Source: Stenotrophomonas maltophilia (lineage in GTDB: Bacteria; Pseudomonadota; Gammaproteobacteria; Xanthomonadales; Xanthomonadaceae). From it: DNA of 64,000 nucleotides. Positions within the stretch are counted from its first letter, which is position 1; every line of letters begins with the position of its first letter. The stretch is from assembly GCF_002799155.1 (NCBI RefSeq), contig NZ_NERD01000002.1, positions 1,240,001-1,304,000 of the forward strand, in the 5' to 3' direction. The position numbers were made by a program, and so were the translations under genes. The notes below the pieces were generated by a model. It ran no database searches and was not told the origin of the DNA. It saw only the letters and a list, made by a program, of their open reading frames with translations. Below are positions 1 to 64,000 of the stretch, in pieces.

Positions 1-48
1 GTGACCCTGCATGAGCAGGGCGAGCTGAAGGCGCGCGCCCTCGGTTGA
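1..48 (+). CDS. 3' end of an unidentified gene
   Basis: The first 15 codons of the window read in frame to a TGA at 46-48 (C-terminal residues ending KARALG). A strong stem-loop follows immediately, as expected after a gene end. Nothing else of the gene is visible, so the product cannot be named. Confidence 0.5.
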   Translation: MTLHEQGELKARALG

Positions 49-52
49 TGAA

Positions 53-75
53 AAGGCCGGGCGATGCCCGGCCTT
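53..75. terminator. Stem-loop terminator after the first gene
   Basis: A perfect 10-bp stem (53-62 with 66-75) closes a 3-base loop directly after the upstream stop codon. There is no T-tract on the plus strand, so it may work as a processing or bidirectional hairpin rather than a classical intrinsic terminator. Its GCCGGGC/GCCCGGC stem recurs after grpE and dnaJ. Confidence 0.6.
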
Positions 76-90
76 CCCGTGACGCATCAG

Positions 91-109
91 ATCCACGCCA
101 TGCGTGGAT
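91..109. repeat. SMAG-like palindrome
   Basis: ATCCACGC-CAT-GCGTGGAT is a perfect 8-bp stem. The same core occurs at 7949-7967 (one changed base), 35250-35268, 42134-42152 and 44524-44542. This copy lacks the GTAG head seen in the others. Confidence 0.75.
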
Positions 110-131
110 GGCGCCCTGCCAGAGACAGGCG

Positions 132-425
132 TCAAGACACCTTCAGGCAGCTGCTCATGAAGGTCTTGCGCGCATCACCGGCCAGCTTCCTGGCGCCCGC
201 GTCAGCGTTGCACTTGCGCATGCGTTCCTGCTGCGCATTGGCCGGCTTGGCGTCGGCGGCGTGGCCACTGAGGCAGGAACTCTGCGCGGTCTTGTAGGCA
301 TCGCCTTTCAAGCCCTTGTTCTTGGCCGAGCATTCGGCCATGCGCTGTTGCTGCGGGGTGGTGGCGTTGACCGCCAGGGGCAGGCCGACCAGCAGGACGG
401 CGGCCAGCAGGAAAGAGGCTTTCAT
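132..425 (-). CDS. psiF: PsiF-repeat secreted protein
   Basis: A protein of 97 residues with a signal peptide (MKASFLLAAVLL then a VNA-type cleavage region near residue 22) and two copies of the PsiF repeat, each with a Cys near the start and an SSCL motif at the end. PsiF-family proteins are named from a phosphate-starvation-inducible E. coli gene; their biochemical role is unknown. The ATG at 425 is preferred over an in-frame ATG at 437 because GGAG lies six bases upstream of it. It is transcribed away from the arsR-like gene at 550. Confidence 0.85.
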   Translation of the reverse strand: MKASFLLAAVLLVGLPLAVNATTPQQQRMAECSAKNKGLKGDAYKTAQSSCLSGHAADAKPANAQQERMRKCNADAGARKLAGDARKTFMSSCLKVS

Positions 426-549
426 CAGGTGCTCCAAGCGGGGGCGGGTGCGCGGAGCATTCGCTTCGGCATGGCAAGACCACGTGAAAAATCATCACCC
501 GGCCGCGCCTGCTTGCATTAGTACTCGGATCGGCGTATTGCTTAGCCTT

Positions 550-918
550 ATGGGTAAGTATTCTCCAGCCATTCAAGAGGTCTTCCAGGCGTTGGCCGAC
601 CCGACCCGTTGCGCGATCGTGGCCGCGCTGGGGCAGGGGCCGTGCACGGTGTCGATGCTGGCAGAGCCCTTCCAGATGGCCTTGCCCTCGCTGATGAAAC
701 ACCTGGCCGTGCTGGAGCGCAGCGGCGTGGTGCGCAGCTACAAGCAAGGGCGCGTGCGCACCTGCGAACTGGTGCCGGCGCGGCTGCGCCAGGGCGAGCA
801 GTGGCTGGCCGAACAGCGCGCGACGTGGGAAGCGCGCACCGACCGCATGGTCGAATTCGTCGAAACGCATCACCAACAGGAGCAGGCCCATGGCCGTAGA
901 CGCAGGCAACAACCCTGA
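550..918 (+). CDS. ArsR-family winged-helix repressor
   Basis: A 122-residue protein with the ArsR fold: ALADPTRCAIVAAL in the first helix and PSLMKHLAVLERSGVV as the recognition helix, followed by the beta-wing (YKQGRVRTCEL). No Cys-rich metal site (ELCVCDL type) is present, so metal sensing is unlikely. It overlaps the following AHSA1 gene by 29 bp. ArsR/AHSA1 pairs are common and the regulator usually controls its own operon. The start at 550 excludes about 78 upstream codons that have no regulator homology. Confidence 0.88.
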   Translation: MGKYSPAIQEVFQALADPTRCAIVAALGQGPCTVSMLAEPFQMALPSLMKHLAVLERSGVVRSYKQGRVRTCELVPARLRQGEQWLAEQRATWEARTDRMVEFVETHHQQEQAHGRRRRQQP

Positions 919-1369
919 CACCGATCTGGTCATCAGCCGCGTGCTGGCTGCACCGCGCGCGGCCTTGTGGCGGGCCTGGACTGACCCCGAGCTGCTGCGC
1001 CAATGGTGGTGCCCGAAACCCTGGGCCACTGAGGTTCGCGCATTCGACCTGCGCCCCGGCGGGGCCTTCCACACCTTCATGCAGGGCCCGGATGGTGGCA
1101 GCAGTGACAATCCGGGCAGCTTCCTGGAGATCGTGCCGCAGCAGCGTTTGGTGTTCACCTCGATGCTGGGCGCAGGCTGGCGACCGCAGTCACCCTGGCT
1201 GGGCTTCACCGCCATCATCACCATGGAGGACGAGGGGCAGGGCTGCCGCTACACGGCGCGGGTAATGCACCCGGACAAGGCGCAGCGCGACCAGCATGAG
1301 CAGCTGGGCTTCTTCGATGGCTGGAACACCGTCATCGGACAGCTGGAAATCTTCGCGGCCGGGCTGTAG
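890..1369 (+). CDS. SRPBCC / AHSA1 domain protein
   Basis: A 159-residue START-like (AHSA1, activator of Hsp90 ATPase homologue) protein. Typical signatures are VLAAPRAALWRAWTDPELL at the N-terminus, RPGGAF in the middle, and the C-terminal segment ending in WNTVIGQLEIF. Such proteins bind hydrophobic ligands in a helix-grip pocket; the ligand here is unknown. It overlaps the upstream ArsR gene, so the two are translationally coupled. Confidence 0.88.
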   Translation: MAVDAGNNPDTDLVISRVLAAPRAALWRAWTDPELLRQWWCPKPWATEVRAFDLRPGGAFHTFMQGPDGGSSDNPGSFLEIVPQQRLVFTSMLGAGWRPQSPWLGFTAIITMEDEGQGCRYTARVMHPDKAQRDQHEQLGFFDGWNTVIGQLEIFAAGL

Positions 1370-1383
1370 GCCGGAATGCGGGA

Positions 1384-1468
1384 TGGGGTCAGAGCCCTTT
1401 CTGCGAAAGGGATCCGACCCCCCGCGATGTTGGGGCCAGATCCCTTTCGCAGAAAGGGCTCTGACCCC
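1384..1468. repeat. GGGGTCAG-type large inverted repeat
   Basis: Two arms of about 38 bp (1384-1421 and 1431-1468) are near-perfect reverse complements around a 9-base spacer, and each arm itself contains an imperfect hairpin. The ends read GGGGTCAGAG and CTCTGACCCC. The same terminal sequence bounds palindromes at 32914-32955 and 44452-44494. It lies between convergent genes (AHSA1 and upp) and may act as a bidirectional terminator. Confidence 0.85.
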
Positions 1469-1479
1469 GGTTCCCCGGA

Positions 1480-2112
1480 TCAACCGACGCGGGTACCGAA
1501 GATACGGTCACCGGCGTCACCCAGGCCCGGCAGGATGTAACCCTTGTCGTTGAGCTGGGCATCGATGGCCGCAGTGTAGATCTCCACGTCCGGGTGCACG
1601 GCCTTGACCGCTTCGATGCCTTCAGGCGCGGCGACCAGGAAGATGCCCTTGATGCGGCGCGCGCCGGCGCGCTTGAGCATGTCGATGGTGGCGATCAGGG
1701 TGCCGCCGGTGGCCAGCATCGGGTCCAGGATCAGCGCATCGCGCTCTTCCAGGCGGCCGGTCAGGCGCTCGAAGTAGGGCACCGGCTGCAGGGTTTCCTC
1801 GTCGCGCTGCAGGCCGACCACGCTGACGCGGGCTGCCGGGATCAGCGACAGCACGCCGCTGAGCATGCCCAGGCCGGCACGCAGGATCGGCACCACGGTG
1901 ATCTTGGCGCCGGCAATGCGCTGCACGGTGACCGGGCCGGCCCAGCCCGGCAGGGTGTGCGGCTCGGTGTCCAGGTCGGCGGTGGCCTCGTAGGCCAGCA
2001 GCGTACCCAGCTCGTTGGCCAGTTCGCGGAAATCCTTGGTGCTGAGCGCGGCGTTGCGCATCAGGCCGATCTTGTGCTGCACCAGCGGGTGGCGCACTTC
2101 GACGATCTTCAT
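1480..2112 (-). CDS. upp: Uracil phosphoribosyltransferase
   Basis: A 210-residue enzyme converting uracil and PRPP to UMP in pyrimidine salvage. The PRPP loop is visible as [13 protein letters not shown] around residue 133, and the C-terminal uracil-binding segment reads [16 protein letters not shown]. Length matches E. coli Upp. The start at MKIVEVRHP (2112) is chosen because it aligns with the family; the upstream in-frame extension has no homology. No strong Shine-Dalgarno is visible. Confidence 0.96.
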
Positions 2113-2282
2113 GGTCGGAAGGAGGGGAGAAGGAGAGAGGGCGCCATTTTGCCGGAATGGCGGGCCGAACCCCAAACCGTTCCCAGACCCGCCGTACATG
2201 GAATGTGCAGGCGCATGTCACGGCCATGCAACCTTGCGGACATACCGTGCAGACCCATTCTTAACAGGAATGGGGATTCCCA

Positions 2283-4844
2283 GTGCATATCAAGACTCCG
2301 TTGGCCGTTGCCATCACGCTGACCCTGGCGATGGGGGCCGCAGCACCGCTGCGGGCCGCCGGGCAGCAGGCGGTAGCCGCCACCGGCGCCGTGGCGGCCG
2401 ACGCGGTCGACCTGGACCGCATCGAAGTGCGTGCCCAGCTCGAATCGCAGATCCGCGCCGTCGACCTCAAGCGCAGCAGCGACGCCATCGAGGACGCGGT
2501 GTCCTCTGACGCCCTGGGCCAGTACCCGGACAAGAACGTGGCCGAGTCACTGCAGCGCCTGCCGGGCGTGAGTGTGACCCGCGACCAGGGTGAGGGCCGA
2601 TTCGTGGTCATCCGCGGCCTGGATGCCAATCTCAACAGTGTCAGCGTGGATGGAATTGCCGTCGGTACGCCGGAAGATTCCAGCCGTGCCGCGCCGCTGG
2701 ACGTGATCCCCTCCGATTCCACCGAGCGCCTGCGCGTGGTCAAGTCGCCGACCCCGGACATGCCGGGTGATGCCATTGGCGGCGCCGTGCTGGTGGAATC
2801 TGCGTCGGCCTTCGACCGCGACGGTCGCAGCCTGCGTGGCAAGATCGAGGGCAGCCACCAGCAGCTGTCCGGCGAGACCAGCCCCAAGGCCGCCTTCAAC
2901 TACAGCGAGGTGTTCAACGACACCTTCGGCATGGCGCTGGGCGTGAACTACCAGAAGCGCAGGTTCGAGTCGGACAACACCGAAGTGGAGTACGACGGCG
3001 AAGACGATGCCGCCCCCGGTGACGTGACCGCGATCAACCTGCAGCACCGCAAGTACGAGATCGAGCGCAAGCGCATCGGTGCCAACCTCAACCTCGACTG
3101 GCGTCCCAACGAAGACAGCAAATACTACCTGCGCGCGCTGTACAGCCAGTTCGACGATGCGGAGACCCGCCAGCGCGTGATCTTCAACTTCGACGACGCG
3201 AAGATGGTCAAGACCGGCACCGACCAGTACCGCTTGGACGGCATGCCGAAGGATTCCATCGACAAACGCATGCGCTACCGCACCAAGAAGGAAAACACCT
3301 TCGCGGCAAGCCTCGGCGGCGAGAACAAGCTGACCAGTGCAGTGGTCGATTACCGGATCGGCTACACCCGTACCGAAGAGCGCGTGAACGACGAGATGGA
3401 GGCGCGCTTCAAGCTCAACGGCAAGGCCTTCAACGGCACCCTGGACCAGAGCAGCCGCCTGCCCAGCTACAGCTTCGACAACCCGCAGTGGCTGGACAAC
3501 AGCAACTACGCATTCGACCGCTTCGTGCTCTCGCCCAAGCAGGTGAACGACAAGGAGCACAGCGCGCAGGTCAACGTACGCTTCGACGGTGACAGCAGCA
3601 GCATCAAGTTCGGCCTGCTGGGCCGCTGGCGCGACCGCGACGTGAATGTGGACGAGCGCGAACTGCGCGTCGGCCCGAAGGTGGCGCTGTCGAGCTGGAC
3701 CACTTCCTCGCCGGAACACCGCCACGGCAACATGGGCGATGGCATGGACTCGGCCGCGATGCGCGCGTTCTGGGCGGCCAGCGGCAGCCAGTACAGCGCC
3801 CGCCCGCAGGACGCCGGTGCAAACGCGATGACGTCGCTGGAAGAAGACTACGTGGCCAGTGAAGACATCTTTGCCAGCTATGCCATGGGGACCTGGGACG
3901 TGGGCGCGCTGCGCATCATCGGTGGCGTGCGCGTGGAGAACACCCGCTTCAAGGCGGTCGGCAACCAGGTGGACGTGGCTGCGAACGGCCGTAGTTTCAC
4001 CGTCACCCCGCGCGTGGCCAACAGCAGCTACACCAACGTGCTGCCGGGCCTGCACCTGCGCTATGACGCGGCCGATGACTGGGTGCTGCGTGCCTCGGCC
4101 AACAAGACCGTATCGCGCCCTTCGTTCGGCGACGTTTCGCCGCGCGTAGGTTACAGCCGGGGTGACGAGGAAGTGCGCCTGGGCAATCCGGAGCTGGACC
4201 CGTACGAGTCGAAGAACATCGACCTGTCGGTGGAGAAGTACATCGGCAGCACCGGCATCGTCTCGCTGGGCCTGTTCCACAAGTCGATCGATGGCTACAT
4301 CGTGGAAACCGTGCGTACAAATGATCCGGCCTACGACGGTTTCGACGTGACCCAGCCGATCAACGGCCGCAAGGCCACCGTGCGTGGCGCGGAGTTCAAT
4401 TGGCAACAGCAGCTGGCCTTCCTGCCGGACGGTCTGGATGGTCTGCTGGTCGGTGCCAGTGGTACCTGGCTGGATACGAAATTCGATGCAGGCATCAAGG
4501 ACCGTGCAGGCGAGGACTTCACCCTGCCGCGCGCCTCCAAGCATGTCTACAGCGCACACATCGGCTATGAAAAGTACGGTGTCAGCACGCGCCTGGCGGC
4601 GGTGTATCGCAGCGAGTACCTGGACAGCATCGGCAAGGGGCGCGCGTTCGACATCTATGTGGCACCCAACACTCAGCTCGATTTTTCGCTGGACTACAAG
4701 TTCACCCCGCGCGTGAGCATGTACTTCGAAGCGCAGAACCTGCTGGACAAGCCGTTGGAGCTGTACCAGGGCACGCGTTCGCGCACCCTGCAGATGGAAG
4801 AATACGGTCGTACCTACGCGCTCGGCCTGAAGGTGGCACTGTGA
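2283..4844 (+). CDS. TonB-dependent outer-membrane receptor
   Basis: An 853-residue receptor starting at GTG. It has a signal peptide (residues 1-25), a TonB-box-like DLDRIEVRA stretch, the plug domain (AESLQRLPGVSVTRDQGEG, then VIRGLD), and a 22-strand type barrel ending in YALGLKVAL. The sequence fits the Xanthomonas/Caulobacter class of large receptors (TIGR01782-like). It is the first gene of an operon with a phytase-like lipoprotein, a purple acid phosphatase and a pyrophosphatase, so the likely substrate is an organic phosphate or a product of its hydrolysis; this is inference from context. Confidence 0.93.
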   Translation: MHIKTPLAVAITLTLAMGAAAPLRAAGQQAVAATGAVAADAVDLDRIEVRAQLESQIRAVDLKRSSDAIEDAVSSDALGQYPDKNVAESLQRLPGVSVTRDQGEGRFVVIRGLDANLNSVSVDGIAVGTPEDSSRAAPLDVIPSDSTERLRVVKSPTPDMPGDAIGGAVLVESASAFDRDGRSLRGKIEGSHQQLSGETSPKAAFNYSEVFNDTFGMALGVNYQKRRFESDNTEVEYDGEDDAAPGDVTAINLQHRKYEIERKRIGANLNLDWRPNEDSKYYLRALYSQFDDAETRQRVIFNFDDAKMVKTGTDQYRLDGMPKDSIDKRMRYRTKKENTFAASLGGENKLTSAVVDYRIGYTRTEERVNDEMEARFKLNGKAFNGTLDQSSRLPSYSFDNPQWLDNSNYAFDRFVLSPKQVNDKEHSAQVNVRFDGDSSSIKFGLLGRWRDRDVNVDERELRVGPKVALSSWTTSSPEHRHGNMGDGMDSAAMRAFWAASGSQYSARPQDAGANAMTSLEEDYVASEDIFASYAMGTWDVGALRIIGGVRVENTRFKAVGNQVDVAANGRSFTVTPRVANSSYTNVLPGLHLRYDAADDWVLRASANKTVSRPSFGDVSPRVGYSRGDEEVRLGNPELDPYESKNIDLSVEKYIGSTGIVSLGLFHKSIDGYIVETVRTNDPAYDGFDVTQPINGRKATVRGAEFNWQQQLAFLPDGLDGLLVGASGTWLDTKFDAGIKDRAGEDFTLPRASKHVYSAHIGYEKYGVSTRLAAVYRSEYLDSIGKGRAFDIYVAPNTQLDFSLDYKFTPRVSMYFEAQNLLDKPLELYQGTRSRTLQMEEYGRTYALGLKVAL

Positions 4845-5959
4845 TGGGGCGTGGCATCACCGTCCTGGCGGTCGCGCTCGCGGCGACCCTGGCCGTCGGC
4901 TGCACGCCGGCGACCGGCAATGACCCCGCCGCGGCCACCACGGCAGCGAAAGCCGGGGGCGAGCGCACGGTGACCACCATCGCCGAAGCCTTCCTGTCAC
5001 CGATGACCCCGGCCGACAACATCGACTCGCCGGCAGCCTGGCGCGCGCCGGACGGCGCGCTGTGGCTGATCGCCACCGCCAAGGCCTCCGACAAGCTGGT
5101 GGTCTACGACGGCAGCACCGGCCAGCACCTGCGCGATGTGGGTACCAGCGGGACCGCGCCAGGGCAGTTCGATCGCCCAAACGGCATCGCGGTGACCGAC
5201 GACCTGCTGTGGATCGTGGAGCGCGACAATCACCGCGTGCAGGTGCTGGGCCTGCCGGACTTCACGCCGCTGGCGACGTTCGCTGCGGACGAACTGCGCA
5301 AGCCGTACGGGCTGTGGGTCGACCGCCGTGCCGATGGCTACAGCGTCTACGTCACCGACTCCTGGGACAACGGCGAGGATGCGCAGGGGCGTGACATCCT
5401 GCCGCCGCTGGCCGAGCTGGACAAACGCGTACGCCAGTACCACGTGACCCGCGACGGTGCGAAGGTCGAGGCGAAGCTGGTGGCCAGCATCGGCGATACC
5501 ACCGAAGCCGGTGCGCTGCGGGTGGTCGAGTCGATCTGGGGCGACCCCGGGAACGACCGGCTGCTGATCGCCGAAGAGGACGAGAGCTACGCCAGCGAGT
5601 TCAAGGTCTACACCCTGGCCGGACGCTTCACCGGCACCACCTTCGGCCGCGACGTGTTCAAGGCACAGGCCGAAGGCGTGACCCTGCGCACCTGCGGCAA
5701 GGACGGCTGGTGGATCACCACCGAGCAGGGCAAGCAGCGCAGCGTGTTCCACCTGTTCGACCGGCATACGCTGAAGCCGGTCGGCGCGTTCCAGGGCAAC
5801 ACCGTGGCCAACACCGATGGCATCTGGATGATGCAGCAGCCCAGCGCGCGCTTCCCGCACGGTGCGCTGTATGCGGTGCATGACGACCAGGGCGTGGTGG
5901 CGTTCGACTGGGAGAGCATCGCCAAGCAGTTGGCATTGCCGCTGGAGTGTGGCGCATGA
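4844..5959 (+). CDS. Phytase-like beta-propeller lipoprotein
   Basis: A 371-residue lipoprotein with lipobox LAVGC (Cys20), followed by repeated propeller strands (GQFDRPNGIAV, KPYGLWVD, PHGALYAVHDDQG). The C-terminal DGIWMM and HGALYAVHDDQG segments resemble the phytase-like (beta-propeller) family. Its ATG overlaps the receptor stop by one base (TGATG). Family members release phosphate from phytate, but whether the acidic calcium-binding residues needed for activity are all present cannot be judged here. Alternative: an NHL-type propeller of other function. Confidence 0.8.
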   Translation: MGRGITVLAVALAATLAVGCTPATGNDPAAATTAAKAGGERTVTTIAEAFLSPMTPADNIDSPAAWRAPDGALWLIATAKASDKLVVYDGSTGQHLRDVGTSGTAPGQFDRPNGIAVTDDLLWIVERDNHRVQVLGLPDFTPLATFAADELRKPYGLWVDRRADGYSVYVTDSWDNGEDAQGRDILPPLAELDKRVRQYHVTRDGAKVEAKLVASIGDTTEAGALRVVESIWGDPGNDRLLIAEEDESYASEFKVYTLAGRFTGTTFGRDVFKAQAEGVTLRTCGKDGWWITTEQGKQRSVFHLFDRHTLKPVGAFQGNTVANTDGIWMMQQPSARFPHGALYAVHDDQGVVAFDWESIAKQLALPLECGA

Positions 5960-7323
5960 GCCGGCAGTACGCGATGCGCGCACTGGCGCTGGGCCTGCTG
6001 CTGGCGTTGCCGTCGCTGTCGTTCGCGGCGGCCGAAGCGAATACCCAGGTGCCGGCGGGTAGCCGCCACTACGCAGCGACGACGGTGCCGGACCGCATCG
6101 TCGCCTCGCCGGCAGCCGATCCCAGCCGCGGTTTCGCCGTGGCCTGGCGTACCGATGGCAGCGTGCAGGCGCCGCTGCTGGAGATCGCGCTGGCCGCAGA
6201 TTCGCCCGCCATCGAGGGCATCCGCCAGGTGCGTGCGACGACGCGCGTGCTGCAGACCGAGAACGGGCTGTCGCACCATCATCGTGCCGACATCGGCGGC
6301 CTGCAGCCGGACACCCAGTACGTCTACCGCGTGCAGGGCAATGGCAGCTGGAGCGCCTGGAATCAGCTGCGCACGCTGGCCGGCGCCGACCAGCCGCTGA
6401 CCCTGCTGTACTTCGGCGATACCCAGAACAAGAACGTCAGCCATGTCAGCCGCGTGGTGCGTGCCGCGCAGAAGGCTGCGCCGCAGGCGCGCATGAGCCT
6501 GTTCGCCGGTGACCTGGTCAGCGGCGGCGACAACATGGACGACAGCGAATGGGGCGAGTGGTTTGCCGCTACCAGCTGGCTGGCGCAGGAAACGCTGGTG
6601 GCCCCGGCCATCGGCAACCATGAGTATTTCGAGGAGTTTGAGGACACCCCGCAGGAACGCCGCGTGCTGGGCAAGCATTGGCCGGTGACGTTCGCGCTGC
6701 CTGGCAATGGCGCCAACGCCGCGCAGCAGACCAGCTACTGGTTCGATGCGCAGGGTGTGCGCGTGGCCGTGGTCGATGGCACCTCGGCGCTCGACCTCGG
6801 CACGGCCAAGGCGCAGGCACAGTGGCTGGACAGGGTACTGACCGGCAATCCGCAGCCGTGGACCATCGTGCTGCTGCACCAGCCGTTCTACTCGCCGCGC
6901 GAAGGCCGCGAGAACGCTGCGCTGCGTGACGTGCTGCTGCCGGTGGTACGCCGCCACAACGTCGATCTGGTGTTGCAGGGCCACGATCACACCTACGGCC
7001 GTCGTGGCGAAGGACAGGCCGCGACGCCGCAGTACGTGGTGACCGTGGCAGGTCCGAAGCAGTACCGCCTTTCCGACGAAGCGCGCAGGACGATGGATCC
7101 GGTAGCCGAGGACACCCAGCTGTTCCAGGTGTTGAACATCGACCCGCAGCACCTGCGCTATGAAGCACGCACGGTGACCGGTCGTCTGTACGACGCCTTC
7201 GAACTACGCCGTGACGCCAAGGGCGCAAAGCAGCGCACAGAGCTGACCGAGGGCCGCATCGCACCGCGCGACTGCCCGCGTGCGCAGACCGCCAAGGGTC
7301 GCGCCGACCGCTGCTGGGAATGA
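5956..7323 (+). CDS. Secreted purple acid phosphatase-type metallophosphoesterase
   Basis: A 455-residue protein with a signal peptide (cleavage near SLSFAAA, residue 26), an N-terminal fibronectin-like domain (LQPDTQYVYRVQ) and a calcineurin-like phosphoesterase domain. Metal ligands are visible in order: FGDTQ (about 153-157), AGDLVSGGD (about 184), GNHE (about 220), LHQP and GHDHTYGR (about 341). These match purple acid phosphatases, which hydrolyse phosphomonoesters. The start overlaps the upstream stop as ATGA, so translation is coupled. Confidence 0.92.
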   Translation: MSRQYAMRALALGLLLALPSLSFAAAEANTQVPAGSRHYAATTVPDRIVASPAADPSRGFAVAWRTDGSVQAPLLEIALAADSPAIEGIRQVRATTRVLQTENGLSHHHRADIGGLQPDTQYVYRVQGNGSWSAWNQLRTLAGADQPLTLLYFGDTQNKNVSHVSRVVRAAQKAAPQARMSLFAGDLVSGGDNMDDSEWGEWFAATSWLAQETLVAPAIGNHEYFEEFEDTPQERRVLGKHWPVTFALPGNGANAAQQTSYWFDAQGVRVAVVDGTSALDLGTAKAQAQWLDRVLTGNPQPWTIVLLHQPFYSPREGRENAALRDVLLPVVRRHNVDLVLQGHDHTYGRRGEGQAATPQYVVTVAGPKQYRLSDEARRTMDPVAEDTQLFQVLNIDPQHLRYEARTVTGRLYDAFELRRDAKGAKQRTELTEGRIAPRDCPRAQTAKGRADRCWE

Positions 7324-7327
7324 CGAC

Positions 7328-7948
7328 ATGCCAATGACCACGCCCCGACGCATCCTTCCTCTCGCTGCCATCGGCGCGGCCCTGCTGTTGCTGGCCAGTG
7401 CGGTAACGGCCGCCGATACCGTGCTGCATCCGTTCCTGGTCGCCCAGCCGAAGCAGGCCCCGCAGGAGGTGAATCTGGCGGTGGAGATTCCGGCCGGCAG
7501 CTTCACCAAGTACGAGATCAAGGAGGACGGCCTGGTGCACGTGGATCGCTTCCAGTCGATGCCGGTGGCCTATCCGGCCAACTACGGCTCGATGCCGCGC
7601 ACCCTGGCCGGTGACAACGATCCGCTGGATGCGTTGGTGCTGACCCGCGAACCCCTGCACCCAGGCGTGATCGTGCGCTTCCGGCCGATCGGTTACCTGA
7701 AAATGATCGATGGAGGCGAGCACGACGAGAAGATCATCGGCGTCCCGACCGACAAGGTGGACCCGACCTACGCCAACATCCGCGAGCTGGCGGATCTGCC
7801 GGAGGTCGAGCGCCAGCGCATCGAGGCGTTCTTCCGGGTCTACAAGGACCTGCCGGCCGGTCGCAATCCGGTGCAGCTCAACGGTTGGGGCAACGCCGCC
7901 GAGGCGCGTGCGCTGATCAGTGAAGCGATGCAGCGGTTCAAACAGTAG
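7328..7948 (+). CDS. ppa: Secreted inorganic pyrophosphatase
   Basis: A 206-residue family I inorganic pyrophosphatase with an added N-terminal signal peptide (hydrophobic residues 10-28, then TAADTV). The family signature DNDPLDALVL and the substrate residues in YPANYGSMP are present. The signal peptide makes this a periplasmic enzyme, unlike the cytoplasmic housekeeping Ppa. It lies five bases after the phosphatase gene and would turn pyrophosphate into phosphate. Its TAG stop codon is part of the GTAG head of a SMAG repeat. Confidence 0.92.
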   Translation: MPMTTPRRILPLAAIGAALLLLASAVTAADTVLHPFLVAQPKQAPQEVNLAVEIPAGSFTKYEIKEDGLVHVDRFQSMPVAYPANYGSMPRTLAGDNDPLDALVLTREPLHPGVIVRFRPIGYLKMIDGGEHDEKIIGVPTDKVDPTYANIRELADLPEVERQRIEAFFRVYKDLPAGRNPVQLNGWGNAAEARALISEAMQRFKQ

Positions 7949-7967
7949 ATTCACGCCACGCGTGGAT
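7945..7967 (+). repeat. SMAG repeat fused to the ppa stop codon
   Basis: GTAG (7945-7948) followed by ATTCACGC-CAC-GCGTGGAT, an 8-bp stem with one G-T pair. The TAG of the GTAG head is the stop codon of the upstream pyrophosphatase gene. Confidence 0.85.
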
Positions 7968-8037
7968 GGCCTGGCGCGCGCATCTCCTTCACCGCCGCTG
8001 GCTATGATGTCTGCCTTCCACAACGAAGGCGGTGCAT

Positions 8038-9453
8038 GTGTCGGTAGCGTTGGTGTGGTTCCGCCGTGATCTGCGGCTGCAGGACAATCCGGCCCTGCAG
8101 GCTGCGCTGGACGCGGGTCACGATGTGGTGCCGGTCTACATCCATGCGCCGCACGAGGAAGGCGAGTGGGTGCCTGGCGCAGCCTCCGATGCGTGGCGGC
8201 ACCGTTCACTGGATGCACTGGACGCCGACCTGCGCGCGCGCGGTTCGTCGCTGGTGCTGCGCAGTGGTGACAGCTTGCCGACCCTGCAGTTGCTGGTCGA
8301 ACAGACCGGCGCCGAGGCGGTGTACTGGAACCGCAAGTACGAGCCGGCCACCCAGCCACGCGACGCCACCATCAAGCGCACGCTGCGCGATCAGGGCATC
8401 GACGCGCAGAGCTGCAATGGCAGCCTGCTGTTCGAGCCGTGGGATATCGCCACCCAGCAGGGCCAGCCGTACAAGGTGTTCACGCCGTACTGGCGCAACG
8501 TGCTCAGCCACTGGCGCCTGCCCGCATTGCAGGCCGCACCGAAGGCACTGGTGGCGCACGCGGTCGACGGCCTCGCACTGGATGATCTCCAGTTGGCACC
8601 GACGCTGGACTGGGATACCGGCTTCTGGGAGCACTGGCAGCCGGGCGAGGCCGGTGCGCTGGAGGCACTGTCCGTATTCGAGGACGGCGCGTTGCGCGGT
8701 TACCGCGAGCAGCGCGACCTGCCGGATCGGGTCGGTACCTCGCGGATGTCGCCGCACCTGCATTTCGGCGAGATCGCGCCGTGGCGCATTGCCCATGCGC
8801 TGGAAGGCCTGCGCAGCGCCGGCACCGACGCCGACATCGACGGCTATCTGCGCCAGCTCGGCTGGCGTGATTTCGCCCATCACCTGCTGCATCACTTCCC
8901 GAAGACGCCGACCGAGAACCTCAACCCGCGCTTTGACCGCTTCCCGTGGGCCACGCCGGGGGCCGCGCAGCTGCTGGACTGGCAGCGCGGCAACACCGGC
9001 GTACCGATCGTTGATGCCGGCCTGCGCGAGCTGTGGCACACCGGCTACATGCACAACCGGGTGCGGATGATCGTGGCCAGCTACCTGTGCAAGCACCTGC
9101 GCGCGCACTGGCTGCATGGCGCGCGCTGGTTCTGGGACACACTGGTCGATGCCGACCTGGCCAACAACACGATGGGCTGGCAATGGGTGGCCGGGACCGG
9201 TGCCGATGCCGCGCCGTACTTCCGCGTGTTCAACCCGGTCACGCAGGCCGAGAAGTTCGACCCGCAGGCCCGCTACATCAGTCGCTGGGTACCGGAGCTG
9301 GCGGCGCTGCCGGTGAAGGCACGCTTCGCGCCGTGGCAGCATCCGCTGCTGCTGGCAGCGCATGCCCCCGGCTATCCGCGTACGCCGATGGTGGATCTGG
9401 CCGCCGGCCGCGATGCAGCGTTGGCTGCTTACCGTCAGTCCGGAGCAGGGTAA
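8038..9453 (+). CDS. phrB: Deoxyribodipyrimidine photolyase
   Basis: A 471-residue class I CPD photolyase that repairs UV pyrimidine dimers using FAD and blue light. The N-terminal antenna domain begins VWFRRDLRLQDNP; the FAD domain carries WRDFAHHLL, MHNRVRM and the C-terminal FRVFNPVTQAEKFDP segment. The GTG at 8038 is preferred to the GTG at 8032 because GAAGG (8025-8029) lies eight bases before it but only two before the other. It stands alone after the phosphatase operon. Confidence 0.95.
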   Translation: MSVALVWFRRDLRLQDNPALQAALDAGHDVVPVYIHAPHEEGEWVPGAASDAWRHRSLDALDADLRARGSSLVLRSGDSLPTLQLLVEQTGAEAVYWNRKYEPATQPRDATIKRTLRDQGIDAQSCNGSLLFEPWDIATQQGQPYKVFTPYWRNVLSHWRLPALQAAPKALVAHAVDGLALDDLQLAPTLDWDTGFWEHWQPGEAGALEALSVFEDGALRGYREQRDLPDRVGTSRMSPHLHFGEIAPWRIAHALEGLRSAGTDADIDGYLRQLGWRDFAHHLLHHFPKTPTENLNPRFDRFPWATPGAAQLLDWQRGNTGVPIVDAGLRELWHTGYMHNRVRMIVASYLCKHLRAHWLHGARWFWDTLVDADLANNTMGWQWVAGTGADAAPYFRVFNPVTQAEKFDPQARYISRWVPELAALPVKARFAPWQHPLLLAAHAPGYPRTPMVDLAAGRDAALAAYRQSGAG

Positions 9454-9593
9454 AGCGGGGGTTGAGCGATCCAGTCAGTTAGCTGAACGAGGCCCTGTCG
9501 CCGCGCAGGATCATCATCCCGACATCGCATTGGGCTGTTTATTCTCTCTGCGCCCGCAAGCCGCCGGCCCGACCGGAAACCAAGGAGAACCAC

Positions 9594-10289
9594 ATGATCC
9601 GCAACACCACCCGCAACGTCGCACTGGCCCTGATGAGTGCGGCCGTCCTGTCGGCCTGCGCCACTGGCGGCTCCTACGTGCAGAGTGACCAGTACGGCAA
9701 CCCGACCGAGCAGCAGAACCGCACCGGCCGCAATGCGCTGATCGGTACCGCCATCGGCGTGGCCGCCGGCCTGCTGACCGGCGACAGCGCCACCGAGCGC
9801 CGCCAGCACGCGCTGATCGGTGCCGGTATCGGCGCACTCAGCGGCGCCGCCGTTGGCCAGTACCAGGATCGCCAGGAACGCGCACTGCGCGAGCGCACCG
9901 CCAACACGGGTATCGATGTGCAGCGCCAGGGCGACAACATCATGCTGAACCTGCCGGACGGCATCACCTTCGACTTCGGCAAGTCCACCCTGAAGCCGCA
10001 GTTCTACGGCTCGCTCAATGGCGTGGCCGGCACGCTGCGTGACTACAACCAGACCATGATCGAAGTGGTCGGCCACACCGACAGCATCGGCAGCGACGCG
10101 GTCAACAACCGCCTGTCGAAGGAGCGCGCCGACTCGGTGGCGCAGTACCTGATCGGCCAGGGCGTGCAGAGCGTGCGCATCGAAACGCTGGGCGCCGGCA
10201 AGTCCTACCCGATTGCCGACAACAGCACCGATGCCGGCCGTGCCAAGAACCGCCGCGTCGAGATCCGCGTGATTCCGCTCAAGCAGTAA
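9594..10289 (+). CDS. OmpA-family glycine-zipper lipoprotein (YiaD-like)
   Basis: A 231-residue outer-membrane lipoprotein: lipobox LSAC (Cys22), glycine-zipper segments (LIGTAIGVAAG and LIGAGIGALSGAAVG, residues about 45-85), and a C-terminal OmpA peptidoglycan-binding domain with NRLSKERADSVAQYL and NRRVEI. It probably ties the outer membrane to the cell wall. A strong AAGGAG precedes the ATG. A canonical intrinsic terminator follows. The 140 bp upstream contains no gene and presumably the promoter. Confidence 0.93.
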   Translation: MIRNTTRNVALALMSAAVLSACATGGSYVQSDQYGNPTEQQNRTGRNALIGTAIGVAAGLLTGDSATERRQHALIGAGIGALSGAAVGQYQDRQERALRERTANTGIDVQRQGDNIMLNLPDGITFDFGKSTLKPQFYGSLNGVAGTLRDYNQTMIEVVGHTDSIGSDAVNNRLSKERADSVAQYLIGQGVQSVRIETLGAGKSYPIADNSTDAGRAKNRRVEIRVIPLKQ

Positions 10290-10334
10290 CGCGTGGCGTT
10301 ACTGCTTGAGCCGGTCCGGCCATCGGCCGGAACG

Positions 10335-10363
10335 AAAATGCCGCCCTTGCAGGCGGCATTTTT
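10335..10363 (+). terminator. Intrinsic terminator of the OmpA-like gene
   Basis: An 11-bp stem (AAAATGCCGCC with GGCGGCATTTT) around CTTGCA, followed by a T run. The A and T flanks would let it act in both directions. Confidence 0.9.
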
Positions 10364-10481
10364 GTAGGTGCCGAGCGTTGCTCGGCACGCCGATGGCGCT
10401 CCCCGGTCGCTGCTTCTCCGAACGGTGCCGACAAAGGTCGGCGCGGTCCCAAAAGCGAAGTCGAGCATGGCTCGACGCTAC
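10364..10481. repeat. Cluster of three SMAG-type palindromes
   Basis: A GTAG-headed element with stem GTGCCGAGC/GCTCGGCAC (10364-10388), a headless stem GTGCCGAC/GTCGGCGC (10425-10444), and a reverse element GTCGAGC/GCTCGAC ending in CTAC (10460-10481). They fill the space between the OmpA-like gene and the 3' end of smeRv. The forward-reverse pairing is the dimer arrangement described for SMAG repeats. Confidence 0.85.
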
Positions 10482-10490
10482 AAAATCCGG

Positions 10491-11522
10491 TTACGCCGCC
10501 GAAGCGGCTACCTTTTCCAGGATCCGCTTGCCGCTGCTCTCCAGCGCGGCGTCTTCCTTTTCCTTCTGCTGCTGCGCCAGCTTTGCGCCCGGGCACTGTG
10601 CCAGCATGTAATTGGCGTCGAAGTTGAGCTTCTCGACCAGGAAATCGACGAACGCACGTACCTTCGGCGAAACCAGGCGGCCGCCGGCGAACACGGCATT
10701 GAAGTCCACCTCCGGCCCGGTCCAGCCAGCCAGAACGCGGCGCACCATGCCCGACTCGACAAACGGCTTGGCCATCACGTCACCGGTCAGCAGCAGGCCT
10801 TCGCCACACACCAATGCACCATTCAAGGCAGACATGTCATTGGCGGTCATCAGCGGGGTGACCGGGAAGTCACGCAGCTCACCACCGTTCTCGCCCAGCT
10901 GCCAGGTGAAGCGAGGCGAATTGCCGGTGTGATACGGCTTGCGCATCGCCAGGATGCGATGGAACTGCAGTTCTTCCGGATGCAGCGGCTCGCCATAGCG
11001 CTCGATGTAGGCCGGGCTGGCGAACACCTGCGTGCGCAGGCTGCCGAGCTTGCGCGCGACCAGGTTGGAATCGGGCAGGGCACCGACACGCAGCGCGAGG
11101 TCCGCTTCGCCGGCTATCAGGTCCAGCTTCTCGTTGCCCATATGCATGTCCAGGCGGATCTCCGGATACTGCGCATGGAACTGGCCCAGCAGCGGGGCGA
11201 TCCAGGTGATGCCGATCGAATAAGGCACGGTGAACCGCAGCCAGCCACGCGGGCCGGACTGCAACTGGCTCACTGCGCTCTCGGCTTCTTCAAGCTCGCG
11301 TGCGATGCGTTGGCAATGTTCGTGATAGATCGAACCCGCTTCGGTCAGGCCGAGGCGGCGGGTGGTCCGGTGCAGCAGACGCGCACCCAGGCGCGTTTCC
11401 AGCTCCTGCACCTTGCGGCTGACCGTGGTCTTGGGCAGGCCGAGCGATTTGGCAGCGGCAATGAAACTGCCTTGCTCGACCACTTTGACGAAGATCAGCG
11501 TCTCGTTGAGATCGTGGGACAT
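10491..11522 (-). CDS. smeRv: LysR-type regulator SmeRv of the SmeVWX pump
   Basis: A 343-residue LysR regulator: N-terminal winged helix (FVKVVEQGSFIAAAKSLGL, residues 11-29, and TVSRKVQELE), then a periplasmic-binding-fold effector domain. It is divergent from the smeU1VWU2X operon, as SmeRv is in S. maltophilia. With the start at 11522, residue 266 is glycine (RRVLAGW, 261-267); substitution of SmeRv Gly266 is, as I recall, reported in pump-overexpressing mutants, so this copy appears wild type there. An in-frame start at 11555 is possible but breaks that numbering. Confidence 0.93.
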   Translation of the reverse strand: MSHDLNETLIFVKVVEQGSFIAAAKSLGLPKTTVSRKVQELETRLGARLLHRTTRRLGLTEAGSIYHEHCQRIARELEEAESAVSQLQSGPRGWLRFTVPYSIGITWIAPLLGQFHAQYPEIRLDMHMGNEKLDLIAGEADLALRVGALPDSNLVARKLGSLRTQVFASPAYIERYGEPLHPEELQFHRILAMRKPYHTGNSPRFTWQLGENGGELRDFPVTPLMTANDMSALNGALVCGEGLLLTGDVMAKPFVESGMVRRVLAGWTGPEVDFNAVFAGGRLVSPKVRAFVDFLVEKLNFDANYMLAQCPGAKLAQQQKEKEDAALESSGKRILEKVAASAA

Positions 11523-11586
11523 GGTCTGGGATCCTGGACGTCGGGGATGGGACAATCGTGACAGAACGATTGGACCGGGAGCGGGA

Positions 11587-11615
11587 TGATTATTCCCCTT
11601 AATCAGGACTAATCA
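11587..11615. promoter_or_regulatory. Candidate SmeRv operator
   Basis: Three copies of one hexamer: TGATTA (11587-11592), seven bases, TAATCA (11600-11605), four bases, TAATCA (11610-11615). The first two form a perfect inverted repeat and the last two a 10-bp direct repeat, an arrangement typical of LysR recognition and activation sites. It sits in the divergent region between smeRv and the efflux operon. Confidence 0.55.
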
Positions 11616-11669
11616 AGTAAAGGTTTGAGGTCTATCGTGGCGCCATTCGTTATTTGGAGCCCGTCCGCC

Positions 11670-11897
11670 ATGAGCCTGCGCAACATTCTTGCCCGTCTCC
11701 GGAACGCCGGCCAGAACACCCTGGACCTGGCAATGACCGTTGAAGTCCGCCCGAGTTCCTTGGTACACAAGGACTTCCGTGAGTTTACCGCGCCCATGCG
11801 TCAGCAGCGTGGCGGTGCCATCCGCCTGGTGCCGCACAAGGGTGACCGGCTGCGTCGAATCGGGACTATCCCGGATTTGGGAGGAAATGTCCCGTGA
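11670..11897 (+). CDS. Small ORF coupled to smeU1 (75 codons, unproven)
   Basis: An ATG at 11670 opens 75 codons whose TGA (11895-11897) overlaps the GTG start of smeU1 as GTGA. The product is basic (RNILARLRNAGQ at the start, RLVPHKGDRLRRIG near the end) and matches no family I know. GC3 is about 72 percent, lower than neighbours but above random for AT-rich leader DNA. It could be a genuine small protein, a leader peptide, or chance. A GGAG lies ten bases upstream. Confidence 0.35.
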   Translation: MSLRNILARLRNAGQNTLDLAMTVEVRPSSLVHKDFREFTAPMRQQRGGAIRLVPHKGDRLRRIGTIPDLGGNVP

Positions 11898-12664
11898 ATG
11901 GGATGCTGACGCCCGAAGTCCTGGTCCTCGGCGGCACCGGTGCCGTCGGCCAGGGCGTGGTTGGCGCATTGCTGGAAGCCGGCAGCCCGGTGCTGGTGGT
12001 CGGCCGCGATCCGGGCCGGCTGGCGGCGCTGCACGAGCAGTTCGCCGACGAGCCGGGTCTGGAGACGCTGCTGGGTTCGCTCAGCGATGACGGCTCGGCG
12101 CGCGCCCTGGCCGAACGCATCGCGCATCGCCCGCGCGCGCTGGCAGCGGTGATCGCGGCAATGGGCGGCCCTTACCGCCGCGGCCGCGTAACCGACCGCA
12201 ACGGTGATGAACTGCTGGGGGCGATGCAGGCCGATCTGATGCCGCACGTGCACGCAGTGCGTCATCTGCTGCCGCTGTTGCAGGACAACGTGCATGCGCG
12301 CCGCTACGTGATGATCGGCAGCCCGGCCAACGCCAAGCCATGGGCGGGCTACGGCGAGACCTCGATCACCACTGCCGCGCTGCGCATGTACGCGCAGGTG
12401 GTGCACCAGGAAGCGCAGGCGATCGGCGTGCGCGCGCAGATGCTGGAGGTCTGCAGCCCAGTGTGCACCCCGGCCAACGCAGCCAACGCCTGCATCGAGT
12501 GGCCCAGCTCGCTGCTGGTCGGCCGTCGCGTTGTCTCGCTGCTCGATGGGTGCCGTGACAACCGCGCCATCGTCCGTTGCGACAGCAGTGATGCCGAACT
12601 GCCACGCGGCCTGCTGCACCTGGAAATTCCTCCGCTTTGGCGCGGCACCGCGGGCGTCGCTTGA
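11894..12664 (+). CDS. smeU1: SDR-like protein SmeU1 of the efflux operon
   Basis: A 256-residue Rossmann protein with nucleotide motif GGTGAVGQGVV (about 12-22). It corresponds by position to SmeU1, the first gene of smeU1VWU2X. The usual catalytic YxxxK is not seen: the tyrosine region reads GYGETSITT, with no lysine four residues after Tyr, so reductase activity is doubtful. The GTG start is supported by GGAGG nine bases upstream. Alternative ATG at 11887 is in another frame. Confidence 0.85.
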   Translation: MNGMLTPEVLVLGGTGAVGQGVVGALLEAGSPVLVVGRDPGRLAALHEQFADEPGLETLLGSLSDDGSARALAERIAHRPRALAAVIAAMGGPYRRGRVTDRNGDELLGAMQADLMPHVHAVRHLLPLLQDNVHARRYVMIGSPANAKPWAGYGETSITTAALRMYAQVVHQEAQAIGVRAQMLEVCSPVCTPANAANACIEWPSSLLVGRRVVSLLDGCRDNRAIVRCDSSDAELPRGLLHLEIPPLWRGTAGVA

Positions 12665-12684
12665 CCTCGACCATGGTTGAGGTC
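12663..12684. promoter_or_regulatory. Palindrome between smeU1 and smeV
   Basis: A 22-bp near-perfect palindrome (GACCTC, central ACCATGGT, GAGGTC) begins inside the smeU1 stop codon. It could be an mRNA hairpin that partitions expression of smeU1 from smeVWU2X, or an operator. The rest of the 82-bp gap has no other signal I can support. Confidence 0.4.
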
Positions 12685-12746
12685 GCAGTATGCGCCGCCG
12701 ATTTTTGCAACACGTTCTCATATAGCTGTACCACCCCTCCGTACGG

Positions 12747-13982
12747 ATGCATGCCATGACTTCCCCCAATACCACCCCACATCGTTTCGGCCATCGCATC
12801 GCGATGGTCGGTGTGTCGATCCTCGCCGCGGCCGTGCTTGCGGCCTGCAGCGGCGGCCATGCCGAAGAAGCCGGTGCTCCGCCGCCGCCGCAGGTCAGCG
12901 CTGCGCCGGTACTGGTCAAGCAGGTCAGCCAGTGGGACGAGTTCAGCGGCCGCGTCGAAGCGGTACAGAGCGTTGAACTGCGCCCGCGCGTGTCCGGCTA
13001 CATCGACAAGGTCAACTACGTCGAAGGCCAGGAAGTGAAGAAGGGCGAAGTGCTCTTCACCATCGATGCGCGCAGCTACCAGGCCGAATACGATCGTGCC
13101 GCCGCCGAGTTGGCCCGCGCCCGCACCCAGGCCACGCTGGCCCGTAGCGAATCCGAGCGTGCCAAGCGGCTGTCCGAGCAGCAGGCGATCTCCACCGAGA
13201 CCGCCGAGCAGCGTCGCGCCGCCGCCGACCAGTCCGGTGCCGCCGTGCAGGCGGCGCAGGCTGCACTGGATGCGGCCCGCCTCAACCTGGAGTTCACCAA
13301 GGTGCGCGCACCGATCGACGGCCGCGCCGGTCGTGCGATGGTCACCGCCGGCAACCTGGTCACCGCCGGCGACAGCGCCAGCGTGCTGACGACGCTGGTC
13401 TCGCTGGATACCGTGTTCGTCTACTTCGATGCCGACGAAAGCACATTCCTGCGCTACGCACAGATGGCACGCAAGGGCGAGCGCCCGAGCGAGCGAGACA
13501 GCGAATTGCCGGTGAAGGTCGGCCTGTCGGGCGAAGAGGGCTACCCGCATGCGGGCAAGGTCGACTTCCTCGACAACCAGGTGGCGCGCAGCACCGGCAC
13601 CATCCGCGTCCGCGCGCTGCTGGACAACGCCGACCGCCAGTTCACCCCGGGCCTGTTCGCCCGCGTGCAGCTGCTCGGCAGCGGTCAGTTCCAGGCCCTG
13701 CTGATCGACGACAAGGCCGTGCTGACCGACCAGGACCGCAAGTACGTGTACGTGGTCGACAAGGATGGCAAGGCCCAGCGCCGCGACATCCAGCTTGGCC
13801 GTACCGCTGAAGGCCTGCGCATCGTCGAGCACGGCCTGGCCGCCGGTGACAAGGTGATCATCGACGGCGTGCAGAAGGTCTTCATGCCGGGCATGCCGGT
13901 GCAGGCCAAGGCCGTGGCGATGCAGCCACAGGCTGCGCCGCCCGCACCGGGCCGCGATGCCACCGCTGCGCTGAACCACTGA
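12747..13982 (+). CDS. smeV: RND efflux membrane-fusion lipoprotein SmeV
   Basis: A 411-residue periplasmic adaptor with lipobox LAAC (Cys34), N-terminal barrel-sandwich half (RPRVSGYIDKVNYVEGQEVKKG, about residues 87-108, split by family consensus), a long coiled-coil hairpin (about 110-175), the returning lipoyl half (LEFTKVRAPIDGR) and a beta-barrel domain (TPGLFARVQL). Of the MexE/OprN-associated type. It links SmeW to SmeX. An alternative ATG lies three codons downstream at 12756. Confidence 0.93.
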   Translation: MHAMTSPNTTPHRFGHRIAMVGVSILAAAVLAACSGGHAEEAGAPPPPQVSAAPVLVKQVSQWDEFSGRVEAVQSVELRPRVSGYIDKVNYVEGQEVKKGEVLFTIDARSYQAEYDRAAAELARARTQATLARSESERAKRLSEQQAISTETAEQRRAAADQSGAAVQAAQAALDAARLNLEFTKVRAPIDGRAGRAMVTAGNLVTAGDSASVLTTLVSLDTVFVYFDADESTFLRYAQMARKGERPSERDSELPVKVGLSGEEGYPHAGKVDFLDNQVARSTGTIRVRALLDNADRQFTPGLFARVQLLGSGQFQALLIDDKAVLTDQDRKYVYVVDKDGKAQRRDIQLGRTAEGLRIVEHGLAAGDKVIIDGVQKVFMPGMPVQAKAVAMQPQAAPPAPGRDATAALNH

Positions 13983-14109
13983 TCCGCCGTCTCCTGATCC
14001 GCGTCCCCGCTTAGCTGCCGGCGCCAGCGGCAGCCTTCCCTGCCTTCGTCATCCCGGCGAGGGGCAGGGTGGCTGTTGCCCGCCGAACGCCTTTCCCAGG
14101 AATTCCTCC

Positions 14110-17100
14110 ATGGACTTTTCCCGTTTCTTCATCGACAGGCCGATCTTCGCGGCGGTGCTGTCGATCGTGATCTTCGCCGCAGGCCTGATCACGATCCCGA
14201 TCCTGCCGATCAGCGAGTACCCGGAAGTGGTGCCGCCGTCGGTGGTCGTGCGCACGGTGTATCCGGGCGCCAACCCCAAGGTCATTGCCGAGACCGTCGC
14301 CACCCCGCTTGAAGAGGCGATCAACGGCGTCGAAGGCATGATGTACCTGAAGTCGGTTGCCGGCTCGGACGGTGTGCTGCAGATGACCGTCACCTTCCGC
14401 CCGGGCACCGACCCGGATGCGGCGGCGGTGAAGGTGCAGAACCGCGTGGCGCAGGCTCAGGCGCGCCTGCCCGAAGACGTGCGCCGGCAAGGCGTGACCA
14501 CGCAGAAGCAGTCGCCGACCTTCCTGATGGTGGTGCACCTGACCTCGCCGCAGGGCAAGTACGACACCCTGTACCTGCGCAACTACGCCCGCCTGCACGT
14601 CAAGGACGCGCTGGCCCGTATCCCGGGCGTGGGTGATGCACAGATCTTCGGTGGCGGTGACTACGCCATGCGCGCCTGGCTGGACCCGGACAAGGTGGCT
14701 TCGCGCGGCCTGACCGCCAGCGACGTGGTGCGCGCGATGCGTGAGCAGAACGTGCAGGTTTCGGCCGGCCAGCTCGGTGCCGAACCGTTGCCGAACAGCC
14801 AGTTCCTGACCCTGATCAATGCCCAGGGCCGCCTGAAGACCGAAAAGGAATTCGGCGACATCGTGCTCAAGAGCGGCACCGATGGCGAGATCGTGCGCCT
14901 GGCCGACGTGGCCCGCCTGGAGCTGGGGGCCGGCGACTACACTCTGCGCTCGCAGCTGGACGGCAAGAATGCGGTCGGCATTGGTATCTTCCAGTCGCCC
15001 GGTGCCAATGCACTGGAGATCCGTGACCAGGTCATCTCGACGATGGACGAGATGCAGAAGACCATGCCCGCCGACGTGAAGTACGAAGCGGTGTATGACA
15101 CCACCATCTTCGTGCGCGACTCGATCAAGGCCGTGGTCTCCACGCTGCTGGAAGCCATCGCGCTGGTGGTGCTGGTGGTGATCCTGTTCCTGCAGACCTG
15201 GCGTGCGTCGATCATTCCGTTGATCGCGGTGCCGGTGTCGGTGGTGGGTACTTTCGCCGCGCTGTACCTGCTGGGCTTCTCGATCAACACGCTGAGCCTG
15301 TTCGGCCTGGTGCTGGCGATCGGCATCGTGGTCGACGACGCGATCGTGGTGGTGGAGAACGTCGAGCGCAACATCGAGGAAGGCCTGTCGCCCACTGCGG
15401 CGGCACACCAGGCCATGCGCGAGGTCTCTGGCCCGATCGTGGCGATCGCGCTGGTGCTGTGTGCGGTGTTCGTACCCATGGCCTTCCTGTCCGGTGTCAC
15501 CGGCCAGTTCTACAAGCAGTTCGCGGTCACCATCGCCATCTCCACGGTGATCTCGGCGATCAACTCGCTGACCCTGTCGCCGGCGCTGGCCGCGCGCCTG
15601 CTGAAGGCCCACGGCGCTCCGAAGGACGGCCCGAGCCGTCTGATCGACCGCCTGTTCGGCTGGGTGTTCCGTCCGTTCAACCGCTTCTTCAAGTCCAGCT
15701 CGGAGAAGTACGAGCGTGGCGTGGCCCGCATCCTCGGCCGTCGCGGCGCGGTGTTCGTGGTCTACGCGATCCTGCTGGTCGGTACCGGGGTGATCTTCAA
15801 GCTGGTGCCGCCGGGTTTCATCCCGACCCAGGACAAGCTGTACCTGATCGCTGGTGTGAAGCTTCCGGAGGGTTCGTCGATCGCGCGTACCGATGAAATG
15901 CTGCGCAAGGTCGCCAAGATCGCCCAGGAAACCGACGGCGTGGCCCACACCATCTCGTTCCCGGGTTTGAACGCGCTGCAGTTCACCAATACGCCGAACA
16001 CCGGTGTGGCGTTCATTCCGCTCAAGCCGTTCGCCGAGCGCCATGGCCGTACCGCCGCGCAGATCAATGCCGAGATCAACCAGAAGATCGCCGGCCTGCA
16101 GGAGGGCTTCGCCTTCGCGATGATGCCGCCGCCGATCCTCGGCCTGGGCAACGGCAACGGCTACCAGATGTTCATCGAGGACCGTGGCAACCTGGGTTAC
16201 GGCGCGCTGCAGAATGCCGTGCAGGCGATGCAGGGCACCGTTGCGCAGACGCCAGGCATGGCCTTCCCGATTTCCAGCTACCAGGCCAATGTGCCGCAGC
16301 TGGATGCCGAGGTCGACCGCGTCAAGGCCAAGGCACAGGGCGTGCAGCTGACCGAACTGTTCGACACACTGCAGACCTACCTCGGCTCTGCCTACGTCAA
16401 CGACTTCAACCAGTTCGGTCGTACCTGGCAGGTGATCGCGCAGGCGGACGGTCCGTACCGCGAAACGGTCGAGGATATCGGCAAGCTGCGCACCCGCAAC
16501 GACCGCGGCGAGATGGTGCCGATCGGTTCGATGGTCACCATCAAGCAGACCTTCGGCCCGGACCCGGTGCTGCGCTTCAATGGCTATCCGGCGGCTGACC
16601 TGGCCGGTGAAGCCGACCCGCGCCTGCTGTCTTCGGCCGAGGCGATGAACAAGCTGACCGAGATCGCCGGCAAGGTGCTGCCGGTAGGCATGACCACCGA
16701 ATGGACCGACCTGAGCTACCAGCAGGCAACCCAGGGCAAGGCCGCCTTCATCGTGTTCCCGGTGGCGATCATGCTGGCCTTCCTGGTGCTGGCCGCGCTG
16801 TACGAGAGCTGGTCGCTGCCGCTGGCGGTGATCCTGATCGTGCCGATGACCCTGCTGTCCGCACTGTTCGGCGTGTGGCTGACCGGTGGCGACAACAACG
16901 TGTTCGTGCAGGTCGGCCTGGTGGTGCTGATGGGCCTGGCGTGCAAGAACGCGATCCTGATCGTCGAATTCGCCAGAGAGCTGGAGATGGGCGGCAAGGG
17001 CATCGTTGAGTCCGCGCTGGAAGCCTGCCGCCTGCGTCTGCGCCCGATCGTGATGACCTCCATCGCGTTCATCGCCGGCACCGTACCGCTGGTGCTGTCG

Positions 17101-17280
17101 CACGGCGCGGGTGCCGAGGTGCGCTCGGTAACGGGTATCACGGTGTTTGCTGGCATGCTGGGCGTGACCCTGTTCGGCCTGTTCCTCACCCCGGTGTTCT
17201 ACGTGGCCCTGCGCAAGTTCGTCACCCGCAACGGTGGTGGCCAGCTGGTGCAGCACGGCGAGCCGACCATCCATCACTGA
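14110..17280 (+). CDS. smeW: RND multidrug efflux transporter SmeW
   Basis: A 1056-residue HAE1-family inner-membrane pump. It begins MDFSRFFIDRPIFAAVLS, has 12 predicted TM segments and two large periplasmic loops. Proton-relay residues are present: the Asp pair in GIVVDDAIVV (TM4) and Lys in LACKNAILIVEFA (TM10). The SmeVWX system exports chloramphenicol, quinolones and tetracycline-class compounds in S. maltophilia. It lies 127 bp after smeV and 66 bp before smeU2. Confidence 0.96.
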   Translation: MDFSRFFIDRPIFAAVLSIVIFAAGLITIPILPISEYPEVVPPSVVVRTVYPGANPKVIAETVATPLEEAINGVEGMMYLKSVAGSDGVLQMTVTFRPGTDPDAAAVKVQNRVAQAQARLPEDVRRQGVTTQKQSPTFLMVVHLTSPQGKYDTLYLRNYARLHVKDALARIPGVGDAQIFGGGDYAMRAWLDPDKVASRGLTASDVVRAMREQNVQVSAGQLGAEPLPNSQFLTLINAQGRLKTEKEFGDIVLKSGTDGEIVRLADVARLELGAGDYTLRSQLDGKNAVGIGIFQSPGANALEIRDQVISTMDEMQKTMPADVKYEAVYDTTIFVRDSIKAVVSTLLEAIALVVLVVILFLQTWRASIIPLIAVPVSVVGTFAALYLLGFSINTLSLFGLVLAIGIVVDDAIVVVENVERNIEEGLSPTAAAHQAMREVSGPIVAIALVLCAVFVPMAFLSGVTGQFYKQFAVTIAISTVISAINSLTLSPALAARLLKAHGAPKDGPSRLIDRLFGWVFRPFNRFFKSSSEKYERGVARILGRRGAVFVVYAILLVGTGVIFKLVPPGFIPTQDKLYLIAGVKLPEGSSIARTDEMLRKVAKIAQETDGVAHTISFPGLNALQFTNTPNTGVAFIPLKPFAERHGRTAAQINAEINQKIAGLQEGFAFAMMPPPILGLGNGNGYQMFIEDRGNLGYGALQNAVQAMQGTVAQTPGMAFPISSYQANVPQLDAEVDRVKAKAQGVQLTELFDTLQTYLGSAYVNDFNQFGRTWQVIAQADGPYRETVEDIGKLRTRNDRGEMVPIGSMVTIKQTFGPDPVLRFNGYPAADLAGEADPRLLSSAEAMNKLTEIAGKVLPVGMTTEWTDLSYQQATQGKAAFIVFPVAIMLAFLVLAALYESWSLPLAVILIVPMTLLSALFGVWLTGGDNNVFVQVGLVVLMGLACKNAILIVEFARELEMGGKGIVESALEACRLRLRPIVMTSIAFIAGTVPLVLSHGAGAEVRSVTGITVFAGMLGVTLFGLFLTPVFYVALRKFVTRNGGGQLVQHGEPTIHH

Positions 17281-17346
17281 CATGGAACTCCACCGGCACC
17301 GGTTCCCCAACCGGTGTCGGATTTCCCCCTCCAAAGGCATGACTCC

Positions 17347-18084
17347 ATGAACACCCATCAGAACAAGATCGCACTGGTCACTGGTGCCACCCGCGGTATC
17401 GGCGCCGAGACCGTGCGCCAGCTGGCACAGGCCGGCGTGCACACGCTGCTGGCCGGCCGCAAGCGCGAGACCACCGTGGAGCAGGCACTGAAGCTGCAGG
17501 CCGAGGGCCTGCCAGTGGAAGCGCTGCAGCTGGACGTCACCGACGGTGCCAGCATCGCCGAGGCCGTGCAGCAGGTGCGCGAGCGCCATGGCCGCCTCGA
17601 CATCCTGGTCAACAATGCCGGCGTGCTGCTGGAAAACCCGGCGCAGCGGCCGTCCGAGCAGTCGCTGGACACCTGGCGCCGCACCTTCGACACCAACGTC
17701 TATGCGCTGGTGGCGGTGACCCAGGCATTCCTGCCGCTGCTGCAGCAGGCCAAGGCCGGCCGTATCGTGAATGTCTCCAGCATCCTCGGCTCGCAGACCC
17801 TGCATGCCGATCCGGCGTCCGGCATCTACGACATGAAGGTTCCGGCCTACAACGCCTCCAAGGCAGCGGTGAACAGCTGGACCCTTGCGTTGGCGCACGA
17901 ACTGCGCAGCACGCAGATCAAGGTCAACACCGTGCATCCGGGCTACGTGAAAACCGACATGAACGGCGGCCACGGCGAAATCGAGATCGCCGAGGGCGCG
18001 CGTTCCAGCGTACAGATGGCACTGATCGGCCATGAAGGCCCGAACGGCAGCTTCACCTACCTGGGCGAGGTGCTGCCATGGTGA
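17347..18084 (+). CDS. smeU2: SDR-family oxidoreductase SmeU2
   Basis: A 245-residue classical short-chain dehydrogenase. NAD(P)-binding TGATRGIG (about 12-19), NNAGV, catalytic Ser in NVSSILGS and YxxxK as YNASK are all intact. It sits between the pump and the outer-membrane factor and overlaps smeX by seven bases. The substrate is unknown; the enzyme may modify compounds handled by the pump or contribute to redox balance. Confidence 0.93.
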   Translation: MNTHQNKIALVTGATRGIGAETVRQLAQAGVHTLLAGRKRETTVEQALKLQAEGLPVEALQLDVTDGASIAEAVQQVRERHGRLDILVNNAGVLLENPAQRPSEQSLDTWRRTFDTNVYALVAVTQAFLPLLQQAKAGRIVNVSSILGSQTLHADPASGIYDMKVPAYNASKAAVNSWTLALAHELRSTQIKVNTVHPGYVKTDMNGGHGEIEIAEGARSSVQMALIGHEGPNGSFTYLGEVLPW

Positions 18085-19499
18085 TCCGCACGTTGGCGAT
18101 GGCCGTCTCCAGCCTGGTGCTGGCAGGCTGTGTCAGCGTCGGCCCGAACTACAAGGCCCCGGTGCAGGAGCCGGTGGTCCTCCAGGGCGCACAACAGCCG
18201 GTCTTCAGTACCACCTCGCCGGTGGCCAGCTGGTGGGCGCAGTTCGACGATCCGGTGCTGGAACAGCTGGTGCATGGCGCACTGTCGGACAACCTGGACC
18301 TGCGCGTGGCCGTGGCCCGCGTCAGCCAGGCCCGCGCGGTGTTCGTCGAAAGCCGCTTCGACCAGGCGCCCCACATCACTGCAGGCGGCAGCTACGATCG
18401 TCGCAAGCAACCCGATCCGCAGCTGGGTGGGCAGCGGGTGTTCAGTGAAAGCTACCAGCTCGGCTTCGACGCCGGCTGGGAGCTGGATCTGTTCGGCCGC
18501 AAGCGCCGTGCTGCCGAAGCCGCGCGGGCAGACCTCGGTGCCGAGCAGGCCAACCTGGCCGATGCGCAGGTACTGGTCGCCGCCGAAGTGGCGCGCAACT
18601 ACTTCGAGCTGCGTGGTACGCAGAAGCGCATCGCGGTGGCCCAGCACACGCTGGAGAACCTGCGTGATACGCAGAAGCTGACCGAGGCGCGCTGGGAACT
18701 GGGCGCTGGCAGCGAGCTGGATGTACAGAGCAGCCGTGCCCGCCTGAAGGCGATCGAGGCTGACATCCCGTTGCTGGAAGTAGCCGAGACGCAGTCGCGC
18801 AACCGCTTGGCAGTACTGTTGGGCCAGCGTCCGGAAGTGCTGACCGACATGCTCGCGCCGCATGACGTACCGGCCTTCGCCAAGGCATTGCCGCTGGGCG
18901 ATACCCGCGAACTGCTGCGCCAGCGCGCCGACGTGCGCGTGGCCGAGCGTCGCCTGGCTGCCGCGACCGCGCGCGTGGGCGTGGCCACTGCGGACCTGTT
19001 CCCGCGGTTGTCGTTGTCTGGCTTCGTTGGTTTCCTGGGCGGCGATGCCAGTGGCCTGGTCAATGGCAACAACAAGGCCTGGTCGCTGACCCCGTCATTG
19101 AGCTGGGCGGCGCTCGACTTCGGTACGGTGCGTGCACGCCTGCGTGCCAGCAAGGCGGAAGCCGAAGGGGTGGCGGCACAGTACGAGCAGGCAGTACTGC
19201 TGGCCCTGGAAGACACCGAGAACGCGCTGACCCGTTATTCCAAGCAGCAGGCGCGGCTGGCGATCGTGGTCGAGCAGGCGCAGGCGGCCCGGCGTGCCGA
19301 ATCGCTGGCACAGATCCGCTATCGCGAGGGATCGGAGGACTTCCTGACCCTGCTGGATGCGCAGCGCACGCAGCTGGCGGCCGATGACGCATTGGCGGCG
19401 GCCGAGTCCGAAGTCAATGTCAGCGTGGTGGGTGTGTACAAGGCGTTGGGCGGCTGGGGGCAATCACCGCAGCAACCGAGCGTGGCGCAGGTGCAGTAA
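18078..19499 (+). CDS. smeX: Outer-membrane efflux lipoprotein SmeX
   Basis: A 473-residue NodT/OprN-type outer-membrane factor with lipobox LAGC (Cys18) and two long OEP repeats. It forms the exit duct of the SmeVWX pump. The start overlaps the smeU2 stop, showing the two are translated together. An intrinsic terminator follows six bases after the stop. Confidence 0.95.
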   Translation: MVIRTLAMAVSSLVLAGCVSVGPNYKAPVQEPVVLQGAQQPVFSTTSPVASWWAQFDDPVLEQLVHGALSDNLDLRVAVARVSQARAVFVESRFDQAPHITAGGSYDRRKQPDPQLGGQRVFSESYQLGFDAGWELDLFGRKRRAAEAARADLGAEQANLADAQVLVAAEVARNYFELRGTQKRIAVAQHTLENLRDTQKLTEARWELGAGSELDVQSSRARLKAIEADIPLLEVAETQSRNRLAVLLGQRPEVLTDMLAPHDVPAFAKALPLGDTRELLRQRADVRVAERRLAAATARVGVATADLFPRLSLSGFVGFLGGDASGLVNGNNKAWSLTPSLSWAALDFGTVRARLRASKAEAEGVAAQYEQAVLLALEDTENALTRYSKQQARLAIVVEQAQAARRAESLAQIRYREGSEDFLTLLDAQRTQLAADDALAAAESEVNVSVVGVYKALGGWGQSPQQPSVAQVQ

Positions 19500-19504
19500 C
19501 CGTA

Positions 19505-19537
19505 GGGGGCGGAGGCAGTGGCTTCCGTCCCCTTTTT
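19505..19537 (+). terminator. Terminator of the sme operon
   Basis: A GC-rich imperfect hairpin (GGGG-CGGA arm at 19505-19514 and TTCCG-TCCCC arm at 19523-19532) followed by five T residues. It ends the efflux operon and faces the convergent VOC gene. Confidence 0.8.
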
Positions 19538-19540
19538 CAT

Positions 19541-19918
19541 TCAGGGCCAGTGATTGGCCGGCACCTCGCGCTCGCGCATGCGCACGATGCAGAAGCGATG
19601 GCCGGTCGGTGCTTCCATCACCCACCAGCGTTTGACGAAGCCTATCCGGCGCGCGCCGAGCTTTTCCAGGCGGTCGGCCTCGGCATCGATGTCGTCGCTC
19701 TCGATATCCAGGTGCACCCGTGACGGGTGGTCGACCCGCTGGACTTCCACGTTCAAGCCTGCCGGTGCACCCAGCAGGTCGGCATATTCGGCGCTCCCTT
19801 CGACATGCGCCGCCTGCGCCTGCAGGCCCAGCGCGGCGGCCCAGAAGCGGGCGCCTTCGTCGGCGGGAAGGTCCTGGCAGTCGATGATGAATCCGGCCAG
19901 CCGGCTCTGGTGTGCCAT
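19541..19918 (-). CDS. VOC-family (glyoxalase-like) protein
   Basis: A 125-residue vicinal-oxygen-chelate protein with paired beta-alpha-beta-beta-beta modules: GFIIDCQDLPADEGARFW at the N-terminus, VHLDIESDDIDAEADRLEKLGA in the middle and GHRFCIVR at the end. The glyoxalase-like subgroup often lacks a defined substrate. Start at the ATG at 19918 is supported by GGAG six bases upstream; a GTG at 19930 is the alternative. Confidence 0.85.
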   Translation of the reverse strand: MAHQSRLAGFIIDCQDLPADEGARFWAAALGLQAQAAHVEGSAEYADLLGAPAGLNVEVQRVDHPSRVHLDIESDDIDAEADRLEKLGARRIGFVKRWWVMEAPTGHRFCIVRMREREVPANHWP

Positions 19919-20061
19919 GTCCTGCTCCACAGTGCGGGGAATATGCGGCAGGGTAACGCGGCGCGTTCCGCGAACATCTTCACGTCTGTGACGTTTCTGA
20001 CTCTGCCGAAACTGGAGCCCGCCGTGTAACTAGTGGGGTCAGGCACTTGGGAGAACAGGCG

Positions 20062-20325
20062 ATGGCGGACGGAAGGCGGGATACCCAACGGATGTTGTTC
20101 GGCGATCCGGGCCCACCGGGGGCGGGGCTGTCGGTGGCGGTCGTGGTGCTGCTGGTGCTGGCGACGATGGCCGCCGCCGTCGGTTTCCTGCGGCTGCAGG
20201 ATTCGATGCTGGGGCTGGGCCTGATCGGCGTGGCCGTGTTCCTGGCGATCGGGGCCCGCATCTGCCAGGCACGCGATCAGCACCAGGCGCTGTATCGCCT
20301 GCTGTCGCGGCAGCCGCCGCTGTAG
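20062..20325 (+). CDS. Small two-helix membrane protein, unknown
   Basis: An 87-residue protein with a hydrophilic N-terminus (MADGRRDTQRMLFGDPGPPG) and two hydrophobic segments at about 25-44 and 53-70, then a basic tail. I do not recognise the family. The ATG at 20062 is taken as start; a TTG at 20047 is in frame. A fragment of the GGGGTCAG repeat end (TGGGGTCAGGCAC) lies just upstream at 20034-20046. Confidence 0.6.
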   Translation: MADGRRDTQRMLFGDPGPPGAGLSVAVVVLLVLATMAAAVGFLRLQDSMLGLGLIGVAVFLAIGARICQARDQHQALYRLLSRQPPL

Positions 20326-20344
20326 CTGCGGCTGCCGTGATGGT

Positions 20345-21199
20345 TCAGTGCTTGGGCCAGTCCAGTTCGACCACCAGCGGGAAATGATCCGAGGGCAGCA
20401 CGCCATCGATTCGGCGGTCATCGGTCAGGAAGCTGCGCGCATGGAAGCCACGCACCAGCACCCAGTCCAGCTGCCCGGTGGCCTTGCCGGTGAAACCGTG
20501 GAAGGTCAGCCGCGGGCCCTGCGGGGCCTTCACCTGGGTACGGGTGTCCTGCAGCACGCGGGTGAACGCCTTGTAGGTGTCACCGCCGGGCTCGCTGTTG
20601 AAGTCACCGGTCAGCACCACCGGCAGATCCGCAGGTAGGCGCGTCACGCGCTTGCCGATCAGTTCGGCAGCCTTCACCCGGCGTGGTTCGTCCTCGTCGC
20701 GGTAGGGCAGGTGGGTATCCATGAAATAGAAGCGGCGGCCGTCGTCGATGCGGCGGAACAGCGCCCAGGTGACCATGCGTGGATACAGGTTGCCCCAGGT
20801 GATGCTGCCCGGCACATCGGGTGTGTCGGACAGCCAGAAGTTGCCTGACTCCTCGATCGTCAGCACCTTGGCGTCGTAGAACACGCCCATGTGCTCGTCG
20901 CCGCTGCCACCGCGGCGGCCCTCGCCAAACCAGCGATAGCCGGGCAAGTGTTCGGACAGGTAGTCGGCCTGTTCCTTCACCAGTTCCTGGGTGCCGATCA
21001 CCGCCGGGTGCGCATCGAGGATGACCTTGACCATCGCGTCGCGACGATCGGGCCAGCGCTTGCCCGGTTCGGTATCAGCCGGAGTGCGGACGTTGAACGA
21101 CATCACTTTCAGTGGCGCCGGTGTAGCGGCCCAGGCGACGGCGGGTAGAGCAAGCGCCAACAGCGCGCACAGCGCAGGGCGGCGGAAACGCGACAACAT
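20345..21199 (-). CDS. Secreted endonuclease/exonuclease/phosphatase-fold protein
   Basis: A 284-residue protein with a signal peptide (ALCALLALALPAVAWA, cleavage near residue 23) and an EEP domain: KVMSFNVRTP, GTQE, GDFNSEPGGD and the terminal SDHFPLVVEL. These are the metal and catalytic residues of the DNase I-like superfamily. The substrate could be nucleic acid, phospholipid or sugar phosphate. GGAGG lies nine bases before the ATG at 21199, which excludes a 62-codon upstream extension. Confidence 0.87.
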   Translation of the reverse strand: MLSRFRRPALCALLALALPAVAWAATPAPLKVMSFNVRTPADTEPGKRWPDRRDAMVKVILDAHPAVIGTQELVKEQADYLSEHLPGYRWFGEGRRGGSGDEHMGVFYDAKVLTIEESGNFWLSDTPDVPGSITWGNLYPRMVTWALFRRIDDGRRFYFMDTHLPYRDEDEPRRVKAAELIGKRVTRLPADLPVVLTGDFNSEPGGDTYKAFTRVLQDTRTQVKAPQGPRLTFHGFTGKATGQLDWVLVRGFHARSFLTDDRRIDGVLPSDHFPLVVELDWPKH

Positions 21200-21347
21200 C
21201 GTGGAATCCCTCCATTCCATGAAAACGGTTTCACGGAGCATGCCATGGAAGGCGAGGACAGCGGTATGCCGGGATGGGCGGCTGGGAGATGCCGGGCGGG
21301 CGGTGAAGGCGCCGCCCGGCGGATCGCGCGGGCGATCAGGAGACCAC

Positions 21348-21590
21348 TCAGTCGGCAGGCAGGTACCACTGGCCATTCTGGTCAATCCAGTACACCTGGA
21401 TGTAGGAAGTGCCGTCCTCGTTGAAGTACGTCACTTCGCAACGCTGATGGTAATGGGGCCCCATCTTGACCGGGACGCAGTTCGTGTTCTCCGGACCACC
21501 TCCACCACCGCTGGCGGCGGCCTGGGATGGGATGGAGAAAGCTCCCACGGCAAACATCAGCGCGGCCATCGTTGCCAGTTGCAGTTTCAT
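21348..21590 (-). CDS. Small secreted protein, unknown
   Basis: An 80-residue protein with a signal peptide (MKLQLATMAALMFAVGAFS then QAAA) and a short mature part starting with a five-glycine run, two Cys residues (TNCVPV and QRCEV) and aromatic residues in its C-terminal half (TYFNEDG, QVYWID, QWYLPAD). AAGGA lies eight bases before the ATG at 21590. I do not recognise the family. The paired cysteines suggest one disulfide. Confidence 0.6.
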   Translation of the reverse strand: MKLQLATMAALMFAVGAFSIPSQAAASGGGGGPENTNCVPVKMGPHYHQRCEVTYFNEDGTSYIQVYWIDQNGQWYLPAD

Positions 21591-21769
21591 AAGCATCATC
21601 CTTGCTTTCTGCAATCGCGCACATGCGCATTGCGTGTGTAACACGCGAATCAGACTGCCGGAAGTGCCCCGCCCGGATCAGTCTTCGATCTCGCCGCGTC
21701 GGCTGGCAGCGCATATCGCCTGCGCGCTGCTCGCCACACCCGGACACTGGCGTGCGCGACGCAGAGGGT

Positions 21770-21937
21770 TCAATCCGTGCGGGCCATCGCCGCGTCGCGC
21801 TCCAGCCAGATTGCGGTGGCGAACACCAGCAGGCGGTCGTAGCCCAGTGGCGATGCAGCGTCGCGCAGCACGCTGCCGACCGCGGCCAGTGACCGCGCCT
21901 GTTCCAGTTCCAGCAGCGCGGGCACCGGCGCAGTCAT
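21770..21937 (-). CDS. Small protein downstream of hchA, unknown
   Basis: A 55-residue acidic protein (MTAPVPALLELEQARSL) whose ATG begins four bases after the hchA stop codon, so it is likely in the same transcript. It contains no membrane segment or known motif. The 180 bp between this gene and the small secreted protein gene show no supported feature. Confidence 0.5.
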   Translation of the reverse strand: MTAPVPALLELEQARSLAAVGSVLRDAASPLGYDRLLVFATAIWLERDAAMARTD

Positions 21938-21941
21938 TGGC

Positions 21942-22814
21942 TCAGCGCCCGGCCAGCGCGTCGAGCAGCGTGCGCGCGGCCAGCTTGCCCAGCGCATTGC
22001 CGGCCAGCGGACTGTCGCCGGTCAGCAGCAGGCGATCCTGCAGCAGGCTGCCATCGATCCCCTCATTGACGATCTGCACGCCCTGCTGGACCAGGCGTTC
22101 ACCGAAGTACCAACGCAGCTGCCCCGGCATATAGCCGATCTCCGGTGTCTGCCGGTCCATCGCGTCGGGGAAGGCACAGACGCGATAGCCGCGGAACAGT
22201 GAGCTACCTCCGGCTTCATCGACACCCGCCGCCAGCAGCGCTGCCGGACCATGGCACAGCGTGATGATGTGGCGCTGCGCGGCCATGGCCCATTGCAGCG
22301 CGGATTTCACTGCCGTGCTCTCAGGCAGGCCGATCAGCGCGCCGTGGCCACCGGGAATGAAGATGGCGGCATAGTCCGAGTCGGCTCCCAGGCCAGCCAC
22401 CACCTCGTCCAGCTGCAACGGCTGGCGGAAGCGCCCCTCATAGCGTTCGTACAGCGCGCCGATCTCGCGGTCCTCGCGCGGGAAGGCCCACCATTCGAAC
22501 TTGACGGCGTTGCCGGACAGCGTCGCCACGTCGATATCGAAGCCGGCCTTGTCCAGGTGGTACATCGGCAGCAGGGTTTCCACCGGATGGTTGCCGGTGG
22601 AGAACAGATGGCCATTGGCGGTCGGCAGATAACGCTCATCGGCAGCGATCATCAGCACCTTCCAGCGGCCGTCGCGGCGTGCATCCGGATACTCGGCGCC
22701 GGACAGGTTGCTCTGCGGCGAGGTGAACTGCGACAGCGAGTACGGCGACGGGAAGAACGCATCGCGCTCGGCCGGATCGGGGCTGGGCTGGCGGCTGGGC
22801 TCTTGCCTGTTCAT
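21942..22814 (-). CDS. hchA: DJ-1/PfpI-superfamily chaperone-glyoxalase (Hsp31)
   Basis: A 290-residue protein of the HchA type, a heat-inducible chaperone and glutathione-independent glyoxalase III/deglycase. The nucleophile elbow is TLCHGPAALLAAG, and the conserved Glu region FIPGGHGALIGLPES is present; the N-terminal ERDAFFPSPYSLSQFT segment is typical. A perfect GGAGGT lies upstream of the ATG at 22814. Divergent from the peptide/P450 cassette at 23012. Confidence 0.92.
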   Translation of the reverse strand: MNRQEPSRQPSPDPAERDAFFPSPYSLSQFTSPQSNLSGAEYPDARRDGRWKVLMIAADERYLPTANGHLFSTGNHPVETLLPMYHLDKAGFDIDVATLSGNAVKFEWWAFPREDREIGALYERYEGRFRQPLQLDEVVAGLGADSDYAAIFIPGGHGALIGLPESTAVKSALQWAMAAQRHIITLCHGPAALLAAGVDEAGGSSLFRGYRVCAFPDAMDRQTPEIGYMPGQLRWYFGERLVQQGVQIVNEGIDGSLLQDRLLLTGDSPLAGNALGKLAARTLLDALAGR

Positions 22815-22930
22815 GCGGACCTCCGTTGGGGGAAAGTGAGTCCAGCATAGGAGGCCGCGTGCGCAGGCGCGATGAGGGATTCCCCTCAATGGACCAGCAC
22901 CTCGATGTTGCATCGCGGCACCGGCCCGGT

Positions 22931-22959
22931 TGGACAGCAGGATTATGTCGTGTTATCTA
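22931..22959 (+). promoter_or_regulatory. Possible promoter of the peptide-P450 cassette
   Basis: TGGACA (22931-22936; five of six match the -35 consensus), a 17-base spacer, and TATCTA (22954-22959; a weak -10). The predicted start falls at or in the palindrome that follows. Confidence 0.3.
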
Positions 22960-22965
22960 GCCGGT

Positions 22966-22982
22966 GCCGGGATAATCCCGGC
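22966..22982. promoter_or_regulatory. 17-bp palindrome upstream of the peptide gene
   Basis: GCCGGGAT and ATCCCGGC form perfect 8-bp arms around a single A. It lies 30 bp before the peptide start codon and just downstream of the possible promoter, a position suited to an operator or a 5' leader hairpin. Confidence 0.45.
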
Positions 22983-23011
22983 ATAACCACACAGCAAGCA
23001 AAGGAATGAAA

Positions 23012-23110
23012 ATGAAAAGATTCGCCCGAGCATTGCGCGTCACTCTGAATATTCATCCGAACGAGAAGAGCAGTGTGTGGAATACCTGGCCGCTCTGGGT
23101 CGAGTTCTGA
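23012..23110 (+). CDS. Putative P450-modified RiPP precursor peptide
   Basis: A 32-codon ORF too short for routine callers. AAGGA (23001-23005) lies six bases before the ATG at 23012; an ATG at 23006 overlaps it and is less likely. The peptide starts with a basic leader-like stretch (MKRFARALRVTLNIHPNEK) and ends VWNTWPLWVEF. Aromatic residues fall at exact three-residue intervals: Trp23, Trp26, Trp29, Phe32. It is followed 83 bp later by a cytochrome P450 gene on the same strand. Short precursors with clustered C-terminal aromatics beside a single P450 are the hallmark of P450-crosslinked ribosomal peptides (biarylitide, cittilin, tryptorubin types). The core does not match the motifs of those groups that I know. 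Function is inferred from context only. Confidence 0.6.
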   Translation: MKRFARALRVTLNIHPNEKSSVWNTWPLWVEF

Positions 23111-23113
23111 TCC

Positions 23114-23175
23114 CGCGGGGGCGCCCCGCGATTGAGCGGTAGCAAGACGAAGGGACTCGTCTTTCGAGTCCCTTC
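23114..23175 (+). terminator. Two hairpins between peptide and P450 genes
   Basis: A perfect 7-bp stem (CGCGGGG/CCCCGCG, 23114-23130) begins three bases after the peptide stop, and a perfect 11-bp stem (GAAGGGACTCG/CGAGTCCCTTC, 23149-23175) follows. Neither has a T-tract, so they look like an mRNA-stabilising or partial read-through barrier that would give more peptide than enzyme. Confidence 0.6.
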
Positions 23176-23193
23176 CTGCCGGAGACGCACTGC

Positions 23194-24417
23194 ATGCAAG
23201 GGATGTCGAATGAGGGCAGCGCCATCGCTGCCGAGCGCTTGGCTGCGCGCGTGGAGCGCGAAGGCCCGGTGCTGAAACTGGAAACCGGCGGTATCGGGGT
23301 GTTCTGCCCGGAGCTGGCCGGCAAGGTCGACAAGGAGAATTCCGAGCACCTGTACGTGGTCGAATCGCTGGCGGACCTGTTCCGCCGGCACGAACGCGTG
23401 CGCTGGACCGAAGTACGCAGCCTGATCGCCACGCGCAGTGCCGAACTCACCGGCGCACAGAATCTTGAAGCGCTGCAGTCGCGCATGCGGCAGGCATTGG
23501 ACGCACTGTGCGGGCGGGCGCTGGATGCCACGCCCGCGGTGTGGAAGGTGATGGCCCATCCGTTGATCCCGATGGTGATCGAAGGCCTCGATGCGCGCGG
23601 CACCGCGGCCATCGAGCGCGCCCTGCACCTGCGCTACACGACCCAGGTCGAGCAGGTCATCCATCGGCGCCACCTGCTGCGCAATTTCCTTATCGGTCGT
23701 GGCGAATCACGGGCGATCGCAGCCGAACTCAAGCGCCGGGTCCGAAGCGGGCGTTCGGCGCTGGACTACGCACAATCATTGCTGACCCTGCGCGAACGCA
23801 TCGGTCTGGACAAGGTCACCTACCTGGTCACCGTGCAGCTGATCGCCATTTCCGGCGTGCCCGGCATGATGGCTGCCTGCCTGCTGCTGGCGATGCAGAT
23901 GCATCCGCACTGGCTTCAGCGCATCGAGGAGGAATTCGCGCCGCTCTCGGACGCGGAGATCCACGCATTGCCGATGGCCAGGATTCCCTGCACCCTGCGC
24001 TTCCTGAAGGAAGTGATGCGGCTGTACTCCACGCCCTTCAACAACCGTCGCGTGGCGGCCTGCGATCTGAAGGTGGAAGGGCAGGCCATTGCCGAAGGCA
24101 CGGTGTTCGAGCTCAGTTCGTTCATCCAGCATCGTTCGGCGAAGTACTGGGATGACCCGCTGCAGTTCGATCCCGATCGCTGGCTGCCCGAGCGGCGCAA
24201 GCGCACCGCCGGCATCTATGTGCCTTATGGCTTTCCCACGCGTTCCTGCGTTGGATCGGCGGTGGGCAATGCACAGCTGGTATTGCTGTGTGCGCTGTTG
24301 GCGCGCGAGTTCCGTTTCACCCCCAGTGCCGACTACCGGCCCGAGGTGCGCATGGAGGGCTTCGCGATCCCGGCGGCGCTGCACGGCACGTTCTCGCGGC
24401 GCGTGCCGGCTGCCTGA
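23194..24417 (+). CDS. Cytochrome P450 of a peptide cassette
   Basis: A 407-residue P450. The K-helix ExxR is Glu273-Val-Met-Arg276 (FLKEVMRLYST), the meander region has FDPDRWLPER, and the heme loop is YGFPTRSCVG with thiolate Cys352. The I-helix reads AISGVPGMMAAC (218-229) where most monooxygenases have an acid-Thr pair; here Pro-Gly replaces it. Loss of that oxygen-activating pair would fit an oxidative coupling enzyme rather than a hydroxylase. No ferredoxin or reductase gene is adjacent. The start at 23194 has GGAG nine bases upstream; ATG 23203 is an alternative. The only same-strand partner is the 32-codon peptide gene. Confidence 0.9.
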   Translation: MQGMSNEGSAIAAERLAARVEREGPVLKLETGGIGVFCPELAGKVDKENSEHLYVVESLADLFRRHERVRWTEVRSLIATRSAELTGAQNLEALQSRMRQALDALCGRALDATPAVWKVMAHPLIPMVIEGLDARGTAAIERALHLRYTTQVEQVIHRRHLLRNFLIGRGESRAIAAELKRRVRSGRSALDYAQSLLTLRERIGLDKVTYLVTVQLIAISGVPGMMAACLLLAMQMHPHWLQRIEEEFAPLSDAEIHALPMARIPCTLRFLKEVMRLYSTPFNNRRVAACDLKVEGQAIAEGTVFELSSFIQHRSAKYWDDPLQFDPDRWLPERRKRTAGIYVPYGFPTRSCVGSAVGNAQLVLLCALLAREFRFTPSADYRPEVRMEGFAIPAALHGTFSRRVPAA

Positions 24418-24434
24418 TCTTCGGGGCTGGCGGC

Positions 24435-26456
24435 TTAATTTCCTATTCGCCCATGATTCTGCATGTCCTCATGCAGGATCCGCCGCAGCTCGACGATGGC
24501 GGGCGTTGCCTCCTGCACGCTGTGCCCGGACACGATCACTTTCTCCGAATCCGCATGCGGCAGGTGGGAGCTCCAATAGGGCACCAGCCCGTCGTCGGTT
24601 TTTTCCAGCGGGCCATCGGCCTTGGCGCGGGCGATGATCGAGTGGTAGCGCACCTTCGGAGCCATCGGCAGGTCGGCCACGGCGCGGACGAACGGGTCGT
24701 CCTTGTCCAGGTTCTGGATGCTGTTCATCTGGTAGCCGTGCTTGCCGTCATTGCGATCGATCTTGCCGTCGTTGGCGATGGTGGCCACGTCCTCCAGTAC
24801 GGTCAGTGGCAGCCGTACCAGGCGCCCGATCCAGCGGCCCAGGCGGGTGCCCGCGACGTCGGTACCGCGGTGCGGCGTGGCGATGAACACCACCCGCGAC
24901 ACTTCCGGCTCCGGCAGGAAGGTCAGCACCGGTGCGCCCTTGGTCCGCAGCAGTTCGCGCTGTGCTGGCGTCATCTGTGCAGTCGCCAGCAGGGTCTCTA
25001 CCAGATGATCGCCGGAAGAGGAGATCATCAGCCGCGCGATCACCCCGCCCATGCTGTGCCCGACCAGCACCATGTCATGCGAGGCCTGCGCCTTGCCGCT
25101 GGGGTCGAAGTGCTTGAATACCTCGGCCAGCGTGTGGCGCATGGCATCGTGGCTCATCGCGATGGGCATGTTGGTCGGGTAATAGAACTGCCAGACCTGG
25201 AAGTCCTGGCGGATCTCGTCGTCGCGCATCAGTTCGTTGGCGACGTTGACCCAGGCCTCCGGACTGCTGGCCAGGCCATGGATCATCAGCAGCACGCGGC
25301 GGTTCGGGTCGTAGGGCTGCATCATGTAAAGATGCGGCGTGTCGATGCCACCCTTGCCACCAAACAACGAGCGCAGCGACTGGTGGCTGAAGTTGGAGCG
25401 TGCCAGCCACAGTGCATAGCCGGCAGTGAAGTTGGCCGCCAGTGGCACCTGCTGGCCGTGCAGGGTCACTTCCGAGATCTGGTAGGGATCGTGGATCTCC
25501 AGTTCCGGCTCGTCGTCATGCAGCACTTCCCACAGATTCTTTCCCGAGAAGCGCAACAGCACCGTCATCGAAGGCGAAGGCATCTCGCTCCAGCTCTGGG
25601 TGGCCGAGGTGCTTGCCTGCGCGGTGGATGTCGTTGCTGAAGGCGTGGTGGCCACGCTGCCGGCCGGGTCATCCATCACCGCTACCAGTTCGGCGCCGAA
25701 GCCATCGCGTCGATGCACGCTGCGCAGCGTGCCGCTGAACGACAGCGAGGCGGCCGGCACCAGTTCGGTCGGGGTGCGCGTGTCCAGCGGCGATGCTTCG
25801 CCTGAAGGCGCCAGCACGAAGGTCCAGCGGCCCAGCTGGAAATGGCTGGCCTGGCCGTGCACGCGCCCGGTGGCATAGGCGTTGTACAGCTGCACCGAGG
25901 CTTCCTGTACCGCCAGGTTGTAGTAGTCGCGTACCTGGGTCTGGCGGTCTTCGAAACCGCGCTGGTTGGCGGTGCGTTCGGTGAAGAACAGATAGGCATA
26001 GGCCTGGCGCGCGACCTGCATCCAGGCGTCCAGGCGCGGCTGGAAGTCGGCATCCAGCTCGGTGATCGCAGTCTTGGCGCGGCCGGATGCCGAGTACTCG
26101 CGCTTCGGCGCCGGCAGGGTCATCGCATACTGCAGCCACAGCTCGGCCAGGCTGGAGCGCTTGTCTTCCTCGCGCACCACGATGCTGCCTTCCATCGCCT
26201 CGATGCAGGCCAGGCCCGGCTTGGCGCAGACGCCTTCGTCGAGGCCGGCCACCCGCAGGGTCTCCGTGGTTGCCGCGCTGAGCTTGCCGGAGGTGAGGAT
26301 GTCACCGCGCTTGAGCGCGATGTACTGGCCGGGCGTGACCGAGGCGACCTGCACCGACGGCCCGAACTGGCGCAGCGTCGCGCAGCCGCCCAGGGTGAGC
26401 AGAACGGTGATGATGAGGGTCGTGCGGCCGATGAAGCCCAAGCCCGTGGTAGCCAT
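24435..26456 (-). CDS. Alpha/beta-hydrolase lipoprotein
   Basis: A 673-residue lipoprotein (lipobox LGGC, Cys25) with a long N-terminal region of unknown fold (about 30-330), a Ser/Thr/Ala-rich linker (about 265-290) and a C-terminal alpha/beta-hydrolase domain. The oxyanion turn is IHGLASSPEAW (about 392-402) and the nucleophile elbow GHSMGG (Ser468); a DDGLVP segment and a late His (VSGHSVQ) can complete the triad. Likely a surface or periplasmic lipase/esterase. AGGAG precedes the ATG. Convergent with the P450 gene, 17 bp apart. Confidence 0.85.
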   Translation of the reverse strand: MATTGLGFIGRTTLIITVLLTLGGCATLRQFGPSVQVASVTPGQYIALKRGDILTSGKLSAATTETLRVAGLDEGVCAKPGLACIEAMEGSIVVREEDKRSSLAELWLQYAMTLPAPKREYSASGRAKTAITELDADFQPRLDAWMQVARQAYAYLFFTERTANQRGFEDRQTQVRDYYNLAVQEASVQLYNAYATGRVHGQASHFQLGRWTFVLAPSGEASPLDTRTPTELVPAASLSFSGTLRSVHRRDGFGAELVAVMDDPAGSVATTPSATTSTAQASTSATQSWSEMPSPSMTVLLRFSGKNLWEVLHDDEPELEIHDPYQISEVTLHGQQVPLAANFTAGYALWLARSNFSHQSLRSLFGGKGGIDTPHLYMMQPYDPNRRVLLMIHGLASSPEAWVNVANELMRDDEIRQDFQVWQFYYPTNMPIAMSHDAMRHTLAEVFKHFDPSGKAQASHDMVLVGHSMGGVIARLMISSSGDHLVETLLATAQMTPAQRELLRTKGAPVLTFLPEPEVSRVVFIATPHRGTDVAGTRLGRWIGRLVRLPLTVLEDVATIANDGKIDRNDGKHGYQMNSIQNLDKDDPFVRAVADLPMAPKVRYHSIIARAKADGPLEKTDDGLVPYWSSHLPHADSEKVIVSGHSVQEATPAIVELRRILHEDMQNHGRIGN

Positions 26457-26593
26457 ACGATGCTCCTGCGCGGTGGCGCCACTCTAGCGGCCGTCCTGTC
26501 AAAGCGGAATAGACCGGGCGTTCGGTCTGGGCCGGGCCGCCGTGGGCGATTCAGGCATTCCCGTGTGACACTGCGGTGAATGGTAGGAACACG

Positions 26594-27064
26594 GTGATCG
26601 CGATGGCCTGGCTGGAAACCCGCATTCCCCCGCCCGTGCTGATGCTGCTGTGCGCCGCTGCAGGCTTTGCAGCACGCTGGCTGCTGCCGGGATTCCACCT
26701 TCGGGTGCCGGTGCCGGTTCTACTGGCAGGCGTGACGATGATCCTTGGAGTGGTGCTCAACCTGCTGCCCAAGCTGTCCTTCCGGCGCGCCGGTACCACC
26801 GTCAATCCTCTGCGGCCTTCGGCGTCGAGCGTGCTGGTTACCAGCGGAATCTACCGCCGCACGCGGAATCCGATGTATCTGGGCCAGGCGCTGGTCCTGT
26901 TCGGGGCCATGGTGTACCTGCAGAATCTGATCGCGCTGCTGGCGGTGCCGCTGTTCCTGGTATGCATCACCCGTCTGCAGATCCTGCCGGAGGAGCGGGC
27001 ACTGATGGCCCGCTTTCCCGAGGCGTACGCGCAGTACCGCCATCGCGTGCCGCGCTGGCTGTAG
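26594..27064 (+). CDS. Isoprenylcysteine methyltransferase-like membrane protein
   Basis: A 156-residue protein with four hydrophobic segments and the ICMT/PEMT C-terminal motif: SGIYRRTRNPMYLGQ, then EERALMARFPEAYAQYRHRVPRWL-like ending. Such bacterial proteins are SAM-dependent methyltransferases of unknown substrates. The GTG start at 26594 has AGGA five bases upstream; an ATG three codons later and an upstream GTG at 26576 are alternatives. Confidence 0.82.
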   Translation: MIAMAWLETRIPPPVLMLLCAAAGFAARWLLPGFHLRVPVPVLLAGVTMILGVVLNLLPKLSFRRAGTTVNPLRPSASSVLVTSGIYRRTRNPMYLGQALVLFGAMVYLQNLIALLAVPLFLVCITRLQILPEERALMARFPEAYAQYRHRVPRWL

Positions 27065-27078
27065 CGTGGGCTACGCCA

Positions 27079-27561
27079 TCAGCGGCTGATCTGGCACTTC
27101 ACCGCAGCCGAATAGCCCTCGTAGTCGTCGCCCGCGATCACGTGCAGGGTGTGGCGCTTGTCGATGCGCTTCACGTACGACGGTTCTTCGGTATTGGCCT
27201 GCTCGTTGACCTCGGTCACCGACCAGGCCCTGGCCAAGCGCTTGGAATCGACACCGTTCAAGTACACGAAGAGGCTCTTCTCGCCCTCGGCTACGTTTAC
27301 ATCGGCACTGGCGACCGTGCCGCCAAACAGCGCGACCGGCTTGTCCTCCGGCTCGAACGTGCCGCCCGGCTTCTTGGCCAGGCCGGCTGCCTGCAGCGCG
27401 TCGATGGCTTCGGCCGCACTGAAATTCGAACCGGCCTTGCAGGCCAGCAGCGCTTCCAGCGTGGCGGTGCCGGGGGGCGCGACGGCCGGGGCCGCTGCGT
27501 GCGCGACTGGGGCTGCGGCGAGGGCGGCGAGGAGCAGGGACATCGTGAGGCCAGCTTTCAT
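27079..27561 (-). CDS. Secreted hypothetical protein
   Basis: A 160-residue protein with a clear signal peptide (MKAGLTMSLLLAALAAAPVAHA, cleavage near residue 22) and a mature region with two Cys residues (ALLACKAG and VKCQIS) that could pair. I do not recognise the family. It ends 15 bp from the convergent methyltransferase-like gene. Confidence 0.7.
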   Translation of the reverse strand: MKAGLTMSLLLAALAAAPVAHAAAPAVAPPGTATLEALLACKAGSNFSAAEAIDALQAAGLAKKPGGTFEPEDKPVALFGGTVASADVNVAEGEKSLFVYLNGVDSKRLARAWSVTEVNEQANTEEPSYVKRIDKRHTLHVIAGDDYEGYSAAVKCQISR

Positions 27562-27588
27562 GGCAGATCCTTCTGATGGGGGCAGGAG

Positions 27589-28035
27589 TCAGAACGCTGG
27601 TTCGATCACCGGGAACTCTTCAGCGGAGGAGTAGAGGCGATAGGCCTGTGTGGCGCCGGCGCGGACGTTGATTTCGGTCGAGCGCCGGCGGGAATTGTTG
27701 GTCTTCTCCGACTGCAGCACGCCGCACAGGCCCCGCCCCTGGACAGGCGTGGCGGTCAGTACGTGGCGCCCCTCGGCCAGGACAAGGGACAGGCGCTCGG
27801 CGGGGTCGAGATGTGCGGCCATCTTGCCGTCGACCATGACGCCCATGTAGCAGCCGCTGCCCACGAATCCAACGTCGCGGGTGACCGTGATGGTGCCCGT
27901 GGGTTCACCTTGGGCGTCGATCGGGAAAATGCGTGCGGCCGGAGCGTCCTTGATCTGCTCGGGGGATGCCTGCTTGGTAGGCATGCAGCCGGACAATGCG
28001 GCAATCAGCAGGGCAGGGACGAGCAGCTTCTTCAT
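27589..28035 (-). CDS. Lipoprotein, unknown
   Basis: A 148-residue lipoprotein with lipobox LSGC (Cys17). The mature part has GFVGSGCYMGV, a beta-rich centre and RLYSSAEEFP near the end; it resembles small bacterial outer-membrane lipoproteins without assigned function. The ATG at 28035 follows AAGGA on the minus strand. A longer in-frame extension upstream runs through the tmRNA region and is rejected. Confidence 0.7.
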   Translation of the reverse strand: MKKLLVPALLIAALSGCMPTKQASPEQIKDAPAARIFPIDAQGEPTGTITVTRDVGFVGSGCYMGVMVDGKMAAHLDPAERLSLVLAEGRHVLTATPVQGRGLCGVLQSEKTNNSRRRSTEINVRAGATQAYRLYSSAEEFPVIEPAF

Positions 28036-28128
28036 CACAGTTCTTCCTTGGCGGAGATCGGGGTCTCGATGGCCGGAATGATGCAATGAAAAGGGTTTGG
28101 AGTTACAGCCTTTCAGGCGGGCAGGCAC

Positions 28129-28168
28129 AAAAAAGCCGGAACCCCATCGACAGGAGATCCGGCTTCTT
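28129..28168 (-). terminator. Terminator of ssrA
   Basis: On the minus strand a stem AAGCCGGA/TCCGGCTT is followed by TTTT, 24 bases beyond the tmRNA 3' end. Confidence 0.85.
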
Positions 28169-28191
28169 GCGGCCTCGACAGGCCATACAGA

Positions 28192-28545
28192 TGGTGGAGG
28201 TGGGCGGAATTGAACCGCCGTCCGAAGGCACTCCATCCCCAGCACTACATGCTTAGCTCACCGTTGGATCTCGTCCCCGAACAGCACGGTGCGCAAAGCG
28301 CATCCGGGAACCAGCCTGTTGTGTTCTAGTGCCGGACTGACAGGCAGCCATCCAGCGCGATTCCATGATAGTGACTCTACACCGCGAGCATGGACACAAG
28401 CGGTTTCGAGGCTTAGGCCTTAAGCGGCCAGAGCGTAGTTGTCGTCGTTGGCAACTAGAGTTTTGCAGCTGGATTTACGAGGAAAGCTACCCCCTCGGCA
28501 TGCGCCAGGCGACTTCACAACCCCCGTCGAAACCAATGCACCCCC
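28192..28545 (-). ncRNA. ssrA: Transfer-messenger RNA (tmRNA)
   Basis: The 354-nt RNA rescues stalled ribosomes with SmpB. Its 5' end (GGGGGTG) pairs with the 3' CACCTCC ahead of ACCA to form the tRNA-like acceptor. The T arm (GGTTCAATTCC) is present at the 3' side. The tag reading frame encodes ANDDNYALAA followed by TAA, at 28420-28452. smpB lies 2.1 kb away on the same strand. Confidence 0.97.
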
Positions 28546-28847
28546 GGTTTCTACAGTGCTGCAAGGTACAGGGCCGATTCCGTGTCGCCACGGGCAGGGC
28601 CTGCCCAACGCTGCGAATGGTACGGCAATCTTCCTGAACAGTCACGCGGTCGGGCTTCACGTAGAGGCAGCAGGCCGACCCCTATGAGCGAGGCTGGAAG
28701 TTCGCCGTGGCCGCGTTGATTGGTGGTGGCCGCGACCCGGCGGTGCCGGCGCAGGTGTACATTCCCGGCCGCGCGGCGGGCCACCTGGCGCCCTGCCGTG
28801 CCTGGTCGACACGTTCGAATCCGGGGGGGCTTCCCCAGGATTGCCCG
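28546..28847. other. Intergenic region upstream of ssrA
   Basis: About 300 bp between the tmRNA 5' end and the next possible plus-strand gene. It must contain the ssrA promoter on the minus strand, but I see no convincing -35/-10 pair. ORFs here have no recognisable product. Confidence 0.4.
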
Positions 28848-29090
28848 ATGGCCGTTTTCATCAGTTCCGGCAGGACGCGATTGCGATGGATAGGGTTGCT
28901 GGCCGTGAGTGGCCTGGCACTGCAGGCAGGTGCTGCTGTGGCTGCAGAATTTCCGCGTGCGTCGGAGGTGATGGCGTACGGCCCCTCGCTGGAGGTGCAT
29001 CAGCGTTGGGTGCTGCGGCCGGCACGAGCACGGGTGATAGCATCGCGACTTCCGATCTGCAGCCTTATGGAAGGAAGCCATGCCGCTTGA
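28848..29090 (+). CDS. Possible small secreted protein overlapping a GNAT gene
   Basis: An 80-codon ORF with a signal-peptide-like start (RTRLRWIGLLAVSGLAL then AGAAVAAEF) but an Arg-rich tail without domain character. It overlaps the acetyltransferase start by 11 bp. It may be a degraded gene or chance; no Shine-Dalgarno is evident. Confidence 0.3.
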   Translation: MAVFISSGRTRLRWIGLLAVSGLALQAGAAVAAEFPRASEVMAYGPSLEVHQRWVLRPARARVIASRLPICSLMEGSHAA

Positions 29091-29511
29091 AATCGCTGTA
29101 ACGGATGAGCCCAGCGACGAGGCGCTGGACCTGATCGGCAGTGGCCTGGACAAGTTCAATCTGGACGCCGCCGGGTATGCAGATCGACGCACGCTGGCGG
29201 TACTGGTCACCGATCCAGCCAGTGGCAGGGTGGTGGGAGGCCTTACCGGGCGGACTTCGCTGGGCCTGTGGTTCGTGGATCTGTTTCATCTACCACCGGC
29301 ATATCGCGGCAACGGGCTGGGCTCGCGCGTGCTGAAGGCTGCGGAAGATGAGGCGCGCCGGCGCGGTTGTCGTTCCGGAGTGCTCTACACCATCAGTTTC
29401 CAGGCGCCGGACTTCTATGTGAAACAGGGATGGGCCGTGTTCGGTGAAGTGCCATGCGATCCGCCGGGGACGCGCAGGATTTTCCTCAGCAAGGATCTGA
29501 CGCGGGCGTGA
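29080..29511 (+). CDS. GNAT-family acetyltransferase
   Basis: A 143-residue GCN5-related N-acetyltransferase. The acetyl-CoA motif is DLFHLPPAYRGNGLGSRVL (R/Q-x-x-G-x-G/A as RGNGLG), followed by AEDEARRRGC and the late F-Y-x-x-x-G-W (DFYVKQGWAVFG). Substrate unknown. GGAAGGA lies just before the ATG. Confidence 0.88.
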   Translation: MPLEIAVTDEPSDEALDLIGSGLDKFNLDAAGYADRRTLAVLVTDPASGRVVGGLTGRTSLGLWFVDLFHLPPAYRGNGLGSRVLKAAEDEARRRGCRSGVLYTISFQAPDFYVKQGWAVFGEVPCDPPGTRRIFLSKDLTRA

Positions 29512-29639
29512 ACCGCGCGGGCGGTCAATTTGCAACGTGTTGCAGTGCGTTGGCCATAGCGGATTGGTAACTTCATTGGCACGAATTTGCGACACACTGA
29601 AGACCACCATCCGAACCAGGACAGACACGGAGACTGTGG

Positions 29640-30212
29640 GTGACCGAGGCAAGCCAACAACGCAGCCTGCGACAGCTGGTCGGACCCGTCGGGGCCGACT
29701 ACCAGCGGCGGGCCCTACCCCCCGGCTGGGTCTGGGCCGTGCTGGGCGTGTTGCTGGCGGCCACCTGGTTGAGCGAGCTGCCGGCCACGGCGGCCGCGGC
29801 CCTGGTGGCCAGTGCGGTGGTGGTGCATTGGCCGCAGCGCGGCCGTACCCACTGGCTGGGTTGGCGCCTACCGGCACTGGCAGTGATGGCGGCCCTGCTG
29901 TGGGGGCCAGAGGTGCTGTCGCAGTGGTTTGAACACGGCCTGGCCGTGGTCCTGATGTCGCTGGCCAGTCTCAGCATCGGTGTGCATGTCTGGCAGTCGC
30001 GGCAGCTGGCGCGGCAGTTGCAGGGCGCGGTCGATTCGCTGGATGACGCCCAGCTGCTGGCCCTGTTGCCGGCCGACGCGGCCCGGATGGCGCAGCGGTG
30101 GCGCGCCGGCGATGACCGTCATGCGCCGGAACTGGCGGTGGTGATGCACCTGGCCGTGATGCACGCGGCGCTGGCACCACGCATGCGCGGGCAGGGCGTG
30201 CTGGCAGGCTGA
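29640..30212 (+). CDS. Membrane protein, unknown
   Basis: A 190-residue protein, GTG start, with a polar N-terminus (about 1-27) and about three hydrophobic segments between residues 30 and 115, then a cytoplasmic Ala/Leu-rich helical tail (ARQLQGAVDSLDDAQLLALL). No family recognised. The 128 bp upstream are without a gene. Confidence 0.65.
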   Translation: MTEASQQRSLRQLVGPVGADYQRRALPPGWVWAVLGVLLAATWLSELPATAAAALVASAVVVHWPQRGRTHWLGWRLPALAVMAALLWGPEVLSQWFEHGLAVVLMSLASLSIGVHVWQSRQLARQLQGAVDSLDDAQLLALLPADAARMAQRWRAGDDRHAPELAVVMHLAVMHAALAPRMRGQGVLAG

Positions 30213-30240
30213 CCGGCAGGCAGCTCCAGCGCCGTCGCGA

Positions 30241-30672
30241 TTACGAGACCGGCAGCTGTTTGCGCAGGTAGATGCGCTCGTGCCCGGGTGGGCAATCGGG
30301 CAGCCGCCCATAGACGGTGTAGCCCTGCCGCAGGTAGAAGGCTTCTGCCTGCCAGTCGAAGGTGTCCAGCATCACGTTGAGGGCGCCCTGCTGGCGTGCG
30401 GTGGCTTCTGCCTCCGCCAGCAGCCACTGGCCGATGCCTTGCCCGCGCAGTTCCGGATCCACCCACAGCACGTGCACCTGCAGCCAGCCGGCACAGACAT
30501 CCGCCAGCACGCCACCGCGCAGCGCGCCGTGCTGGTCATGCCAGGCCAGGCGGATTGGAATCTCATCGAACGCATCGCCGCCGTGGGCCTGGTTGAAGGC
30601 CAGCAGGCGCGCGCACAACGTGCGCGTTTCATCGGCGCTGGCAGTCACCATGGCGCCGATGGGGGTGGTCAT
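30241..30672 (-). CDS. GNAT-family acetyltransferase
   Basis: A 143-residue acetyltransferase with the CoA motif [17 protein letters not shown] and C-terminal [16 protein letters not shown]. Its ATG overlaps the smpB stop as ATGA, so it is co-translated with smpB. Substrate unknown. It resembles the GNAT at 29080 in length and in the closing motif but shares little identity in the N-terminal half. Confidence 0.88.
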
Positions 30673-31172
30673 GCGTCGCGGTTGCCGCGACGCATCACAC
30701 GCTGCTTCTCGATCGCCCAGTCGCGGTCCTTGGCGGCATCGCGCTTGTCGTGGGTCTGCTTGCCCTTGGCCAGCGCCACTTCCAGCTTGATCTTGTTCTT
30801 GCTCCAGTACATCGCGGTGGGCACGATCGTGTAGCCATCGCGCTCGACCTTGCCGACCAGCTTGTCGATCTCGCTCCGGTGCAGCAGCAGCTTGCGCTCG
30901 CGCCGGTCATTGGCCACCACGTGGGTCGAGGCCTGGATCAACGGCGTGATCTGCGCGCCGATCAGGAAGATCTCGCCGTGCTTCACATAGGCGTAGGCGT
31001 CGATGATGTTGCCGCGGCCGGCGCGGATCGACTTCACCTCCCAGCCCTGCAGGGCCAGGCCGGCCTCGAAGCGCTCTTCGATGTGGTACTCGTGGCGGGC
31101 ACGCTTGTTCAACGCGATGGTTTTGTTGGCCGTCGCGCTCTTTGCTTTATCCTTGCCGCTGTTCTTGCTCAT
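30669..31172 (-). CDS. smpB: SsrA-binding protein
   Basis: A 167-residue SmpB that carries tmRNA into the empty A site of stalled ribosomes. Core signatures are present: [38 protein letters not shown] and the basic C-terminal tail ([11 protein letters not shown]). It starts at ATG 31172; the longer frame upstream has no SmpB homology. Divergent from ratA with a 57-bp gap. Confidence 0.96.
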
Positions 31173-31229
31173 TTCCGTATTGTCTCCGATTCGGGCCCGC
31201 CCGGTCGATTGCCGAAACGTCCTGTATTC

Positions 31230-31655
31230 ATGCCTACTATCCGCCGCAGCGCCCTGGTCGAACACTCGGCCGCACGCATGTTCGACCTGGTCAACGACGT
31301 CCAGGCCTATCCGCGCCGCTTCCGCTGGTGCTCGGCCGCCCAGATCCTGGAGCAGGGCGAGGACCGCCTGGTGGCACGCCTGGACCTGGGCCTGGGCTCG
31401 TTCAGCACCTGGTTCCAGACCGAGAACACCCTGCAGCGCCCGCACAGCATCGACATGCAGCTGCGCGATGGCCCGTTCAAGCAGTTGCACGGCCGCTGGG
31501 AATTCCATGCACTGGCCGAGGATGCCTGCAAGGTCACCCTCACCCTGGAGTTCGAACCCAGCTCGCGCCTGCTCGGTCCGGCCCTGGCAATCGGCTTCCA
31601 GGGACTGGCCGATCGGATGGTCAACGATTTCGTCCGCGTCGCCGACGAGGCCTGA
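31230..31655 (+). CDS. ratA: RatA / Coq10-like START-domain protein
   Basis: A 141-residue SRPBCC protein. The start [24 protein letters not shown] and the FxWCSA motif ([10 protein letters not shown]) are family-typical. RatA in E. coli has been reported to block ribosome subunit association, and the family also resembles the ubiquinone-binding Coq10; which applies here is open. It is followed three bases later by rnfH, the usual pair. Confidence 0.9.
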
Positions 31656-31658
31656 GCG

Positions 31659-31916
31659 ATGATCGAGGTCGAGGTGGTGCTGGCCTGGCCGCAGCGCGTG
31701 TTGGCGCGCCGCTTGCAGCTGGAAGAGGGGGCGACCGTGGCCGACGCCATCGCCGCTGCTGCATTGGAAGGCAGTGCTGACTGTCCGGCTGCAGCCGTGC
31801 ATGGCGTGCTGGCACGTCCACAGCAGGTGCTGCTGGAGGGTGACCGCATCGAGCTGCTGCGCCCGTTGCTGGCCGACCCCAAGGACAACCGCCGGCGCCG
31901 CGCGCTCGGCGGTTGA
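31659..31916 (+). CDS. rnfH: RnfH-family protein (RatB)
   Basis: An 85-residue beta-grasp (ubiquitin-like) protein. Typical features are [13 protein letters not shown] at the start, [15 protein letters not shown] near the end and a basic tail. Function not established. The ATG is three bases after the ratA stop. Confidence 0.92.
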
Positions 31917-31925
31917 TCCCGGCAA

Positions 31926-31943
31926 CCCGTCCTTGCGGACGGG
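31926..31943. terminator. Bidirectional stem-loop between rnfH and bamE
   Basis: A 7-bp stem CCCGTCC/GGACGGG with TTGC loop lies between convergent gene ends (stops eight bases away on either side). Confidence 0.7.
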
Positions 31944-31950
31944 CAGGGGT

Positions 31951-32343
31951 TCAGCGGCCCTTCTTCTTCTTGTCCTTCGGCAGGTTGCGGCCGAACTGGC
32001 GCACCGTCTGCTGGGCCAGGGCCTTGTCGTTGCCCGGGAAGTAGTCACCTTCCCAACGGGTCACGGTGTCGTTCTCGAAGAACACCACGAAGTTCTTCAC
32101 TTCGGTACGGCCGAGGCGGTTCACGCGCTGGCTGGAGGTGTAGTCCCAGCGTTGGGCATGGAACGGGTCGGGAATGGACGGGGTGCCCAGCAGCGCGGTG
32201 ACCTGCTGCTTGCTCTGCCCGACCTGCAGCTTGGCCACGGCATCTTCCCGGATCAGGTTGCCCTGATAGATGGGTTGCTTGTAGATGATGCCGCACCCGG
32301 TGGTGGACAGGGCGACGGCGGCGACCAACAGGAGATTGCGCAT
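31951..32343 (-). CDS. bamE: Outer-membrane assembly lipoprotein BamE
   Basis: A 130-residue lipoprotein with lipobox TTGC (Cys17) and the SmpA/OmlA fold: [28 protein letters not shown] and [16 protein letters not shown]. It is part of the BAM complex that inserts outer-membrane proteins. The xanthomonad homologue was named OmlA. Divergent from fur, as in related genomes. The C-terminus is very Lys-rich (KDKKKKGR). Confidence 0.95.
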
Positions 32344-32446
32344 CGGGACTGGCGGTTGGGGAAATCAAACCGATGATACACTCCCGGCGTGCCACCGCGA
32401 CCCAATCCGAGGCAGCTGGCGCTAAATCGCCAATGAACGGAGACCT

Positions 32447-32854
32447 ATGGAAACCCACGACCTGCGTAAAGTCGGCCTGAAGGTGACCCATCCGCGGATG
32501 CGGATCCTGGCGCTGCTCGAGCAGCGCAATGCCCAGCACCACATGACCGCCGAAGACATCTACCGCCAGCTGCTGGAGCATGGCGACGAGATCGGCCTGG
32601 CCACGGTGTACCGGGTGCTGACCCAGTTCGAGGCCGCCGGCCTCGTGCTCAAGCACAATTTCGAAGGTGGCCAGGCCGTCTACGAGCTGGACCGTGGTGG
32701 CCATCACGATCACATGGTCGACGTCGACAGCGGCAAGATCATCGAGTTCGAAAGCCACGAGATCGAGGAGCTGCAGCGCAAGATCGCAGCCGACCACGGT
32801 TACGAGCTGGAAGAGCACTCGCTGGTGCTGTACGTGCGCAAGAAGCGCAAGTAA
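32447..32854 (+). CDS. fur: Ferric uptake regulator
   Basis: A 135-residue Fur with N-terminal winged helix (LKVTHPRMRILALLE, TVYRVLTQFEAAGLV) and the metal site GGHHDHMVDV. There is no cysteine in the whole protein; the CxxC structural zinc motif of E. coli Fur is replaced by DVDS. GGAG precedes the ATG. The 103-bp divergent region with bamE holds the promoters. Confidence 0.95.
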   Translation: METHDLRKVGLKVTHPRMRILALLEQRNAQHHMTAEDIYRQLLEHGDEIGLATVYRVLTQFEAAGLVLKHNFEGGQAVYELDRGGHHDHMVDVDSGKIIEFESHEIEELQRKIAADHGYELEEHSLVLYVRKKRK

Positions 32855-32880
32855 GCCGTTCCGGCCAGCTGGATGCGACC

Positions 32881-32906
32881 AAACCCCGGGCTTGCCCGGG
32901 GTTTTT
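32881..32906 (+). terminator. Intrinsic terminator of fur
   Basis: AAACCCCGGG, CTTG, CCCGGGGTTTTT: a 10-bp stem followed by a T run. Confidence 0.93.
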
Positions 32907-32913
32907 CGTTGGG

Positions 32914-32955
32914 TGGGGTCAGATCCCTTTCCCAGGGGAAAGGGATCTGACCCCA
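32914..32955. repeat. GGGGTCAG palindrome at the end of a gene
   Basis: Perfect 20-bp arms (32914-32933 and 32936-32955) around two bases. Ends TGGGGTCAGATCC and GGATCTGACCCCA match the element at 44452-44494. It supplies the stop codon and last residues of the SGNH hydrolase gene. Confidence 0.9.
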
Positions 32956-34184
32956 GGGGTTTCGGATGCGCCCATCACCCCCTCCAGATCCACCGCCTCG
33001 GCCATGGCCCGGTTACCCGCATTGCCCGGATGCAGGTGGTCGCCGGAGTCGTAGGCGACGGCCATCCGTGACGGATCGGCCGGGTCGCGCAGCGCCGCAT
33101 CCAGGTCGATCACCGCGTCGAACGGGCTGTCGCTGCGCAGCCAGGCATTGAGCTGTTGGCGCAGGGCCTCCTTGTCCGGCTGGTAGTAGTCGTCCAGCGG
33201 CGTGCCGGGCAGGGCGCCGGCGAACGGCGTCAGGGTGGCGCCGAGGATGCGTAGACCCCGCCGATGGGCCTGTTCGGCCAGGGCGCGATAGCCGGCCTGC
33301 AGTTCGGCCAGGCTGGGCCGGGGCTGCGCGCGGGCAAAGGCGGTGCCGGGCCAGCTGATGTCGTTGATGCCGATCAGCACGATCACACTGGCCACGCCGG
33401 GCTGATCCAGTGCGTCGCGCTGCAGGCGGGCCAGAACCGACTCGCCCATGCCGTCGCGCAGCAGCCGGCCGCCGGAGATGCCGGCGTTGACCACCGCGAC
33501 GCCCCGCGGTGCCAGGCGTGCGGCCAGGTGGTCGGTCCAGCGCTGGTCCTGGTCGAGGCTGGCGGTGGCGCCGTCGGTGATCGAATCGCCGATCACGACC
33601 ACACTGCGCGCGCTGGCGGCGGCCTCGACCTCGATCCCGGTCAGGAACAGGCGTGCGGTCGTGGAACTGGCACCCTGCAGGTCGCGCGCGCGGGTCTGGT
33701 TGCCGCTGGCGATCCAGCTGGTCTGGCGCCCCTCCCAATGGAAGGTCTGCAATGGCATAGGCCCCGGCACAAAGACATTGACCTGCAACGCTTGGCGGTC
33801 TTCCGTGGCCACCGCCAGTGGATCGCTCAACCGTTCCTGACCGGGGCTGATCAGCACCCCGGGCTGGCCGTCGAAGCTGAGCGGCTGCGGGGAGGCGCCC
33901 GCGTGTGCGGCCACGCTGGCCGCCCCGATCCGCAGCGGCTGGGTGCCGTAGGCATTGCTCAGCCGCACCCGCAGCCGGGGCCCGCCCAGGCTGATGCGCG
34001 CGGTCTGGCGGAAGGTCTGGTCCTGCAGCGTGGCCGGAACCAGGGTCGGGAACAGGAAATCGGCGCCCCAGACCGGTTGCGGGCTGGCCTGCCAGCTGGC
34101 AACCCAGTGCGGGGCCGGAGCGGCACTGGCGGCGCTGGACAGGGCGATCAAGGCGGTCGCGGTGAGCAGGCTGAAGCGGTTCAT
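32919..34184 (-). CDS. Secreted SGNH/GDSL esterase
   Basis: A 421-residue secreted hydrolase: signal peptide (LLTATALIALSSAASA), an N-terminal beta domain (about 25-180) and a GDSL domain with VIGDSITDGA (block I), NAGISGGRLL, LIGINDISW (block III) and the catalytic DHLHPGNAG near the C-terminus. It likely deacetylates a polysaccharide or glycoside. The last 11 residues (GVRSLSPGKGI) and the stop codon are encoded by an intergenic palindrome. Divergent from a LysR gene. Confidence 0.9.
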   Translation of the reverse strand: MNRFSLLTATALIALSSAASAAPAPHWVASWQASPQPVWGADFLFPTLVPATLQDQTFRQTARISLGGPRLRVRLSNAYGTQPLRIGAASVAAHAGASPQPLSFDGQPGVLISPGQERLSDPLAVATEDRQALQVNVFVPGPMPLQTFHWEGRQTSWIASGNQTRARDLQGASSTTARLFLTGIEVEAAASARSVVVIGDSITDGATASLDQDQRWTDHLAARLAPRGVAVVNAGISGGRLLRDGMGESVLARLQRDALDQPGVASVIVLIGINDISWPGTAFARAQPRPSLAELQAGYRALAEQAHRRGLRILGATLTPFAGALPGTPLDDYYQPDKEALRQQLNAWLRSDSPFDAVIDLDAALRDPADPSRMAVAYDSGDHLHPGNAGNRAMAEAVDLEGVMGASETPGVRSLSPGKGI

Positions 34185-34230
34185 CGGGCAATCCCGGGAG
34201 GAGGGAGTGCCATGGTGATTGCCCATCCAT

Positions 34231-34277
34231 CTGTGAACTAGACTGCGCATGGATAATAACCTGTGAACTGGATTCAC
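34231..34277. promoter_or_regulatory. Candidate LysR operator region
   Basis: CTGTGAACT occurs at 34231-34239 and again at 34261-34269, exactly 30 bp apart. The second copy is part of GTGAA-CTGGA-TTCAC (34263-34277), a T-N11-A palindrome, in the divergent region between the SGNH esterase and LysR genes and ending four bases before the LysR start codon. Confidence 0.45.
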
Positions 34278-34281
34278 CAAC

Positions 34282-35199
34282 ATGGCGCGACCCGACATCA
34301 ACCGATCCGGCGAACTGGAAGTGTTCGTGCGGGTGATCGAGACCGGTGGTTTTTCCGCTGCGGCCCGCACCCTGGACATGACGCCTTCGGCGGTAAGCAA
34401 GCTTGTGGCCCGGCTGGAGCATCGGCTGGGTACGCGCCTGCTGCAACGCTCCACCCGCCAGCTGCAGCTGACCCCGGAAGGCTGCGCGTTCTACGAACGT
34501 GGCCTGCGCGTTCTCGCCGACCTGGAGGAGGCCGAGCGTTGTGCCAGTGCCCATGCCGAGCCGCGCGGACGGCTGCGGGTCAACTCCAACGTGCCGTTCG
34601 GCCAGCATTTCCTGTTGCCGCTGCTCCCGGCGTTCCTGGAGCGCAACCCGCAGGTAGGCGTGGACCTGACCCTCAACGACGAGGTGATCGACCTGCTTGA
34701 GCAGCGCACCGACGTGGCGGTGCGGGCCGGCCCGCTGAAGAGCTCCAGCCTGGTGGCGCGGCGGCTCGGTGCGACGCGGATGATGATCGTGGCTGCGCCC
34801 GCCTACGCGCTGCGGCACGGGTTGCCACGCACTGCCGAGGAGCTGCAGTCGCACAACCGGCTGGACATCGGGCATGCGCGCGCGATGCAGGGCTGGCCGC
34901 TGTTGCAGGACGGTCGCGAACGCATGCTGCTGCCCAGTGGCAATGCGCGCGCCAGCAACGGCGACGCGCTGCGCCAGCTGGTGCTGGGTGGGCTGGGCAT
35001 GGCGCGGCTGGCAGCATTCCAGGTGCAACAGGATATTGCCGCCGGGCGCTTGCTGCCGGTGCTGGAGGACGCCAACCCCGGTGACCTTGAAGAGGTGCAC
35101 GCGGTGTTCCTGGGGCAGGGCGGCTACCTGCCGCTGCGGGTGCGTGCCTTCCTTGATTTCCTGGTGGAAACGGTGGACCTGGCGCGGCCACTGGGGTAA
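34282..35199 (+). CDS. LysR-type regulator
   Basis: A 305-residue LysR regulator with winged helix FVRVIETGGFSAAARTLDMT, PSAVSKLVARLEHRLG and a C-terminal effector domain (VAVRAGPLKSSSLVARRLG). It is divergent from the SGNH esterase with a 97-bp gap and probably controls it. The effector is unknown. Confidence 0.9.
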   Translation: MARPDINRSGELEVFVRVIETGGFSAAARTLDMTPSAVSKLVARLEHRLGTRLLQRSTRQLQLTPEGCAFYERGLRVLADLEEAERCASAHAEPRGRLRVNSNVPFGQHFLLPLLPAFLERNPQVGVDLTLNDEVIDLLEQRTDVAVRAGPLKSSSLVARRLGATRMMIVAAPAYALRHGLPRTAEELQSHNRLDIGHARAMQGWPLLQDGRERMLLPSGNARASNGDALRQLVLGGLGMARLAAFQVQQDIAAGRLLPVLEDANPGDLEEVHAVFLGQGGYLPLRVRAFLDFLVETVDLARPLG

Positions 35200-35204
35200 A
35201 GCAG

Positions 35205-35268
35205 GTAATGCCGGCCAGCGGCCGGCACTACCGCGCGGGTGCGTTGTAGATCCACGCCATGCGTGGAT
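35205..35268. repeat. Divergent pair of SMAG repeats
   Basis: A reverse element with stem TGCCGGCC/GGCCGGCA ending in CTAC (35205-35231) and a forward GTAG element with stem ATCCACGC/GCGTGGAT (35246-35268). They lie between convergent lysR and recN and may terminate both. Confidence 0.88.
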
Positions 35269-35283
35269 GAACGCGTGCGGGCG

Positions 35284-36945
35284 TCAGACCTGCAGCAGCT
35301 TGCGGGCGGCGGCGCGCGCTTCCTTGCTCACTTCCACGCCGCCGAGCATGCGCGCCAGCTCTTCCTCACGCGCCTTGCTGTCCAGCTTTTCCACTGCGCT
35401 CTGGGTCATGCCTTCCACCGGGGCCTTGCTGACCCGGTAGTGGGCATGGCCCTTGGAGGCGACCTGCGGCAGGTGGGTCACGCACAGCACCTGGCGCTTC
35501 TCGCCAAGGGCGCGCAGCTTCTGGCCGACGATGTCCGCCACCGCGCCACCGATGCCGGAGTCGACTTCGTCGAACACCATGGTCGGCACTGCATCCAGAT
35601 CCAGCGCGGCTACTTCGATGGCCAGCGAGATGCGCGACAGTTCGCCACCCGAGGCCACCTTGCGCAGGGCACGCGGCGGCTGTCCGGCGTTGGCCGCCAC
35701 CAGGAATTCCACGCGCTCGGCACCCTGCGGGTCGGGCTTGCCGGCGTCCTGCGGCTCCAGCTCGATCAGGAACTGGCCGCCGCCCATGCCCAGCTCGGCG
35801 ATGATCCCGGTGGTGGTGGCCGACAGCTCGGCTGCGGCCTTGCGGCGGCTCTCACTGAGCACCTCGGCCTGCAGGCGCCAGGCCGCCGCGGCCTTCTCGA
35901 TCTCGCCAGCCAGGCGCTGCAGTCGCTCGTCGGCGCCGCGCAGCTGCTCCACCTCGGCGTGCATGCGCTCGCGCTGCGCGCCCAGCTCGTCCATCGGCAC
36001 GCGGTGCTTGCGGGCCAGATCATGCAGGCGGCCGAGGCGACGCTCGTTCTCCTCGAACTGTTCCGGATCGGCGTCGAGGTCGTCATGCACGCGGTCCAGC
36101 AGCGACAGGGCTTCGTGCAGCTGGATCGAGGCGTTCTCGATCAGGCCATCCACCTCGCCCAGGCGCGGGTCGTGTTCGATCAGGCGCGACAGTTCGTGGC
36201 GCACCTGCTGCAGCAGGTCCAGCGCGGAACTGCCGTCGTCGCCGTTGAGCTGGTTGCTGGCCGCCTGGCAGGCGCTCAGCAGGGCGCTGGCGTGGGCCTG
36301 GCGCCGGTGGCTGGCACCGAGTGCGACGATCGACTCCGGTTCCAGGTCCTCGCGGTCCAGTTCGCGCAGCTGGTGCTCCAGGAAGCCGATCCGGTCACTG
36401 ACGTCGCCCTGCTGCGACAGCGCCAGCGATTCATCGACCAGCGCCTGCCAGGCCGCGGCGGCGCGGCGTACCTGGCGGCGCTCGTTCTCGTTGCCGGCAT
36501 AGGCATCCAACAGGGCCAGCTGCGACGGGCGCGTCAGCAGGGCCTGCTGTTCGTGCTGGCCGTGGATCTCCACCAGCAACGCGGCCAGGTCGCCCAGCTG
36601 GGCCAGGGTCACCGGGCGGCCATTGATCCACGCCCGTGAACCGCCGTCGGCACGGATCACGCGGCGCAGCTGGCATTGTTCCTCGTCGTCCAGTTCGTTG
36701 TCGGCCAGCCACTGGCGCGCGGCCTGCAGCTGGTCCAGCGCGAACTCGGCCGAAAGCTCGGCGCGCGCGGCGCCGTGGCGGACCACGCCGCTGTCGGCGC
36801 GCAGGCCGGACAGGAAGCCCAGCGCGTCGACCATCAGCGACTTGCCGGCGCCGGTCTCGCCTGAAACCACGGTCATGCCTGGCCCGAACTCCAGTTCGGT
36901 GGCGCGGACGACGGCAAAATCCTTGATCGAAAGATGTCTGAGCAT
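35284..36945 (-). CDS. recN: DNA repair ATPase RecN
   Basis: A 553-residue SMC-like protein for double-strand-break repair. Walker A is SGETGAGKS (about 28-36); long coiled coils span about 155-365; the C-terminal half carries the ABC-type signature (VASGGELSRISLAIE) and Walker B with MVFDEVDSGIGG. Length matches E. coli RecN. Divergent from the heat-shock operon. Confidence 0.96.
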   Translation of the reverse strand: MLRHLSIKDFAVVRATELEFGPGMTVVSGETGAGKSLMVDALGFLSGLRADSGVVRHGAARAELSAEFALDQLQAARQWLADNELDDEEQCQLRRVIRADGGSRAWINGRPVTLAQLGDLAALLVEIHGQHEQQALLTRPSQLALLDAYAGNENERRQVRRAAAAWQALVDESLALSQQGDVSDRIGFLEHQLRELDREDLEPESIVALGASHRRQAHASALLSACQAASNQLNGDDGSSALDLLQQVRHELSRLIEHDPRLGEVDGLIENASIQLHEALSLLDRVHDDLDADPEQFEENERRLGRLHDLARKHRVPMDELGAQRERMHAEVEQLRGADERLQRLAGEIEKAAAAWRLQAEVLSESRRKAAAELSATTTGIIAELGMGGGQFLIELEPQDAGKPDPQGAERVEFLVAANAGQPPRALRKVASGGELSRISLAIEVAALDLDAVPTMVFDEVDSGIGGAVADIVGQKLRALGEKRQVLCVTHLPQVASKGHAHYRVSKAPVEGMTQSAVEKLDSKAREEELARMLGGVEVSKEARAAARKLLQV

Positions 36946-37004
36946 GGGTAAGGGGGTATCAGCAGCCGCGCAACGCTAGCACGCGGGCGAGGGAGGTCCA
37001 ATGA

Positions 37005-37030
37005 CTTGCCAAGGTGATGCGCCGCCATTA
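37005..37030 (+). promoter_or_regulatory. Candidate sigma-32 promoter of hrcA
   Basis: CTTGCCA (37005-37011), an 11-base spacer, then CGCCATTA (37023-37030), close to the heat-shock consensus CTTGAAA and CCCCATNT. The start codon lies 31 bp further on. Confidence 0.45.
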
Positions 37031-37060
37031 TCTAGTGTCCGTGTCTCACAGGTTGATTCC

Positions 37061-38125
37061 ATGCACGGTTCTCCCGACCAGCTTGCCCCGCGTGCGCGCC
37101 ATCTGCTGCGCACGTTGATTGCGCGTTACATCCAGGACGGTGAGCCGGTCGGCTCGCAGACGCTGGCGCGCGTGGCCGGCCTGGAGGTCAGCCCGGCCAC
37201 CATCCGCAACATCCTCGGCGACCTGGAAGACCTGGGGCTGCTGGCCTCGCCGCATACCTCGGCCGGGCGCATCCCGACCGCGCATGGTTACCGGGTGTTC
37301 GTCGACAGCCTGCTGCAGATGCAGCCGCCGGGCGAAGGCGAGCTGGCCCGGTTGCGCCAGGAACTCGCCGGCGGCGGCAGCACCCAGGCCCTGCTCGGCA
37401 GCGCCTCGGAGCTGCTGTCGGCGATGAGCCACTTCGTCGGCGTGGTCAGCGCGCCGCGACGCGAGCAGTTCGCCTTCCGCCAGATCGATTTCGTGGCGCT
37501 GGACGGGCGCCGGGTGCTGGCCATCCTGGTGTTTGCCGACAACGAGGTGCAGAACCGGGTCATCGAGACCCGGCAGGAATTCGCGCCGGGCCAGCTGGAA
37601 CAGGTCGCCAACTACCTCAATGCCCATTTCGCCGGCCTGCCGATGGCCGAGATCCGCACCCGCCTGCTGCTGGAGCTGCGCGATGCCCGTTCCGAGTTGG
37701 AGCAGCTGCTGGCGCACAGCATCGAGCTGGCCGAGCAGGCCCTGCAGCCGGCCGCCGACGACATGCTGGTGGCCGGCCAGACCCGGCTGATGGGGGTGCA
37801 GGACCTGTCCGACCTGGAGCGCCTGCGCGAGCTGTTCGAGCTGTTCTCCAGCAAGCGCGAGATCCTTCAGCTGCTGGAGCGGACCATCCAGGCGCCGGGC
37901 GTGCGCATCTTCATCGGCGAAGAGACCGGGATGATGCCGCTGCAGGGCGTCTCGCTGGTCACCGCCCCGTACACCGCCAATGGCCAGGTACTGGGCGTGC
38001 TGGGCGTGATCGGCCCCAAGCGGATGGCCTACGACCGCATGATCCCGCTGGTCCAGGCCACCGCCGATGTGCTTGGCGCGGCCTTTTCGCCGGCCGGGCG
38101 CACTCCCGGAACATCCGACGCTTGA
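37061..38125 (+). CDS. hrcA: Heat-inducible repressor HrcA
   Basis: A 354-residue HrcA, which binds CIRCE elements and represses class I heat-shock genes with help from GroE. Winged-helix start RARHLLRTLIARYIQDGEPVG, SPATIRNILGDLEDLGLL, and the GAF-like inducer domain with RIFIGEE and VIGPKRMAYDRMIPLV are clear. The ATG at 37061 is chosen from family length. First gene of hrcA-grpE-dnaK-dnaJ. Confidence 0.95.
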   Translation: MHGSPDQLAPRARHLLRTLIARYIQDGEPVGSQTLARVAGLEVSPATIRNILGDLEDLGLLASPHTSAGRIPTAHGYRVFVDSLLQMQPPGEGELARLRQELAGGGSTQALLGSASELLSAMSHFVGVVSAPRREQFAFRQIDFVALDGRRVLAILVFADNEVQNRVIETRQEFAPGQLEQVANYLNAHFAGLPMAEIRTRLLLELRDARSELEQLLAHSIELAEQALQPAADDMLVAGQTRLMGVQDLSDLERLRELFELFSSKREILQLLERTIQAPGVRIFIGEETGMMPLQGVSLVTAPYTANGQVLGVLGVIGPKRMAYDRMIPLVQATADVLGAAFSPAGRTPGTSDA

Positions 38126-38188
38126 AACGCAGCATCCCGCCCACACTAGGGTGGGTGGAGGCGGGCTGTGACCGCCAGGGACCCAGAC

Positions 38189-38704
38189 ATGAACCACGAA
38201 AACCCCGATATCGAATCCCAGCAGAGCGCGGCCGATGCAGCGGCTGCGGCCGGCGTCAGTGACGAAGTGGAGCGCCTGCGCGCCGAAATCGAGCAGATCA
38301 AGGCCGATGCGCTGCGTGAGCGCGCCGACCTCGAGAACCAGCGCAAGCGCGTTGCTCGTGACATCGAACAGGCCCGCAAGTTCGCCAACGAGAAGCTGCT
38401 GGGCGAGCTGCTGCCGGTATTCGACAGCCTGGACGCGGGCCTGAAGGCGGCTGGCGATGACCCGCATCCGCTGCGCGAGGGCCTGGAGCTGACCTACAAG
38501 CAGCTGCTGAAGGTCGCTGCCGACAACGGCCTGGTCCTGCTGGACCCGATCGGCCAGCCGTTCAACCCGGAACACCACCAGGCGATCAGCCAGGTGCCGA
38601 CCCCGGGCGCCGCCCCGGGCAGCGTGGTGACCGTGTTCCAGAAGGGCTACCTGCTCAACGAGCGCCTGCTGCGGCCGGCGCTGGTGGTGGTGGCCGCCGA
38701 TTGA
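38189..38704 (+). CDS. grpE: Nucleotide exchange factor GrpE
   Basis: A 171-residue GrpE. Acidic N-terminal tail, long helix ([29 protein letters not shown]), and C-terminal beta domain ([31 protein letters not shown]). It releases ADP from DnaK. AGGGA lies eight bases before the ATG at 38189. Confidence 0.96.
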
Positions 38705-38711
38705 TCGGCCG

Positions 38712-38730
38712 TGCCGGGCCATGCCCGGCA
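38712..38730 (+). terminator. Stem-loop after grpE
   Basis: TGCCGGGC-CAT-GCCCGGCA, an 8-bp stem followed by AGGTTTT, a few bases beyond the grpE stop. It would separate hrcA-grpE from dnaK, which has its own promoter. Confidence 0.6.
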
Positions 38731-38768
38731 AGGTTTTCCAGGCGCTGAACACAGCGTTCGGGAGATGG

Positions 38769-38797
38769 CTTGAATGTTCCGCGAGCCTCCCCCACAT
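38769..38797 (+). promoter_or_regulatory. Sigma-32 promoter of dnaK
   Basis: CTTGAAT (38769-38775), a 14-base spacer, and CCCCACAT (38790-38797): near-consensus heat-shock -35 and -10 boxes 63 bp before the dnaK start. Confidence 0.75.
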
Positions 38798-38860
38798 CGT
38801 ATTCATCCACCGGCCGAACGGCCGGACTGACCCCAACAAGCATCCTCAGGAGTCTCCCCC

Positions 38861-40783
38861 ATGGGCAAGATCATTGGTATCGACCTCGGCACCACCAACT
38901 CGTGCGTGGCGATCATGGACGGCGGCAAGGCCCGCGTCATCGAGAATTCGGAAGGCGATCGCACCACCCCGTCGATCGTCGCCTACACCAAGGACGGCGA
39001 AGTCCTGGTCGGCGCCTCGGCCAAGCGCCAGGCCGTCACCAACCCGAAGAACACCTTCTACGCGGTGAAGCGCCTGATCGGCCGCAAGTTCACCGACGCC
39101 GAAGTGCAGAAGGACATCGCCCACGTCCCGTACAGCATCCTCGCCCATGACAATGGCGACGCCTGGGTGGCCACCAGCGACGGCAAGAAGATGGCCCCGC
39201 AGGAAATCTCGGCCAAGGTGCTGGAGAAGATGAAGAAGACCGCCGAGGACTTCCTCGGTGAGAAGGTCACCGAAGCGGTCATCACCGTGCCGGCCTACTT
39301 CAACGACAGCCAGCGCCAGGCGACCAAGGACGCCGGCCGCATCGCCGGCCTGGACGTCAAGCGCATCATCAACGAGCCGACCGCGGCTGCGCTGGCCTAT
39401 GGCCTGGACAAGGGCGACAACAAGGATCGCAAGATCGTGGTGTACGACCTGGGCGGCGGCACCTTCGACGTCTCGGTGATCGAGATCGCCAACGTCGACG
39501 GCGAGAAGCAGTTCGAAGTGCTGGCCACCAACGGCGACACCTTCCTGGGCGGCGAAGACTTCGACAACCGCGTCATCGAGTACCTGGTTGAAGAATTCAA
39601 CAAGGACCAGGGCATCGACCTGCGCAAGGATCCGCTGGCCCTGCAGCGCCTGAAGGACGCCGCCGAGCGCGCCAAGATCGAGCTGTCCAGCGCCCAGCAG
39701 ACCGAAGTGAACCTGCCGTACGTCACCGCTGACGCGTCGGGTCCGAAGCACCTGAACATCAAGCTGACCCGCGCCAAGCTGGAAGCGCTGGTGGACGACC
39801 TGATCAAGAAGTCGATCGAGCCGTGCCGCGTCGCCCTGAACGATGCCGGCCTGCGTTCGAGCGACATCAGCGAAGTGATCCTGGTCGGTGGCCAGACCCG
39901 CATGCCGAAGGTGCAGCAGGCGGTGACCGAGTTCTTCGGCAAGGAACCGCGCAAGGACGTCAACCCGGACGAGGCCGTGGCACTGGGTGCTGCGATCCAG
40001 GGCGGCGTGCTCGGCGGCGACGTCAAGGACGTGCTGCTGCTGGACGTGACCCCGCTGTCGCTGGGCATCGAGACCATGGGCGGCGTGTTCACCAAGATCA
40101 TCGAGAAGAACACCACCATCCCGACCAAGGCCTCGCAGGTGTTCTCCACCGCCGAGGACAACCAGTCGGCCGTGACCGTGCACGTGCTGCAGGGTGAGCG
40201 CGAACAGGCCCGCTTCAACAAGTCGCTGGCCAAGTTCGACCTGTCCGGCATCGAGCCGGCCCCGCGTGGCCTGCCGCAGGTGGAAGTGTCCTTCGACATC
40301 GACGCCAACGGCATCCTGCACGTGTCGGCCAAGGACAAGAAGACCAACAAGGAACAGAAGGTCGAGATCAAGGCCGGTTCGGGCCTGTCCGAGGAAGAGA
40401 TCGCGCGCATGGTCGCCGACGCGGAAGCCAACCGCGAAGAAGACAAGAAGTTCCAGGAGCTGGTGCAGGCCCGCAACCAGGCCGACGCCCTGATCCACGG
40501 CACCCGCAGCGCCATTACCGAACACGGTAGCAAGGTCGGCGGCGATGTCATCGGCAAGGTCGAGGCGGCTCTGGCCGACCTGGAAACCGCGATGAAGGGT
40601 GACGACAAGGCGCAGATCGAAGCCAAGTCGAAGGTGCTGGAGGAAGCCGGCCAGTCGCTGTTCGCCGCTGCTTCGGCCGACCAGGGCGGTGCCCCGGGTG
40701 CCGACGCCGGCAACGCCGGCAAGGCGCAGGATGACGTGGTCGACGCCGAGTTCACCGAAGTCAAGGACGACAAGAAGTCCTGA
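38861..40783 (+). CDS. dnaK: Hsp70 chaperone DnaK
   Basis: A 640-residue Dna[14 protein letters not shown] phosphate loop at the start, [10 protein letters not shown] (about 193), [11 protein letters not shown] (about 338), the interdomain linker [16 protein letters not shown] and the EVKDDKKS tail. It folds proteins with DnaJ and GrpE. AGGAG lies before the ATG. Confidence 0.99.
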
Positions 40784-40794
40784 TCCGGACCGAC

Positions 40795-40821
40795 ACGGGA
40801 CGCTGGCCATCAGCGTCCCGT
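40795..40821 (+). terminator. Stem-loop after dnaK
   Basis: A perfect 11-bp stem (ACGGGACGCTG/CAGCGTCCCGT) with a 5-base loop starts 12 bases after the dnaK stop. Without a long T-tract it probably limits read-through into dnaJ. Confidence 0.7.
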
Positions 40822-40937
40822 TGTCGCATCAGGGTCCTGACCGCCCACCGGCGTGTCGGGGCGCCCGACGCAAGAGCGGACCTGGTTCCGCTCTTCCGCT
40901 TTGACGAATCCCGACTTTCCGGAACCAGATTCACGAT

Positions 40938-42065
40938 ATGAGCAAGCGCGATTACTACGAAGTGCTGGGCGTTGCCCGCACCGCTACCGACGACGAGCTG
41001 AAGAAGGCCTACCGTCGCTGCGCGATGAAGTTCCACCCGGACCGCAACCCGGGTGATGCGGCGGCCGAAGCCTCCTTCAAGGAGTGCAAGGAAGCCTACG
41101 AAGTGCTGTCCGACGGCAACAAGCGCCGCATGTATGACAGCCACGGCCACGCTGCGTTCGAGCACGGCATGGGCGGTGGCGGCGGTCCGGGCGGCCCGGA
41201 CATGAACGATATTTTCGGCGATATCTTCGGCAACATCTTTGGCGGTGGCGGCGGTGGTCCGCGCCAGGCCCGTCGCGGCGCCGACATCGGCTACGTGATG
41301 GAACTGGACCTGGAAGAAGCGGTGCGCGGCGTCGAACGCCGCATCGAGATCCCGACCCTGGCCGAATGTGGCGACTGCGATGGCAGCGGCTCGGAAGACG
41401 GCAAGGTCGAGACCTGCAATGTGTGCCATGGCCGCGGCCAGGTGCGCATCCAGCGCGGCATCTTCGCCATGCAGCAGGCCTGCCACAACTGCGGCGGCCG
41501 TGGCCAGATCATCGCCAAGCCCTGCAAGACCTGCCACGGCAACGGCCGTGTCGAGGAAGACAAGGTGCTGTCGGTGAAGGTGCCGGCGGGCGTCGATACC
41601 GGCGACCGCATCCGCCTGCAGGGCGAAGGCGAAGCCGGTCCGGCCGGTACGCCGCCGGGTGACCTGTACGTGGAAGTGCGCGTGCGCGAGCATGCGATCT
41701 TCCAGCGCGATGGCGACGACCTGCACTGCGAAGTGCCGATCCGCATCTCGCAGGCGGCACTGGGCGACACCGTGCGCGTGGCCACCCTCGGCGGCGAAGC
41801 GGAAATCCGCATCCCGGCCGAGACCCAGACCGGCAAGCTGTTCCGCCTGCGTGGCAAGGGCGTACGTTCGGTGCGCAGCCGCAGCGAGGGCGACCTGTAC
41901 TGCCGCGTGGTGGTGGAGACCCCGGTCAACCTCACCAACGAACAGCGCAAGCTGCTGGAACAGTTCGAAGCCACCTTCGTCGGTGAGGAAGCGCGCAAGC
42001 ACTCGCCGAAGTCGGCCACCTTCATGGATGGCGTGAAGGGCTTCTGGGACCGGATGACGTCCTGA
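40938..42065 (+). CDS. dnaJ: Co-chaperone DnaJ
   Basis: A 375-residue type I DnaJ: J domain with HPD ([10 protein letters not shown]), Gly/Phe-rich linker ([23 protein letters not shown]), four zinc-binding CxxCxGxG repeats ([32 protein letters not shown]) and the C-terminal substrate domains. All catalytic features are intact. The 154-bp gap after dnaK holds a hairpin. Confidence 0.98.
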
Positions 42066-42093
42066 GTTTTTCGACGGAAGCGGTGAACGAGAG

Positions 42094-42112
42094 CGCCGGG
42101 CCATGCCCGGCG
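42094..42112 (+). terminator. Stem-loop after dnaJ
   Basis: CGCCGGGC-CAT-GCCCGGCG, an 8-bp stem, 28 bases after the dnaJ stop. It is nearly the same hairpin as after grpE. Confidence 0.65.
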
Positions 42113-42129
42113 TTGTCGTTTGTGGTGCA

Positions 42130-42152
42130 GTAGCTCCACGCCATGCGTGGAT
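42130..42152 (+). repeat. SMAG repeat
   Basis: GTAG followed by CTCCACGC-CAT-GCGTGGAT, between the convergent dnaJ and araC-type genes. Confidence 0.85.
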
Positions 42153-42165
42153 GCCGTTCAAAGGA

Positions 42166-42963
42166 TCATCGGAAAAACGCCGCCGGCGTCTGCCCCAGCT
42201 GCCGCTTGAACATGCTGGTGAACGCGCTTGGGCTGTCGTAACCCATCGCCAGCGCCACATCGATGACCTTGTCGCCGACCGCCAGGCGTTCCAGTGCGGC
42301 CAGCAGCCGCGCCTGCTGCCGCCACTGCCCGAAGGTCATGCCCAGTTCGCTGGCGAAATGGCGCTGGATGGTCTTCACGTCCACCTGCAGCGCCTGCGCC
42401 CAGTCCTGCAGCGTGGCGTCGTCGCCGGGATGCTTCTGGATGTGCTGGCAGATCCGCTGCAGGCGCGGGTCGGTGGGCGAGGGCAGGTGCAGCGGCAGCA
42501 CGTCCATGCGGTGCAGCTCGTCCAGCAGCAGGCGTACCACGCGGCCATCGCGGCTGTCATCCACATGCGCGGTCTCGATCAGGCTGGCAGCCAGCAGCAG
42601 TTCGCGCAGCAGTGGCGCCACCTGCACCGCGAACGCCTCGTGCGGCAGTTGCGGTGCGAAGTCGGGTTCCACGTACAGGCTGCGCATGTGCACTTCGGCG
42701 ATGCAGTCCACCGCATGCGCCATGCCGGCCGGCACCCAGATCGCGCGGGTCGAGGGTACGACCCAACGGCCGCCATCCGCACGCACCACCATCAGTCCCG
42801 ACATGGCGAACACCAGTTGGTGACGGCGGTGCCGGTGGGGCGCGATGTGGGTGCCGGGTGGGTAATGCCGGGCGCGGCAGGTCACCGGGCGGTGCACCGG
42901 AACCTCGCTCCACGGCGCGGTCTCGCGGACCGGGCAGGGGGTGTCCTTTTTGCGATAGGCCAT
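42166..42963 (-). CDS. AraC-family regulator with cupin sensor
   Basis: A 265-residue regulator: N-terminal cupin (HYPPGTHIAPHRHRRHQLVFAMSG split as His-rich metal-type motif, WVPAGMAHAV) and two HTH motifs at the C-terminus (LQDWAQALQVDVKTIQRHF; VIDVALAMGYDSPSAFTSMFK). It is divergent from the fosmidomycin-resistance transporter gene (72 bp) and likely regulates it. Confidence 0.9.
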   Translation of the reverse strand: MAYRKKDTPCPVRETAPWSEVPVHRPVTCRARHYPPGTHIAPHRHRRHQLVFAMSGLMVVRADGGRWVVPSTRAIWVPAGMAHAVDCIAEVHMRSLYVEPDFAPQLPHEAFAVQVAPLLRELLLAASLIETAHVDDSRDGRVVRLLLDELHRMDVLPLHLPSPTDPRLQRICQHIQKHPGDDATLQDWAQALQVDVKTIQRHFASELGMTFGQWRQQARLLAALERLAVGDKVIDVALAMGYDSPSAFTSMFKRQLGQTPAAFFR

Positions 42964-43035
42964 GACCCGAACGCGGCAGAAGGGAGGGGGAGGTCACCGT
43001 AGCATGCGTGGCTCGCCCCCAACCTGACTGTGTCC

Positions 43036-44235
43036 ATGTCGACCCTGGCTTCTCCCGCAACGGCCTCGCGTCCGGTAGCCCCCGGCGTGCTGGCCGCCAT
43101 CTCCACCTCGCATGTCGTCAACGACATGATGCAGTCGCTGATCCTGGCGATCTATCCGGTGATCAAGGGCGGCTTCAACCTCAGCTTCACCCAGATCGGC
43201 CTGATCACGCTGACCTACCAGCTCACCGCCTCGATCTTCCAGCCGTTGATCGGCATGGCCACCGACCGCCGCCCGGCGCCGTATTCGCTGCCCATCGGCA
43301 TGGCCTCGACCCTGTGCGGCATGCTGCTGCTCGGCTTCGCACCGAACTACGCGGTGGTGCTGATGGCTGCGGCGATGGTCGGCATTGGTTCGGCCATCTT
43401 CCACCCGGAAGCCTCGCGCATCGCGCGGCTGGCATCGGGCGGTCGCCATGGCTTCGCGCAATCGGTGTTCCAGGTTGGCGGCAACTTCGGTACCGCGCTG
43501 GGCCCGCTGATCGCCGCGGCGGTGATCGTGCCGTATGGTCAGCACGCCGCCTCGTGGTTTGCCGGCGCCGCGCTGATCGGCATCGGCCTGCTGACCTATG
43601 TCGGCCGCTGGTACGCGTTGCATCTGGGCACGCCACGACCGGTCAGCACGGCTGCGATGGCGCCGCGGCATCCGCCGCGCACCGTGGCCAAGGTGCTGGC
43701 GATCCTGCTGGTGCTGATCTTCAGCAAGTACTTCTACATGGCCAGCATCGGCAGCTACTTCACCTTCTACCTGATCCACCATTTCGGCATTCCGGTGGCA
43801 CAGGCCCAGCTGCATCTGTTCGCGTTCCTGGTGGCGTCCGCAGCCGGTGGCTTCCTCGGCGGCCCGCTGGGTGACCGCATCGGCCGCAAGCCGATCATCT
43901 GGACCTCGATCCTCGGCGTGGCGCCGTTCGCGCTGATGCTGCCGCACGCCGATCTATTGTGGACCACGGTGCTGGCGGTGCTGATCGGCTTTGTACTGTC
44001 CTCGGCGTTCTCGGCGATCGTGGTGTATGCGCAGGAGATGATGCCGCACCGCATCGGCATGGTGTCCGGCCTGTTCTTCGGCTTTGCATTCGGCATGGGC
44101 GGACTGGGTGCGGCCGTGCTGGGCCTGCTGGCGGACAAGACCAGCATTGAATACGTCTACCAGTTGACCGCGTTCCTGCCGCTGCTCGGGATCGTCGCGG
44201 CGTGGCTGCCACCGTCGCGGCCTGCTGCTCACTGA
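43036..44235 (+). CDS. fsr: MFS efflux protein, fosmidomycin-resistance type
   Basis: A 399-residue, 12-TM major facilitator. ATSTSHVVND-type start (ISTSHVVNDMMQSLILAIYPVIK), MATDRRPAPYSLPIGM after TM2 and GGPLGDRIGRKPII in the second half match the Fsr family of E. coli. It would export fosmidomycin and related compounds. The ATG at 43036 is used; a GTG two codons earlier is possible. Confidence 0.9.
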   Translation: MSTLASPATASRPVAPGVLAAISTSHVVNDMMQSLILAIYPVIKGGFNLSFTQIGLITLTYQLTASIFQPLIGMATDRRPAPYSLPIGMASTLCGMLLLGFAPNYAVVLMAAAMVGIGSAIFHPEASRIARLASGGRHGFAQSVFQVGGNFGTALGPLIAAAVIVPYGQHAASWFAGAALIGIGLLTYVGRWYALHLGTPRPVSTAAMAPRHPPRTVAKVLAILLVLIFSKYFYMASIGSYFTFYLIHHFGIPVAQAQLHLFAFLVASAAGGFLGGPLGDRIGRKPIIWTSILGVAPFALMLPHADLLWTTVLAVLIGFVLSSAFSAIVVYAQEMMPHRIGMVSGLFFGFAFGMGGLGAAVLGLLADKTSIEYVYQLTAFLPLLGIVAAWLPPSRPAAH

Positions 44236-44245
44236 GGGAGGGTGG

Positions 44246-44424
44246 GTTTGCAGGGCTTGCAGCCCTGCACCTGCTGAATCAACGTCAACGTCAAATGCGT
44301 GCATTCCGTGGGTTGGCGGGGTGGGTCCGGTTGCGGGGGACGCTGCAAGTACGTCCATGTAAGCTTGGCCGCGGCATCCATGCCGCGGACACCCCCGCAA
44401 CCGGACCCACCCCGCCTTCGACAG
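44246..44424 (-). repeat. Composite palindromic repeat, copy 1
   Basis: Reverse-oriented copy. Its core (44315-44416, 102 bp) has perfect 25-bp arms starting GGCGGGGTGGGTCCGG and an internal 8-bp hairpin (44369-44388). Outside lie the conserved CTGTCGAA flank (44417-44424), the CCGTGGGTT flank, a TCAACGTCAA block and a GCAGGGC/GCCCTGC hairpin (44250-44268). Confidence 0.85.
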
Positions 44425-44451
44425 TGTCCTGCGATCTGTCGGACATGCTCT

Positions 44452-44494
44452 TGGGGTCAGATCCGTTTTCCGAAGGAAAACGGATCTGACCCCA
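44452..44494. repeat. GGGGTCAG palindrome
   Basis: Perfect 20-bp arms (44452-44471, 44475-44494) around GAA, beginning TGGGGTCAGATCC. It lies between the two composite repeats in the fsr-pdxY gap. Confidence 0.9.
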
Positions 44495-44523
44495 TTTTTG
44501 TGTATCGATACCTGACAGATTTC

Positions 44524-44546
44524 ATCCACGCATGGCGTGGATCTAC
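44524..44546 (-). repeat. SMAG repeat, reverse
   Basis: ATCCACGC-ATG-GCGTGGAT followed by CTAC, the reverse complement of the GTAG-headed element. Confidence 0.88.
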
Positions 44547-44560
44547 TGGCCGCCGGCCAA

Positions 44561-44742
44561 CTGTCGAAGGCGGGGCACTGTGGGTTTGCGGGGTGTGAGC
44601 CGCATGGATGCGGCGACCAAGGCTACATGGACGTACTTGCGCCGTCCCCGCGAACTCACAGTGCCCCGCCATCCCACGGAATGCCGCTCTGGCATTTGAG
44701 GTTGACGTTGCCTCTGCAGTGCAGGGCGCAGCCCTGCCGAAA
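44561..44742 (+). repeat. Composite palindromic repeat, copy 2
   Basis: Forward copy, inverted relative to copy 1. CTGTCGAA (44561-44568), a 102-bp core (44569-44670) with 25-bp arms carrying two mismatches, then CCCACGGAATGC, GTTGACGTTG and a GCAGGGC/GCCCTGC hairpin (44721-44737). The outer arm sequence (GGCGGGGCACTGTGGG) differs from copies 1 and 3 but remains paired. Confidence 0.85.
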
Positions 44743-44767
44743 ACCCCCTTGGGCGTAGAATGCGGGC

Positions 44768-45676
44768 ATGAGCGAATCCCTCGATAACCACCTGGTCCAT
44801 GGCCGCCGCCAGCGGCCCGACGGCCCGTCGCCGGTCGATGTCATCTCCGTCCAGTCGCAACTTGTCTACGGCCACGCCGGCAACAGTGCTGCCGTACCGC
44901 CGCTGCATGCGCTCGGCGTGCGCGTGGCGGAGATCCCGACCGTGCTGCTGAGCAATGCGCCGTTCTACGAAACTACGCGCGGCCGCGTACTGCCCGCCGA
45001 CTGGTTCGCCGACCTGCTGCTCGGCGCGTGCGAACGCGGCCTGCCGCAGCGGGCCAAGATGCTCGTCTCCGGCTACTTCGGCAGCACCGCCAATGGTGCC
45101 GCCTTCGCCGACTGGCTGGACGGGATCCTGCCGGCCTGCCCGCAGCTGCGTTACTGCCTGGACCCGGTGATCGGTGACACCCATACCGGCCCCTACGTGG
45201 AACCGGGCCTGGAAGCGATCTTCGCCGAGCGCCTGCTGCCGCATGCCTGGCTGGTGACACCGAACGCCTTCGAACTGAATCGCCTGACCGGCATGCCGGC
45301 ACTGGCCGAGGCCGATGCCATCGCGGCGGCGCGCACGCTGCTGGACCGTGGCCCGCACTGGGTGATCGCGCACAGCGTGGGCGGCAACCCCGGTGAGCTG
45401 GTGACCCTGGCGGTCGGGCGCGAGGAAACCTGGCGCTGGGCCTCACCGCTGCTGCCGGTGGACGTGGCAGGCACAGGTGACGTGCTGATGTCGCTGGTGG
45501 TGTCGTTCCTGCTGCGTGGTGAGTCGATGCAGCAGGCGATTTCGCGTGCCATCGCAGGCACCCATGCGGCGCTGGAGGCGACCCTGGACAACGGCTTCGA
45601 GGAGTTCGACGTGATCGCTGCCGCGCCGGCGGCGCTGGCCGAAGGAACGCGCTTCCGCGCTGAACGCGTGGCATGA
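44768..45676 (+). CDS. pdxY: Pyridoxal kinase
   Basis: A 302-residue PfkB/ribokinase-like pyridoxal kinase of vitamin B6 salvage. VDVISVQSQLVYGHAGNSAAV is the substrate-binding start, LDPVIGD the central motif, TPNAFE the Asn-containing loop and VDVAGTGDVLMSLVV the catalytic Asp/anion hole. It overlaps tyrA by four bases (ATGA). Confidence 0.93.
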   Translation: MSESLDNHLVHGRRQRPDGPSPVDVISVQSQLVYGHAGNSAAVPPLHALGVRVAEIPTVLLSNAPFYETTRGRVLPADWFADLLLGACERGLPQRAKMLVSGYFGSTANGAAFADWLDGILPACPQLRYCLDPVIGDTHTGPYVEPGLEAIFAERLLPHAWLVTPNAFELNRLTGMPALAEADAIAAARTLLDRGPHWVIAHSVGGNPGELVTLAVGREETWRWASPLLPVDVAGTGDVLMSLVVSFLLRGESMQQAISRAIAGTHAALEATLDNGFEEFDVIAAAPAALAEGTRFRAERVA

Positions 45677-46797
45677 GCAGCCTGGATCCACGCATGCCGC
45701 GCACGGTCGGCATCATCGGCAGCGCCGGTGCCTATGGGCGCTGGCTGACCCGCTTCTTCCAGCATCACCTGCAGCTGCAGGTGATGGGCCACGACCCGGC
45801 CGACCCGGACTCGCACACGCCGGAGCAATTGCTGGCGCACGCCGATGTACTGGTGTTCTCGGCACCGATCCGGCATACGCCGGCTCTGATTGCAGAGTAC
45901 GTGCGGCAATCGGCGGGCCGTGAGCAGGGCAGGCTATGGCTGGATGTGACCTCGGTAAAGGAGGCACCGGTGCAGGCGATGCTGGCCTCGCAGGCCGAAG
46001 TGGTCGGCCTGCACCCGATGACCGCGCCACCCAAGGCGCCGACCCTGAAGGGCCGGGTGATGGTGGTCTGCGAAGCGCGCCTGCAGCACTGGCAGCCGTG
46101 GGTCGATACGCTGTGCACGGCGTTGCAGGCCGAGTGCGTGCGCGCCACGCCGCAGCACCACGACCAGATGATGGCGCTGGTGCAGGCGATGGTGCATGCC
46201 ACCCACCTGGCGCAGGCCGGCGTGCTGCGCCAGTACCAGCCGCAGCTGGGCGATCTGGCCGCGATGATGCCGTACCGTTCGGCGTCGTTCGAGCTGGATA
46301 CGGCGATCATTTCGCGCATCCTGTCGCTGAATCCGGCGATCTACGAAGACATCCAGTTCGGCAACCCGTACGTGGCGCCGATGCTGGAGCGGCTGGTGGG
46401 GCAGCTGCAGGCCTTGCAGGTGCAGGTCGGGCAGGGCGACGACCGCGCACGGGCTGCATTCCGTGAGCAGCTGCTGTCAGCCAATCGCAGTGCGTTCGGC
46501 GAGCAGGCGCTGGCTGACGGCAACTACACGTTTGAACGCGTGGGCTATCTGCTGGCCGACCTCACCGAGCGCAACGCGCTGTCGGTGCACCTGCCGGAAG
46601 ACCGGCCTGGCTCACTGCGCCAGCTGCTGAACGTATTCGAGCAGCATGGCATCAGCCTGGCCTCGATCCATTCCTCGCGTACGCCCGGTGGCGAAGTGCA
46701 TTTCCGCATCGGATTCGTGGCCGGCAACGATCCGGCAGCGATCAGTCGGGCGGCAGCCGACGTGGACGCCAGTGGCATCGGGCGGGTGCTGGGCTGA
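45673..46797 (+). CDS. tyrA: Prephenate dehydrogenase (tyrosine biosynthesis)
   Basis: A 374-residue TyrA with NAD-binding VGIIGSAGAYGRW, the catalytic GLHPMTAPP and HHDQMMALVQAMVHATHLA region, and a C-terminal ACT domain (LSVHLPEDRPGSLRQLLNVFEQHGI split by family) for feedback by tyrosine. Translationally coupled to pdxY. The 217 bp after it hold a weak SMAG-like palindrome (46802-46820) and nothing else I can support. Confidence 0.92.
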   Translation: MSSLDPRMPRTVGIIGSAGAYGRWLTRFFQHHLQLQVMGHDPADPDSHTPEQLLAHADVLVFSAPIRHTPALIAEYVRQSAGREQGRLWLDVTSVKEAPVQAMLASQAEVVGLHPMTAPPKAPTLKGRVMVVCEARLQHWQPWVDTLCTALQAECVRATPQHHDQMMALVQAMVHATHLAQAGVLRQYQPQLGDLAAMMPYRSASFELDTAIISRILSLNPAIYEDIQFGNPYVAPMLERLVGQLQALQVQVGQGDDRARAAFREQLLSANRSAFGEQALADGNYTFERVGYLLADLTERNALSVHLPEDRPGSLRQLLNVFEQHGISLASIHSSRTPGGEVHFRIGFVAGNDPAAISRAAADVDASGIGRVLG

Positions 46798-46801
46798 ATT
46801 C

Positions 46802-46820
46802 ATCCACAGGTGGTGTGGAT
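46802..46820. repeat. Degenerate SMAG-like palindrome
   Basis: ATCCACAGGTGGTGTGGAT has 6-bp arms (ATCCAC/GTGGAT) resembling the SMAG core but without the GTAG head. Confidence 0.4.
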
Positions 46821-47014
46821 GGTTTCTGAGCAAAGGTGTGGATAACCCCGCTCAGGCCTTGCCAACCAAGGCTGTCAAGATGCTTGGCGAAAAATTGACC
46901 ACGGCTTTTCTGCAGAGGCGGGCCAGACTCGACTGCTTTTCGCAGCCACGCCCGTCAGATGCAGACAGGGCCAGGGCCCACCAAGGTGGGCACCTGCCAA
47001 GCGTGGGAGCAGGC

Positions 47015-47209
47015 CTAGATCGTCAGCCTCAGCTCGCCGCCACTGGTAGTGAACTCGCGGCCATCGCGCACCAGCGGACGCCCGTCATCGAGCTCGTAGC
47101 GCGGCGTGGCCTCGGAGTGATGCCCGCTGCCATTCGCCTCGGGCTTGAACTCGATGATGATGTGGCTTTCGCCGTTGCTGTCGACGGCGGGGAACTGACG
47201 GAACGACAT
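47015..47209 (-). CDS. Small conserved-looking protein, unknown
   Basis: A 64-residue, beta-rich protein (MSFRQFPAVDSNGESHIIIEF) with no membrane segment. A near-perfect AAGGAGG lies seven bases before the ATG, strong evidence that it is translated. Family not recognised. Confidence 0.7.
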   Translation of the reverse strand: MSFRQFPAVDSNGESHIIIEFKPEANGSGHHSEATPRYELDDGRPLVRDGREFTTSGGELRLTI

Positions 47210-47279
47210 CGTGCACCTCCTTCAGCGGATGCTGCTGTTGCCCAGCCAGCTTGGCCGGGCCGATGTTAGCCGGCCGTCA

Positions 47280-49052
47280 TCAATCGATGAACTGCAGGCG
47301 TGCCAGTTCAGCGTACAGTCCGCCTTCGGCCAGCAGCTGCGCATGGGTGCCTTCGGCGACGATGCGGCCCTGGTCCATCACCACGATGCGGTCGGCCTTG
47401 AGTACCGTGGCCAGGCGGTGGGCGATGACCAGCGTGGTACGCCCGGCCATCAGTCGCTCCAGCGCCTGCTGCACGCTGTACTCGCTCTGCGCGTCCAGCG
47501 CGCTGGTGGCTTCGTCCAGCAGCAGGATCGGCGCATCCTTCAGCAGTGCACGGGCAATCGCCACACGCTGCTGCTGCCCACCGGACAGGCGGGCACCGCG
47601 CTCACCCAGCTCACTGTCATAGCCCTGCGGCAACGCGCGCAGGAAGCCGTCAGCCTCCGCGGCACGCGCGGCGTCCTCGACTTCGGTGTCGCTGGCCTGC
47701 AGGCGGCCATAGCGGATGTTGTCGCGCGCGCTGGCCGCGAACAGCGTCGGCTGCTGCGGAACCAGCGCGAGCTGCGCGCGCAGCTCGGCCGGATCGACCT
47801 GGCGCACGTCGATGCCATCCACGCAGATGCGGCCGCTGGCCGGATCGTGGAAGCGCAGCAGCATCGACAGCACCGTGCTCTTGCCCGCGCCCGACGGACC
47901 GACCAGCGCTACGGTCTCACCCGGACGGACGTGCAGGTTGAAGTGGTCCAGCGCAGCCTGGTCCGGTCGCTGCGGGTAGTGGAACACCACGTCGTCGAAC
48001 TGGATCTCGCCCCGCAGCGACTGCGGCAGCGCGTGCGGCTGCGCCGGCGAGCGGATCTCGATGTCTTCCTGCAACAGTTCGCCGATGCGGCCCATGCCGC
48101 CGGCGGCACGCTGCAGCTCGTTCCAGACCTCTGCCAGCGCGCCGACCGAGCCGCCACCGATCAGTGCATACAGCACGAACTGGCCCAGCGTACCGGCGCT
48201 GAGTCGACCGTCGATGACGTCATGCGCGCCCAACCACAACACACCGACGATGGCGCCGAACACCAGCAGGATGGCGCTGGCAGTGACCAGCGATTGCGCA
48301 CCGATGCGGCGGCGCGCGGCACCGATGGCATCACCGAGCGCCTTGTCGAAGCGTCCGCGCTCATAGGGCTCGCGTGCATGCGCCTGCACCGTGCGCACGG
48401 CGCCCAGCGTTTCGCTGGCCAGGCTGTTGGCATCGGCGATGCGGTCCTGGCTGCTGCGAGCAACCGTGCGCAGCTTGCGCGCGCCGATGATGATCGGCAG
48501 CACCGCAAGCGGAATGCCGAGCAACGACCACGCGGCCAGCCGCGGGCTGGTGACGAACAGCATGGCCAGGCTGCCGATGACGGTGACCGTGCTGCGCAGC
48601 GCAACGGACATGGTCGAGCCGACCACGCTGCGCAGCAGTTCGGTGTCCGCGGTCAGGCGCGAGACCAGTTCTCCGCTGCGGCTGCGGTCGTGGAATCCGG
48701 CGCCCAGCTGGATCAGATGGGCATACAGCTGGCTGCGGAGGTCGGCCACGACCTTTTCGCCGAGCAGCGACACGAAGTAGAAGCGCGCAGCCGTGCCCAA
48801 CGCCATCACGACCGCCACCAGCATCAGCAGGGCGAAGGCGCGGTTGATCTGGCCGCCGCTGCTGAAACCATGATCGATCATCTGCTTCACCGCCGGTGGC
48901 AGGCTCAGCGTGGCGGCCGAAGACACCGCCAGCGCCAGCAGCCAGGCGGTGAACAGGCCGCCATGGCGGCGCACGAACGGCCACAACGTCCGCAGGCTGC
49001 CGAGGCGGCGCAGCGGTGGGGTCGAGGCGGGGGCGTCGTCCTTGTCAGTCAT
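47280..49052 (-). CDS. ABC exporter, fused TM and ATPase domains
   Basis: A 590-residue MsbA/multidrug-type half-transporter. Six TM segments occupy about 25-300; the ATPase has Walker A VGPSGAGKST, signature LSGGQQQR, and Walker B ILLLDEATSALD. It acts as a homodimer; substrate unknown (lipid or drug). Its ATG overlaps the yigZ stop, so both are in one operon. Confidence 0.93.
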   Translation of the reverse strand: MTDKDDAPASTPPLRRLGSLRTLWPFVRRHGGLFTAWLLALAVSSAATLSLPPAVKQMIDHGFSSGGQINRAFALLMLVAVVMALGTAARFYFVSLLGEKVVADLRSQLYAHLIQLGAGFHDRSRSGELVSRLTADTELLRSVVGSTMSVALRSTVTVIGSLAMLFVTSPRLAAWSLLGIPLAVLPIIIGARKLRTVARSSQDRIADANSLASETLGAVRTVQAHAREPYERGRFDKALGDAIGAARRRIGAQSLVTASAILLVFGAIVGVLWLGAHDVIDGRLSAGTLGQFVLYALIGGGSVGALAEVWNELQRAAGGMGRIGELLQEDIEIRSPAQPHALPQSLRGEIQFDDVVFHYPQRPDQAALDHFNLHVRPGETVALVGPSGAGKSTVLSMLLRFHDPASGRICVDGIDVRQVDPAELRAQLALVPQQPTLFAASARDNIRYGRLQASDTEVEDAARAAEADGFLRALPQGYDSELGERGARLSGGQQQRVAIARALLKDAPILLLDEATSALDAQSEYSVQQALERLMAGRTTLVIAHRLATVLKADRIVVMDQGRIVAEGTHAQLLAEGGLYAELARLQFID

Positions 49053-49650
49053 CCTGGTCGTCGTCTTGTATGCGGATACGGTCACGGGTGGCGTCGCGCA
49101 GGCGGATTTTCAATGCATCGACCTGGTCGGCCGGCAATTCGACCCGCAGGCACACGCCGTTGGCATCGAACCGTTCATCGAGCTTCCCGGCGCCGAAGGC
49201 GGGCAGGGTGGCATGCAGGGTGCCCAGATCCTCGAAGCCGGCCAACAGCTGCAGCCGGGCCATCGCCACCAGCGGCAGTCGCGGCGCAGTGCGCAGGCAT
49301 TCGGCGGCTGCGCCACCGTAGGCGCGCACCAGCCCGCCGGCGCCCAGCTTGATGCCGCCGAACCAGCGCGTTACCACCACCATGACCCGGTCGAAGCCCT
49401 GGCCGTCGATCGCCGCCAGGATCGGACGCCCAGCCGTGCCGGCCGGCTCGCCATCGTCGCTGGAACGGTAATCCTGCCCGTGGCGGTAGGCCCAGCAGTT
49501 GTGGGTCGCGTCGGCTACGGCCACCTGCTGCAGGAACGCCAGTGCCGCCGTGGCACCATCGATCGGCGCAGCATGGGCAATGAAGCGGCTGTGTTTGACT
49601 TCCAGCGTGTGGCTGACCGGCTGGGCGAGGGTATCGGGCATTCCCGCCAT
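49045..49650 (-). CDS. yigZ: YigZ/IMPACT-family protein
   Basis: A protein of about 201 residues with the UPF0029 (IMPACT) domain: KHSRFIAHAAPI, ATHNCWAYR, DDGEPAGTAGRPIL and VVVTRWFGGIKLGAGGLVRAYGG, then a C-terminal DUF1949-like domain. Role unclear; linked in other organisms to translation control. The start is 49650 or 49641; neither has a strong Shine-Dalgarno. It overlaps the ABC gene by eight bases. Confidence 0.9.
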   Translation of the reverse strand: MAGMPDTLAQPVSHTLEVKHSRFIAHAAPIDGATAALAFLQQVAVADATHNCWAYRHGQDYRSSDDGEPAGTAGRPILAAIDGQGFDRVMVVVTRWFGGIKLGAGGLVRAYGGAAAECLRTAPRLPLVAMARLQLLAGFEDLGTLHATLPAFGAGKLDERFDANGVCLRVELPADQVDALKIRLRDATRDRIRIQDDDQDD

Positions 49651-49681
49651 TCTACGGGGTTGCCGGAGGTCACTGTCCGCT

Positions 49682-50707
49682 TCAGTCGTCCAGCAGCGGG
49701 CGCAGGTCGCGCGGCAGGCGCGCTTCCGGATACTGCTGCACATAGCGCTCCAGGCTTGCGCGGGCCAAGTCGCGCTGGCCATCGTCGCGGCGCGTGCGGA
49801 TCTTCTGCAGCCACTGCCGCCGCGGCAGCTGTGCATCGGTGTCCACTTCGGCCTGCACGGTATCCGCACTGAGCCCTGCGTCGGCGCCGCGGCGCATGAC
49901 GCCGGGCGCGGAGCGGCTCGGGGCCTGGCGTTTCATCGAGGTGATCTCTATCCGATCCATTGCCTGTGCCCGTTCGGCCTCGGCAGCGTTGGCCACTGGC
50001 GGCTCGGCAGTGCGTGCTTTCAATGCCCCTGCCGGGGCTGGCGCCAATGCCGGTGCAGGTGCCGAGTAGGCAGCCGGTGCAGGAGGTGCAGGAGGTGCGG
50101 GCGGTGCGGGCGGTGCGGGCGGTGCCGCTGCCGGTGCGGGAGGCAGTGCGGCAAAGGAGGTGTCGGCGGCCACTTCTGCAACCCTCGATCGTGCTGCTGA
50201 TGGTGCCGTCGGTGGCGGCGCAGCAGCGGACTCGGCCGGCGCAGGCCTGGGCGTGCGCGCGACGGACGGTGCCGGGGGGGGAGCGACCGGGGCTGCCTCG
50301 GGTGCTGCAGGTGCGGCGGCCGTTTCCGCAGCCGCAACCGCACTGTCGGCTGCGCTGCTCCCAGCGGCCGGATCGGCAGCCGCGACGTCCGCCGTAGCCG
50401 GCGCTGCAGCAACAGCGGACTTGCCCGCCGGAACCGGCGGCGGTTCCGGGCGCAGCTGCCAGGCGATGCCGATGGCGAACACCATCGAGGCGGCGATGCC
50501 GAACACCGCCGGCCACCGTGGGCGCGTACGCTGCGTGCGTGGCGCGTCCGGCGAAGCAACAGCCTCGGCAGCCGGTGCGTCCACCGCAGCGCGCGCCGCG
50601 GCCAGGATGGTGGCGTCCAGCGCGGCCGGTGGGGCCTGTTCGACGCGGCGGCCGAGCAGGCGCGCCAGCTCGCGTTCTTCCGGCGTCAGCGGATCGTCTC
50701 GGTTCAT
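49682..50707 (-). CDS. Ala/Pro-rich membrane protein, likely anti-sigma partner
   Basis: A 341-residue protein: a short cytoplasmic N-terminus (about 1-60) without the HxxxCxxC zinc motif of classical anti-sigma factors, one TM helix (WPAVFGIAASMVFAIGIAWQL, about 62-82), a 180-residue Ala/Pro-rich periplasmic stretch, and a C-terminal helical part (WLQKIRTRRDDGQRD, ASLERYVQQYP). Its start overlaps the ECF sigma stop (ATGA), the usual layout for sigma/anti-sigma pairs. The role is inferred from position. Confidence 0.65.
   Translation of the reverse strand: MNRDDPLTPEERELARLLGRRVEQAPPAALDATILAAARAAVDAPAAEAVASPDAPRTQRTRPRWPAVFGIAASMVFAIGIAWQLRPEPPPVPAGKSAVAAAPATADVAAADPAAGSSAADSAVAAAETAAAPAAPEAAPVAPPPAPSVARTPRPAPAESAAAPPPTAPSAARSRVAEVAADTSFAALPPAPAAAPPAPPAPPAPPAPPAPAAYSAPAPALAPAPAGALKARTAEPPVANAAEAERAQAMDRIEITSMKRQAPSRSAPGVMRRGADAGLSADTVQAEVDTDAQLPRRQWLQKIRTRRDDGQRDLARASLERYVQQYPEARLPRDLRPLLDD
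50079..50123 (-). repeat. Tandem 9-bp repeat in the Ala/Pro region
   Basis: Five consecutive 9-bp units (two GCAGGAGGT, three GCGGGCGGT on the plus strand) encode a Pro-Pro-Ala tract. Such arrays are prone to slippage, so the linker length may vary between strains. Confidence 0.85.
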
Positions 50708-51327
50708 GCGTTCAATCCCGCACGCAGCTTGTCCATCGCATAGCGCAGCCGCGATTTCACGGTTTCCCGGCCTACGCCGGTGATCTGGCCGATCTCCTCC
50801 AGGCTCAGTTCCTGATCCAGCCGCAACTGCAGCACTTCGCGCTGCTCGGGCGGCAGTTGCTCCATCGCCAGCTGGATGCGGCGACGTTGTTCGAAATCGG
50901 AAAGCTCGGCTTCCGGGGTCTGACCGTCCTCGATCGCGGCCAGGCGCAGATCGGCGTCGGCCGGTGCGGAAGGGCGATGGCGGGCGGCGCGCCAATGGTC
51001 GTTCAGCCGGTTGTGGGCGATGCGGAACAGCCAGGTGCTGAATGCAGCGTCAGGCTGCCAGCCGGCGCGGGCGCTGATCACCCGCTGCCAGACATCCTGG
51101 AAGATCTCCTCGGCCAGCGCGTTGTCGCGCACCTGCCGCAGCAGGAAACCGAACAGGCGCTTGCGATGGCGTGCATACAGGCTTTCGAACGCGCGCAGGT
51201 CGCCACCGGCCCAGGCCAGCATCAAGGCTTCATCGGTTGGCAGTGCGCTGGCTTCCACGGCGTACAGGGTAAGGCCTGCAGGCGGTGGCGCATAGCCGGT
51301 GACGGGGGCGGGCAGGGCGAGGTTCAT
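50704..51327 (-). CDS. ECF-type RNA polymerase sigma factor
   Basis: A 207-residue sigma-70 family protein of the ECF group: region 2 (AFESLYARHRKRLFGFLLRQ, EEIFQDVWQRVI, FSTWLFRIAHNRLND) and region 4 (LPPEQREVLQLRLDQELS, EEIGQITGVGRETVKSRL). The start at 51327 is from family alignment; a longer frame begins at 51396. Followed by the membrane partner; divergent from the GGDEF-EAL gene. Confidence 0.92.
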   Translation of the reverse strand: MNLALPAPVTGYAPPPAGLTLYAVEASALPTDEALMLAWAGGDLRAFESLYARHRKRLFGFLLRQVRDNALAEEIFQDVWQRVISARAGWQPDAAFSTWLFRIAHNRLNDHWRAARHRPSAPADADLRLAAIEDGQTPEAELSDFEQRRRIQLAMEQLPPEQREVLQLRLDQELSLEEIGQITGVGRETVKSRLRYAMDKLRAGLNA

Positions 51328-51406
51328 GGCGTGGAAGCGGCTATGGACAGCAGGAAAAACGTACGGGCGCACGATTCGGGGTTGATGGGCTTCCATTGCC
51401 CCCCGG

Positions 51407-54310
51407 GTGGCGCGCTATGCTCGGCGGCTCAGGGGAGGCGACGCGCAGACGGCGCCAAGAGATTGTCATTTGTCCAGGCACGTTGAACCGGCAGAAGAGC
51501 CACCACACGAGGCCGTGCTGAGCACGGCGCTGGTGCGCGCATTGCATGCGCTGCTGCCGGATTCGGCCGTGGTCCGCGTTGGCTGGAACGATCCGCAGCT
51601 GGGATGCGGCCAGGGCGGCTGGCCGGCGGTCGTCGCGGCTGGCGCATCCACGGCGCCGGGCGTCGGCGACGGTTGCCATGGCTGGGAATATGACGGTGCC
51701 CGTCTGCAGCTATCGGTGGAAGGTGCGGTGCCTTCCGCGGCGTGGTGGGGGCTGGCCCGGCAGGCCATGGAACTGGCATTGCAGCGCGGCCGCCAGGCCG
51801 GGCAGATCAAGGCGCTGGAAGAGGCTGAACGGCTGCAGCAGGCGCTGTTCCAGATCGCCGATCTGGCCGGCGCCGATCTGGAGATGTCGGAGATGCTGCG
51901 CCACGTGCACGGCGTGCTTGGCACGCTGATGTACGCGGAAAACTGTTACATCGTCGAATACGACGACGTCCGCGACCAGATCCGTTTCCTGTACTTCGCC
52001 GACCAGGTCGACGACTTCGTCGCCGATCCGTCCCAGAGCCATGACGCCGGCGAGATGCCGCGCAGCCTGACCGTGGCGTTGCTGCGCCACGGCAAGCCGC
52101 TCAGCGGCCCCTCGCGCGAGCTGCTGGCGCGTGTGGTCGAGCAGGAGCACGACCCGCAGCGTGGCCCGGAGAGCCTGGACTGGCTGGGCGTGCCGATGCT
52201 GCGCGATGGCCGCGTCTGCGGCGCCATCGTGGTGCAGAGCTATGAGCTGGCGGCCCGCTATGGCGAGGCCGAGCGGGCGCTGCTGGGCTTTGTAGCGCAA
52301 CATGTGCAGACCGCGATGGACCGGCGCCAGGCGCAGGTGCGGCTGGAACAACAGGTGGAGCGGCGCACGCTGGAGCTGCAGCGCGCCAACCGCAGCCTGC
52401 AGGATGAAGTGGCCGAGCGCCGCCGTGCCGAGCAGCTGCAGACCGCGCTGTACAACATCGCCGAAATGGCGATGTCGGCCGACAGCCTGGCCCAGTTCTA
52501 TGGGCAGGTGCATGGCGTGGTCGGGCGCCTGCTTGATGCGCGCAATTTCTATATCGCGCTGGTGAACGGGACGGGCAACGGCCTGGACTTCGTCTATTCG
52601 GTGGACGAGCACAACGCCAGCCGCGCGCCACGCCCGTTCAGCCGCGGCCTGACCGAGTATGTCGTGCGCAACCGGCGGCCGCTGCTGGCGTCGCGGGAGC
52701 AGATCGACGCACTGCTGGCCAGCGGCGAGGTGCGCGAATCGGGCGCGCGCTCACATTGCTGGCTGGGCGTGCCGCTGCTGCGCGATGATGAGGCGGTCGG
52801 CGCGATCGTGGTGCAGAGCTACAGCCCGAACAGCACGTTCAGTGTGCACGATCAGCGCCTGCTGACCTTCGTTGCACAGAACATCGGAACCGGGCTGGCG
52901 CGCCAGCGCGACCAGCAGCAGCTGCGTTCGGCGCATGCCGAGCTGGAAAAGCGCGTGGAGGAACGTACCCGCGAGCTGGCCGAGGTCAACGAAAAGCTGC
53001 TCGGGCAGATTGGCGAGCGTCTGCGTGCCGAGCAGCGCCTGACCCATCAGGCCATGCACGATGCGCTGACCGGCCTGCCCAACCGCCTGCACCTGCTCGA
53101 TCGCCTGCAGGATGCGCTGGCGCTGGCCAGGCGTGAGGGTGGGCCGGTGTTCGCCGTGCTGTTCCTCGACCTGGACCGCTTCAAGCTGGTCAACGACAGC
53201 ATTGGCCACGCCGCCGGCGATCGCATGCTGGTGGAGGTAGCCAAACGCATCGTATCGATGGCCGGCCCCGAGGATGTAGTGGCGCGACTGGGGGGCGATG
53301 AATTCGCGGTGCTGCTGCAATGTCCGCAGGGGTTGGCACAGGCCCTGGATTTCGGCCAGCGGCTGTTGCTGGCACTGCAGGAATCGATGTGGATCGCCGG
53401 GCGCGAGCTGTTCCCGTCCGGCAGCCTCGGTATCGCCTTGTGGAACCCCCGCTACCGTACCGGTGAAGAGCTGCTGCGCGACGCCGATGCAGCGATGTAC
53501 CGGGCCAAGGCGCAGGGCCACGACCGCTGTGCGATCTTCGATGAGGACATGCGCGAGCAGGCCATGCGCAGCCTTGATCTGGAAGCTGACCTGCGCCGTG
53601 CGATCAACAACCGCGACTTCGTCCCGTTCTACCAGCCGATCGTGCGTCTGTCCGATGGCGAGGTGGTGGGGCACGAGGCATTGCTGCGCTGGCAGCACGA
53701 GCGCCGTGGCCTGCTGCTGCCCGGGGCGTTCCTGGAGCTTGGCGAGGAAAGCGGCCTGATCGAACAGGTCGACTGGCTGATCTACGAACAGGTCATCGCG
53801 GGACTGGCCGAAGGCGGCCACAGCTATGTTTCGGTGAACGTATCGCCGCGCCATTTCCGCTCGGCCGAGTTCAGTGGCCGCCTGTTCGGTCTGCTCGATG
53901 CATGCGGCGCAGATCCGCGCCGGCTTCGCCTGGAGATTACCGAGGTGGCGCTGCTGGACGACAGTCCGCACACGCTGCGCATCCTGCAGGGCCTGCGCGA
54001 GCGCGGCATCCAGGTGCAGCTGGACGATTTCGGTACCGGCTTCTCGGCGCTGTCCTACCTGCACCGCTTCCCGATCAGCACGCTGAAGATCGACCAGAGC
54101 TTCATCGCAGGGCTGCATGGGCCGGAGGTGCAGAGCACGCGGGCCCTGGTCGAAGGCGTGCTGTCGCTGGCGCGCACGCTGGGCATCGAGACCATCGGCG
54201 AGGGCATCGAGACCGAGGCGCAGCGGCAGACCCTGCGAGAACTGGGCTGCGATTACGGCCAGGGCTACCTGTTGGGGCGGCCCGCCCCGTGGTCGCACGC
54301 GGCGGGCTAG
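51407..54310 (+). CDS. GAF-GAF-GGDEF-EAL signalling protein
   Basis: A protein of up to 967 residues. Two GAF sensor domains (about 150-310 and 350-490) are each followed by coiled coil, then a GGDEF domain with intact active-site LGGDEF (about 628) and an EAL domain with GHEALLRW (about 753), DDFGTG and LKIDQSF. Both cyclic-di-GMP synthesis and breakdown residues look intact. The start is uncertain: GTG at 51407 is the longest choice, TTG at 51470 is possible. No TM segment, so cytoplasmic. Confidence 0.92.
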   Translation: MARYARRLRGGDAQTAPRDCHLSRHVEPAEEPPHEAVLSTALVRALHALLPDSAVVRVGWNDPQLGCGQGGWPAVVAAGASTAPGVGDGCHGWEYDGARLQLSVEGAVPSAAWWGLARQAMELALQRGRQAGQIKALEEAERLQQALFQIADLAGADLEMSEMLRHVHGVLGTLMYAENCYIVEYDDVRDQIRFLYFADQVDDFVADPSQSHDAGEMPRSLTVALLRHGKPLSGPSRELLARVVEQEHDPQRGPESLDWLGVPMLRDGRVCGAIVVQSYELAARYGEAERALLGFVAQHVQTAMDRRQAQVRLEQQVERRTLELQRANRSLQDEVAERRRAEQLQTALYNIAEMAMSADSLAQFYGQVHGVVGRLLDARNFYIALVNGTGNGLDFVYSVDEHNASRAPRPFSRGLTEYVVRNRRPLLASREQIDALLASGEVRESGARSHCWLGVPLLRDDEAVGAIVVQSYSPNSTFSVHDQRLLTFVAQNIGTGLARQRDQQQLRSAHAELEKRVEERTRELAEVNEKLLGQIGERLRAEQRLTHQAMHDALTGLPNRLHLLDRLQDALALARREGGPVFAVLFLDLDRFKLVNDSIGHAAGDRMLVEVAKRIVSMAGPEDVVARLGGDEFAVLLQCPQGLAQALDFGQRLLLALQESMWIAGRELFPSGSLGIALWNPRYRTGEELLRDADAAMYRAKAQGHDRCAIFDEDMREQAMRSLDLEADLRRAINNRDFVPFYQPIVRLSDGEVVGHEALLRWQHERRGLLLPGAFLELGEESGLIEQVDWLIYEQVIAGLAEGGHSYVSVNVSPRHFRSAEFSGRLFGLLDACGADPRRLRLEITEVALLDDSPHTLRILQGLRERGIQVQLDDFGTGFSALSYLHRFPISTLKIDQSFIAGLHGPEVQSTRALVEGVLSLARTLGIETIGEGIETEAQRQTLRELGCDYGQGYLLGRPAPWSHAAG

Positions 54311-54328
54311 CCACCGCTTGCGGCTGCA

Positions 54329-54922
54329 TCAACGCAGGGCGGCGCGGCGCTTCTCGTCAATCCACTTCGAGGCCTGCGCCGGCTGGTAGTTCTTCATCCA
54401 CTCCAGCATTTCTTCGATGTCCGAGCCGTACCACAGGTCCTGGCGCTGGTCCGGGTGCAGGAAGCGCTCTTCCACCATGCGGTCGATCATGCCGATCAGC
54501 GGCGCGTAGAAACCTTCCACGTCGAGGAACGCGCACGGCTTGTTGCCGATGCCCAGCTGGCGCCAGGTCAGCATCTCGAAGATCTCTTCCATGGTGCCGA
54601 AGCCACCGGGCAGGGTGACGAAGCCGTCGGCCAGGTCGAACATGCGCGACTTGCGCTCATGCATCGAACCGACGATCTCCAATTCGGTCAGGCCACGGTG
54701 GGCCACTTCCCAGTCGGCCAGCTGGCGCGGAATGACGCCGGTTACCTCGCCGCCGGCGGCGAGCGCGGCATTGGCCACGGTTCCCATCAGGCCGACGTTT
54801 CCACCGCCGTACACCAGGCGCAGGCCGTCACGGGCGATGCGATCACCCAGGGCAATGGCGCGTTCGGTATAGGCCGGCTTGCTGCCAGCGTTGGAACCAC
54901 AGTAGACGCAGATCGACTTCAT
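54329..54922 (-). CDS. LOG-family phosphoribohydrolase-like protein
   Basis: A 197-residue LOG/TIGR00730 protein with CVYCGSNAG at the start, YGGGNVGLMG, MHERKSRM and the nucleotide motif PGGFGTMEEIFE. Family members hydrolyse cytokinin riboside monophosphates or other nucleotides (PpnN-like); the substrate in this bacterium is not known. Confidence 0.92.
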   Translation of the reverse strand: MKSICVYCGSNAGSKPAYTERAIALGDRIARDGLRLVYGGGNVGLMGTVANAALAAGGEVTGVIPRQLADWEVAHRGLTELEIVGSMHERKSRMFDLADGFVTLPGGFGTMEEIFEMLTWRQLGIGNKPCAFLDVEGFYAPLIGMIDRMVEERFLHPDQRQDLWYGSDIEEMLEWMKNYQPAQASKWIDEKRRAALR

Positions 54923-54951
54923 GGGGGGTCTTGTCTCTTGGTGCGGAAACG

Positions 54952-54993
54952 AAAACGCCCCGCCAGCAACCGGGTCAGCGGTTGCGGGCGGGG
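54952..54993 (-). terminator. Terminator of the aminotransferase gene
   Basis: An interrupted GC-rich stem (CCCCGCC..CAACC with GGTTG..GGCGGGG) followed on the minus strand by CGTTTTCGTTT, 46 bases after the gene's stop codon. Confidence 0.75.
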
Positions 54994-55039
54994 TGCGGGT
55001 GGATTATCCCCTTCTGTAGCGCCGAAGCGAAGCGGCCGC

Positions 55040-56536
55040 TTACGCCGCTGCAGCCTGCTCGCGGCGCGGGCCTTCACGCAGGGCGCGGCCGACCATGCCC
55101 ACCAGCAGGTCCAGCTCCTCGCTGTCCATGCCGAAGTGCGGGGTGAAGCGCAGCGAGTTCTCGCCGCCATGGATCACGTTGATGCCGTGCTGTCGCAGCC
55201 ATTCCTCGGTGGAATTGGCGCCGTAGCACTTGAACTGCGGGGCCAGCTCGCAGGAGAACAGCAGGCCGGTGCCCTGCACCTTGGTGATCAGGCCGCCCAG
55301 TTCGCTCTTGAGCTGTTCCAGCTTGCGCACGGCTTCGGCACCGCGTTCGGCGATGTTGGCACGCACCTGCGGGGTCAGCTGCGCCAGGGTGGCGCAGGCC
55401 ACGTCCAGTGCACGCGGATTGCTGGTCATGGTGTTGCCGTAGATGCCCTTGCGGTACAGCTGCGCGGCATGCTCGGTCACCGCCAGCACCGACAGCGGGT
55501 ACTGCGCGGCGTTGAGCGCCTTGGAGTAGGTCTCCATGTCCGGCGGATCCAGGCCTTCGAAGCCCGGGTAATCGACCACCGACAGCACGCCATGCGCGCG
55601 CAGGCCAGCCTGGATCGAGTCCAGCAGCAGCAGGCTGCCGTGCGCACGGGTCAGTTCACGGGCCACGGCATAGAACGCCGGCGGCACCGAGCGGCCGGGG
55701 TCGCCTTCGCCCATCACCGGCTCCAGGAATACCGCTTCGATGAACCACTGGTTGCGCGCGGCATCCTCGAACACCTTGCGCAGGCCGGCCTCGTCATAAG
55801 GCGCCACGGTGATCACCGAGTCCTCGCCGCGATAGCTGGCCAGGTGCTGCATGTAGCTCTTGCGGCTGGAATCGGAATACAGGGCAGGGCGGTCGGTACG
55901 GCCATGGAAGCTGCCCTTGACCACCACGCGCTTGATCGCCGCACCGGCGTGGCGCGCGCCCGGGTCGGTCTGCAGCTTGGCGTTGACGTCGGCGATGCGC
56001 GCGGCCAGGCCAACCGCCTCGGAGCCGGAATTCAGGCACATGAACCGCGCAAACGGGCAGCCGCCACGGCGGTGGCCGATCTCGGCGCGCAGGGCGGTGA
56101 TGAATCGCTGCTGCGACAGGCTGGGGGTCATGATGTTGGCCATCACCTGCGGGCGGGCCATTGCCTCCAGCACGGCATCCGGGGTGTGCCCGAAGCCGAG
56201 CATGCCGTAGCCGCCGGCGTCGTACAGCACGGCGCCCTTCAGGGTGACCACCCACGGCCCGCGCGCGGCCAGCGCCACGTACGGGGTCACTGCATCATCG
56301 GCATAGAAATTGACGAACCCGTCCTGCATCGCGTCGATCTGCGCCTGTTCATCCTGCGCCAGCAGCGGCCCCAGGTCGGCCTGCACGCGCGCGAATTCCT
56401 CGGCGGCGGCGTCCACCGCGGCGATCAGCTGCGGGTGGTTGGCGGACAGGGCGGTCAGAGTGGCATCGTCCAGGCCGGAGGTGAGGCGGGTGCCGGGCTG
56501 GTTGCGCAGGGGGGCGAGGCGTTCGATGAAGCTCAT
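55040..56536 (-). CDS. Class III PLP-dependent aminotransferase
   Basis: A 498-residue fold-type I aminotransferase. Visible features are the cofactor-phosphate GSEAVGLAARIA region, the PLP-lysine stretch ETYSKALNAAQYPLS and GNTMTSNPRALDVA. It belongs with omega-amino-acid aminotransferases but the substrate cannot be assigned. AGGAG lies before the ATG at 56536. The 5' leader carries a hairpin with a T-tract. Divergent from queA. Confidence 0.88.
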   Translation of the reverse strand: MSFIERLAPLRNQPGTRLTSGLDDATLTALSANHPQLIAAVDAAAEEFARVQADLGPLLAQDEQAQIDAMQDGFVNFYADDAVTPYVALAARGPWVVTLKGAVLYDAGGYGMLGFGHTPDAVLEAMARPQVMANIMTPSLSQQRFITALRAEIGHRRGGCPFARFMCLNSGSEAVGLAARIADVNAKLQTDPGARHAGAAIKRVVVKGSFHGRTDRPALYSDSSRKSYMQHLASYRGEDSVITVAPYDEAGLRKVFEDAARNQWFIEAVFLEPVMGEGDPGRSVPPAFYAVARELTRAHGSLLLLDSIQAGLRAHGVLSVVDYPGFEGLDPPDMETYSKALNAAQYPLSVLAVTEHAAQLYRKGIYGNTMTSNPRALDVACATLAQLTPQVRANIAERGAEAVRKLEQLKSELGGLITKVQGTGLLFSCELAPQFKCYGANSTEEWLRQHGINVIHGGENSLRFTPHFGMDSEELDLLVGMVGRALREGPRREQAAAA

Positions 56537-56576
56537 TGCAGATCTCCTGAAACAATGGGTCGCACGGGTCTTCAAA

Positions 56577-56601
56577 AGCAAAACGCGCGTCATCACGCGC
56601 G
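56577..56601 (-). promoter_or_regulatory. Attenuator-like hairpin in the aminotransferase leader
   Basis: On the minus strand CGCGCG-TGATGA-CGCGCG is followed by TTTTGCTTTT, about 40 bases before the start codon. It has the form of an intrinsic terminator placed inside the 5' leader. Confidence 0.5.
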
Positions 56602-56782
56602 CTTGGGGCAGGCTCGTGCAGCGGACTTCCAACTCGATGCTAGCACTTGTTTTTTTGCGCGATAACCCCGCAGAAACCTGCTGCATAGCAGCATTTTGCG
56701 CGACGTTCGCCGCGAAGTGCGCCGGCTCGCAGACGCTGGCCGTACAATGCGCGCCATTGTCGACCTGTTGCCGCCCACTGCC

Positions 56783-57814
56783 TTGAAGAAGTCCGATTTC
56801 CATTACGACCTGCCGGCTGAACTGATCGCACAGGCGCCCCTGGCCGAACGTTCCGCAAGCCGCCTGCTGCTGGTACCGCCGGCGCCCGATGCCTTCACCG
56901 ACCTGCAGGTGCGTGACCTGCCGTCGCTGCTGCAGCCGGGCGACCTGCTGGTGTTCAACGACACCCGGGTGATCCCGGCGCGCCTGTTCGGGCAGAAGGC
57001 AAGCGGCGGCCGCGTCGAGATCCTGATCGAGCGCCTGCTCGGCGCCCAGCAGGCCCGCGCGCAGGTGGGCGCCAGCAAGTCGCCGAAGGCCGGCAGCCGC
57101 ATCGCGCTGGATGCCGGGGGCGAAGCCGAAGTGCTGGGCCGCGACGGCGAGTTCTACGTGCTGCAGTTCCGTGTGCCGGAATCGTTGGAACAGTGGCTGC
57201 TGCATGCCGGCCGCCTGCCGCTGCCGCCCTACATCCAGCGCGAGCCGGGCGTGGACGACCGCGAGCGCTACCAGACGGTGTTCGCGCGCGAAGTGGGTGC
57301 GGTGGCCGCGCCGACTGCCGGCCTGCATTTCGACGAGCCGCTGCTGGCCGCATTGAAGGACAATGGCGTGGACTTCGGCCACGTCACCTTGCACGTGGGT
57401 GCGGGCACCTTCCAGCCGGTGCGCGCCGATGACCTGAAGGACCACGTGATGCACCGCGAGTGGCTGAACGTGGGCGCCGAGCTGGTGCAGCAGGTGCGGC
57501 GCACGCGCGCCGCCGGCGGCCGCGTGATCGGCGTCGGCACCACCGTGGTGCGCGCGCTGGAAAGCGCGATGCGCGATGGCGAACTGCTGCCGTTCGCCGG
57601 CGAGACCCAGATCTTCATCACCCCGGGCTACCGCATCCGCAGCGTGGACGCGATGGTGACCAACTTCCACCTGCCGGAAAGCACGCTGCTGATGATGATT
57701 TCCGCGTTCGCTGGCAAGGAGCGCGTGTTCGAGGCCTACCAGCACGCGATCGAGCAGCGCTACCGCTTCTTCAGCTACGGCGACGCGATGCTGCTGTTCC
57801 CGCAGGCGGGGTGA
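56783..57814 (+). CDS. queA: SAM:tRNA ribosyltransferase-isomerase (queuosine)
   Basis: A 343-residue QueA that makes epoxyqueuosine in tRNA. KKSDFHYDLPAELIAQ at the start, FNDTRVIPARL, LPLPPYIQRE and PTAGLHFDE are family signatures. The TTG at 56783 aligns with the E. coli start; an ATG at 56747 would add 12 residues. Followed by tgt, which acts one step earlier in the same pathway. Confidence 0.94.
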   Translation: MKKSDFHYDLPAELIAQAPLAERSASRLLLVPPAPDAFTDLQVRDLPSLLQPGDLLVFNDTRVIPARLFGQKASGGRVEILIERLLGAQQARAQVGASKSPKAGSRIALDAGGEAEVLGRDGEFYVLQFRVPESLEQWLLHAGRLPLPPYIQREPGVDDRERYQTVFAREVGAVAAPTAGLHFDEPLLAALKDNGVDFGHVTLHVGAGTFQPVRADDLKDHVMHREWLNVGAELVQQVRRTRAAGGRVIGVGTTVVRALESAMRDGELLPFAGETQIFITPGYRIRSVDAMVTNFHLPESTLLMMISAFAGKERVFEAYQHAIEQRYRFFSYGDAMLLFPQAG

Positions 57815-57850
57815 GGCGGCAGGGTAGCCCGGGAGGGCAGGGGCCCCTGT

Positions 57851-57880
57851 GCGTGCGCACCTTGGTGCGCACGCTTTCTT
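57851..57880 (+). terminator. Stem-loop between queA and tgt
   Basis: A perfect 11-bp stem (GCGTGCGCACC/GGTGCGCACGC) with two central T residues, followed by TTTCTT. Confidence 0.8.
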
Positions 57881-57919
57881 GGGAGACAATAGGCGACTAT
57901 TTGCCTGAATGACCGCTCC

Positions 57920-59050
57920 ATGTCCCGACTGCAGTTCCAGCTCAAGACCCGCGACGGCCGTGCCCGCCGTGGCCGCCTGACCTTCCCGCGCGGCACGGTG
58001 GAAACGCCGGCCTTCATGCCGGTGGGGACCTATGGCTCGGTCAAGGGCATCCTGCCGGACCAGGTGCGTGCGCTGGGCGCCGAGATCATCCTCGGCAACA
58101 CCTTCCACCTGTACCTGCGCCCGGGCCTGGACATCATCGCCGACCACGGCGGCCTGCACGGCTTCTGCCGCTGGGACGGCCCGATCCTGACCGACTCCGG
58201 CGGCTTCCAGGTGTTCTCGCTGGCCCACCGCCGCAAGATCACCGAGCAGGGCGTGACCTTCGCCTCGCCGACCGACGGTGCCCGCGTGTTCCTGGGCCCG
58301 GAAGAGAGCATGAAGATCCAGAAGGTGCTCGATTCGGACGTGGTGATGATCTTCGACGAGTGCACCCCGTACCCGGCCACCGAGGATGTGGCGCGCCGCT
58401 CGATGGAGCTGAGCCTGCGCTGGGCCCAGCGCAGCCGCAACGCGCATGACGAGTTGGGCAACGACGCGGCCCTGTTCGGCATCGTCCAGGGTGGCGTGCA
58501 CACCGACCTGCGCAGCCGCTCGGCCGAAGCCCTGCAGGCGATCGGCTTCGACGGCTATGCCATCGGCGGCCTGGCCGTGGGCGAGCCGGAGCACGAGCGC
58601 AACGCCATGCTCGACCACCTGGATCCGGAGCTGCCGGGTGACCGCCCGCGCTATCTGATGGGGGTGGGCCGACCGGAGGACCTGGTCGAGGGTGTCGCCC
58701 GCGGCGTGGACATGTTCGACTGCGTGATGCCGACCCGCAACGCCCGCAACGGCCACTATTTCACCTCGTTCGGCACCGTTCGCATCCGCAACTCCCAGTA
58801 CGCGCGCGACATGGACCCGATCGAGCCCGGCTGCGGCTGCGTGGCCTGCACCGGTGGCTACACCCGTTCCTACCTGCGCCACCTGGACCGCTGCAACGAG
58901 ATGCTGGCGCCGATGCTGGGCACCCTGCACAACCTGTTCTATTACGAAAAGCTCATGGCCGACATCCGTGCGGCGATCGAGGCGGGAACCTTCCTGGCCT
59001 TCCGTGAGTCCTTCTACGCGGCACGCGGGGCGGTAGCACCGCCGCTGTAA
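57920..59050 (+). CDS. tgt: tRNA-guanine transglycosylase
   Basis: A 376-residue Tgt that exchanges guanine-34 for preQ1 in Asp, Asn, His and Tyr tRNAs. [12 protein letters not shown], the catalytic Asp region [20 protein letters not shown] and the zinc ligands [10 protein letters not shown] with a late His are present. Confidence 0.97.
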
Positions 59051-59184
59051 CCCGAACGCCCCCTGCCAAACGGCCCAAGGACGAACGCCCGGGGCCGTGG
59101 CATACTTCAAGGCTGACCCAGATCCGCGGTCGACACCTCGTGCCCGTGAAACGGCCGAAGCGCCGCCCAACCAAAGGACCAACG

Positions 59185-59529
59185 ATGAACCTGCTTGCCT
59201 TCCTGATTCCCGCCGCCCACGCCCAGGCCGCCGGCGGCCAACCGCAGGGCATGGGCCTGACCACGCTGCTGTTCCCGATCATCCTGATCGCCATCATGTA
59301 CTTCCTGATGATCCGCCCGCAGATGAAGCGGCAGAAGGAGCACAAGGCCATGCTGGAGAAGATCAAGCGTGGCGACGAAGTGCTGACCAACGGCGGCATC
59401 GCCGGCAAGGTCACCGACATCGGCGACAACTTCATCACCATCGAAGTGGCCGAGAACGTGCGCATCCGCGTGCAGAAGGGCGCTGTCGGCAGCGTGCTGC
59501 CGACCGGCACCCTGGATTCGGCCAAGTAA
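59185..59529 (+). CDS. yajC: Sec translocon accessory protein YajC
   Basis: A 114-residue protein with one TM helix (LLFPIILIAIMYFLMIRPQ, about 30-48) and KRGDEVLTNGGIAGKV. It forms part of the SecDF-YajC complex. AAAGGA lies before the ATG at 59185; the upstream frame is not family-like. Confidence 0.96.
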   Translation: MNLLAFLIPAAHAQAAGGQPQGMGLTTLLFPIILIAIMYFLMIRPQMKRQKEHKAMLEKIKRGDEVLTNGGIAGKVTDIGDNFITIEVAENVRIRVQKGAVGSVLPTGTLDSAK

Positions 59530-59590
59530 GCCACTCCCTTTCCGAAGCACAACCGCGGCGCCGGGGATGGCGCCGCGCGGGACCCAAGCA

Positions 59591-61447
59591 ATGCTCGAAT
59601 TTCCACGCTGGAAGTACGTCGTCATCCTGATCGTACTGGCGCTCAGCACGCTGTACGCGCTGCCCAACATCTACCAGAAGGACCCGGCCCTCCAGATCAC
59701 CGCCAACCGTGGCGGGCAGATCGACGATGCGCTGCGCGACCGTGTGTTGGCCGACCTGAAGACGGCCGGTGTCACCACCATCGGTGTCGAGAAGGAAGGG
59801 GAAAGCCTGATCGTCCGCCTGCCGGACCTGAAGGCGCAGTCCGCTGCCAGCGATGCCCTGCGTGACACGATTGGCGAAAAGTACACCGTGGCCCTGAACC
59901 TGGCCTCGACTGTGCCGGACTGGTTGGCCAAGCTGGGCGGTCGCCCGATGGTGCTGGGCCTGGACCTGCAGGGTGGCGTGCACTTCGTGCTGCAGGTCGA
60001 CCAGAAGGCCGCCCTGGACAAGCGCCTGGACGCCTACACCGAAGACGTGCGCAGCACCCTGCGTGACGCGCGCATCGCCTACCAGTCGGTGGAGCGCCGC
60101 GCAGACAACAGCATCGTCGCCAACCTGAGCCCGTCCGCCGGTGACGACGCCGCGCAGCGTGCCCGTACCGCCCTGGTCAAGGCTCAGCCGACCCTCGGCT
60201 ACGACGTCAGTGGCAACCGCATCACGGTGACCGTGCCGGAAACCGAGATCGCGCAGATCGCCAACGGCGCCATCGAGCAGAACATCAACACCCTGCGCAA
60301 CCGCGTGAACCAGCTCGGCGTGGCCGAGCCGATCATCCAGCGCCAGGGCGCCGACCGCGTGGTCGTGCAGTTGCCGGGCGTGCAGGACACTGCCGAAGCC
60401 AAGCGCATGATCGGTGCCACTGCCACCCTGGAATACCGCGCGGTGGTTGAAGGCAATGCGCAGGACGCCATCAACTCCGGCCGCATCCCGCCGGAAGCGA
60501 AGGTCTACCAGCAGCGTGACGGCCGCGGCCCGATCCTGCTGAACAAGCGCGTGATCGTCACCGGCGACCAGATGGTCGGCGCGCAGGCGGTGACCGATTC
60601 GAACAGTGGCTCACCGGCGGTCAGCGTGACGCTGAACAACGTGGGTGGCCAGCGCATGTTCGACTTCACCAGCGCCAACGTGAACAAGCCGATGGCGGTG
60701 GTCTACACCGAGCGCGTGCCGACGGTGACCGTCGTCGACGGCCAGGAAGTGCGTGGCTTCAAGGTCAACGAGGAAGTGATCTCGGTGGCCAACATCAACG
60801 GCGTGTTCGGCAAGAACTTCCAGACCACCGGTCTGCAGAAGAAGGAAGCCGAGGACCTGGCCAAGCTGCTGAAGTCCGGCTCGCTGGCCGCGCCGATGGA
60901 CTTCGTTGAAGAGCGTGTGGTCGGCCCGAGCCTGGGCGCGGAGAACGTCAAGAATGGTATGCGCGCCGTGGTGTTCGCCTTCCTGTTCACCCTGGTGTTC
61001 TTCAGCGTCTACTACCGCATGTTCGGCGTGATCACCTCGCTCGCGATGCTGTTCAACCTGCTGATCGTGGTGGCGGTGATGTCGCTGTTCGGCGCGACCA
61101 TGACCCTGCCTGGCTTCGCTGGCCTGGCGCTGTCGGTCGGCCTGTCGGTGGACGCCAACGTGCTGATCAACGAGCGCATCCGTGAAGAACTGCGTGCCGG
61201 CGTGCCGGGCAAGACCGCGATCGTGACCGGTTACGAGCGTGCCTCGGGCACCATCCTCGACGCCAACCTGACCGGCTTGATCGTCGGCGTGGCGCTGTTC
61301 GCATTCGGTACCGGTCCGCTGAAGGGCTTCGCGCTGACCATGATCATCGGTATTTTCGCCTCCATGTTCACCGCGATCACCGTGTCGCGTGCGCTGGCGA
61401 CGCTGATCTACGGCCGTCGCAAGAAGCTCCAGAACGTGGCCATCTGA
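59591..61447 (+). CDS. secD: Protein translocase subunit SecD
   Basis: A 618-residue RND-superfamily protein. N-terminal TM, large periplasmic domain starting after GLDLQGGVHF, and five C-terminal TM segments with the GLSVDANVLINERIREEL motif holding the proton-path Asp. It uses the proton gradient to pull exported proteins across the membrane. Confidence 0.98.
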   Translation: MLEFPRWKYVVILIVLALSTLYALPNIYQKDPALQITANRGGQIDDALRDRVLADLKTAGVTTIGVEKEGESLIVRLPDLKAQSAASDALRDTIGEKYTVALNLASTVPDWLAKLGGRPMVLGLDLQGGVHFVLQVDQKAALDKRLDAYTEDVRSTLRDARIAYQSVERRADNSIVANLSPSAGDDAAQRARTALVKAQPTLGYDVSGNRITVTVPETEIAQIANGAIEQNINTLRNRVNQLGVAEPIIQRQGADRVVVQLPGVQDTAEAKRMIGATATLEYRAVVEGNAQDAINSGRIPPEAKVYQQRDGRGPILLNKRVIVTGDQMVGAQAVTDSNSGSPAVSVTLNNVGGQRMFDFTSANVNKPMAVVYTERVPTVTVVDGQEVRGFKVNEEVISVANINGVFGKNFQTTGLQKKEAEDLAKLLKSGSLAAPMDFVEERVVGPSLGAENVKNGMRAVVFAFLFTLVFFSVYYRMFGVITSLAMLFNLLIVVAVMSLFGATMTLPGFAGLALSVGLSVDANVLINERIREELRAGVPGKTAIVTGYERASGTILDANLTGLIVGVALFAFGTGPLKGFALTMIIGIFASMFTAITVSRALATLIYGRRKKLQNVAI

Positions 61448-61462
61448 CGGGACGACACGCAC

Positions 61463-62443
61463 ATGAAACTGTTTCCGCTGCACATCCTCCCGAACGACAC
61501 CAAGATCGACTTCATGCGCTGGCGCCATGTCGCGATGGTCGTCACGGTCATCGTGTTCTTGGCCTCGGTCGCCATCATCGGCGTCAAGGGCTTCAATTAC
61601 GCGCTGGACTTCACCGGTGGCACCCTGATCGAAGCCCGCTTCGACAAGGCGGTGGACGTCGAGCAGGTCCGCACCAAGCTCGAGCAGGGCGGCTTTGACG
61701 GCGCCCAGGTGCAGAGCGTCGGTGGCAACACCGACCTGCTGATCCGCCTGGCCCCGCACGGTGAGCACGCTGCCGGCACCGGCGACGCCGCGCACGAGGA
61801 CAAGGCTACCGCTGCCGCCGTCGTGAAGGCGCTGTCAACCGCCGACAACCAGGCCACCGTGCTCCGTAACGAGTTCGTGGGCCCGCAGATCGGCAAGGAC
61901 CTGGCGATGAATGGCCTGTACGCCACCATCTTCATGCTGGCCGGCTTCCTGATCTACATTGCCGTGCGCTTCGAATGGAAGTTCGCGGTTACCGCCAGCA
62001 TCGTGGCGATGTTCGACCTGATCGTGACGGTGGCTTACGTGTCCCTGCTGGGCCGTGAGTTCGACCTGACCGTGCTGGCTGGCCTGCTGTCGGTGATGGG
62101 CTTTGCGATCAACGATCTGATCGTGGTCTTCGACCGCGTCCGCGAGAACTTCCGCAGCCTGCGCGTGGACTCGATGGAAGTGCTGAACCGTTCGATCAAC
62201 CAGACGCTGTCGCGTACGGTGATTACTGCGGTGATGTTCTTCCTGTCCGCGCTTGCCCTGTACATGTACGGCGGCAGCTCGATGGAAGGCCTGGCCGAGA
62301 CGCACATGATCGGTGCGGTGATCGTGGTGCTGTCCTCGATCCTGGTGGCGGTGCCGATGCTGACCATCGGTTTCCTGCGCGTCAGCAAGCAGGACCTGCT
62401 GCCGAAGGCGAAGGACGTCGAGGCCCTGGCCCGTCGCCCGTAA
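61463..62443 (+). CDS. secF: Protein translocase subunit SecF
   Basis: A 326-residue partner of SecD: GFNYALDFTGGTLIEARF (periplasmic motif), a Gly/Ala/His-rich insert (PHGEHAAGTGDAAHEDK, about 94-110), and the TM region with INDLIVVFDRVREN. It lies 15 bp after secD in the same operon. Confidence 0.98.
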   Translation: MKLFPLHILPNDTKIDFMRWRHVAMVVTVIVFLASVAIIGVKGFNYALDFTGGTLIEARFDKAVDVEQVRTKLEQGGFDGAQVQSVGGNTDLLIRLAPHGEHAAGTGDAAHEDKATAAAVVKALSTADNQATVLRNEFVGPQIGKDLAMNGLYATIFMLAGFLIYIAVRFEWKFAVTASIVAMFDLIVTVAYVSLLGREFDLTVLAGLLSVMGFAINDLIVVFDRVRENFRSLRVDSMEVLNRSINQTLSRTVITAVMFFLSALALYMYGGSSMEGLAETHMIGAVIVVLSSILVAVPMLTIGFLRVSKQDLLPKAKDVEALARRP

Positions 62444-62471
62444 GCGTTCGCGCTGCACGCAACACACAGAG

Positions 62472-62496
62472 AACCCCGCGCAAGCGGGGTTTTTTG
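62472..62496 (+). terminator. Terminator of the queA-secF operon
   Basis: AACCCCGC-GCAA-GCGGGGTT followed by a run of T. Confidence 0.93.
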
Positions 62497-62652
62497 TGGG
62501 CAGGGCTGGTACGCATCATCGCATGCGCGCTGTCGCTCCCACGCTTCTCTGCGCGAACCGTGGGCCCCACTTACCAGCTCCCAGACCCCCGCCGCTTCGC
62601 GGCCGCCCCCTGACTCAGGGGGCTCTGCCCCAGACCGGTTCCGCACGGCTGA

Positions 62653-62734
62653 TGGTGGGTGCCGACCGTTGGTCGGCACATCTGTCAGATATCGAATGAA
62701 TTCAACCGTGCCGACCAACGGTCGGCACCCACCA
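62653..62734. repeat. Inverted pair of SMAG-type palindromes
   Basis: Two 27-base arms (62653-62679 and 62708-62734) are perfect reverse complements; each is itself a hairpin (GTGCCGACC/GGTCGGCAC). The spacer is 28 bases. The GTAG head is GTGG here. Confidence 0.85.
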
Positions 62735-62770
62735 ACAGCAGCGGCGACATGTCCGACAGATCGCGGGAAA

Positions 62771-62947
62771 CTGTCGAAGGCGGGGTGGGTCAGGTTGCGG
62801 GGGCGTGAGCGCCATGGATGGCGCGACCGAGCCTACAGGGACGTATTCACGGCGTCCCCCGCAACCGGACCCACCCCGCCAACCCACAGGACCCCAGCTT
62901 CTGCCGTTGACGTTGCCTCTGCGGGTGCAGGGTGCAACCCTGCAAAA
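62771..62947 (+). repeat. Composite palindromic repeat, copy 3
   Basis: CTGTCGAA (62771-62778), a 102-bp palindromic core (62779-62880) with arms GGCGGGGTGGGT and ACCCACCCCGCC, an internal GCGCCA/TGGCGC hairpin, then AACCCAC, GTTGACGTTG and a GCAGGGT/ACCCTGC hairpin (62927-62943). The remaining DNA of the 640-bp secF-fabV gap has no gene I can support. Confidence 0.85.
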
Positions 62948-63081
62948 CAAACACCACCCTACGCCAGCGTCGGTTGTGCAATCTTCCCCCGCGCACTACG
63001 ATCCTGCGGTTCGCGCGCGCAGGCGCGCGCCCGTATTCCTGCTGAGCGCCCCGTGCGCCGCATTGCCAACCCGAGGTATTC

Positions 63082-64000
63082 ATGGTCATCAAACCGCGCG
63101 TCCGCGGCTTCATCTGCGTCACCACCCATCCGACCGGCTGCGAGGCTGCGGTCAAGCAGCAGATCGACTACATCCGCGCGCGTCCGCCGATCCAGAACGG
63201 CCCCAAGCGCGTGCTGGTGATCGGCGCCTCGACCGGCTACGGCCTGGCTGCACGCATCACCGCGGCCTTCGGCAGCGGCGCCGCCACCCTGGGCATCTTC
63301 TTCGAACGCCCGGGCAGCGAAACCAAGCCGGGTACCGCGGGTTGGTACAACTCGGCTGCGTTCCACACGTACGCTGCGGAAGCCGGCCTGTACGCCAAGA
63401 GCATCAACGGCGATGCCTTCTCCGATGAAGTGAAGGCGAAGACCATCGAAATGATCAAGGCCGATCTCGGCCAAGTGGACCAGGTCGTCTACAGCCTGGC
63501 TGCGCCGCGCCGCAAGCACCCGAAGACCGGCGAGATCATCAGTTCCACGCTGAAGCCGATCGGCGAGCCGATCACGCTGCGCGGCCTGGACACCGACAAG
63601 GAAGTGCTGACCGAGACCCAGCTGCAGCCGGCGACCCCGGAAGAGATCGCCGGCACCGTCGCGGTGATGGGCGGCGAGGACTGGCAGATGTGGATCGATG
63701 CACTGGCCGATGCCGACGTGCTGGCCAACGGCTGCACCACCACCGCCTTCACCTATGTGGGCGAAGAAATCACCCAGGCGATCTACTGGAATGGCTCGAT
63801 CGGTGCCGCCAAGAAGGATCTGGACACCAAGGTGCTGGGCCTGCGCGAGAAGCTGGCCAGGATTGGTGGTGACGCACGCGTATCGGTGCTGAAGGCGGTG
63901 GTCACCCAGGCCAGTTCGGCCATTCCGACCATGCCGCTGTACCTGTCGCTGCTGTTCAAGGTGATGAAGGAAAAGGGCACCCACGAAGGCTGCATCGAGC
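63082..64000 (+). CDS. fabV: Enoyl-ACP reductase FabV (3' end cut by window)
   Basis: The first 306 codons of an NADH-dependent enoyl-ACP/CoA reductase, last step of the fatty-acid elongation cycle. [20 protein letters not shown] starts the protein (split motif), [14 protein letters not shown] binds NADH, and the catalytic Tyr235 and Lys244 (Yxxxxxxxx[11 protein letters not shown]) are present at the spacing that distinguishes FabV from FabI. FabV enzymes are poorly inhibited by triclosan. The gene runs off the window end. Confidence 0.95.

Follow-up and report, generated by a model that had tools for sequence, protein, structure and literature searches.

A conserved tryptophan-repeat peptide and its neighbouring cytochrome P450 form a candidate minimal RiPP unit beside hchA in Stenotrophomonas

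We analysed a stretch of DNA of 64,000 nucleotides (the window), which corresponds to positions 1240001-1304000 of a contig within a 4.42-Mb genome. The initial annotation had described a two-gene cassette here, and the coordinates and translation agreed with this: a 32-aa open reading frame (ORF) is followed on the same (+) strand by a cytochrome P450 gene, with 83 bp between the precursor stop and the P450 start. The features of the locus are listed below.

22873..22888, no strand assigned: palindrome TGAGGG-ATTC-CCCTCA, between hchA and the precursor gene
22889..24452, + strand: extent of the cassette, given by the block of DNA that empty-site relatives lack
22966..22982, no strand assigned: palindrome GCCGGGA-TAA-TCCCGGC, that is GCCGGGATAATCCCGGC, about 30 bases 5' of the precursor start
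23012..23110, + strand: precursor peptide gene, 32 aa, translation MKRFARALRVTLNIHPNEKSSVWNTWPLWVEF-stop, with W23, W26, W29 and F32
23149..23175, + strand: intergenic hairpin GAAGGGACTCG-TCTTT-CGAGTCCCTTC, between the precursor and P450 genes, lacking a U-tract
23194..24417, + strand: cytochrome P450 gene, 407 aa, PF00067 at E 1.5e-26, heme Cys352

The exact three-residue spacing of Trp23, Trp26, Trp29 and Phe32 was seen in the translation, as had been described. The Shine-Dalgarno sequence, which had been called well placed, is AAAGGA (23000-23005) and ends six bases 5' of the ATG at 23012. An alternative in-frame ATG at 23006 abuts this ribosome-binding site, and the ATG at 23012 is kept in 19/19 loci of the window's type (class A); position 23012 was therefore taken as the precursor start. 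The tryptic precursor fragment SSVWNTWPLWVEF has a calculated [M+H]+ of 1650.795.

The cassette is flanked by hchA and an alpha/beta hydrolase gene, both on the opposite strand, and hchA scored 461.6 bits against the glyoxalase III model (cut-off, 365). The observation that no protease or exporter is adjacent also held, with one qualification: no peptidase or exporter was found among the scanned genes flanking classes A and B (four in the window and six at three other loci), apart from HchA, which belongs to the DJ-1/PfpI superfamily, a group that includes proteases. Some 3.5-9 kb upstream of the cassette, and not adjacent to it, lie two genes at 14110-17280 (+) and 18078-19499 (+), which from their translations we take to be an RND-type efflux pump and an outer-membrane factor, respectively, so that an exporter would be in reach. 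Four relatives that lack class A were compared at the cassette site. In two of them the site is empty, with flanks 29 bp apart in G024 (L175) and 33 bp apart in G053 (L176); because positions 22889-24452 are gone as one piece in both, the 1.56-kb cassette next to hchA is a discrete unit. The other two relatives, G039 and G020, carry other DNA at this site (1094 and 476 bp, respectively).

P450 loci without the ORF, or an ORF broken by a frameshift or stop, had been named as observations that would speak against the initial annotation. Neither was seen among the 19 class A P450 loci that were read (15 in Stenotrophomonas, the other four spread over two further genera of its family), all of which carry the peptide, with its start 178 to 246 bases ahead of the start of the P450 match. 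The seven distinct peptides gave the consensus M.R..RA.RV..NIHP.E.SS.W..W..W.EF, in which W23, W26, W29 and F32 are fixed and the spacer residues vary. Of the last eleven positions, five are invariant (the four aromatic sites plus E31) and six vary, and the chance that four periodic sites all fall among five invariant ones is 0.015 when codon constraints and relatedness are ignored. Since E31 is as invariant as the aromatics, invariance alone is not proof of crosslinking. We obtained a pN/pS of 0.254 for residues 2-32 (14 distinct nucleotide sequences), leader and core behaving alike, and of 0.257 for leader residues 2-20; the class A peptide is under purifying selection. The leader probably spans about residues 1-20 and the core about 21-32, a border drawn from the sequence. 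It had been proposed to examine whether the Trp/Phe spacing is conserved while leader residues drift. The spacing is invariant and the spacers do drift, but the leader, which reads RxxRAxRVxxNIHPxExSS, is conserved too.

Searched as DNA in 91 genomes of the genus, the motif W-x-x-W-x-x-W-x-x-F-(stop or TGG) had 34 matches, compared with 21 for a reversed control pattern, which is more than chance. The 15 class A cassettes of the genus account for 15 of these matches, and only two of the remaining 19 (in G023 and G086) have a true stop codon at the end. The window's own genome contains one match to the motif and zero matches to the control. Genes of 33 codons are easily overlooked, as exemplified by the metagenomic P450 record P0020, which starts inside its own precursor gene in a different frame.

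A P450 of this type was present in 18 of the 91 genus genomes, 15 with class A and 11 with an intact class B, whose P450s share 39-42% identity with that of the window. Both classes occur together in eight genus genomes, in six of them within about 5 kb and each with its own precursor; three genomes have class B only, and G009 has class A plus a class B remnant (L027). This decayed class B locus (1501-1761 of L027, G009:C33) has a precursor start, MTRLIRA, that runs directly into the P450 end. The family search covered 395 genomes from a larger group and matched 45, of which 20 were full length: five genus members, class A loci L037-L040, class B loci L041 and L042, and class C loci L043-L051. 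Class B (13 loci) has one P450 and the core IRSKYxYWxxF or close variants, the peptide being MTRLIRALQVSLNLRSDNSTQCIRSKYRYWNIF and variants in 13/13 loci. Class C (11 loci) has two P450s and 1-4 tandem precursors with the core WxWxxYHNI, and its precursors end in WxWxxYHNI or YHHM. A match for the second class C P450 lies nearby in 9/9 family-search loci, and the one in L062 matched PF00067 at 9.7e-22; a MatE or ABC transporter adjoins class C in the two loci checked. The class C clusters (L043-L051, L126, L127) are spread over several other genera of the same family, with one additional family each from the order and the class. The full-length relatives beyond the family, in G1356 (another family of the order) and G964 (another family of the class), are both class C.

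The results showed that a precursor adjoins the P450 in 43/43 loci read (class A 19/19, class B 13/13, class C 11/11), a count that comprises loci with DNA and leaves out the truncated class B remnant L027 and protein-only metagenomic relatives. The class C motif doubled as a search pattern, and the precursors of L043-L051 had first been seen by position. In all precursors listed, positions -6 and -3 counted from the C-terminus are an aromatic pair, W/W in class A, Y/W in class B and W/Y in class C. In a quick P450 tree (SH-aLRT only, long branches flagged, root unsure; L046 left out owing to a flagged stop, probably its terminal stop, as a second search returned the gene without one), class B formed one clade (SH-aLRT 99) and class C one clade (91), and all class A loci fell together with metagenomic relatives (95). 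A distinct core type goes with each P450 clade.

Wider searches were run on samples that are subsets of larger groups, with the best 4-6 candidates per genome scored. At E<=1e-25, the class-level search matched 11/321 genomes, full length in the window's own genome only, and the phylum-level search matched 36/398, full length in three (the own genome, G032 and G964); at E<=1e-35, the order-level search matched 8/299 genomes, all full length. The partial matches in the class and phylum searches are read as ordinary P450s. Plasmids (E 1e-30) and phages (E 1e-20) gave zero matches to the P450, and no new loci came from two extra genus searches with P0018 at E<=1e-60 (2/11 and 9/20 genomes matched, all known).

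Cys352, which had been named as the heme ligand, is the same residue in 13/13 aligned P450s, and the ExxR helix (E273, R276) and P223-G224 are also invariant in this set. The I-helix reads SGVPGM, with Pro-Gly in 13/13 in place of the acid and threonine of most P450s, an acid/alcohol pair that serves monooxygenation. Judging from the alignment, loss of this pair is consistent with coupling over hydroxylation, although it is not proof. The P450 might instead oxidise a single Trp without crosslinking, or the pathway might free a modified amino acid, as with the nitrating biarylitide P450s. RiPP P450s are described as also hydroxylating (PMC13192836), peptide-bound Tyr as being nitrated and then released (PMC13417212), and the finding of no dedicated protease or exporter beside class A would suit either outcome. 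However, the fixed three-residue Trp spacing in class A and the common -6/-3 aromatic pair fit coupling better, and the replaced I-helix pair points the same way; we consider oxidation without a crosslink, or amino-acid release, unlikely.

The P450 of L040 has a predicted structure with the P450 fold, and identity to solved structures was at most 21% among the 50 listed. For docking, L040 was read through from precursor to P450 as one chain, with an alignment of 35 rows from which class B peptides were left out. The peptide remained unplaced on the P450 in this read-through model, and because residues 1-72 stayed below pLDDT 50, docking has no model support.

The top NCBIfam match of the window's P450 was ApyO, an aromatic-crosslinking P450 of a proteobacterium from the aminopyruvatide system, at 58.8 bits, level with a terpene-pathway P450 (58.7) and far under the ApyO cut-off of 525; the class A peptide has a C-terminal Phe, unlike the Asp that is converted by an MNIO in aminopyruvatides. 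Biarylitides likewise have one P450 adjoining a tiny precursor gene, but their precursors are given as five residues (PMC13417212), compared with 32 in class A. Atropopeptides (bitryptides such as tryptorubin and cihunamide) are defined in PMC11450843 through a motif of the KSLK type together with xWxx[WY]x cores, most of them hexapeptides. The cassette could be a true atropopeptide cluster whose leader motif has drifted, since it shares with that group the two-gene layout, a leader of about 20 residues and a P450 as sole tailoring enzyme, its core contains WxxW twice, and Xanthomonas, of the same family, is a host group reported there. Yet the atropopeptide core, xWxx[WY]x, stands at the C-terminus, whereas in class A the three-residue spacing goes on through a third Trp to a Phe (WxxF), giving a core of about 11-12 residues that exceeds the 6-8 reported. 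Moreover, a KSLK-type motif, which the published search mandates (PMC11450843), is absent from the seven distinct class A peptides, and the leader matches the hyalucidin model instead, below its cut-off. Judged by the published motif, class A is not an atropopeptide, and a drifted cluster seems quite improbable. The pattern KSLK-xWxx[WY]-stop was also absent from 16 genomes of genus g7 (guessed to be Xanthomonas); this does not conflict with the published Xanthomonas finds, because the genomes differ and the pattern allows the KSLK variant only.

The core had been regarded as an unrecognised type. The repetition of the spacing is indeed new, but Trp pairs at i/i+3 are an already known P450 crosslink site in WxxW peptides, such as the cihunamides, in which a C7-N1 bond joins Trp i to Trp i+3 (PMC11002830). 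Our search found no literature combining Stenotrophomonas, RiPP, precursor peptide, P450 and biosynthetic gene cluster, and genome-mining papers may list the cassette.

Hyalucidin A is, according to the title of Yin et al. 2026 (cited in PMC13417212), a bacterial RiPP with a benzofuranoindoline motif that arises by tandem P450 catalysis. Its precursor model, NF053510, was the only or best match among 18950 NCBIfam models for 9/11 peptides at E<=10 and for 8/11 at E<0.2. It matched 2/3 class A peptides (E 0.0083 and 0.0044; profile positions 1-16 and 1-19), 3/3 class B peptides (E 0.0092, 0.017 and 0.11; leader half only, within profile positions 1-20) and 4/5 class C peptides (E 1.2e-4 to 0.64; nearly full profile length). 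The cut-off of 35 bits was not reached in any class (16.3 and 17.1 in class A, 12.7-16.1 in class B, and from no match up to 22.2 in class C), and neither the peptide of the window itself nor one of those from class C had a match. When the leaders were shuffled, 0/10 peptides matched. When whole genomes were probed at E<=10, the model was unspecific, matching 45/60 family and 9/14 control genomes, none above the cut-off, and the window's own genome had no match; the best whole-genome match was the class C precursor of G098.

The leader half of classes A and B and the whole of the class C peptides resemble NF053510 below its cut-off, and class C carries two P450s, in keeping with the tandem P450 of the hyalucidin title; the window's cassette, in contrast, has one. 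Class A further differs from class C in its core (WxxWxxWxxF versus WxWxxYHNI), its single precursor copy and the lack of a MATE/ABC exporter among the scanned flanks. Conservation in class A thus extends beyond the core to the leader, which resembles, below the cut-off of the model, that of the hyalucidin A precursor. On our reading of these likenesses, classes A, B and C would belong to one lineage, its characterised members being the hyalucidin-type clusters, and the class A unit, with its single P450, would be related to the tandem-P450 hyalucidin group.

Between the precursor and the P450, a stem of 11-13 bp was found in 32/32 class A and B loci, with stem sequences that differ by lineage, and the fold of the 83-base gap in the window had a z of -3.27. 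Three base pairs are changed on both sides in the class B stems. Counted on six distinct stems (L026 left out, since its loop length broke the alignment), 0/500 shuffles reached the covariation score and 143/500 had at least as many pairs with both bases changed; the covariation evidence is moderate. Rfam gave zero matches over 22700-24600 at E<=1. The hairpin may stabilise the mRNA or set stoichiometry. With three Trp codons near the stop followed by a strong hairpin ahead of the P450, the short ORF could also be a trpL-like tryptophan attenuator, in which stalling at the Trp codons switches the hairpin and sets P450 expression while the peptide itself is inert. However, the hairpin has no U-tract and was not reported by the terminator scan; class B peptides have one Trp and class C peptides two, in up to four tandem copies, and both keep leader and core. 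The leader codons are protein-constrained, as the pN/pS over residues 2-20 shows, and the leader resembles a RiPP precursor model, NF053510. We regard an attenuator as very improbable.

The precursor-P450 pairing, the fixed Trp and Phe residues, the pN/pS and the leader matches to NF053510 make a minimal RiPP cluster, sister to the hyalucidin group, the most likely explanation. We assign a probability of about 0.72 to the reading that the cassette is a minimal two-gene unit whose peptide is the likely P450 substrate and in which the P450 is predicted to couple the side chains of Trp residues spaced three positions apart. This retains the earlier view of a P450-modified RiPP insofar as a short conserved precursor is tied to the P450 at every locus read, and corrects it on leader conservation and on the i/i+3 spacing, which is known. 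The leader (about residues 1-20) would be bound by the P450, which would then form two oxidative crosslinks, W23-W26 and W26-W29, as indole C-N or C-C bonds with -2 Da each. Because unsubstituted phenyl rings couple poorly, Phe32 would act, together with Glu31, mainly as a C-terminal recognition element rather than as a crosslink residue. Host peptidases would remove the leader, host redox partners would feed the P450, and the intergenic hairpin may hold precursor mRNA at a higher level than P450 mRNA. The predicted Trp-Trp chemistry has a precedent in the i/i+3 bond of the cihunamides (PMC11002830).

If this prediction holds, the cassette represents a new branch of P450-made RiPPs with a repeated Trp motif, and a system suited to asking whether one P450 makes successive crosslinks in register; single-P450 and tandem-P450 (hyalucidin-type) clusters would then fall into a single lineage in which the leader is shared and the cores have been exchanged. 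A bolder joint claim, which we offer tentatively and hold to be rather doubtful, is that the P450 runs along the peptide and makes three crosslinks through W23-W26-W29-F32, an unbroken i/i+3 staircase forming a rigid stapled aromatic helix, and that one leader type is reused with three different aromatic cores. Such a three-crosslink staircase, if true, would be unlike the P450 peptides in the literature surveyed.

Among the 15 class A loci of Stenotrophomonas, 11 have the palindrome at 22966-22982 in identical form, L012 and L013 have a version shorter by one base, and L014 and L015 have an altered one; it is absent from the four class A loci of other genera. The fold of 22930-23030 had a z of only -1.62, and the palindrome is possibly an operator or an RNA hairpin. 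The palindrome at 22873-22888 is also kept in L175 and L176, both without the cassette, and its position fits that of the SmoR-box, described as a motif at -75 to -56 of hchA (PMC4432800). The same source describes the hchA-smoR operon of Stenotrophomonas maltophilia as responding to acyl-homoserine lactones (AHLs) and, for D457 and JV3, genes upstream of hchA in the opposite orientation. In D457, this upstream position is occupied by a class A cassette (L029). Since the cassette adjoins the AHL-responsive hchA-smoR operon, whether its product is controlled by the signals of neighbours is a reasonable question.

In the window, smoR (21681-21955, - strand), which follows hchA and encodes a LuxR-type AHL receptor, retains its first ~57 and last ~30 residues, with an internal loss corresponding to about residues 58-212 of a relative. 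A class B cassette lies near this site in D457 and others and is absent in the window, where the corresponding place is taken by a gene at 21348-21644 (- strand) for a 98-aa protein with a signal-like N-terminus and zero Pfam matches. A stretch similar to the region of this 98-aa gene adjoins class B in G039.
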